Made by a program: the position numbers and the translations under genes
NCBI GenBank assembly: GCA_002224055.1
Contig: AZLU01000034.1
Location: 227,136-266,277, forward strand
DNA: 39,142 nucleotides
Reading direction: 5' to 3'
Source of the DNA: Pezizomycotina sp. ARF18
Taxonomy: Eukaryota; Ascomycota
Shown here: piece by piece, positions 1-39,142 of the stretch
Layout of the letters: each line of letters opens with the position of its first letter
How positions within the stretch are numbered: position 1 is the stretch's first letter
The notes under the pieces: model-generated
What the model was told of the DNA's origin: nothing
The model's input: the letters and a program-made list of their open reading frames with translations, nothing else
The model's database searches: none

Positions 1-819
1 TTTTTTTTTCAATTTTTCAGTAAACATGGCTTAGTATCGGCGTGCTTGAGAAGGAAAAGTCGTCACGTCTTCTGCCTTTGAACGTGTACACAATAATGGC
101 CGCGCTTAAAGTAATAAATCTTTCTTTAATAAAACCAAGGGGATTGATTCCTTAACATTAAGCAGCCTCTCGCACATCAATCGCTGTTGTAAGAAAACGG
201 TTTTAATTCATATGCACAATTCCATTCTGCGGTGAATAAGTATCGAAAGGCTCTCATTAGTATGAGCATTTTAGCTATTTGATTCTAATCAAACACCCGC
301 CATGGAGGGGAGAAAATAAAGGAAGATCGATAGAGAACAAATCCACCGTCCAGCATGGAAATGAAAAAACGTTGCCGCATCCCCAGCGAAAACAAGGATC
401 CGCCCGATTCTTCTCGCGTGACTTCACGAAAGACCAGCTCCGTACTCTTTCCAAAGAAAAATCCCCAAAATACGAAACCTGTTACCCAGTCTTGTGACGC
501 TAAGAGTTTTTGTATTCTCGGTGGGGGAGGTACAGACATAGGCGCATTATAGACCACTAACAACCGACCAAGTTTGACGCCGTAACGCCAGATCGGGGCG
601 TACGCTCCACTTTTTTTCCTGGGAAAAAGAGTGAGGTTGATGGGCTTGTACTCGCGTGATTGATTCGCGATTTATACAAAGCAGACGCCGGATAACACCT
701 TCGAAATTCCCAGATCTTCTCATGAAAGGGATCTCAACAGCAGCAACGGCAACAATACCCAAAACCAATACCCGCGACCCCAAACGCATCAAATCTCACC
801 CACGAACATACCCAAACCC
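1..819. other. Left flank, no supported gene
   Basis: I see no gene I can support here. Open frames on both strands are short, lack matching splice sites and overlap each other. A plus-strand frame at about 724-908 (Gln/Pro/Thr-rich, ending at a GTAAGA-like site) partly lies opposite the last exon of the minus-strand gene that ends at 820 and is probably its antisense shadow. The stretch would be the 3' flank of that gene. Confidence 0.4.
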
Positions 820-1651
820 TCAGGCAGCCGCGATACCACACCCCCCAGCGTATGTCCCTAACCCTCGACCACACAGCTTCACTTCGACAACCGCGACAGA
901 AAACGGACAGGTAAGAGAGGTGCGTACGAAACTTCTTATTACACGCGCAAAAGAGGATACCAGCGACAGCGAGGACGGTCGGAAGCGTGATCTTGATACC
1001 TAAAGCAAAACGAGTTAGAAAGCTTTTCTTTCAAAGTGATGCTGAAAGACAAACTTACACTGCTCCTGCGAACGGTTCCTCGTGCGTATCCGACGGCAGG
1101 AGAGGTTGAAGTGCCCTTCCCGTCTGCGTCGCAGCCGGTCGTCGATGGAGGGTTCGGAGCGTCTGCATGATTGGCGTCTCGGGGGAGACGAAAGCCGTGC
1201 AAGTCGGAGAAGTACTCGGCGGTTGGAGACGGTGAAAACTTCATGCGCGTGCGGGAAGAGAGCAGGGATTTTCGGCGGCGTTGCCGCTATCTTCGGCACC
1301 GATATCGGCTTCTGATGGCAGGGGACCCGAATAAGCCTGCCATGAATGAAAACACCAATTAGCCGAACGGATACGTTTTGGTTTTTTTTTTTTTTTCCCG
1401 TTTGCTTCGTAGTTTGCTAGGATTCCTTCGGGAGGGATTTGACAGTGAAAAAACGCATGGGAACGAAAGATGCTCACGTTCACCTTGGCGATCATGGATT
1501 CGAGGTCTTGTATTTATTCCTGGGCGCGTTCGGGGCTCATGCTTGGCCGTCGTGTTCGAATTGCTGTTCCGCTGGCCAATCTCGAGGCCCGAGGGCTGGC
1601 GCCGGGTGGAGGCAGATTGGGAGGGGCATTAGCGACGCGCTCGCTTGCCAT
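820..1651 (-). CDS. Unrecognised three-exon gene, possible coiled-coil segment
   Basis: I do not recognise this product. The start is the ATG at 1651 (MASERVANAPPNLPPPG), a Pro/Ser/Arg-rich leader followed by the helical stretch IQDLESMIAKV. Exon 1 runs to about 1478 and meets a GTGAGC donor at 1477. The acceptor GGCAG ends at 1337, with a GCTAAT branch about 22 nt before it. Exon 2 (1336-1059) ends at a GTAAGT donor at 1058, and the second intron (59 nt) ends TTTAG at 1000 with branch TTCTAAC. Exon 3 ends at a stop at 820. The last two exons join in frame from a Met at 1244 (121 codons). Two indels, near 1516 and near 1250, must be bridged to join the whole. An alternative exon 3 frame reads like a membrane segment (ITLPTVLAVAGILFCAC), so the exact C terminus is uncertain. 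The splice signals are the strongest evidence. Confidence 0.5.
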
Positions 1652-1996
1652 TTGAAGAAGCTATAGCTGATGGGTCGCGATACTCTCCGATTCTTGAATA
1701 GAGGAGAGAGGTTTTTTCGTATTATAAGCTGGATGTAACTTCGATCGCATTAACCTCGTGGAGAATCTTTCTTTAAAAAGACAGCTAAGCCTATTCTAAT
1801 ATATCTCGATAACTATAATGAAACTGTTAGAATAATGAACCTATACTCCCAGGTGGATTGGAATGAGAGCCTATTATCCTAGTGCTTACCTACATATGTA
1901 CATACCGTGTGTCAGATCAGGCTCTCGATTTCTGTACGGGGTTTTCCCGCAGTATCAAAGTTATTTACTGCAAGCCTAGGCGCGGAACAAGCCCAG

Positions 1997-1997
1997 T

Positions 1998-2032
<35 letters not shown>

Positions 2033-2034
2033 TT
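1997..2034. repeat. (TTTA)n microsatellite
   Basis: About nine uninterrupted copies of TTTA. Similar four-base A/T runs recur at 6161-6252 and 13187-13253, so this is a common simple repeat in this genome. Confidence 0.95.
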
Positions 2035-2305
2035 CCCCCCCTCACAACTATTTAATATTTCTTCCCCGCCCAAGAACCAACTAACCGTCATAGGCTGTCT
2101 CCTGATCCTTTTTTGTTTACGAACCACTCGCGCTCCGGCGAAATAAATAAATAAATACTTACGAAATGAAGGTTGGTCTTTTTCCGCCTATCCATGAAAA
2201 TTGCAATACATACACCGTTTGTATCGTGGGCGGTGTTACTTCAAGCTTTTATTGGCATAACCGCAAATTTACTTGAACGACTTTTTACTTCAAGTTACAT
2301 AGTTT

Positions 2306-2328
2306 AAAAAAAAAAAAAAAAAAAAAAA
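2306..2328. repeat. A homopolymer, 23 bases
   Basis: Run of 23 A residues about 60 bases beyond the 3' end of the minus-strand six-repeat gene. The true length is uncertain given the homopolymer errors elsewhere in the window. Confidence 0.9.
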
Positions 2329-2386
2329 CCAAGGAGCGCAGATAACACAGTCAGATCCCGTAGTTCTGCCGAGCTTTTCTCAATAA

Positions 2387-3240
2387 TCATTTAAGCTCGA
2401 TGGCATAGTTCCCGGAACCGGTGTTATCATGGTACGTGAGCGGACCCTGCGGACACCTCTGCTTCCCGTTCCCGCTGTACCAGAGCAGCTGGCACTTCTT
2501 GCACCAGGACCACTTGTCCTGCATACCCGGGTGCGTGCCCGTCTGGAGCTTGTAATTACCGCTCCCGCCGTGGTCGTGGACGCCGGTTTTCGGACAGGGC
2601 CTAGCGAAGGGCTCCCGCGAACGCGATCCCGTAGCACTTTTTGCACCACCTCCAGTTGTCTTGGCCGGGCGCTGCTTGCTCGTCGTGCGTGAGCGTGTAC
2701 TGCCCGCTGCCCGTGTTAATATGCGCCCCTCCGGCCGTACAGACCGCGTACCCGTCGAAGCACAGCATCATGCACTTGCTGCACCATCGCCACTGGTCCT
2801 GCCCGCCGGCGGGGTTCCCGTCCAGCGAGAGGACGTAGTTGCCGCTGCCGCCGTGGTCGTGATTACCGCCGGCCTGGCACCTGCCCGTGCCGCCGCCCAG
2901 CAGAGCCCCTGGCACTTGTTGCACCAGCGCCAGTTGTCCTGGCCCGGCACACCGCTCTGGTTGTTGCGGATGATGTAGTTGGCGCTGCCCGAGGGGTTGT
3001 GCTTGCCGCCGGACGGGCAGGGGCCGACGTCGGAGCCGCCGGTGTAGGAAAGGCCCTGGCATTTGCTGCACCACTTCCACTTGTCCTGCCCGGACTCGTT
3101 CTCCAGCGGAGGGTGTAGTTGCCGCTATGGGTGTGGTCGTGAACCCCGCCGGCGGCGCAGACTGCGGTACCGAAGTAGATTAGGCCGCTGCACTTGCTGC
3201 ACCAGCGCCAATTCCCTTGCTTCGACTCGCTAGAGGCCAT
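2387..3240 (-). CDS. Six-repeat W-x-W-C-x-K-C protein
   Basis: Intronless gene of about 284 codons made almost wholly of six tandem units of 40-50 residues. Each unit has W-[RKS]-W-C-x-K-C, then about 10-15 residues to a Cys (often CPxGG or CxAGG), then a His and a G-S-[GA]-[NQ]-Y motif. Unit starts are visible as NWRWCSKC, KWKWCSKC, NWRWCNKC, QWRWCSKC, NWRWCKKC and KWSWCKKC. The paired Cys residues suggest a small disulfide or metal-bound fold. I know similar repeats from hypothetical proteins of bacteria and fungi but no established function. There is no signal peptide after the start MASSESKQG. The frame is interrupted at about 3107, 2897 and 2600-2615. Each break is repaired by adding one base to a C or G run, and every repeat then realigns, so I call the gene intact. 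GC content looks high compared with the flanks. Confidence 0.85.
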
Positions 3241-4336
3241 CTCTCCGAAATTCTTTTCTTAATTACGTTTTGTTGTAGAGGGCCAGAAGGACCCTTGCGT
3301 CTTGAAATATATATATATATATATACCGATGAGATAGGATAATGCTGCTCCGGTCCTTACTCTATGATGCAGTAACTTATGAAAGCTAGACCGATATATC
3401 CATAGAGATCTCGCAAGATTTTATCGTAATGTCCATTCCAACAAATCTCCAGCCCAGCTATATATGCTGAAACCGCTCTCCCTGTGGACGCCATTCCTCC
3501 ATTGTCAAGACGACGTCACTCGCCTCACGGTGCATGTTACAATGGAACTTCAGCCGAATCGGACACATGCGTATAAGGACGTCTTTCGCAATTCCCCCCC
3601 CCCCGGCTAGCTACGGATCAACCCCACTAGGATACATCCATGAGCTCGATAGAAAAAAACAACCCCACAACCCCTTGGCCTGTATTGCCCCAGCTCGACA
3701 AAACCCTCAATCTTGGCGAACTTAGGAAGCAAAGCACTAGGGTTGTCTCGGAGACTTTAGCGTAGCGTAAACTATTCAGTAGCTTAGGATTACTGCAAAA
3801 CAAAAGTTCTATCACTTAGCAGATTAGTCGTCGAGGCGTCGACGACACTTCATTTTTAGTGCTTACCGACGATATACCACCTTGCGGGTTCATATCTCCG
3901 AGCTTGCAAGTCCCAATAATTGAGGAGCATTTCCCCATCCAAGTCCAAGAGGCAAGGATTCGTATGAATTGCGGGGGTTGTGGGGATCGCTGGCCGGAAA
4001 TGCACGGAGCAGCCGAACCAATCAGAGGGGTGCTTGCCTTCATAGCTGGATTGGTTTTATTGGTCGTCCTCGTCCTCGGTAGAGAGATCACTCTTTACAT
4101 GAAGGATGGGGGAAAAAGCCAGAGGAATCAGAGGAGAGGAGTCCCGCCCCGATTGCTCTTCAAGTCCATCCCTCGCAAGCTTTATCCGTTTCTTAGTCGA
4201 ACGTTTCAAGCCATAAACCTAAGAGATCCCTCGATACATATTGTACTTCCTCGTCACCAAGTAGTTCTTGAACCTGTAGGTCGCCGACGTGGGGGTCGGA
4301 GGTGTAAAGCGTGCGGTAGGCTGCCGGCATTAACCT
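3241..4336. other. Intergenic, one doubtful short frame
   Basis: Promoter-side DNA of the six-repeat gene (minus strand, upstream of 3240), with an AT dinucleotide run at 3307-3325 and a C run near 3596-3604. The long plus-strand open frame beginning at 3859 continues antisense over the next gene and has no family features. I support no gene here beyond the short candidate at 3640-3765. Confidence 0.5.
3640..3765 (+). CDS. Possible short ORF, 41 aa
   Basis: An ATG frame starting MSSIEKNNPTTPWPVLPQL and ending TRVVSETLA. The composition is protein-like (hydrophilic, Pro- and Ser-containing), but there is no recognisable domain, no clear splice donor and no homologue that I know. It could be a first exon, a micro-protein or chance. 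Confidence 0.2.
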   Translation: MSSIEKNNPTTPWPVLPQLDKTLNLGELRKQSTRVVSETLA

Positions 4337-4919
4337 TCACTCCTGCCGGGTGCAATCCAGGAGGATTGCAGCCTTTTCAATGTTGCTCAGCTTTGCTGGG
4401 CGGGCTGCGGCCGAGGCAGCGAGGATCTGAGCGAAAGTGCGGGGTTGGGGAGGAGTGGTGTCAAGATCCGGGATCTCGCCTGCATCTTCGTTTCGGCAGC
4501 GGCGGCGGCGGCAGTGGATGCGGTAGGTTGGGGAGGATGAGGAGAGGAGGAGGTTTGAAGTTTGCGCGGTCGAGCTCGGTGGGGCGGTTGACGGGGGAGG
4601 TCCGAAAGCGCCAAGGTGAGGCTTTGCCGCTTGGGGGCACCTGTCGAGACGGAGGGTGCGGGGAGGTCGTCGGAGCCAGTGGAGCGTGCGTAGCAGAAGC
4701 GGGGCTGGGCAACGGGTCCTTGTCGGCGCTGGCAGAGGTGGTAGCGGCTGACAGCTTCGGCGGCGCGCTAGATCCCGTGTCACTCGTCTTCTGGCGCTTC
4801 GGCGCCCTCTCGGTATCCCTCTCCTTGTCGGCTTTCCCGTCTTCATCGTCACCGTCATACCCCGGCGCCTTATCCCCTCCCTGTACGCGGGCGTGTTTCG
4901 CGCTTGACGCCCCTGTCAT
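4337..4919 (-). CDS. Disordered Pro/Ser/Lys-rich protein, probably nuclear
   Basis: The start at 4919 (MTGASSAKHARVQGG) opens an acidic-basic low-complexity region with a likely nuclear localisation signal (APKRQKTSD). A long Pro/Ser/Thr segment follows (PLPSPASATHAPLAPTTSP), then a short ordered-looking C terminus (TFAQILAASAAARPAKL, then NIEKAAILLDCTRQE) ending at 4337. The first frame stops at 4461 after a run of Pro codons, while the C-terminal part lies in a second frame, so at least one indel lies between about 4450 and 4560. The third frame is also open over part of this stretch (Pro/Ala-rich), so two indels are possible. About 190 residues in all. I do not recognise a family. Confidence 0.55.
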
Positions 4920-5178
4920 CGTCCCATTTGACGAAGACGTCCACGCACATCCTGTTCTTTAAAAAAGAAAAAAAAGAAAAAAAGGTCAGTTAAGGTAACC
5001 AAAGAAATGTTCCAAGATGATGCAAAAACACCGATTATGTTGAACACCGAACAAGCCCTATGGCAGAGAAGCATAAAGATAGCTCGCGTGTGTGAAATCA
5101 ACAGAAACGAGAAGGAACCAATACATATCACAGTAAAAGGTTTCTTGGAGAAAGAATATCCGTGTCTTCCCAGAATAA

Positions 5179-5406
5179 AACAAACAGTCAGTATTCCTCG
5201 AACACCCTCTTCACTCTTCCTCAAATACACTCCTCTTCGAACTTCAAAAACGCCCTTCTTCCACAAGATCACCATCATCGATTCAAACGGCTTCCTCTTA
5301 TCCGAAGAAAAGAGAAAAAACTCCCGTAGCCATCACGAATATACAACGGTCCGAAGTGTCTCGCTCCTCTGCGCCGGCGACGAAGTCGAGGCGGCGGAAC
5401 CCGCAG
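5179..5406 (+). CDS. Possible exon, Ser/Lys/Arg-rich
   Basis: An open plus-strand frame of about 76 codons, bounded on the left by a TAA at 5176 and ending CGCAG at a GTAAATG donor-like site (5407). The residues are Ser/Pro/Lys-rich with a basic patch (SSYPKKREKTP) and a basic end (KSRRRNPQ), as in many fungal nuclear proteins. I cannot identify the start exon or the acceptor with certainty, and no domain is visible. It may be chance. Confidence 0.2.
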
Positions 5407-5432
5407 GTAAATGCTCGCCCTGGGGTTGGCCT

Positions 5433-5916
5433 TCAAGGTTGATCAGGGGACCAGTTCTCGCATTGAAATAGGATTGAGACCCACCGGCAAACATCTCCCG
5501 TAGTTGAATACGGAATGAAATTTATCCCAGCGCCCGTGTATACCGCTTGCCGTTGAGGGCTGTTGATGACTTCATACATAGGTGATTTCTTCCCCCCCTT
5601 CCCAAAACGAACTACTGCAGGTTCAGAAACACTTCTCGAATCCATCGTCACACACATACCCTTTTCTGTTTTCTCCGCGCTCCTTGTTTTTGATTTTATG
5701 ATGTTCTGGGGGAGGAAAGTCATTCGGGGGATTACCCCGCGGTTCTCCAAGACGTTGCGAGGATTCTGCATCCCCGGCGTAACCATCGCTCCCAGCAATA
5801 TGTATTTACGGATGTATTTAGTATACTCCTTCATCGAGTGCCTCAGCCTTCAGCTGCGTCGCTCGCGGTAAGCCCTCCAGCCACGGGCGCGGCATTAAGA
5901 ATGGCGGCGGCGCCAT
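5433..5916 (-). CDS. Small protein, possibly mitochondrial, frameshifted
   Basis: From the ATG at 5916, after a CT-rich leader, the frame reads MAPPPFLMPRPWLEGLP and stops at 5818. A one-base shift near 5834 continues it as MKEYTKYIRKYILLGAMVTP and beyond. Together these resemble a small organelle protein: a Pro-rich N terminus, a basic amphipathic helix and a hydrophobic stretch (YILLGAMVTPGM). The second frame stays open to 5433, but the part after about 5750 is less convincing and may contain an intron (GGTAATC occurs after VLENRG). I do not recognise the family. The break at about 5830 is not at a long homopolymer, unlike most others in the window, so the join is an inference. Confidence 0.4.
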
Positions 5917-7885
5917 TGCAACGGTGGTTAATGGTGGTGAAGTTTTTAGTAGCTAGTGATTGGATTTGAAACAAGCAAGTTAGATTCAAGCAGGAAGAAC
6001 ACCAAAAGAGATGCGTGAGTATGATTTCCGACGGGCTACAGGCGAACAGAACCGAGGTATCTGGACTTAGCGTGTATATGTATATTGATCGCGATGTTCT
6101 TTTGTAACCTGCTGTGATTGCTTTTTACTCCCAATGGTGCTTATTGATAGGTAGAGAGAAAATAAATAAATAAATAAAATAATAAAATAATAATAAATAA
6201 TAAAGAAAATAACCAAGCAAAATAAAAAAATAAAAAAATAAAAATGACCAAGCAAAAATTAAGTTAAAAATCTTCCCCTCAATCGGTTTTGCTACCCACA
6301 ACCAAAACCTCACCAATATCATATCATCAATCAAACGTTTGTCGTGTTTACTGCAAACGAATACTACAAACGATCGTATCAAACGTTAAAGACCTCGGTT
6401 CTGCGTAAGTCTGTGCTTCCTCCCACGCGTCTATCTGTTTCTTTCTTTGATGCTCTCTCCTTAGACCTCATATCATTTCCGTTTCGTTGTGTTCATACTT
6501 TTCTCTCCCATCCTTTCTTTCGTTACGTTATGACATACAAACTCGAAGATCAAGGAAAAGCTTTTGTTATTAGAAAGCAATAATTAAAATACGCATTTAA
6601 GCAATAAAAGGACTTCAATTGTAACACGGGGAGCAGAGGTGGATCAGATCATATCAAAAGTATAGTTAAGAATTGGCACTTAAAGCGATAAATATAAACA
6701 TTACGAGGGACGGCTGTAAAAAGAAGAAATATAATTAAACAGAAAAGAAAACTATCTAACTATGGTAAGCTCAACAAACTTGTGGATCTGTGGATGAACG
6801 AATATTCGGGACGATTCTCGAGGGGTAAATACGCATGGTGTTGCTTTTGCACTTTCTAGAGCTGCTGCTAAGCGGGCGTCACTTTACATTCGCCGCTTTG
6901 TGTGCGCTCGTCTACCACTATGGCTGGCAGGGGAAGAGGATAGCAGTGCGGGTGTTTGGTGAGGTTCTATCTTATCTTCGGATTTTTTAGGACTCACCGG
7001 GACTAGCCTAGAAGATGTCCTTTTTTCCATGTTCGACTCTCCGCTTTTTCTACCTACGACCTTCGTGTGGCATCGCAGTCTAATCAATCATTCATGTTTT
7101 GCCTGGCCCGGCGTTTCGCTCCCTTGGAGCGGTTGTCTGCTTACATCGTATTTGCATTCGGAGCAATGCGCTTCCTTCATTACTTTTTCATTCATAGTGT
7201 CACCCTCCGAATATCTACCTCGGACGATATCTTTGGTCTTCTTAGTTTTTGCTCATCAAGTAAACTAACTCTTTACTCCAATTCCTCTTCTCTCTCTTTT
7301 TTTTTTCATTTTTTTTTCATTTTTTTCATTTTTCACAGTTCCGCCGTAACTCCAGGCCTTAGCTAAATCCTAGCAATTCCAGCGCTACGCATGCGTCCAC
7401 AGCGGTCGTTGACGAAAGCGCGACCGCACCCGAACGTATTGCGGAACTATGTTGAGTAACTTATACTGTTAGAAATACCGTTACATGTTCTGGGTGACGC
7501 CTGAGAAATTAGGTACTTCAAGAATACGCTTTGGCGTAAACCAGTTTACATCAACCTTGGACAAATTAACACTGGAGCCACACGCTATTATGCGAGAAAC
7601 AACTACATATACCGCGGTCATGACGTTTAAAGAGGAGCTAAGTTTAATGGAATATATGTACCATGAGTACAGGTATTTTACTCATATGTCTCGCCGTATT
7701 TAAAATCGCAAATTTGCGTAGCTGTGTGAGTATATTCAATTTAAGGTATAGCATACTGAAATCCATCCGTAAAAATCTCAGAGGTAAATTTGAGGACAAA
7801 ATATACATGACAGGTCCGGGTCAGATCCCAGCTAGTTTTTTTATTAGACGTACAGTCCGAAGGTACTGTACGACCTCATCATCTA
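5917..7885. other. Intergenic, AT-rich, no supported gene
   Basis: Almost 2 kb between the small minus-strand gene and the ankyrin gene end. It includes an A/T low-complexity stretch (6161-6252) and T-rich tracts near 7290-7330. Short frames at 6884-7030 (minus, MEKRTSSRLVPVSPKK) and 7093-7198 (minus, with a CSEC motif) look weakly protein-like but lack a start, splice signals or homology that I can defend. Confidence 0.5.
6161..6252. repeat. AAT/AAAT low-complexity tract
   Basis: Mixed (AAAT)n and (AAT)n runs. The minus-strand open frames over this tract (Phe/Leu/Tyr/Ile-rich) are produced by the simple repeat and are not genes. Confidence 0.9.
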
Positions 7886-8617
7886 TCACCTTTTCTGAGA
7901 AGAGCGCTTCTCCGCTTTTTCCAATCCTTGTTCGACTTCAGCGGTTTGTTCAGGGTGATCGCACCAGGAATCAAGCACGAATTTGACTGCGAGCGGCATC
8001 TGCGAGTCTACCATTTGTAAATCTTCTGATTCCTGGTCAAGAAGCCAGTGTAAAGACTGTTTCCCTCTTTATCTCTCACGAACGCATTTGCCCCCGCGGA
8101 AACTAATTCCACGATCGCAGCCGCAGTATATATATATGCTTTAACTTTACAGGCCAGAAGCAAGGCAGTGTCGCCGTTAGAATCCCTGATTTCTAGAAGT
8201 CGAGTTGATCAGATAGCTGCTGCTGCGCAACTAAGAGCAACTTTACACCCTCTGTCGTCTCCTTGACCCCCTTGCTAGCGAATATTAATGGTGTTTGAAG
8301 ATCAGATTCCGCTAAATTAATTTCTGCTCCCGCTGCTATAAGTTTTGGAATTGTGTGGACACCGTCCGAATTTGATGCAGCCATATGTAGCGGAGTCTGT
8401 AGGGCCGTATTCAGAAATTTCGAATCTTGGCCACAAGACGTTCTTTCACTGTTAAATGGCGGAGACAGTTGCAAGGTTTTTATCGGGGGTTTCATCAGAA
8501 TATTCGTCAGTCTTGGTCAACTGTTTTTGAGTCGGGTATTTGCGTGTCGGACCCAAAACCAAGCCCTTCCCTCGGCGATTTGGGCGACAGATCATCCAGC
8601 CTACCTAAGCTAGCCAT
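7886..8617 (-). CDS. Ankyrin-repeat protein
   Basis: About 240 residues. The start at 8617 (MASLGRLDDLSPKSPREG) leads a disordered N terminus, followed by ankyrin repeats. The clearest are LQTPLHMAASNSDGVHTI with LIAAGAEINLAE, LQTPLIFASKGVKETTEG with VKLLLVA, DSNGDTALLLACKVKA with IVELVSAGANAFVRD, and a closing KEGNSLLHWLLDQ. The C terminus is a charged tail (EKAEKRSSQKR) ending at 7886. Ankyrin arrays bind other proteins; no partner domain is visible. The frame breaks near 8525-8460, at about 8195 and at about 8052. The last is repaired by one extra T in a T run, which yields the canonical GNSLLHWLL. The repeats stay in register after each repair, so it looks functional. No intron is needed. 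Confidence 0.8.
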
Positions 8618-8924
8618 AGCTTGCCACTACTAAGACAGCTGGCGAAACTTATGACTGTTCCACAGCTGATGGTGTTTTTGCAGAAACCAGCTGAACAGAA
8701 AAAACCCGGGAAACCGCTCCTCTGCGTATACCTACATTTTTTCAGCTTCCATCTGCATGTAGGAATGTTTATATAAAGGCCTTTCTTCTCCATATTATAT
8801 CTCTTAGTACACGTTGAAAGAAGAAAAAAGTGCTGTAATCACGGTCACATCAAACCATCTGCGCAATTCTCGAACAAATTTTAACGACTACCGGAAAAAA
8901 AGAAAAAGCATTTGCATTCTAATA
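8618..8924. other. Divergent intergenic region
   Basis: Shared upstream region of the minus-strand ankyrin gene and the plus-strand F-box-like gene. The two genes are transcribed away from each other across about 300 bases. I see no additional gene. Confidence 0.6.
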
Positions 8925-8979
8925 ATGGGGAACTTCTCGGACCTCCCCTCCCGAACGAGATTATATTAAGGGTAATCTT

Positions 8980-9010
<31 letters not shown>

Positions 9011-10699
9011 CTTTACATTTTGTTTCATTGCTTTCCCTCGGTGTCCTATTTCGAGGGGTTAGTCCAGCTAACCATTACTCTGAATAACTCACAGATCGTG
9101 AAAAAATGCAGCTTCAACGACCCCAACGACTCTGCCTGGAAAAAGAAGTACCAATATCCCGGCCGGTACTTCAAGCCCGAGAGCGACAGCACTTACGGCT
9201 TCGATAGGGAAAACGCTATTCTCCCTAAGTTTAACGTGTAAATCGCTACGCGACGTATTATTCTTCGAACTATTCCGTTTTCTTAAGGTCCGGACGCCGC
9301 TGGAAAAGGCGGAGGAGCAAATAAATGCTCCGGAGGAGTGCGGCGCGTTGAGGCACGTGAGGATGCTGTCGCTGGGTTCGGCGTCGTTACTGGAGGCGGA
9401 GTATTTGGAGAAAAAGAAGGCGGAAGAATTTGGTATATATGGCTCTTCCGACCTTTGCTCCCTTTGTTTCTATCTATTTACCTGTTATTTTTATGTTAGG
9501 TTGGCCGAAGGAGTACCATAACTTCCGCAAGCGCGGCCCGTTTTCGACGAGGGCGCCGACTTCGAAGCCGAAGCGGCGAAGATACTAAGCCGCGGCCCGG
9601 TGCAGAAGATTTCCATCGAATCCCCCGGGGCCCCCGGAAAAATCTGCTGCGGACTCTATTCTCCGCCGTTGCACCGAAGCTGAGGGAGCTGGTTCTCCAC
9701 GGCGGTCAAGCTGGCGGCCAACAGCAGTTTACGGCCAGCGACACGGCCAGCCTCCTCGAATGCTACGAACAGTCCTTCCTCCGCTTCATCGCCGCGGCTG
9801 GTTACGACGCCGGTAACTCCTTCCCCAGTTTAAAAACTCTGCGGTTGCGCTTCGAGGGCTTCGAAACGGCGCGGTATTTATTCCACCCGCTCGCATCGCA
9901 GGGAAAAGGCGGCTGGGCGCTGGCGTCGGCCGAAACCGTAGACCTAGAATCGCAGTTCCCCTCGTCGGCAACACGTTCATCGACCACCAGGCCGGCTCCG
10001 GCGCCAACCCGTTCAACTACAACAACTGGGTGGTGCAAGTAGCCACCCTCGTCTCCGACGCGTGGAAAGGTCGCGAGAATGGAAAGGGTTCGAGGTCGTT
10101 CTCGATGTACGTGCAGAACACCTACCACAGCGACCTCTCCCCTCTCCGGGTCCCCTTCCGGCAATGGAAGGTCTGGCGGCGCTGTGCATACTAGAGTTAC
10201 CCGTCATGGCCGGTAGCCTCGAAACAGCCCTCTCTGCCTCTCCGGGTTTGAAGAAGCTACGGTTGAGGAACGTACAGTACACATAGAAGTACCGGAGCCA
10301 CCTGATGAGCCCGAATCGATGAGGAAGTTCAATAATTACGGCGCGAGGTGGAACGATTGGGGCAAGTTCTTTGACGCCTGCAGGTCGTCTTGTCGCGAGT
10401 TAGACGAGGTCGAGCTTGATAACCTGGCGCTGTTCCAGAAGGGGCTTTTATGTTGCAGTTCGGGGATAACGATAAGGATCCGCAGAAGGTGTACTCGAGG
10501 GAGTGCGGCGTCGAGGGGATGTACTGTGGTCTTTGAACAGGGAGGATTTTGTAGCTCTGAGCAAGTTGCTAACGGAGGTGCTGGAGAGGAGGAGGGAAAA
10601 TTACTGGAGAGAGGAATGGATGCAGAAGGGGACGAGGTATACCGGAGGCTGATGCAAGATCTGACGTTCGTGCCTCAACCCCCTACAGTTCGCTCGTAG
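8925..10699 (+). CDS. F-box-like / LRR-like protein, multi-exon, frameshifted
   Basis: The first exon encodes MGNFSDLP and then PNEIILR, matching the start of fungal F-box motifs (LPNEILLRI). Introns: 8972-9094 (GTAATC to CACAG, containing a long T run), probably 9236-9287 (GTGTAA to TTAAG), and 9433-9499 (GTATAT to GTTAG), after which the frame continues FGWPKEYHNFRKR. The body has leucine-rich segments typical of such proteins: APKLRELVLHGG, FPSLKTLRLRFEGFE, SPGLKKLRLRNV, and the C-terminal WNDWGKFFDACRSSCRELD, which many fungal F-box proteins resemble. The end, with ENYWREEWMQKGTRY, lies near 10699. At least six single-base breaks (about 8950, 9540, 9640, 9955, 10165, 10450 and near 10530-10640) must be bridged. 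F-box proteins are substrate receptors of SCF ubiquitin ligases; that role is inferred here. The F-box itself is short and split by the first intron, so the family call is moderate. Confidence 0.6.
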
Positions 10700-11169
10700 A
10701 GTTTTGCGGGGCCGCCCAGGTCCTTAGTGTTCATCATCTGTCGCGCAACCGTATCGCCGGAATGGAATTGTCTCGGGTTACAGCTTTATATAACGATTCT
10801 TACATGTATTCCTTTCCTTTCATGATTTTTTTCTTTTATTCTACTTCCCTAAGCATTGCAGCGCAACTCCTCCGATACGTTTACAAACCAGCAGGCTCTC
10901 AACGTTGTATCTTCTCACACATTAAGACGTTCATGCCAGTGTGTATCTCATTCGAAAACCCTCCCGTTACCACCACAAGAAAACTAGCTAGCCCGGGGGT
11001 CCGTTCTTTGGATTTCAGCGATAATCTTTGTGTTCTCCCCTCAAAGAAGTTACTGTATTGTGTTATGTTCGCCGGCAAGTATTTAAAAAATATATATATA
11101 ATAACCACTGAAAAATTGGTGGCGATGCGATGATATCAAAATTCCCAATACAATTCAAAATTGGGGAGG
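10700..11169. other. Intergenic between F-box-like gene and tRNA gene
   Basis: 3' flank of the plus-strand F-box-like gene. The plus-strand frame at 10762-11133 is hydrophobic at first and then featureless. I consider it non-coding. The T run ending the minus-strand tRNA gene lies at 11170-11187. Confidence 0.5.
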
Positions 11170-11187
11170 AAAAAAAAAAAAAAAAAA
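11170..11187 (-). terminator. Pol III terminator of tRNA-Trp
   Basis: On the minus strand a run of 18 T starts six bases after the tRNA discriminator base. No run of four or more T occurs inside the 174-base gene, so this is the first Pol III stop signal. Confidence 0.85.
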
Positions 11188-11214
11188 CCATTGTGAGGAG
11201 TATGTGATTTGAAC

Positions 11215-11286
11215 CTGTAAAGTCATTATTAGTCTCTCTGTCGTGATAGTACTCGCTTATTGGACGGACGTTGTCTTTGAACTTAC
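11215..11286 (-). other. 72-nt spliceosomal-type insertion in the tRNA T stem
   Basis: Minus strand. It begins GTAAGT, has ACTAAT (fits RCTRAY) 16 bases before the last AG, and ends TTTACAG. Length 72 nt is typical for introns of filamentous fungi. Excision from 11286 to 11215 restores the T stem exactly. The ends can also pair with each other (TGTAAG with CTTTACA). A GTTCAAA copy sits near the start of the insertion and again just after it. What removes it, if anything, cannot be decided from the sequence. Confidence 0.75.
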
Positions 11287-11301
11287 ACATAGCCTTTCGA
11301 T

Positions 11302-11331
11302 GAAACACCATTTCCACTTTTGCAGCAGAAT
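11302..11331 (-). other. Canonical tRNA anticodon-loop intron, 30 nt
   Basis: Lies between positions 37 and 38, the standard site for the eukaryotic tRNA splicing endonuclease. It contains TGG twice, which can pair with the CCA anticodon, as expected for the precursor fold. Confidence 0.85.
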
Positions 11332-11670
11332 CTGGAGTCGAACGCGCTACCGTTGCGCCAACCCCCATTGCTTATGTGAGATTCCCAAGTTAAATTTCTT
11401 GATCATTAAGTGCACCGGCTTTGGACGCCTGCAACGAACCTTGGAAGTTTAAAAAGACCGGTCGTGCAGTTGATGATTCGTTTGTTTTGCTCACCTTCCA
11501 ACTTTGACACATCGTGAGCTTGTGAAAATGGTACGTATTCCATAGTGCTCTTGCTTCTAACTGTGATATATTTTCTTTTTGACCTGATTTGCATTTCACA
11601 AAGACGTTTCGTATACTTCCCCCCCCCCCCCCCCTAATGCCTGTTTTGAATGTGATTTTTTGATTAACCC

Positions 11671-11714
11671 CAGTGTGCCCACGGTGTGCTTCCAGTGTGC
11701 TCCCAGTGTACCGT
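11671..11714. repeat. 11-bp tandem repeat, four imperfect copies
   Basis: Four successive 11-base units share the core [CG]GTGTGC (CAGTGTGCCCA, CGGTGTGCTTC, CAGTGTGCTCC, CAGTGTACCGT). The units differ by one to three bases. Confidence 0.75.
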
Positions 11715-11761
11715 TTCTATTTCGGCCGGTTTATCGCGAATTTAGACGATATCGCGAAACG

Positions 11762-11787
11762 AAAAAAAAAAAAAAAAAAAAAAAAAA
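11762..11787. repeat. A homopolymer, 26 bases
   Basis: Uninterrupted A run; the true length is uncertain because of assembly errors in homopolymers. It is a poly-T on the minus strand, about 100 bases downstream of the AT-hook gene stop. Confidence 0.9.
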
Positions 11788-11888
11788 TTTACTTAAGTAA
11801 GCCCAATGATCCTTCTCCCTTTGATTCTCCCGTAAGTGTGAATTGTTTCCAGATCCAGCTTTCTTCCCTTCCATCCTTAATATAGGCT

Positions 11889-12941
11889 TTAACGCTTCGG
11901 CGGCCTTCCCCTGCCTCTCCTCGGCTCGACAGGGACGAGTTCCCCCTTCTTTCCATCTTTCCCTTGCTCCATCACTTCACTGACGGGCTTTTTCGCCTTC
12001 TTGTCTCCTTTACCGCCCTGCTCCCTCCGGCAATCTTTGCGACCGCACTTTCCTTAGCATCCTCAGTCCCCTCCGCGTCATTTCTGTTCTTCTTCGTAAT
12101 GCCACCATAGAACGCACTGGGAATGACCGCGAGCGTGGATTCGAATTCGAACTTTTCCAGTTGCATATTCTTAGGCTTACCGCGCTTCTCGAGCTCGCCG
12201 TCGGAGCGGATGATGGCGTGCGTCAAGCCCGCTTCGTCGCCTTCGTCTTGGGAGAAGGATTCGAATTCGAACTTTTTGGGCGGTGCGCGTTTGGGTTTAA
12301 CCTTTCCTTTCTTATCCTCCGCGGAGGAGGAAGAAGAGGAGGGGACGGTGCGGTACCGCGCTTCGGTTTCTTCGTAGCGACGCCGGTGCGTTTCGGTTTG
12401 GCGGTTCTTTTCGTCTTCCGAGGAGGACGTAGCGGTGCTGCTGATGACGGTTTTGCTTTTCTTCGCCTTGTTGACCGGAGCCTGCGCTTCCTTCTTCTTT
12501 CCCTTTCCCCCTTCGATTTCAGGCTCTTCAGTTTCGGTTTCCGACCTGACAGCAACCATCCCCTTTCCTTTCGCCTTCCCTTTCTCTCCACTCCCCATCT
12601 CTCCCCCCTCATCATGATCATCATCACTGTAAACATCAAATCTTCCTCCACAAGCTCCTCCCATCCCCTTCCTCTTTCTCACAGCAGCGACGGCCGGCCT
12701 CCTCGTCCTGCTGCGGCCCCTCCTCTCGTCTTTCCCTTTCTCTTCCTCCTTCTCGCTGTCGGTTTCGTCCGTACTGGAGACCCTCCTCCCTCCGTCTTTG
12801 CCGTTGCCTTTGTTCTTGTTCTTGAGGGTGGTAGAGGAGGGAACGGAGACGGTTTCGACTTTCTTCTCGTTGGGTCGCGGAGGCGCAGGAGGCCTTTGAG
12901 CTCGCGGCGGCCGATCGGTTTGGACGCTTTCTTCGGAGCAT
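11889..12941 (-). CDS. Charged, disordered AT-hook protein
   Basis: About 350 residues. I choose the ATG at 12941 (MLRRKRPNRSAAASSKA) because the longer frame further upstream is made of microsatellite codons (Tyr/Ile from a TA run). One frameshift near 12880 then joins the main frame. The body is highly charged and Ser-rich (SSTDETDSEKEEEKGKDERR, SRTRRPAVAAVRKRKG, VYSDDDHDEGGEMGSGEKG). The motif KFEFES occurs twice, about 40 residues apart (PPKKFEFESFSQDEGDE and LEKFEFESTLAVIP). The main frame stops at 11972. Adding one G to the G run at 12023-12025 extends it to a true C terminus, PVEPRRGRGRPPKR, with a classic AT-hook (RGRGRPPKR) ending at 11889. AT-hooks bind the minor groove of AT-rich DNA, so a chromatin role is likely. 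No catalytic domain is visible. Confidence 0.75.
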
Positions 12942-13091
12942 TGGTGCGGTGCGGTGAGAGGTATTGGAGATTGTGAAGCTGGTGAAGGGGGGTTCGTTGA
13001 TTGCTGTTTGACAAGGGATTGATGGTGGATTATTTCGTAGGGAGCGGAAAGGGGCGTCTGATGGGGGGCGAATCCTTCCTTTAAATATATT

Positions 13092-13120
13092 GATATAATA
13101 TATATATATATATATATATA
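13092..13120. repeat. (TA)n microsatellite
   Basis: TA dinucleotide run. It lies upstream of the likely AT-hook gene start and produces a misleading Tyr/Ile repeat in the longer open frame. Confidence 0.9.
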
Positions 13121-13186
13121 GTAGTAATAGAAGTAGTTGGAAGGCGGCGGAAGGGGGGCAAAATTGTTTGTATGGGTCGACGAAGC

Positions 13187-13253
13187 AAATAAATAAATAA
13201 ATACTACGAAAAAGCGGTACAAGGCTCAAAAAATAAATAAAATAAATAAATAA
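13187..13253. repeat. Two (AAAT)n runs
   Basis: Two short AAAT runs separated by about 24 bases of unique sequence. Confidence 0.85.
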
Positions 13254-13723
13254 ACAAAACATGCCCCACCGCATTGGTACTAGACGTTGATATCACGATG
13301 ATTCTAGAAACGTCTGCAGTTAATGAAGTATGCAAGAACCTCAAGCTGTTCTCATGGTACCGCAGCGAAGTCATGGTGAACAAAGACCATTCCCGTGGGT
13401 GGGGGTTTTTTTCTTTCTTCGTTTCGTTTCTTTCCATCATTCTTCATTGAAAATCACCTATTGTGAGTGTTTCACGATCATTCGAGCAAGCTGAAGCCAT
13501 CCCGTCTAATATGCTCTCTTTCTCAGTCGGTTTTATACGAACAGCAAGTAATGTTGTCACGTAAAATGAGCGTAGAACATAGTATATTCCGTAATTTTCG
13601 GTTTTAAATAGAACACATAAAGTTCTTTCATACAGTTCTATCGCAATTAATACAAACAAAAGTGGGGAAAGTACATGAAATCCATGATAGACACTGCTTC
13701 GGCGTAATCTATAACACCACTTA

Positions 13724-14158
13724 TTACTCTTTCTTATCCTCCGCGGCAGTCGCTGGAGCAGCTTTGCAAGCGTCGTTCTTCCACGAATTCTTGCTGCAAC
13801 CCGCGGTGCACTCCTCCTCCCACTCCAGCGCGAATTCGAACTTATCCGCTTTATAGACGCAGGTGTATAAGCTGTTCTCGACGTCGACGTCGTAGTTTTG
13901 CATCCGGGCTTTGTCATTTGGATGATGAGACCGTGGGCGACGGCGGAGGCGGAGTCGGAGAGTTGGCCGGCGTCGGATACTATGATCTGGGTTAACAAAA
14001 CGAGAATTCCGTATAGAAGAGCTCATGGTGAGAACAAAACGAGTAGGAGCTACGTACGGGAATTAAAAACAGTAGTCGTATCTACTATGCATTTGAACAG
14101 AGGACGGCAGAGGCGGTTGATGCGGAGACGGCGGCGAGGAGAAGGCTGGAGAAATCAT
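13724..14158 (-). CDS. Small secreted cysteine-containing protein
   Basis: The ATG at 14158 gives a strong signal peptide once one T is added to the T run at 14152-14154: MIFSSLLLAAVSASTASA. The mature part follows in a second exon: SDAGQLSDSASAVAHGL, a one-base shift near 13905, then MQNYDVDVENSLYTCVYKAD, FEFALEWEEECTAGCSKN and a C terminus rich in Ala, Lys and Glu, stopping at 13724. It has four cysteines (TCVY, EEC, AGC, DAC), enough for two disulfides. An intron probably separates the signal-peptide exon from the rest (GTAGAT donor near 14083, acceptor AACCCAG near 13988), but the phase does not close without another indel. An alternative start at 14026 also gives a hydrophobic leader (ALLYGILVLLTQIIVSDAG). 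I do not recognise the family. Small size, signal peptide and even Cys count fit a fungal secreted effector-like protein, which is inference. Confidence 0.6.
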
Positions 14159-15780
14159 GATTGGTAGCGTTTGTGTAAGAGACTTAGTTGGTGCCGTTGT
14201 CAGAGGATGATACGAAGCAGTGGATGTCGGACGAGGTCTAGCTTTGCAAGATTATGCCGGGTGATCGTGAGGGAATCACCATCGACTGACTGCCTTGAGC
14301 TCGATACTTATACTTCTTAATTCGCAGAGATCATCGATTTTATAAATACATATACTATGTATATTGATTTGGTGGCCTCCGGAGGGGATTCTCTGGAGCG
14401 GTTGACATCAACACGGCTCCCTCGCGGCAGGTAACTGGAAGCTTGCATATTGGGAAAGCCTCATGAAACAAAGCAAGCTTCCGTATCTCGTCTGCTACGC
14501 CAATGCATGAGGCGAAAACAGGATTTCGTTTCTAGAATTTCGGTAATTTTGCTTTCTTCCAGAATTTTTTCAGAAGTTATGCATATGCTCTATCAACCGG
14601 CACCTGTCCCGAACGTCAATGCAACGAACGTTCAAGTTGAGCGATCATGATCTTCCTTTCGTGTTTCCCCTTTCGCAGACTATGCGGAGAGACCGCCTCC
14701 AATTAAAAACCATGAAATTGGCCTTATGTGGATGAGAGTAGCTAATTAAATGGCACATGGCATTCTGAGATGGCCTTATCATCGCACGCGTTAACAGACC
14801 CACATTTCAAGTCAAATTTCAACTAAAATATGAGAGCTACTGTGCCATGCGTCCTCCTTCTTTCGAGTTGTCACGATTTCGAAGCGGCGATAGGATGAGG
14901 CGCGGAAAATACGGTACCTCCCTCACTTTTGTCACACCTGTTGAAAATCCCTGTACTAGACATGCAGGGCGAGCTCTATACGTAAATTTACAAGCGTGAA
15001 AATGGCGCTTAATAATGACATGCTATTATTTTACTCCGCCCGGGTGCCGGGCATACTTGTGCTGAGATCACTCTGAAGTTAACTTTAGAACGACGAAAAG
15101 TAATTTCTTCGTTTCAGGGCTCAATGTATGGGCTAGAGGCCGGCCAATCAAGACATCAGCCGGCCTATCAAACAAGAGTACTTCAAGAACTGCCTAACCA
15201 TTCGGCCTCATTGACGCTCACGGTGAAGGAAAAGACCACCCTTGGCTATGTAAGTTATGAACGCTTACTGGTGTTCTATGGTTCTGAGCCACTGAGCGTA
15301 GTCGGAATTATATCTCCATTTCACACCCTCACGTCTCGAAGATTAGCGACGACGATCGCGCGTACTAAACCCGGTTGGGATGGAAGTATATCAGGAACAA
15401 ATAATGCACGGATACTCTTCCTTGTTTAAGAGACGTGACCTGGCGCTTAGGTGATAATCTCCGATAGGGACTTCATCTCTAAAGTTGGAGGACGATTCCG
15501 GATCATAAGCTATTTCACCATAACGCGGATATCGAGAATCCGGGCCCCCAGTCCAATGTTTGACTTCAACTTGGCGTCATTAACAGCGCATCTACTACCG
15601 TTCCGAAGTCCTCTAGATAAGCAAAAACATGTGCTTCCACATCTATAAGAGACACCTCAATACGTCTCCGAAGCCATTTTCTCATCATCATCAGAATCTT
15701 CACAGATTTCTGGAATTTACCACATTTCACGAATTATTATTTGCAACTCCTCAGTATCTGTTTCTCGTTCTAGAGAATAA
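14159..15780. other. Intergenic, 1.6 kb, no supported gene
   Basis: Upstream DNA of the secreted-protein gene on the left and of CON-10 on the right. The 150 bases before 15780 are CT- and AT-rich and look like the CON-10 5' leader. Plus-strand frames at 14450-14650 and 15124-15429 have no recognisable features. Confidence 0.5.
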
Positions 15781-15781
15781 C

Positions 15782-16163
15782 ATGTATGGACTCCCCTTGA
15801 CCTCATTCCATTGACAGGAAACTCAATTTCTAATACCTTTTAAACAGAAAAAGTGTCTTCTAAGGGCAACGATAACCCGGGAAACTTCGCCAACAGGCCG
15901 AAGGAGGAAGTGCAGGAAATCGCCAGTAAAGGGGGGCAGGCCAGCCATAGTGGCGGCTTCGCCAGTATGGACCCAGACAAGCAGGTATGTGCTACATAAA
16001 AGTATCCAAGGACTTGCTTACAGGTGTTAGTATTAAGTATCATCACTTAGCGTGAATTTCGTCCCAGGGCGGCCACGCCTCAAGTGGGTCCTTTGAGAAA
16101 GGCAGCGAGAGGGCTAAAGAGGCCGGGAGGAAAGGTGGATCTTCAACCGGAAATTCGGAATAA
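15782..16163 (+). CDS. con-10: Conidiation-specific CON-10 type stress protein
   Basis: A small hydrophilic protein of the KGG-repeat (CON-10/GsiB) family, known in Neurospora as conidiation- and stress-induced. Exon 2 (15848-15984) encodes NDNPGNFANRPKEEVQEIAS, KGGQASHSGGFASMDPDKQ. Intron 2 (15985-16050) has a GTATGT donor and an acceptor ending ACTTAG. Exon 3 encodes REISSQGGHASSGSFEKGSE and RAKEAGRKGGSSTGNSE, stopping at 16163. The join into exon 3 needs one extra A in the A run at 16055-16056. The start codon appears to sit at the very end of exon 1 (15782-15784), next to a GTATGG donor. The first intron ends AAACAG at 15847 with a CTAAT branch. One G and one A must be restored to keep phase. 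The rest of exon 1 would be the 5' UTR. About 85 residues, the usual family size. Confidence 0.85.
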
Positions 16164-17471
16164 AAGAGGGGAAGTCAATCATCAGGTTCCCGCGCTCCTG
16201 TCTGGGGAAATGATTGTGTCAACGGGCAATATACCAGCGATAATGAAATTCGTCTTGCTTGAAGTTGCTATTACGTCAAGTTATGAACTCAATGAGCCAT
16301 CCCCCGTGTTGTATCACTCCTCATTCCAAGCTCTCTTTGACACTCGTTAAGCCCGCAGGCTTACTTTATCTTTGTTTGTGGTAGCAAGTACAGTCTCCTT
16401 AAAAGTCACCAGGAAGAAAAAATCGATGCCCAACCACTTTCTGACTCGCATTGGTTTATCATTCGTGTGATGGATAGCTCTGAATATATATATATATAAA
16501 AAAAAAACCACGGCGAACTAGATGATCATCTACCAGTAACCAAAAGCATGTTATATTGTAAGATAGAGGCATGAAGTCTTGTTATTTTTCCTTCTCAAAA
16601 TGCATCGCGGAATGATTCATTTTACCGCAATTCTGATTTCTAATTTTCTTTCAGGACTTTCCACTCTTTCACAAGTTTAGCAGCACCAGAATACCCATTC
16701 AGCTCAAGCTTTTGAGAGTGAAGATCGACTCCTTCAAGACAGAAGGCTAGGGACATTTAGGGCCTAAACGCTTTTGGGATTAGAGTTTGATCAAGGGCCG
16801 CAAGCTAGCCCGGCGCCGCGGCTCCACTTTGAAGGCGTACATGAGACCTGTTATGAACGTCCAGTCGTATAGGAGCACTTACCATTTTCCCCCGGAGATT
16901 ACGGAAAGGCCCCTTCGGGCCTTCGGGGGCTTTTCTGTGGATATTGGCGCGGTATAATGTCGCAAGTCTCCCGGCGAGAACCCGAAATCGTATGATCGTG
17001 ACGGCAAACAAGTGTCAAATCTCTTTGAGCTGCAGGCCATGAAACATTAGCCTTGACCTTTTATGATCTAAAGTTGCGCTATCCCCAAGCTCATCAGAAC
17101 GCATATCCATATAAATGGAAACCCAATGGAGCACGACGCTCCACCAAACATCGTAATTTCCCTCCAGAGTTTTTGCGAGGTTGTATTACCCTAACCCCCG
17201 AAAACCGTCCCGGATGAGGCTGATAATAGCGTGGGCAGTCGGAGCTTCTCTCCGAAGTCCATGGCACCGGCATTAATACGTCATAACAAAACCAACGGAA
17301 ATACAGGATCCGTAGAACGCACGTGTGCCTATCAAGGTTATTAATTCGCAGACGAAATAATCGTATCGTCGAAGTTAGCCAGCTAGAGTATCGTCTCGCA
17401 AAAATCCCTCACTGCAGCATTTCCCGTCGCACAGTTATTTTCCAGGAGACTTCTGTTTTACAACATACAGT
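16164..17471. other. Intergenic, 1.3 kb
   Basis: 3' flank of CON-10 and upstream region of the MFS gene. It contains a short AT run (16486-16497) and a strong GC-rich hairpin at 16904-16935. No gene is supported. Confidence 0.5.
16904..16935. other. GC-rich inverted repeat / hairpin
   Basis: GAAAGGCCCC (16904-16913) can pair with GGGGCTTTTC (16926-16935) over 10 positions with one wobble, around a 12-base loop. Its role is unknown. Confidence 0.5.
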
Positions 17472-19087
17472 ATGTGGTCCCTCGTCCAGTACCGACGAAT
17501 CGGTCGAGAAGTACAGTCCCGCGTGGAACGTGAACGTGCAGATGGCGGAAATATTGAGGACTGTTACCCCGTATCTCACGAGGGAGACTCCGAAAAAGAC
17601 GTCAAGGGTAGCCGTTTGTTCGTGCAGTCGGCGGGAGACGACGAACCCCTCGATCCGAAGAACTGGCCGTTGCTCTCCAGATGCAAGAACATCGCCATAT
17701 TATCCTCCTAATATTCGTTCAAGGGTGGGCAGGCGCGGCAGAGTCTATGGCGAACTCGAAAGCGAGCGAAGAGTTTCACGTTAGCAAAGTAGCCGAAAGC
17801 CTATCAACTGCGATGTACCTTTTCGGCATCGGCTCGGGTTCGTTCTTCGCGGCCCTTTATCCGAATCGCTTGGTCGGAATCCCGTTTATCTCGGCGCAAC
17901 GTTTTTGTACCTCTTCTTCGTGCTTGGCTCCGCGATGACACCTACTTTCGGGGGCAGGTTGTTTGCCGGTACTTTACCGGCGTATTCTCCAGCGCCACGT
18001 TAAGCATCAACGGCTCCAGCGTTCGAGACCAGTTCCGTCCCGTAAAGCGAGCATTCGTATTTCCAGTATCGCGTGGGCAAACGTTGCATCCCGGTTATCG
18101 CTCCAATAGCGGGTGTTGGATCGTCTCAAACACGAATTGGGCTGGCGATGGACAGAATGGGTAACCCTAATCATTTCCGGCTTCGCCTTCATCGTTGCAT
18201 TGCTCTTCCTACCAGAAACCTATCTCCCGGTCCTGCTCGACTGGCGTGCCGCTCACCTGCGCCGTGTTACCGGCGATAAACGCTTCGTATCCTCTCATTC
18301 AGAAGAGTCCTCCTTCATGGGACGAATCAAACGTGCTTTACCTCTCCCCGCCAAATTTTTCTTGAAAGAACTGTTATCACAGTATTGGGTAGTTACCTCA
18401 TCCTTCTTTACGTCCTTCTCTTCTCCTTCCTCTCAGGCTTTGATTACATCTTCAAAGAAACGTACAAGCTTCCGGTAAATCTTGTTGGCTCTTGCTTCGG
18501 CGCTATAGCCGCTGGAGCAACGGCATTCGCATTACTAGCGCCGGGCTTCTACAGCTGGGCGCGTCACCGCACCGAACACGTCCGCGGAGCCCGCGTCGAA
18601 CCTGAATTCCGCTTATGGCCCGGCATCGTCGCAGGCCCGCTTTTACCAGTAGCGTTGTTTTGGCTCGGGTGGACGGACTATCCTTCCGTCTCGAAATGGT
18701 CACCCTGGGCGCTTGCTTCCTTTTCGGAATCGTGTTGATTGCGATGTACATATCGAGCTATGAGTACATCATAGATAGCTATGGTGATCATGCGGGTAAG
18801 TCCTACCAACCTACGTCTGTTTCGTTACATCGGTGCGTGGGCGCTAGCTGACTTTTCTCAATAGCTATGGGTTTAACCAGTATAACCATCCTCCGGTACC
18901 TCGTGGCGGCGGCATGGTCATGGGAGCGCGTCCGATGTATTCGGATATCGGCGTGCACTGGACGATGACGCTGTTGGGATGTCTGGCGGTCATCCTCTCA
19001 CCAGCGCCCTTTATTTTCTGGTACTTTGGCCATAAACTGAGAAGAAAGAGTCAATATGCGAAGAATCCAGGAGAGAAGGAGTATTGA
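17472..19087 (+). CDS. MFS transporter, DHA1-like drug/polyamine family
   Basis: About 510 residues with the layout of fungal 12-TM DHA1 antiporters. The N-terminal cytosolic segment carries the typical pre-TM1 motif EPLDPKNWPLLSRCKN. Transmembrane segments follow: NIAILSSLIFVQGWAGAAES, SLSTAMYLFGIGSGSFFAAL, VYLGATFLYLFFVLGSAMTP (after the family's G-R-R/P-V-Y position), FTGVFSSATLSINGSSVRD, VTLIISGFAFIVALLFLPE followed by TYLPVLLDWRA, LILLYVLLFSFLSGFDYIF, CFGAIAAGATAFALLAPGF, and a final MTLLGCLAVILSPAPFIFW. An intron at 18796-18864 (GTAAGT donor, CTGAC branch, AATAG acceptor) precedes the last two segments, and the stop is at 19087. At least six indels interrupt the frame (for example near 17885, 17975, 18060, 18370, 18690 and 18910), but all membrane segments survive. 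The substrate cannot be inferred. The exact N terminus is uncertain: two frames are open between 17323 and 17470. Confidence 0.85.
18796..18864 (+). other. Spliceosomal intron in the MFS gene
   Basis: 69 nt, GTAAGT donor, GCTGAC branch about 13 bases before the AATAG acceptor. It splits the C-terminal membrane domain. Confidence 0.8.
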
Positions 19088-19457
19088 TATCCAGTCCATC
19101 ATGTAGATACCCGACAGCCTTTAGTAGTCCTTCCCGTCATTTGAGCGCAATAAACATAGAAAACCACTTTCAAGCACAAGCGCAATCCTATTTCCTAGTA
19201 ATCTCGCGGCTTACTAGTATCAAATATATGAGATACACCACTTACCGTAAATATATATCTTTGCATGTTAGGCAGGTAGAAATGTAGCAACGTTTCGCAT
19301 TAGGACGGTGGCAAAATACACCATCATTTAACATCTCCAGAGAAACGTGGAGCCCCACTGGTTCCTCGCCCGATCCCAAGTAAGTGAGACATTTATAGTG
19401 CACTCGAGCCATCATATCCTCGTCGGGGCCATTCCGTGGGGTATAAATACTGCATGC
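19088..19457. other. Intergenic, with TATA-like site
   Basis: 3' flank of the MFS gene. GTATAAATAC at 19440-19449 is TATA-like but lies only about ten bases before the candidate ATG of the next frame, too close for a classical arrangement. Confidence 0.4.
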
Positions 19458-19745
19458 ATGTCTTCTGCATGCAACCGTGTATCCACGATACCGGAATATA
19501 ACGACTCCTCGACAACAACTGCCTTTATATCATCCAGTCCATCTCCCACTTGCGACATTGCCATCGGCCACTGCCATCAAGGAAAGCGTTTGCACTTTAT
19601 CGTGCGGGAGCACGGTTTTATAGCTAGAGCTAGATTCGGTTTATCTTCGTTGTTCTATCCGTGAGTATCATCGTTCGATGAAATGTATCAGCAAGATTAA
19701 CAATGCTAATAATGAAATCGCCTTAGTAACGAGTCCGAGCTTTGA
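19458..19745 (+). CDS. Candidate two-exon small protein
   Basis: The ATG at 19458 opens MSSACNRVSTIPEYNDSS and runs 67 codons to a GTGAGT donor at 19661. The intron (66 nt) contains GCTAAT and ends GCCTTAG at 19726. Exon 2 adds NESEL and stops at a TGA at 19745. The same frame stays open after that TGA for another 60 codons (VPTGYTTIYDVSNQ, then a possible membrane segment WPLVTQLVIVMSLLYLTG) to about 19940. Splice signals and phase agree, which is why I list it, but no family is recognisable and a chance alignment of signals is possible. Confidence 0.3.
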
Positions 19746-19945
19746 CCACGCGTGCCTACGGGCTACACGACGATCTACGATGTTTCTAATCAGGCTTGCA
19801 AAAGGCGTTATAACAGGATTTCGGTAGTCTTAGAACACTACTGGCCTCTTGTAACCCAGCTAGTTATCGTCATGTCTTTACTTTACCTCACGGGATGCAC
19901 TTATTTGTATCTTACTGGCGCATCAGAAATGGAAAGCTAAGGGAG

Positions 19946-21027
19946 TGCGGGGAGGCTCATATCAAAGAACTGTTACTTGGATTTTTGAGATTCGATTTTG
20001 AAATACGTTAACTTCTCATCGATCTCAGGTTGACAAACATTGTCTATATTACCGTCCGTCTCCAACCGGAGACTAATCGTGATCAACCAATAGTGTTTAC
20101 AAACCTTAACTATGATTTGTGATCAAAAGAATGAACACCCAAACCTATAGCCGAACATACGAGCCCTTCGCGCCTTGGATATTCTTAGGTCACTACTTTC
20201 GCCAAGCCAGGCACGCACCCGCTGCAATAGATTCGAGTGAGAAACGTTGATGGAGAATGGCGTGGCCTCCCGAGTTTTCCAACCCAGGAGCAATGCAAAT
20301 AGGCCACCTACATGCACCAAACCCACGTAAAATCTTGGTGTTCAAATTTGCGGCTTTATATGGTCTCTCGAGGGAGAAGAGAGTTCATTGCTATGAACCA
20401 CTGGCAATATCTGAATCAGGTTAATAATAAACTTTCCTTCCGACCAAGTTTTACCTTGACGCAAATATTTCGTTATTTTGAATACCGTTTCTTAGAAATC
20501 AGACTAGCAGTTGAGGCGAAATTTTCACTCAATATTTCGTAAATTTCGAATGTGTCGAAGTCGCGTGTAGTAAAGTCGGCGTCTGTAGCTGTGTAACAAG
20601 GCATCAGCCATAGAAAAACACCAAAGCCCCCGGCCCGCTTGGGCTCTTTCTCCTAGCTGATAGGCATTCAAAGGCGGCAGCTTTAAAACCGAAATTGAGA
20701 AGTCGGTTGTGGTTGGGGCGGTGGTCATACTCTCACGGGGGAGGATTCGGATGATTCCGGAGGACTTTCGTCCCAAGTGCGGATTCGTTAATGTGGTGTG
20801 CACCTGCTGAATTACCCTGAAGTTCAAACCGGATCTTCACAGCTCAGCCATCACCACGTTCATGACTCTTCTCGAATCTTTGGCCGTTTTTCATGTTCGC
20901 GGTATCTCATGTCTTGACTTCAATCATGTTTATAAAACACCTGGGGTTCCACGGAAATATTCACCCAAGTCCTGTATCTAATTCCTCATCAATCATCACA
21001 TCCTCTAAACACTCTAAGCAATCAGTC
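19946..21027. other. Intergenic, 1.1 kb, no supported gene
   Basis: No frame with recognisable features or paired splice sites on either strand. The last 100 bases are CT-rich and probably the leader of the next plus-strand gene. Confidence 0.5.
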
Positions 21028-21444
21028 ATGCTTGTATCACGATTGTTCTCCAACCTTACACCTGCATTTACGCGGGCGCTCACTTTAGCCTCTTTCGTTG
21101 GTCTGCGGACCGGCGCTGCGACAACATTCAAACCAGCCTTAAACTATCATTCCAGCCACCACGAACGCTTCTCAGCGGATGCTTCTCAGTACGACTAGGC
21201 GATCGTATAACAATCAAGCCCCGAATTCTAAAAGCCAGTCTCCCTCGCCTCAGAACAACGATCCAATCACCCTTTCCCGAAAGCGAGTTGGTCAAGCCTC
21301 GGTATGACCCCGGCCGTCAAATTTGTGGTGTACACATGTATCGCAATCTTTGGCACCATGGAAACCTACTTCTACTGTAGAGTAATATACGAGAAATACC
21401 TCAAATCCGATGCCCCAGAGGAGGGCAAGCCTGAAGGAGCTTGA
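21028..21444 (+). CDS. Small membrane protein, likely mitochondrial
   Basis: The N terminus MLVSRLFSNLTPAFTRALTL is basic, amphipathic and without acidic residues, like a mitochondrial presequence. A hydrophilic middle follows after a one-base shift near 21195 (SPSPQNNDPITLSRKRVG). A second shift near 21303 leads to one transmembrane helix (KFVVYTCIAIFGTMETYFYC) and a short acidic tail (SDAPEEGKPEGA), stopping at 21444. About 135 residues. The layout of presequence, single helix and short tail fits inner-membrane accessory proteins, but I do not recognise the exact family. Confidence 0.55.
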
Positions 21445-21787
21445 GGGCTCGATCGCCCCTTCCGATCACTCATTCTCCCCCGAGCATGCTATCGCAACCA
21501 TGATACCCATAACACAGCCTCACACACCGAACGTAACCCTGTAACATGTACTGTATATAACTAGTGTACTGTAATCCCTGTATATTCTTGTATGTAATAC
21601 ATTATCTCCCCGTTTGTAAAATATGTATAAAGTCATGTTACCCATAACATCTGCTGTAAAATAACTATAAACGTATTGTAACTGTCTAGCATTCCAGCCA
21701 AACACCTAATCACTCCAATTCTTCTGTTCCAAAAAATCTGCCGAAACATACGCCCATTCAGCGATTACAAAGTCACTCATTCGACTT
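21445..21787. other. Intergenic between convergent genes
   Basis: AT-rich 3' flanks shared by the plus-strand small membrane protein gene and the minus-strand SAT4-type copy 1. No gene is seen. Confidence 0.6.
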
Positions 21788-23724
21788 CTAAGCAAAGGAA
21801 TTTCGCTCGCTAGCCTCATCCGGAGCCTCTCGACGTTCACTACCTTCCGATGGCTCTCCTACGAACGGCTCATGCGCAGTGCCACGCTCATTCATTGACT
21901 CCTTTCCACCTTCTTCAGCTGTACTGGCAGTCTTCTCTGAGCCATCGCGTCTAGATTCTCTCATAGCGTGGCACAGTCTTGATATATAACCTTGCAGCAG
22001 AGCTTTCCCGGCCGGTATGCATATGGCGGCCAGACCCAGTGCGTTCTCTAAGATCACTGGGATTTCGGATTTGCATTGAGAGTACGTCCAGTCGGCATCG
22101 GTAAGAAATACAACGACCACCACGGCGCGCCAGACTGCCGCAGCTATAGCCCTATTGCGGAATAAATTGATCTGTTAATCTTAAGCATCTCACGTGAGGC
22201 TAGGAAGTGAGCACATGCAAGGACAGACTTACAATCCACCAAAACTGAAAAGCATAGCCATTATCAACTTCTGCCGCATTTTAAGGCTGATTGCGTAGGC
22301 GACTCTCACGGGTAAAACCCTAGATCTCCCTCCAAAAACCGTGATTAGAAGTAAAACATAAGTTGCGGATAATATGAAGAGGATCAAGAATCAAAAATAG
22401 AAGAAATTTCATGAGACTGAGTAGCCAAATAAGGCAATCCATTTCTATCCCAATCCTGTTAATCGTTTTCTGGGGGCAAGGATATTCTTACATGAGGATA
22501 AAATCCGAGAGCAAGCCAAGACAGAATCCGCAGTCCAGAGCTTAGTACGTGGCAGACACTTCGCGTTCAGAGGATCCTTCCAAAAAGCAACCGGCTGGCA
22601 TTGAAAAATTACCGTGAAGTATCCCGTAACTGAGGTAACGGAAACGAAAACCACCGCGATGCGAATATTCCGGTGAAAGTTCTTCAGCGTCCGGAGACGG
22701 CGCCTCGAGGGAATAGGCTCCAATAGAAGCAGATGATAGCTATCTTAACGCAGATGCTACCGAATATGAAACCCAATTCGTAGAAGTAGGTGCGCTGTGA
22801 TTTGAATCACTCCATGTCAGAATTCTCCAAGATTTCTTTATGCTACCACGACTCAACATCTCCGAAGAGATAGCCTCGCTGGCGTCATACCATTAGAGCT
22901 GTTTTATATGCTTCCCAACTTATAGTCCACACATGTCGGCAAGTCAAGTCTAAATCCAATTTATTAGTTCGATATGTCCTTCCTTGTAGCGGCCAGTGCT
23001 TCTGACTTGACAGTTCTTCCACAACAGCGGGCCAGTGAAAGTAAAGACCTAGACTTACAATTTTCCCCTCTGGCATTCTCATGTTCATAGACTTTAAGTT
23101 AGCTTGTAGAATCGCTCGGTACTACCTTGGCGAGGTTGCACTTGCAGTGCCCTAAGGCAAGCTCACCATTAAGAGCGCTGGGGTATCGTACCTGAAGGTA
23201 TATGTGTAAATGTATCCACTAAAAAGACTATAATCTAATGATATATTAAACATTCAGTACGACATTTTCAAGGCATTGGATTACAAGGACTCTTAATGAA
23301 TCGAATCGACCTACCGCTGCTAGCACTAGCGAAAAATCATCCCACCCAAACCGTCCCTTGCGAGTCTTCTTGGACACAAGGCTCGCGACGACCAGTAGGC
23401 CGACTATACCCACGATTACGAAGTTTACTGTTAGGTTATGGGAACTCCATACCCTCGACGCGTCCGCATGAGGAATTTCGAGGGCTGCTTCCGGGCTCAA
23501 TACGTCTTTGAGGATCGCAAGCAGCAAAAAGGGATCAGGGTCCCCTGTGTATCCACTGCGCGTTATCGTCGTCCTCATAGTGGATATCGTTGTGGAGTTA
23601 GACGGCATCGACAAAGCTTGTTTACGGCCGCCGTCATGTTACCATCTGGGAGATCCGCAAGAGAAAGCGCAAGAATCCTAGATTCAATAGATTGTTCTTG
23701 TCGTTTTTTAGTTAACCGATCCAT
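21788..23724 (-). CDS. SAT4-type fungal rhodopsin-like membrane protein, copy 1
   Basis: Multi-exon member of the fungal integral membrane family with a seven-helix rhodopsin-like domain (SAT4/PTH11-type). N terminus from 23724 (MDRLTKKRQEQSIES), then PDPFLLLAILKDVLSPEAAL. First helix: LTVNFVIVGIVGLLVVASL, then GRFGWDDFSLVLAA at a GTAGGT donor (23314). Later exons carry RHVWTISWEAYKTALM (donor at 22890), YELGFIFGSICVKIAIICFY, the family Cys motif FQCQPVAFWKDPLNAKC, and VRVAYAISLKMRQKLIMAM. The last exon has DADWTYSQCKSEIPVILENA, then GLAAICIPAGKALLQG, and a long charged Ser/Glu tail to 21788. Frame breaks occur near 23630 and 22680. These proteins are receptors or sensors of unknown ligand; no CFEM domain is present. 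It heads a three-gene tandem array. Confidence 0.75.
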
Positions 23725-24914
23725 GTCTGCGAAGTATGAAAATTGCGAAATAATATAAATGGATTCAGTTGAAGTCCTTAGACCAGCGATTCGGTGTAAC
23801 AATTTTTATAGATTTATCAGAAGCGCTCGTCTTTCAATATTGCAATCCTGGTTTCCTCTATAATTCCGGGTGGGAGTCCGGCAGCGTCGGGAATCTTCAC
23901 ACCCTCAAACTTGTCTCACCTGGATGTGGTTTCTCCACTTTCGAGCGTTAGGTGCCTTACTATAAATCTCCGAGAACTCTTCGAACCTGTGCCTGTATTT
24001 ATGGCAAGACCAAGCGTACAGGCGCCATGGGATTCGATACGAATCGAACATCAGAAGATATTTCCGGGTCTGTACTTCGATATAGCCTGGGGCGGGAATC
24101 TCAATGGTTACTATAACATCTTCCTCGCGCTCACCGCATCTGCCTTTTCTCCCTCAACCGGGAATTCACCTCCGCGTGGGGAAACCCCACCCAAGATTAC
24201 CAGGTTAGGTAGCCTATCTCGCCGAAATGTGTGACTTGACAAATCCAAGCGAGTTGATCATACGCCTCAGTGCTATTTGTAGTCGATTCCAGACTCTAAA
24301 ACTCAGTACGGTGGTGGATCTTGTAACGCAAGAAGATAATACGAGCAAAGCTTATAACAAAAACTCAGTACGGTGGCGGATCTTGTAACACAAGAAGATA
24401 ATACGAGCAAAGCTTATAACATGTCCTGTACTCCCAAATGCGCAGAGAAACTTCGGCGCAATTATCAACTAAGGGTTTGAGATCCGAGCCGGCAAGTGAC
24501 CTCCCGAAACCCCCGAAACGAACAAAATCGCTACCATCATATTTACGTTGCCAATCACAAAGCGTTGTCCATCTGATTGGTTTGGCATTTTTTTCCAAGT
24601 CCAAGTAGTCAAGCATTCTGTGAAATTATTTACACTGCCGCTACTACGCGGCTTGGCTGCTCATCGTGAAAGAAGAATTCATCTTCAAACCACAGTCCGA
24701 GCAGTTACACGATTTGCGCTGTCCTCCAATCGCGATATGGCATCTAGATGCTTGCCATTCAACTTACTCGCGCCTGGAGTATCAGCAAAGGCATTTATTG
24801 CCTGATCTGACATATTGTGCTCTTGTACATCGACAAGTCAACAACTACCGACGTCCGTGCGATGATCCCGGATGAGTCAATCTCTTCGACTTCCGAGAAT
24901 ATTTGAGTAGGTGC
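23725..24914. other. Spacer between SAT4 copies 1 and 2
   Basis: Contains a 62-bp direct tandem duplication (24297-24421). Two frames are mildly protein-like: plus 23911-24234 and minus 24616-24365 (MLDYLDLEKNAKPIRW). The latter could be part of a C-terminal tail of copy 2 but has no clear splice link. I do not call either a gene. Confidence 0.4.
24297..24421. repeat. 62-bp tandem duplication
   Basis: Two adjacent copies beginning at AAACTCAGTACGGTGG, offset by 62 bases. They differ by about two transitions (T/C and G/A) plus one A. Confidence 0.85.
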
Positions 24915-26449
24915 TCACCGAGCGCTTTCAGAAGGAACGCAGATTGCTACAATGGTCAACGTAATCTCTAGGACTGATGGCCAGGAACTATAGCACACCG
25001 AGTGCGGCCAATCGCGTCCCCCAGGAAGCGAGCCGTAGTTACTACGCGATATAGGCATACGACGCACGCTCTAAAACGTTATCACATTAGCAAGCTGTGG
25101 CCTAACAAGCTATTGGACGGCTCGAGAAATTTCTTCAACGACTTACATTGCCCCAAGCCCAAATAACGCGGTTACCATCCACTTCTGCCTCTTCGTGAGC
25201 TGAAGTTTCCAAGCAACTCTTATCGGCAAACACCTAACATCGGTTTCGTCGTTAAGATATTCATATATCCTAGGAATCATGGAAGCAGCTCTCCAGGCGC
25301 GCGAACTTACAAGCATATAATGCTCACCAACGCCACCAGCACAGACGTTGGTGTCCAGATTAATAGGCGAGGTAGACACTTCGCTTCTAATGGGTTCTCC
25401 CAAAACGCTATCGGCTTACATTGAAATATTGCAGTCATCAAATTGAGCAATCCGATAACAATGATAAAACCGAGCAAAAACAGGATATTTCGATGGAAGT
25501 GGTGATATTGGTGCTTCGAGGGACTATATTCCAGTAAAAGCTCATGATAGCCAACTTGCGCTCAAGTTGGCGAAAGCATATACGACTTCAGAAATCCATA
25601 ACACCTAAACAATTGTTAAAGGCGCGTTAGTTTATCCCTTAGTTTCTTGGACGATCAAAGGCATCCGAAAGCAAGAGAACGTCACGAGTAATCGGATGGG
25701 CTTTGTTTACCAGTGCCTCTCGTTTATAGTCGTTCCAGCTCGAGCGCCAGACGTGCTCGCAAATTTGATCTAGAAGGACAAGTCAGCAGAGTAATACCTG
25801 AAACATTCTCTTTACAACCCTTTTTGGGCTAACTTACTTCGTTGACTAATTACTGAGATGGATGGCCGAGCAAGGATTGTTAATCAACCTCAACCGCTCT
25901 ACCGGAAAGCTTACAATAGTTTGCAACTCTGCTTACCTTCGCTTCCAACCATCAGAGTCAAGATATATACCGTGTTGAAGACCTATACGATTAATATTGT
26001 GTTAAGAAATCGAGCAAAAATTGTAACTAGGTTTTCGAAGGCTGAGGGCTCATACACTAGCAATGATTAAAGAAATAGCCTCCCAATCAAGCTTGCGCTT
26101 ACGGTTGTCCAATACTTCGAGAAAAGTCTTAGAATAACCAATATTGTCGTGATAGTGATTATCAATGGCATTAATATGTTTCTCTGTTTTCCGACGATAT
26201 TTCCATGAATACAAGAGTCAGGTTGTGAATTTTCCCACTGTAGAAGCTTTTGTAGCTCAACAAGCAGAGGTGCTGGATCCGGAGTATCTAGCTTTTGAGA
26301 AAGAATTCCATATACTGAAGAGTTCGGCGTAGCGAAACTAAGTCATCCACGACCGATATCATATTTAAGTCCGGATGGTCAGATATCGACATAGCGAGAA
26401 CACCAAGATTCAATAGACTGTTTCTTGTTCCGGAATCGAAAGCGCCCAT
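24915..26449 (-). CDS. SAT4-type membrane protein, copy 2, possibly decayed
   Basis: The start at 26449 reads MGAFDSGTRNSLLNLGV, then LAMSISDHPDLNMISVV, aligning with the N termini of copies 1 and 3. After a frameshift near 26295: TPDPAPLLVELQKLL, helix 1 ILMPLIITITTILVILRLF, another shift, and KLDWEAISLIIAS at a GTATGA donor. The exon with EHVWRSSWNDYKREAL (about 25750-25705) matches RHVWTISWEAYKTAL of copy 1. Then KLAIMSFYWNIVPR, FLLGFIIVIGLLNLMTAIF, CKPIAFWENPLEAKC, RVAWKLQLTKRQKW with a GTAAGT donor near 25145, and an exon with CLYRVVTTARFLGD and LEITLTIVAICVPSE. The stop near 24915 is early and the long charged tail of copy 1 is not evident. More breaks than in copy 1 suggest either assembly errors or real decay; I cannot separate these. 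Confidence 0.65.
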
Positions 26450-29400
26450 CTCGCCAGTAGCAGTCGGTCTGGGTATATATATGATTATTGTTGAGTGTAT
26501 CGTAGGGTCATGCGACGATCAAGGATGTATTTATTCCTGGATATCAGTAGTAGTATGCTATGGCATTAGAACATGGATATTTGATGTCTTATAGGCGGAA
26601 ATAAACATAAAAAAGGAACGAAGAAAACACCCAATTTCCCCCACGCTGAATTCACGAATATGGATATGAGGGTTTTTATAATTTAGAAGACGGAAGCACG
26701 TATGCCACTCACATAATACCCAGGAGAGACATTCAACTTGCAGAATCGGGCACAGGGCCTCACTGGTGTTGGTGCTGGCTTAACACTATTCTTTATATAC
26801 TCCGACCTTTCTGCGTCTAGGGTACATAAGGCCTGAACTGCACACGGATAAAATAAGAACGGCGATAACCGCCGGAAGTAAACAAAATGGAAAGTTAAGT
26901 GTGGGTCTCGGGAATTGATTGATATGTTACTCAAACGAACACAAACAATTTTTTCACGATAAATTACTCTCGCTGATTAGCGAACGGAAATTTTAATTAT
27001 TATTATTATTAATCAAATTTTTATATCCGTGAGCTTTAAAAATCGTGAATAACTCGAGGAGTTTTAACACTATAGAATTGATTTATACATACATGAAAAT
27101 ATCTGGCTCGTTATTTAAACGACTTTCGTATATAAAACCTTTTGTATATTATAAGTATTCGTTAAGTAATTTACGTTTAAATTAAGTTTATATAAAGAAA
27201 TTAATAATTATAAGTAGAAATTTTCAACTCATAATTAATTATTAAACAAAATTTTCATCTTATAATCAATACTGAGCAAAACTTTTAAAAACGAGATATT
27301 GATAATTTATAGACAAAAAAATGCTCGGCTCATTATTTGAAACAATTTCAATCATATGAAAAACTTTATTATAAGTTTAATGTTTATTTAATTATTCGCA
27401 ATATTTATTAAAACTATATAAAATAATAAAAATCTCCGTCTATCAGGCGTAATTCGCTATCGTAAAAAAGGGGGTATAACCTCCATTAAGCTAATAGAAC
27501 GCTATAGCCTATTAAGTAGCGTGAGGAGCGTTACTTCTTTATATTATATATTATTGTGGGGAAATCGGCAAGTCTCCACAATTAACTTTATATTTTGTCC
27601 ACTTTTCGTCCTTAATACGGTGATAAATTAGCAAAACCTGGGAAAAAAAGCAAAACTGTGATTGTTCTAAATCTCCTGTTATAAATCCTTTCGTCCCCTA
27701 CGGATATAATTTAATAATCCTTTGAGCTATTGCGCCAACTAAGCGCACGGCCAGTTAAATCCTGGAAATCAGATTATTTTTGCTCAATCGTGGTGGTTCT
27801 CTAACCATTCCCCTTCTCCAACTCTCGCTATCCTCTCCTTTTTGAGTGAGCTTTCCATCGGGAACCGCATCATTGATTCATCATTAAGAAGTTCTATTCC
27901 AGGAATCCGTCCTAGATACTTGATCCATGTTTCAATTTAGCCATTACGGCGAAAATCCGATTGCAGGTTAATTCAGCTAAACGAAACCTAAAGGCAAAGA
28001 TATGAGTACTAGCAACTCTCTGACCCTACAACTGAGTTTTGAGAGGCTATATACTAATCATCTACCTTAACGTGCAGAATTACTTCTAGACTATTTCTGT
28101 GTCTCAAAAAGGAGAAACGTCTCCATGTTTCGCTTCAACCTTACCGTTCCATTCAAAAAAACCGGTTCATTTTCTACCGGTCCCTTAGCGCCGCATCCGG
28201 CTCGTCGCGACGGACTTTCGGGAAGAAGAAGTCCCTACAACTCGGGAATATCGACTGAATTTGCTCCGCGGAAAGGACAAATGCTAAGCCAAAATTGCAC
28301 AAACCAGGGGCCTTATAAATCGAGGCGTTCAAGCGTGGCAAACGCCTATTCTCTTGAGGCAAACACAGTCCGCAGTCGTTACGCCAACAGATTCCATTTA
28401 GGACTCGTTCATTGACGTCCCCGTAGAATACTAGACCCAATACGCCTGCCAGACCGCGAGTTCACGCGTACAACGGAAAGACAAGTTTCCGTATTCTCGT
28501 TTGGATAAAGTTCGCTTCGGATTTCCCATGTTTCAGGAATTTTCGCCTCATATATCTCCCCCACGTTTGCCTTGCCGCGGCGAGAAACAAAATGTGGGGG
28601 GAAACATTTTTCGCCTCGGCTGAAGATGTACGTAGCCAACCCTGTCATCGCTGTCACATATGGATAACTTATCTCAGGCTGACCAATGCTGAATCGTTGT
28701 TAATTAATTACCGTTGACTGGAAGTACATGAGCTAATTAACTGGTTGTTTCGTGGAACAGTGCTCGAGCGCCGTCCGGGTGCCGCAAGCGATTCCAGGGG
28801 AGGGACAGGCCTGGAACAATATTCAAATTCATGGAGATCGTGCAGAAGTTCACCATATAATTGAACTGTGACCCAATTACGATTCTCCGCTCCTCTTGAT
28901 ATATTTAAGAGAGTATCTTAGACAATGCCGCGGGCGGATAGAAAAATCTAATCTTGCCTGTTTTGCCCGAAGGTATACAGTGCATGCTATAAAGCAAGCT
29001 ACGAAATATTGCTGCGGTTCCTAGATGTTCCGTAATTATTCTATACACATTTGATTCTCGCCTGAAGGATATAGTATTTCTATACAAGACATCACGTGCA
29101 GAAGTTCCTCGGAAGGTTCCCCGCCATTTCTCAATTACGCCATAAATTTCTAAAAGCCTGAAGCACAACTTACCTGTCAATTTGGTACAGTAGACCGAAC
29201 ATAGAGTTTTCAGAACCACACATCAGATAATCAGATGCTACAGACTGAGGTTGATGATAAATTGACTCAAAACCTCAGACGTTTAATCGTCAATCTTAAG
29301 ACACACCAAGTGCTAACGAGACTGTCGTAGGCTACGCTTGAATGCAGACTAGCGCTCGCTAAGAAGATCAAAATATAACGCAAACTTTTTATCGACTGTA

Positions 29401-29762
29401 CCAGAGTCTAGAATATAAGAGAGTGCGTTCTTTAAAGCTTAGGAGCGATATCAAGCTTAAATGCGACGAAAAATGATAATTTGGTTTCGAAGCTCTTTCG
29501 AAGCGCTGGCGCTATACCTACAATCGCAAAAAACCAATAAATAATAAACAAACAAATAAAAACCCAAAAGGACTTGCTTTAGCCAAACGAACTTTTATAG
29601 AAAGTTACTTTTGCCTACAGCCCTAAAACACAATCACCGGTGCAGGAATTTGCACTCCAATGATAATTTCTCCAATCCGTTCATTGCTGTTGTTATGTCC
29701 GCTAACCTCATCAATCTCGATCGCCGGGTTTGATCCTGTGTTGTGATTCAACTTAGCGATGC
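26450..29762. other. Gene-poor spacer between SAT4 copies 2 and 3
   Basis: 3.3 kb with no supported gene. It includes an extreme AT block (about 26930-27460). Open frames at 26683-26934, 28125-28657 (both strands) and 28905-29219 lack starts, splice signals and recognisable motifs. This could be a decayed repeat region, perhaps altered by RIP, but I see no transposase or reverse-transcriptase motif. Confidence 0.5.
26930..27460. repeat. Extremely AT-rich block, probable relict repeat
   Basis: A/T bases clearly dominate. A motif GGCTCGTTATTTAAACGA near 27106 recurs in altered form near 27324 as GGCTCATTATTTGAAACAA. Short phrases around GCAAAACTTTTAAAAACGAG suggest repeated units. The pattern suits a degenerate, possibly RIP-mutated element. 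Confidence 0.6.
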
Positions 29763-31194
29763 TCAGCTTCTTGAACACCTTGAGGATCTATTTTTGGTGG
29801 CAAGGATGCGCAGTGAAGGTATACAAGCCGCTGTGGTAGCCAGAGTCGGTTCAAGGACGTCAGCGGTGCCGCGTAGCACTGGGAGAATGTCCAAGCGACA
29901 TCACCGAGGAATCTTGACGTGTAAACTGTGCGGAATACGCCTGCGAAGCATGCACTAACATAGACAACACGTTAGCAATTTCGATTGCTTCGGAAGAGTA
30001 CCTGAGATTAGTTAACTCACGATATGCCCAAGCAAAACATCCCAGTTACGGTGAGCTTCTTCTTTCACACTGAGTTGAAGTTTCCAAGCGACGCGTATCG
30101 GTAGCGAGAGGATAAGTATGTCCGATACGATCGTCGCTGTAGACGCGATAGCCCATATCTGCGATCGGGGAAGACACCTCGCGTTCATAGGATCTTTCCA
30201 GTATGCCGTAGGCATACATTGAAACACGATGGTGAACACGATGACAATGTTCGTGGTGCAACAATCGTAAACGCCACAGGATACTCTTGTGGAAGAGGCG
30301 GGGCGGTGATCTCTTCATCGCTTGCTCCCGCGGCATGAGGTTCCAGTAAAACGCCATTATCGCGAGGCGGGTGACCTAATTCGTGAATACGTAAATTAGC
30401 TCTATATGGTTTAAGTATAAAAGGATAAGATAACTTCATATATATATATATATATTTCCAGATTAAACTGAAAGGTACGAAATCATACTTTGAGATTGTC
30501 CTTGTATTGGTTTCCATGTTATTGTCCAAACTCGCTTGCATGCCTTGTTTAATCCAAGAAAAAGAATATAGTATCATTCTATATGCTCCAGCTTCCCGTA
30601 ATCAATAATAATGGTATATCATACGTTTTTCAGTTCCATTCGCGACCGCTGTCGCATAAAACATGGCCAGGGCCTACTCAGACACTTCCATAATCAGCAC
30701 TAGTCATCTTGAAGGTTTCAAAATGAAAACTCATTACCAAACCTGTTCCCTCACTAGGGATTGTATTGTTCAACTCACCATAGCAAAGCCAAGGCCCAGT
30801 CGTCCCAGTGAATTCTTTTCACAGCAAACCGTTTAATCAACAATCGCACGATAACTAATACAGCCGCTAAGCTGACGATAGACCACGTGAGGTCTCGAAT
30901 CGCCCGTTGGAAATGTCTATCATGTCCCTGTTCCTAAGACAAGCGATTCCGTATGAAGCACCGAATTTAGTTGCGCAAGGTATGCTTCTATCTGTGATCC
31001 CGAACAGGCTATGCAAGTCTGCCCTGCACATAGGTGACTAGGGTGTCATTGTGCGGTTTCTCCAGCGCTAGAGGAACGACATCTCTCATGCATTTATCCG
31101 GTTCTCCGCTTGCATCCATGATTGACATACCGAGCTTCAGGAGGCGGTTCCTGAACTCCTCACTGAAGTTCCAGTGATGCTGCACTTCGTCCAT
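29763..31194 (-). CDS. SAT4-type membrane protein, copy 3
   Basis: The start at 31194 gives MDEVQHHWNFSEEFRNRLLK, where FRNRLLKLG matches TRNSLLNLG of copy 2. Downstream: TWSIVSLAAVLVIVRLLIKR, then FAVKRIHWDDWALAL next to a GTGAGT donor near 30782. A central exon carries MAFYWNLMPREQA and, after shifts, FQCMPTAYWKDPMNARC, IWAIASTATIVSDILILSLP and RVAWKLQLSVKEEAHRNWD. The donor GTGAGT near 30020 leads, across a GCTAAC branch and GTTAG acceptor near 29957, to a final exon ACFAGVFRTVYTSRFLGDVA, WTFSQC, and after a further shift LEPTLATTAACIPSLRILAT, ending near 29763. Breaks occur near 30290, 30270 and 29870. The family, order and strand match copies 1 and 2, so the three arose by tandem duplication. 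Confidence 0.7.
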
Positions 31195-33113
31195 TGTCGA
31201 GCGGGCCGCGTGTCGCTGAAGGGGTCTAGATTCCTGTCGTGAATCTAAGATATTCGGACGCTAAAAACGGTTTCTTCGACAGCCGGTGATTATAGCTTCC
31301 GCCGCGAATTTACCTTCATAGCGTTTTGGCCTTAAGAAGATCTAGAACTTGAAGGCGACAAACTAAGTAGTCGGTCGCGATCAATATATATCCCTGGGAT
31401 ACATAGTAGAATAGCTGCAGCCATCGTCACATCAGCTCAACTAGAGCGTTGTTCGCCCCCACGAACCCACAAATCCAGGCAGCTATTTGAGCGTCGGATG
31501 AATAGCGGATAAGGTGGAGGCGACGCGACTCCGATGCTCCATCCTATGTCGCGGAGTGTCCTTGCAAATCCTTTCCGTTAAACTTGCATAAGCGAACTTT
31601 TGGGGTAACCCAGGATAAGGAGAGAAGAATATGTATAATTCGGTCGCTATAATGAAACCTGATTTGCCTGTCGATACTATTTCGGAGTTTGGTGTGGGTT
31701 TTTAGACGCCGGGTTACCCCGAAACATCTCTCCCCACAGCAGCTGAGGAGAAAGAAACCCGAGGAGAAAGAAACCCAGGTACCGGAGCTCGTTTTTGCTC
31801 CCGTGGCTTACCCACACTTAGCTCGTATCTAGCCGAGAGCTTGTGGTACAAGCTTGTTTCCCATACCTTTAATAGACATATTCAGTTCCGCGCCTGTTAT
31901 AGCGGTCACCTTTCACCCAAGCCACAGCTTCCATCTCCTCGGAGGCTATAATTCGAAGAGTCTTCAGAGTACCTTCGGACGGAGAAAAGACTAATATAAT
32001 CGCTGACGAATGACCAGCCCTACGAGACAGGACAAAACCTCAGAACTGTATCAATTAAGTAGAGAAATATTGAAATATGAAGCCCAAATTGATCAATCTA
32101 CCAGCTAGAGCGGGATGAAGGATAGTTTATTTCGTGAGTTATTGTTATATGATCAGGTTTGCATTATTGCCTGGCGTGTTCCACTCTGCGTTAGTCTGTT
32201 GGAACCTGCTACATAGGCGGTTCCGGATGGTATTTACGACCGTATCTATTTTGGTATAACTCCGAATATTATGGCTGCTATACTATGCTTGATCAGGAGC
32301 GCTGTATTGGCCACTCTCGGCGAAGTGCGAGGAGGGTTCGTGAATTAGTGTATAATTAGTTGTAACTTGCAATCGGTGGCGGTGCATTAGCGAATTGATC
32401 ATATGATATCAGCTCTTGAGATATTTTGGAGATATGCAATATACAAAAGGTATAGTCGGGCACACCACTCTTTATCCTCACAAGAGGCGAGCATTATTGA
32501 TAAGAGGTATTGAACTCCCGATTCACGTTCGTTTCAGTAGCATTCGCGATGGCGATATGAGGCAATGCGTAAGACTCTTCCTCGTTCAGCTAATGCTCGA
32601 TCATAAGAAGTGCAACTATAGTCCATTCGCATTAGCGCGTTGGTGCTATTTACCTCCAGAGGCGCTGGACTTGGGCCGTTGTGTGACATCCCCATAAGTC
32701 GTTAGAGGCGCTTCTAGAAAGAGCAATCTGGAGACGTTACGTAAATTACATCGTCTCACCCGAAATGAGAAAAATCCCAAGGTGAAGATAAGGTGAAGAA
32801 AGAATCCAATTCTCCATGTGCAACGGAATGATATTTGTAGTGTATAGAGATCTATTTCAGAGGATAAAATAACGGCATTTTAACTATACAGAAATCGTCG
32901 CGATACATATACAAAAAATGTAAGCAAAAACTAGGGAGACAAACAAGAAAGGAAACATAACTAATAGACAAATAAAATACAGGAGTTTTACACGTCCGAT
33001 TGGAAGTTTACGAATGAGGGCGTCATAGTCTTATCCAGAATACTAATATGAATGCGGTACGCTGATTGAATGCAGATGAATAATACTATAACGCCAAACC
33101 AATGCAATTCAAG
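31195..33113. other. Gene-poor spacer, 1.9 kb
   Basis: Upstream of SAT4 copy 3 and downstream of the GH18 gene. A 16-base unit (GAGGAGAAAGAAACCC) occurs twice in tandem at 31745-31776. The plus-strand frame at 32416-32697 has no recognisable features. No gene is supported. Confidence 0.5.
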
Positions 33114-34323
33114 TTATAGGAAGCCAGCGAAGCTCTGTAAAATAAGCAGCAAGGTAATGGTCGTTGCGATCGAAGCGGACTGCGACGAGATTATCCTTGA
33201 CGAACCAGATTTCTTGCCGCTGGATCCTGAATTAGAGCCTCCCGCTCCTGATGTCGCGTTTTTGTCCACGTTTTGACTATTCGAATTTGAGCTGTTGCGC
33301 GACGACGATGTACTGAAGCGATTGGACGAGGAAAAGTCAGATATAGTGCGGTCGTAAAAGGAAACATGAAAGCTGATCAGGAATTTATACAGGACACAAA
33401 TAAAATGATTTCTCACTTCTTATTTGTCGAAATAGGGTTCATGGCTTTCGAGACGATCTGGCCCATTGCTCCGGGTGATTCTCTCCTCCTGGTAGCGAGT
33501 TGAAGTACTCCCAAGCCGCAACGCCACCGAATGAACCATTTGTCCTCTGTAGAAGCTGCGGGATCGTAGAATTTGCGATTTCTCGCGGATCGACAAACCG
33601 CCAGATTCACAGTTCTTCGGGTTCGTTAACACGCCAGCGACTACTTTGTTCGGCGGGAAAACGCCGCCTTCGATGATTTGCAGGTAACTATCCACGTCGA
33701 ACTCCCCGTGGCCGCAGTAAAACTGCGTGTTGTACCAGTCAATGTCGTCCCCAGCTGCCGCTCGAGTTGCTGATACGAATCCGAAAGCAGGTCTGAAGGT
33801 ACCGGAGCGAAACTTATATGAAGTGCTTCCGAAATCCCGCTTTAGCGATGTTACGAGCTTTACTATCGTCCCCACTCCACTTGCTCTTCGATGTCGATGT
33901 CGATTCCTTGCAGTTTCGTGTCCTCGAAGAATTGTTTCAGGAGGGCGTAGTGCTTGTCAAAGTCGTCGTTGAGATTTTTGAAGCTACCCGGTGCGCGCCG
34001 CCGACGAGGCCGGTTATTGTTAACCCTTGCTCTTTCAGGGGCTCGAGTTGTTCCCATATTTTGGACTCGTTATAAGGTGTGTCATTGATGTGGATATCAT
34101 CAGCGTTTATATGAATGGCTGCTACGATAAGATTTGTCGCGACCCGACAGGAGGGAAGGGTCTCCTTTCTCGGTCTGCCAGTAAACGACTGTTCTTTGCG
34201 ACGACCGGCCATCTTGTCTTTTCTCCAAAGTCGGTAGCAACGAGATCCGGTCATCGGGGTCGGAGCGGCGAACGACGCCGAGAGAAAATATAACGCGAAA
34301 CAGGATGGTAATAATAATTTCAT
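33114..34323 (-). CDS. GPI-anchored GH18 endo-N-acetylglucosaminidase-like enzyme
   Basis: The start at 34323 gives a signal peptide, MKLLLPSCFALYFLSASFA, then a basic site LEKRQDG and the first strand RTVVYWQTEKGD. The catalytic barrel follows: TNLIVAAIHINADDIHIND, LTITGLVGGAHR, FDKHYALLKQFFED, and the GH18 signature LQGIDIDIEEQ, whose Glu is the family acid catalyst. Then ISFAPVPSDLLSD, IDWYNTQFYCGHGEFDVDSY, NKVVAGVLTNPKNC and FGGVAAWEYFNSLPGG. These match the Endo T-like branch of fungal GH18, which cleaves N-glycans or chitin-like substrates. An intron (33416-33313, GTGAGA to TTCAG, CTGAC branch) leads in phase to a Ser/Gly/Asn-rich linker and a C-terminal hydrophobic GPI signal (SIATTITLLLILQSFAGFL). 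Indels near 34260, 34140, 33990, 33872, 33820, 33770, 33590 and 33460 break the frame; one lies at a C run. Confidence 0.85.
33313..33416 (-). other. Intron before the GPI-signal exon
   Basis: 104 nt, GTGAGA donor, TCTGAC branch, GCTTCAG acceptor. The codon split AA/T joins as Asn with no frameshift. Without splicing the frame stops at 33413 and the GPI signal is lost. Confidence 0.8.
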
Positions 34324-34329
34324 GGTTTG

Positions 34330-34426
34330 CTGGAAATACAACAGAAACAAAAGGATAACGATGACTTAACGGATTTTTGGGTGATTTCAACCTTGAATTA
34401 AGATGGAAAATATTAAAAACACTCAC
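34330..34426 (-). other. 5' UTR intron of the GH18 gene
   Basis: 97 nt, GTGAGT donor at 34426 and TTTCCAG acceptor ending six bases before the start codon. It lies between the TATA box and the ATG. Confidence 0.5.
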
Positions 34427-34449
34427 ACGACAATCCGGGGTTGATTCGG

Positions 34450-34460
34450 GTTTTATATAC
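34450..34460 (-). promoter_or_regulatory. TATA box of the GH18 gene
   Basis: GTATATAAAAC on the minus strand, about 130 bases upstream of the GH18 start codon and about 25 bases before the proposed 5' UTR intron donor. Confidence 0.55.
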
Positions 34461-34828
34461 CTGACGTACAAGCGCCTGCACGAGCTTTTGTTTCTGCAAG
34501 GCAGCACGTTTTGTGCACACGTTTCAGTTAGATTTAAATTAGAAACAAATCTGACATGCACGCTGAGCGGGAACCGGCTGTGGCAATGGTATTTGGAGAT
34601 CGCTCATTGGCGCAAACAGTAACCAAACAGGGGGAACTCACCGCCAAGGCTTTTAAGGGGGCAGTGTAACCGTGCACGGTGGGCGACCGCGAAGGTATTT
34701 GTATTACGAGTCGATAAATCGGGCAAGAGCGGTATCGTGAGCCTGGAAGGAGGCTCTGAATGCTGATTTAAGACTGTCTTGTGAGAGGCTCTAGTTCTAC
34801 CAGTATTGATGAGGACTACAGTATGTCG
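34461..34828. other. Intergenic upstream of GH18
   Basis: Promoter-side DNA of the GH18 gene and 3' flank of the candidate gene ending at 34829. No frame is supported. Confidence 0.5.
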
Positions 34829-35247
34829 TCAGGCTATAAGCCCTAAATCATTTATTTTCGGCTTGACTCGCCCGAGATACAGTAAACCGCCACAACGCAG
34901 CGCTAACATGGCAATCGTTCTAGAAGAGTTAGCTATATTTAAGTCTAGTGTAGCCAGAGACACCATGAGCCGCAGTCTCAGGGATTTCGCAACCCACTAC
35001 ATTCTTGTTATTGTTACTCTGCGCATTTTACCGGGATCGGGCGAGCCTCATTCATCGCCTCGTGCTTACTTATTGCACAGCCGCCAGTGAATTTTCGGTA
35101 CGTCTCAGATAAATTAACCATGTAATTGACAATGAACAGACCACCGATGTCCGTTTTTGGTCCGATTGTGTAGGCTTTGCTGCTATCAATGGTTCTTTTA
35201 TATAACTCCTTCAGATTTGCAGGCGCAATCTCTGTGGGCTGGCACAT
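34829..35247 (-). CDS. Candidate two-exon protein, 83 aa
   Basis: The ATG at 35247 follows an AT-rich TATA-like stretch (TATAATATATATC). Exon 1 (35247-35070) encodes MCQPTEIAPANLKELYKR, SSKAYTIGPKTDIGGLFIVN and LSETYRKFTGGCAI. A GTAAGC donor at 35069, a GCTAAC branch and a GTTAG acceptor at 34903 define a 167-nt intron. Exon 2 adds TLRCGGLLYLGRVKPK and INDLGLIA and stops at 34829. The exons join in phase (252 nt, 84 codons) with no indel. I do not recognise the product. The agreement of start, splice sites and phase argues for a real small gene, but no homologue is known to me. Confidence 0.4.
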
Positions 35248-38200
35248 CGTGATATATATTATAGCGGAGTATAAATATGAGAATATACTCTTCTATTCCC
35301 TGCCGAATAACACCTTGTTTGTATAAGCCTCGCGGGTGATATCAATAACTCCTGAAAGGCTTCGAATATGGATGTTGAACAGTTCTATTTGTCAAAGCAG
35401 CAAGTTTGAGAGCATATCAAGGGTCTTATATATAGTAGTCCAAACATATATCAATCTAGCAAACCGGTCCGAGTCCGAAGATATTAGACGCGATATACAT
35501 CCCCTATCCTCGCTGTGTTCGACGTCAAAACCATATTAGTATACATATTGGGAATTGGTCGTGTCCAGGAGAGCACCGAAGTATCTATATAAGATCAAAA
35601 ATACTGCCTATAACTGTCCTTTTTCTTTTCGGTTGGGTTAAATCATGCAAAGCCAAAGAGCGCCTACCGAAACCCTAGTCACTATCCTAAGTTAAGAAGA
35701 CTTGTAAACATGGCCTGATATCGAAGGTGGGCTGAAATCCAAGAGTTGCTAGCATCAAATGTTCTAATTAGTCCATGGGTCCCATAACGGCAGATAGGAT
35801 CAATGATCCGGGTCTCTAAATTCAAGAAAATGGGGGGCATGGGAGCATGCGACGAAGAGAGTATACTTGAGTATCAACAAAGTCCGCAATTAGCTCGTGA
35901 CGTAAGACCGTATTTATCACTATAAAGGTATTTAACCCCAGACTGAGGTTCAAGAGGTATCTTAAGTCTATGTTAGGGAACCCATCGTTTAATAATCTTC
36001 AATCTTTTCAGAGGTTCTACGAGTGAAAATTTACATAGATCTTTTTAACTTGAGATCGCGACTGACTCGGAACAGGGTCTACAACTATGTACTAGAACCA
36101 AAAAAAACCTAGTACTTCTATATTCTCTTTTGTTTTATACTCTTCATATTAGTTTATTTTATTATTGTTCCTTCTTTTTTAAACAAACGCGCAATAAAAC
36201 CCGGACTTGATTCGGGGCATCGTGTCTTCCATTGGCACGGAACACACCGATACATGTGCATGTTCTCTTATTTTCAGTCTTCCAGACCATTCCCTTGAAG
36301 CCAGAATTGGCTGGTAAAGAGGGATCCCCAGAATAATAGTCGGCAAGTATATAACCTACCTGCCCCACACGTGATCGTCTCACCACTGACTGAATCTTCA
36401 GCACTCACTATGATGTCTTTTTGAGCCCATGTCTTTGAACTATGAGCTGCATGCTTCAGGATTCTCCGTAAATACTGTTCTACGTTTGAAACTCCTATAT
36501 AGTATCAAAGCGGACTCTCGTTATGTGAAAATGTTAGCAATACTATGTGTAATATCACTGGGCTATCAATAACGCGTGCCAGGAACCATGATTTTGAAGC
36601 CCGAACAAAGGACTTACCGAAGAGCTCCGTAACAACAGGAGTCCAATGCTGCATGAACTATACTTACTTGCGAATCAGGCGGATAGCGCGGTATTGTAAC
36701 CACGCACCTTGTACATTTAGATGCCCAATCAATGGATCTCGTTATGAGGTAGAGACTAGGGAGAGGAGTAACCATATCGAAACTACAAATTACTACTTCC
36801 TTCATTCACGTCATAGCCTGGAACGCGAGTTCTTGTTTCCGGTTCCCCGTATTACCCCCGGCCTTTTGGTTGAGACTGGAGCCGTGGCTTGCATATTCAT
36901 CTTCAAGAAATATTACTGGCAGTCTACAGATATTCAAAAGCATTACCGGTAGATTGTGCTGATGCCTACGATAACGGATACCCGAGCATGGACGGACTAG
37001 TTTGAAGACTTAGGGTTCAGTGCATACTGCGTCCTACAATAACGCGGGGGTTTTAAATTAAGTGGACACACGTACACAGGCTATGATAAAATTTAGACAA
37101 TGCCCGGTTTAAGCTCTTTCATCACATTTAATCACGAAAATTACATAAATTGAGGGCCTGTTACAAGCCAGAAACCACGGTATTGGCTTGTAATATCTCC
37201 TTGTCGGTGATCCCCGCGTGCTTACCGCCGGTCAACCCTTAGTTCTAGGAAGGATTCAGAGGTAACAGAGGAGGGACTTATGATGCGTGATAAGGTTTCA
37301 AGACGACTAAGACGACTCGATAGAATTTATATATTACAAGAGTGGTAGACCCCTTCCTGTAACTCGTCGACTATTTCGGAATATTGATGAAATGCTTCTC
37401 TTTCTCGGTATATTCTGGTAGACACTTTGTAGTAAACGGTATAGCCTTGGTGACTAGCGATAGTTTAACCCTTTCCCCTAAAACCTATCATCGGCTCCGA
37501 GTCAGATGAAGGCTCTAATGGACGACTCTAATGGACCGGAAGAAAAGCGACAGTCCCGTACCATAGTGCCGGTGCCAATGAGGTCGAGATTAAAGCAGTT
37601 CTAGCGGCCCTTAAGGTTGATCTATAAGGAAGTGAAGCAAGCTCATAACTAAAAAAGCGCCGTAAAAACTCCCTCACACACACACTACCGTTAGGACGCC
37701 TTGGCTTGAAACTCGCAAATCCATTGGCTCGTCTGCCCAATTCGGCCGTTAGCGAGCAGACAGTTGCTTTGTGTAGCCAATCACCTCCGTGGCGGCCCGT
37801 GGCCCGTCCTTCAGTCTCGACTCTCGACTTCTTCGTCGTACGCTGCTGCTAAAAAGAGACGTTTTGAACGTACGAACCGCTGACAGGCATCCAGGTCGCA
37901 AAAAGATTCGACTTGCCAGCACATCCCACAGACTGACAGTCCTTTTTCTCTTCATTTCCGCAAGACTTCCGTGCGCTGTAGGCTTTGAGCCCCAACGACA
38001 ATAGTACCTAAAAAAAAAGTGTCCGAGAGCCTGCGAAAGATCGAGAGGGATTAAAAATTTTGTAACTGGACCACCGTTGTCAACGATGAGGGGAAATCCT
38101 CAACAGATAACCCTGACGAAGAGAGGGGTTTTTGTCAAAGAAATTAAGCTAAAAAAGATGGCTTCCCAAACGGGAGCTGGAAATCTAGAATGTCGCCGCC

Positions 38201-38367
38201 GTCTTACCTATTTAGTCCTTTCTTTACACCATCTTTTTCCCGATCTTTCTCATTAATTTGCTCCCTTTGTTTCATCTAATAATCGACTGGTGACCTTGTC
38301 CTCGGTGGTTCCTGCTACTCTGTTACCTCGTAGTGGTTGTCTGCTTTGTTAATCTCTTTTAAAGCCA
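35248..38367. other. Gene-poor region, 3.1 kb
   Basis: I support no gene here. The minus frame at 36404-36162 is the most protein-like (SVSGETITCGAG in one frame, LADYYSGDPSLPANSGFKG and FRANGRHDAPNQVRV in the next). It could be a frameshifted exon of a small secreted protein, but I see no signal peptide. The plus frame 36545-36952 is featureless. The last 400 bases are CT-rich and look like leader sequence for the gene starting at 38368. Confidence 0.45.
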
Positions 38368-39142
38368 ATGTCGGGCCCAGATCATCCTCGTACTTCTCAT
38401 CGTCTTCCTCATTTCCCCCTTACCAACGGATACTAACAACTTATTTCTGCTGGGAGGAAACCTACGTCTCTTTTTCTACGCCTACAAGATGTCCCTGAGC
38501 TCGCCCTTCTAATACAGGAACTTACAGCCCTGCAGGAATGTTTCCGTGCCGTCCAGGAGACGAATACGTCGCCACGGCAACTCCCACGAGACGGAACTTC
38601 GGACATATGGCAGAACGATTAACGACTGTGAGAGGTTGCTGGAAAGCTTTAAGACGCCGAAGGGACCGAGATGGGACGCGTTCGGAGATGACGATCGAGA
38701 TATGCCATAGAATACTCAGACGACGCGCTTTAGATCATGTGGAGATGGCTGAGAGAAGGATCCAACAACCGTGAGTACTTCTTACTCCCTACCCTAATCC
38801 TTATACGCGGTTGGATTGCCAATTGGCCGGCCCTTGTTTGTATTTTGGCAATTAATCCGTTACAGTTCTCTCTGTCTTCGATGAGGTCGGCGATGAGTCG
38901 ATGTTCTCGAATGTTCATACAATATCTGCCATTGACATTGGTGAGCCTTCGTCGTGATTCCATTTTATCATCAGTCTCCTCATCCATCATCTTTTTTGGC
39001 TCTATTCTTTGACGAAATTCTCTACTTCACATCGCTTCTTAAATTCTTCATCTACTTGCGCCTCTATGCCACACCTGTCCAGATATGTGGCTCATCTTTG
39101 TCTTCCCTCCCCTGTACTGACTTTTATTGGAACCATTCATTC
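38368..39142 (+). CDS. Unrecognised multi-exon gene, 3' end outside the window
   Basis: The ATG at 38368 opens MSGPDHPRTSHRLPHFPLTN. An in-frame TAA at 38434 lies within a perfect TACTAAC branch motif, so an intron probably ends shortly after (GGGAG at 38456 or ACAAG at 38491). Downstream, in one frame, come helical segments LFLRLQDVPELALLIQEL and TALQECFRAVQETNTSPRQL. After one-base shifts near 38622 and 38708 come NDCERLLESFKTPKGPRWDA and LDHVEMAERRIQQ. A GTGAGT donor at 38771 and ACAG acceptor at 38865 lead to VLSVFDEVGDESMFSNVHT and ISAIDI, with another GTGAGC donor at 38941. The gene continues beyond the window edge. The helical, Leu-rich N terminus is like many fungal regulatory proteins, but I cannot name a family. 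Confidence 0.5.

Follow-up and report, generated by a model that had tools for sequence, protein, structure and literature searches.

This locus raises the question of whether a nuclear tRNA gene can be interrupted by an intron of the kind that the spliceosome removes. The window, by which we mean the whole stretch of DNA analysed (39,142 nucleotides, C34:227136-266277 within the 46.36-Mb, 408-contig assembly of Pezizomycotina sp. ARF18), holds on its minus strand a tRNA-Trp gene that a preliminary description had read as doubly interrupted, by a 30-nt intron after position 37 and by 72 nt in the T stem bearing GTAAGT, ACTAAT and TTTACAG. Both interruptions and all three motifs were found as placed (Table 1), as were the A box, B box and Pol III terminator that it had put in the flanks. 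It had also noted the absence of an internal TTTT, and we found none in the gene, the longest T run within the 72-nt insert being 3. After removal of both introns the gene has a cloverleaf with six of seven acceptor pairs, a CCA anticodon, A and B boxes and a terminator; no TATA-like motif was found upstream. Neither ARAGORN nor Rfam at gathering scores calls a tRNA in the unspliced window, because the T arm is interrupted, and Rfam gave no match to a group I core in the window at the gathering score, the insert being 72 nt long.

Table 1. Coordinates of the tRNA-Trp gene and of other features. Plain numbers are window positions; C denotes a contig and L a locus.
Feature	Location	Strand	Basis
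tRNA-Trp exon 1, positions 1-37, anticodon CCA at 11335-11333	11332..11367	-	sequence; strict cloverleaf
Ordinary 30-nt tRNA intron at 37/38, no GT-AG, no YTAAY	11302..11331	-	ARAGORN i(37,30) on excised form; ordinary-intron control
tRNA-Trp exon 2, positions 38-52: A38, anticodon 3' stem, variable loop, T-stem ATGT	11287..11301	-	sequence; paralogue comparison
72-nt GT-AG intron at T-stem positions 52/53 (tRNA-Trp, C34)	11215..11286	-	signal-free excision scan; absent from C177 paralogue
5' splice site GTAAGT	11281..11286	-	sequence
Branch-site-like ACTAAT, presumed branch A 11229, 14 nt before intron end	11228..11233	-	
3' splice site TTTACAG	11215..11221	-	sequence
tRNA-Trp exon 3, positions 53-73: G53, TTCAAAT loop, CACAT, acceptor ACTCCTC, A73	11194..11214	-	sequence; strict cloverleaf
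A box TGGCGCAACGG, uninterrupted	11350..11360	-	sequence; motif from general knowledge
B box GGTTCAAATC, first G is the last base of the 72-nt intron	11206..11215	-	sequence; motif from general knowledge
18-T run, Pol III terminator-like	11170..11187	-	sequence
Insert at 52/53, 66 nt, tRNA-Arg(ACG)	C2		
Insert at 52/53, 66 nt, tRNA-Arg(ACG), L043	C266:35604-35669		
Inserts at 31/32, 68 nt, and 52/53, 73 nt, tRNA-Pro(AGG), L079	C8:209600-210000		
Insert at 31/32, 67 nt, tRNA-His(GTG)	C64		
Insert at 31/32, 60 nt, tRNA-Glu(CTC), L098	C2:196264-196560		
Insert at 15/16, 71 nt, tRNA-Leu(AAG)	C5		
Inserts at 7/8, 69 nt, and 15/16, 64 nt, tRNA-Leu(AAG), L104	C87:135770-136070		
Inserts at 9/10, 62 nt, and 18/19, 58 nt, tRNA-Leu(CAA), L105	C29:243410-243705		
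Insert at 17/18, 59 nt, tRNA-Glu(TTC)	C72		
Insert-free tRNA genes (24)	Trp C177; Gly L005, L023, L102; Ser L008, L009, L033, L035; Thr L010; Asn L016, L018; Gln L017, L038, L130; Arg L034, L110; Glu L036, L099, L124; Lys L040; Ala L041, L118; His L083; Leu L113		
tRNA-like 3' arms	L106 (C34:170618-170920); L107-L109 (C39:53-61 kb)		
SSU rRNA gene, L139/L138	C189:16400-19600		Rfam
MFS transporter gene	18134..19081	+	
mRNA intron of the MFS transporter gene, 69 nt	18796..18864	+	homologue-guided

The insert was delimited without splice signals, by deleting in turn each possible stretch of 40-120 nt within the 270 nt that precede the B box and passing each product through a strict cloverleaf test. 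The test asks for all five pairs in the T stem and in the anticodon stem, six or more in the acceptor and three or more in the D stem, with G-T allowed, together with T8, A14, G18G19, A21, Y32, T33, R37 and the T-loop consensus. Exactly one product passes, that from which the 72 nt were removed; it has all five T pairs, as expected from the claim that excision rebuilds the T arm, and it can be reached by two registers, one of which is GT...AG (GTAAGT...CTAAT...TTTACAG). ARAGORN names the excised gene tRNA-Trp(CCA), i(37,30), with a score of 106.0. The cloverleaf had been called complete, and this needs a qualification: the strict test is passed, but the acceptor stem has six of its seven pairs, with T1 not pairing C72. 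Since the acceptor of the intact second tRNA-Trp gene likewise has six of seven (A1, C72), the missing pair is no sign of decay.

That second gene was found with a 30-mer from the 5' half of the window gene, which at up to three mismatches occurs in two places in the genome, the window gene itself and C177:20736-20765. At C177 the tRNA-Trp gene has a continuous T arm and an ordinary intron of 27 nt (ARAGORN score 107.3), and it is without exactly the 72-nt stretch. The exons of the two genes are identical at 69 of 72 positions (bases 11352 and 11292 are both C in the window gene and T in the C177 gene), compared with 70% identity between the ordinary introns (shuffled 47%) and 56% between the 60-nt 5' flanks (shuffled 50%), and are thus better kept than the rest. 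A limited first-look search of the genomic DNA with the insert and short flanks matched only the insert itself, so no introner or donor gene was found.

Beyond the window, we listed sites matching B-box plus T-run patterns, fetched part of them and examined the sequence preceding those that looked more like tRNA genes. The patterns gave 141 matches (many of them repeats of one site; about 100 among the matches listed), 77 matches (reversed control 43) and 67 matches (control 50). The resulting census, incomplete and leaning toward genes with an intact B box, comprises 34 classified nuclear tRNA genes, of which 24 have no ectopic insert and 10 carry 13 inserts, one or two each, at positions 7/8, 9/10, 15/16, 17/18, 18/19, 31/32 and 52/53 (Table 1). 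Two tRNA-Arg(ACG) genes, found by Rfam, bear their inserts at 52/53, the same site as in tRNA-Trp. In L079, L104 and L105 two GT-AG introns accompany the ordinary 37/38 intron, making three introns per tRNA gene. ARAGORN, allowed introns of 0-90 nt, named none of the 10 interrupted genes correctly (six missed, four given a wrong identity); tRNA gene finders that allow only anticodon-loop introns miss such genes. Neither of two further searches widened the set: the pattern GTAAN{40,70}AGGTTCRANYC gave 37 matches, not exceeding the 40 of its reversed control, and added no tRNA gene to the set, and the known tRNAs concatenated as a DNA query returned one locus only.

The identities of six insert-free genes (L010, L016, L023, L040, L041 and L110) were read by eye; ARAGORN names these otherwise or not at all. 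L102 was for a time taken as a tRNA-Asp gene with a 31/32 insert lacking GT-AG, a reading we rejected, as it is a tRNA-Gly(TCC) gene with an ordinary 46-nt intron. Eight tRNA-like loci (L101, L106-L109, L111, L112 and L115) were left out of the 34. ARAGORN gives tRNAs with 48- and 52-nt introns for L111 and L112. L106-L109 are four tRNA-like 3' arms that resemble one another in their acceptor and T arms, and three of them have a matching 5' half some 100-200 nt upstream. Removal of as many as three GT-AG stretches containing a branch site recovered no tRNA from the four; they may be tRNA genes whose introns are longer or of another kind, or members of a tRNA-derived family.

One way to read the interrupted genes is as decaying pseudogenes, or as dead tRNA genes overlapped by Pol II transcripts to which the inserts belong, with no tRNA made. 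The intact tRNA-Trp gene on C177 is compatible with such a reading. The preliminary description had said that several intact tRNA-Trp genes beside a silent one here would speak against its own interpretation; half of that case is present, since there is one intact gene and not several, and with that copy at hand the gene in the window might in principle be silent or not needed. Two imperfect loci point the same way. At Arg(ACG) C266 there is no clean GT-AG solution: the T stem is restored in 66-nt registers with ends AG-GA, GT-AA or TA-AG, each one base off GT-AG, or in less ordinary products, and the 67-nt GT-AG form is accepted by ARAGORN (112.0) and fails the strict test. Glu(CTC) C2 has lost one T-stem base by deletion, scoring 100.1 in ARAGORN after GT-AG removal and failing the strict test. 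Comparison with Arg(ACG) C2 and Glu(CTC) C147 suggests that one base has dropped out of a short run at each of the two loci, whether by decay or by an error of assembly.

We nevertheless consider loss of function quite unlikely, as it does not explain why exons are kept while introns and flanks drift. The two tRNA-Leu(AAG) genes, on C5 and C87, are identical at 81 of 81 exon positions and both have an insert at 15/16; the two insert bodies show 52% identity (47% after shuffling, s.d. 3), yet GT, CTAAC and CAG are kept in each. The Arg(ACG) genes on C2 and C266 agree at 72 of 72 exon positions, with introns 58% identical (shuffled 50%). Over the Leu(AAG), Arg(ACG) and Trp pairs, the 60-nt 5' flanks are 48-57% identical, against 49-52% after shuffling. 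Three pairs of paralogues differ by the presence of an insert, namely Trp C34/C177, Glu(CTC) C2/C147 and, for the 7/8 insert, Leu(AAG) C87/C5. Removal of the GT-AG introns also yields a strict cloverleaf in eight of the 10 interrupted genes. Finally, no uninterrupted tRNA-Leu(AAG) gene was found with a 21-mer of its exon at up to three mismatches, a search that would miss copies with an intron inside the 21-mer or more diverged copies; only two genes in the genome match. Because both are interrupted, splicing at tRNA-Leu(AAG) looks obligatory from the sequence, if the assembly is complete there.

As for promoters, the A box is split in genes whose introns lie in the D arm. TATA-like motifs lie 37-59 nt upstream of three of the 10 interrupted genes versus 12 of 20 other genes examined, and being rarer there they do not explain the transcription of interrupted genes. 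An intron at 52/53 leaves the B box intact, because GGTTC takes its first G from the AG of the 3' splice site. Preservation of the B box may be the reason why four of the 13 inserts sit at 52/53, a share that the search patterns favour.

The 13 inserts are 58-73 nt long, and 12 of them, including that of the window gene, have GT-AG ends. A YTAAY motif is present in all 13 (CTAAC in ten), with its A 10-18 nt from the intron end, compared with 7.3% for each shuffled intron. The 5' splice sites are GTAAGT in the window and GTAAGT, GTAATT, GTAAAT, GTATGT, GTTAGT, GTACGG, GTAGCT and GTAAGC elsewhere, close enough to GTAAGT that we take them to be able to pair with U1. No T run exceeds 4, a length reached in one intron, the others having at most 3. 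Pairwise local scores among the introns are low (maximum 16), with two pairs about 5 s.d. above shuffles. In length and geometry the inserts resemble an mRNA intron of the same genome, the one compared, which lies in the window, is 69 nt long and has GTAAGT and CTGAC with the A 13 nt from its end. It belongs to an MFS transporter gene whose frame is broken by one base close to a T5 run, at about 18355.

How far structure alone fixes the boundaries varies among the genes. Single excision gave one passing strict product for Trp, six for His (one with anticodon GTG) and nine for Arg C2. When the partner GT-AG intron was removed before the signal-free scan, one product passed for each of Pro 52/53 and Leu(CAA) 9/10, and three for each of Pro 31/32 and Leu(AAG) 7/8, every set including GT-AG. 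For the D-loop inserts (L103, 38 passing products; L042, 29; L104 15/16, 21; L105 18/19, 37), structure does not fix the register, and the GT-AG register was chosen.

A decoy test asked the same of all 256 boundary dinucleotide pairs at 75 loci, 18 of which are natively strict. When YTAAY is demanded and as many as two excisions are allowed, GT-AG rescues eight loci, against four for the next pair, TA-GG, and a mean of 0.36 (s.d. 0.76); three of the four TA-GG rescues are GT-AG junctions shifted by one base. When one excision was allowed and the branch site was dropped as a requirement, GT-AG again came first with five, followed by TA-GG with four (mean 0.72). When ARAGORN, which is too permissive as a judge, took the place of the strict test, GT-AG rescued eight loci, compared with a mean of 6.0 over the 256 pairs and a best of 10.

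These signals also bear on whether the inserts could instead be ectopic tRNA introns cut by the tRNA splicing endonuclease through a bulge-helix-bulge (BHB), as occurs in Cyanidioschyzon and in some archaea, with GT-AG and branch motifs arising by coincidence. Multiple ectopic tRNA introns are known from the red alga Cyanidioschyzon merolae and from the Guillardia nucleomorph, where many are without a defined BHB, according to PMC3978253. At Arg(ACG) C266, the registers in which the T stem is kept do not give GT-AG ends, and the Glu(TTC) C72 junction has four central BHB pairs, a number that three further inserts reach within two bases. Even so, the full 4/3/3 pairing is found at none of the 13 junctions, the best exact-junction value being 4/1/0, at one of them. 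At the window junction, which lies at 52/53 instead of 37/38, the value is 3/1/1, also the best within two bases. Coincidence would leave unexplained both the GT-AG ends of 12 inserts and the well-placed YTAAY of all 13, and neither GT-AG nor YTAAY occurs in any of seven ordinary 37/38 introns (from genes of the set and two paralogues). We therefore regard endonuclease-type cleavage of the inserts as very unlikely. To an assembly artefact, with the inserts absent from the organism, we give almost no weight: one-base indels are possible, as in the frame break of the otherwise conserved transporter gene, but indel noise does not yield 13 inserts, each 58-73 nt long and bearing splice signals, at structured positions, nor insert positions shared within the Leu(AAG) pair and within the Arg(ACG) pair while the bodies have diverged.

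The reading that we prefer is that U2-type spliceosomal introns very probably interrupt Pol III tRNA genes of this fungus. The preliminary description had proposed a spliceosomal-type intron in a nuclear tRNA gene, and the sequence evidence supports it through the signal-free scan, the C177 paralogue, the absence of a complete BHB and, most strongly, a further eleven GT-AG introns in eight other genes, seven of which give a strict cloverleaf. More broadly, it is likely that spliceosomal introns have become dispersed among the nuclear tRNA genes, with as many as two in a gene that also has an endonuclease-type intron, that some isoacceptors, at least tRNA-Leu(AAG), are without an uninterrupted gene, and that decoding of some codons would depend on the spliceosome acting on Pol III transcripts.

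As regards the host genome, its SSU, 5.8S and LSU rRNA match eukaryotic Rfam models. The rRNA looks like that of Pezizomycotina, and among 30 proteins matching a transporter fragment the single one labelled with an organism name is from Monosporascus sp. mg162. The SSU rRNA gene in Table 1 contains, close to its 3' end, a group I intron matched by Rfam, and after the conserved GGGCACCACCAGGAGT stretch another insert that looks group I-like by eye; no spliceosomal intron was seen in the stretch of SSU read by eye. The same contig, C189, has four copies of the SSU 3' end, spaced about 10.87 kb where adjacent. Of 54 Rfam tRNA matches, 33 fall on C50 (231 kb), all of ordinary length, and this contig is probably a very large mitochondrial genome. 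C257 has two Rfam tRNA matches with the same sequence.

Under our proposal, the nuclear tRNA-Trp(CCA) gene of the window combines two kinds of intron, an endonuclease-type intron at 37/38 and the 72-nt U2-type intron in the T stem. The gene, with A and B boxes intact, would most likely be transcribed in full by Pol III as far as the T run, and the major spliceosome would then recognise GUAAGU, the CUAAU branch site and CAG and excise the 72 nt in the nucleus, rebuilding the T arm, after which the precursor could fold, be trimmed and lose the 37/38 intron to the tRNA splicing endonuclease. The endonuclease measures the folded tRNA body, and the spliceosomal step is for this reason expected to precede the endonuclease step. 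A plausible origin for the introns is that excised introns were reverse-spliced into tRNA, followed by reverse transcription and recombination. If this scheme is true, the action of the spliceosome on short Pol III precursors becomes testable, with both intron kinds in one tRNA gene, as do the order of the two splicing systems and reverse splicing into structured RNA as a live route of intron gain.

The preliminary description knew of no spliceosomal intron in a nuclear tRNA gene, and we found no precedent either among the matches listed for open-access PMC titles and abstract openings. The nearest precedents are introns in rRNA and U6. According to PMC8527467 and PMC6652019, which cite Bhattacharya 2000, nuclear rRNA genes of ascomycetes, lichen-forming species included, hold spliceosomal introns; the former describes them from lichen rDNA, including one that is spliced out of rRNA in yeast, as well as many group I introns in the rDNA of lichen fungi. 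The term tRNA does not occur in PMC8527467 and appears once in PMC6652019, in a table of organelle genomes. Like our inserts, the rRNA introns are mRNA-type (57 bp in Cladonia grayi against 58-73 nt here) and lie in genes for non-coding housekeeping RNA that Pol II does not transcribe, in rDNA that, like the rDNA here with at least one, also has group I introns. The rRNA genes, however, are Pol I genes, whereas the genes described here are small, tightly folded tRNA genes in which the inserts stand beside endonuclease-type introns.

The U6 precedent raised in the preliminary description is borne out by PMC10484740, which cites Tani and Ohshima 1989 and 1991 for an mRNA-type intron in fission-yeast U6, a Pol III product. 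U6 thus shares with the tRNA genes a spliceosomal intron in a Pol III transcript, and reverse splicing has been invoked for it. It differs in sitting inside the spliceosome, a location that has been used to explain its exposure to reverse splicing, while tRNA does not sit there. The nuclear tRNA genes of C. merolae, with ectopic multiple introns (Soma 2013, cited in PMC3978253), are alike in having several introns per gene outside 37/38; those introns are described as BHB-mediated, whereas here there is no complete BHB and the U2-type signals are full. The ordinary 37/38 introns of eukaryotic tRNA genes co-occur with the inserts in the same genes, that of the window included, and differ from them in position, in length and in having neither GT-AG ends nor a branch site.
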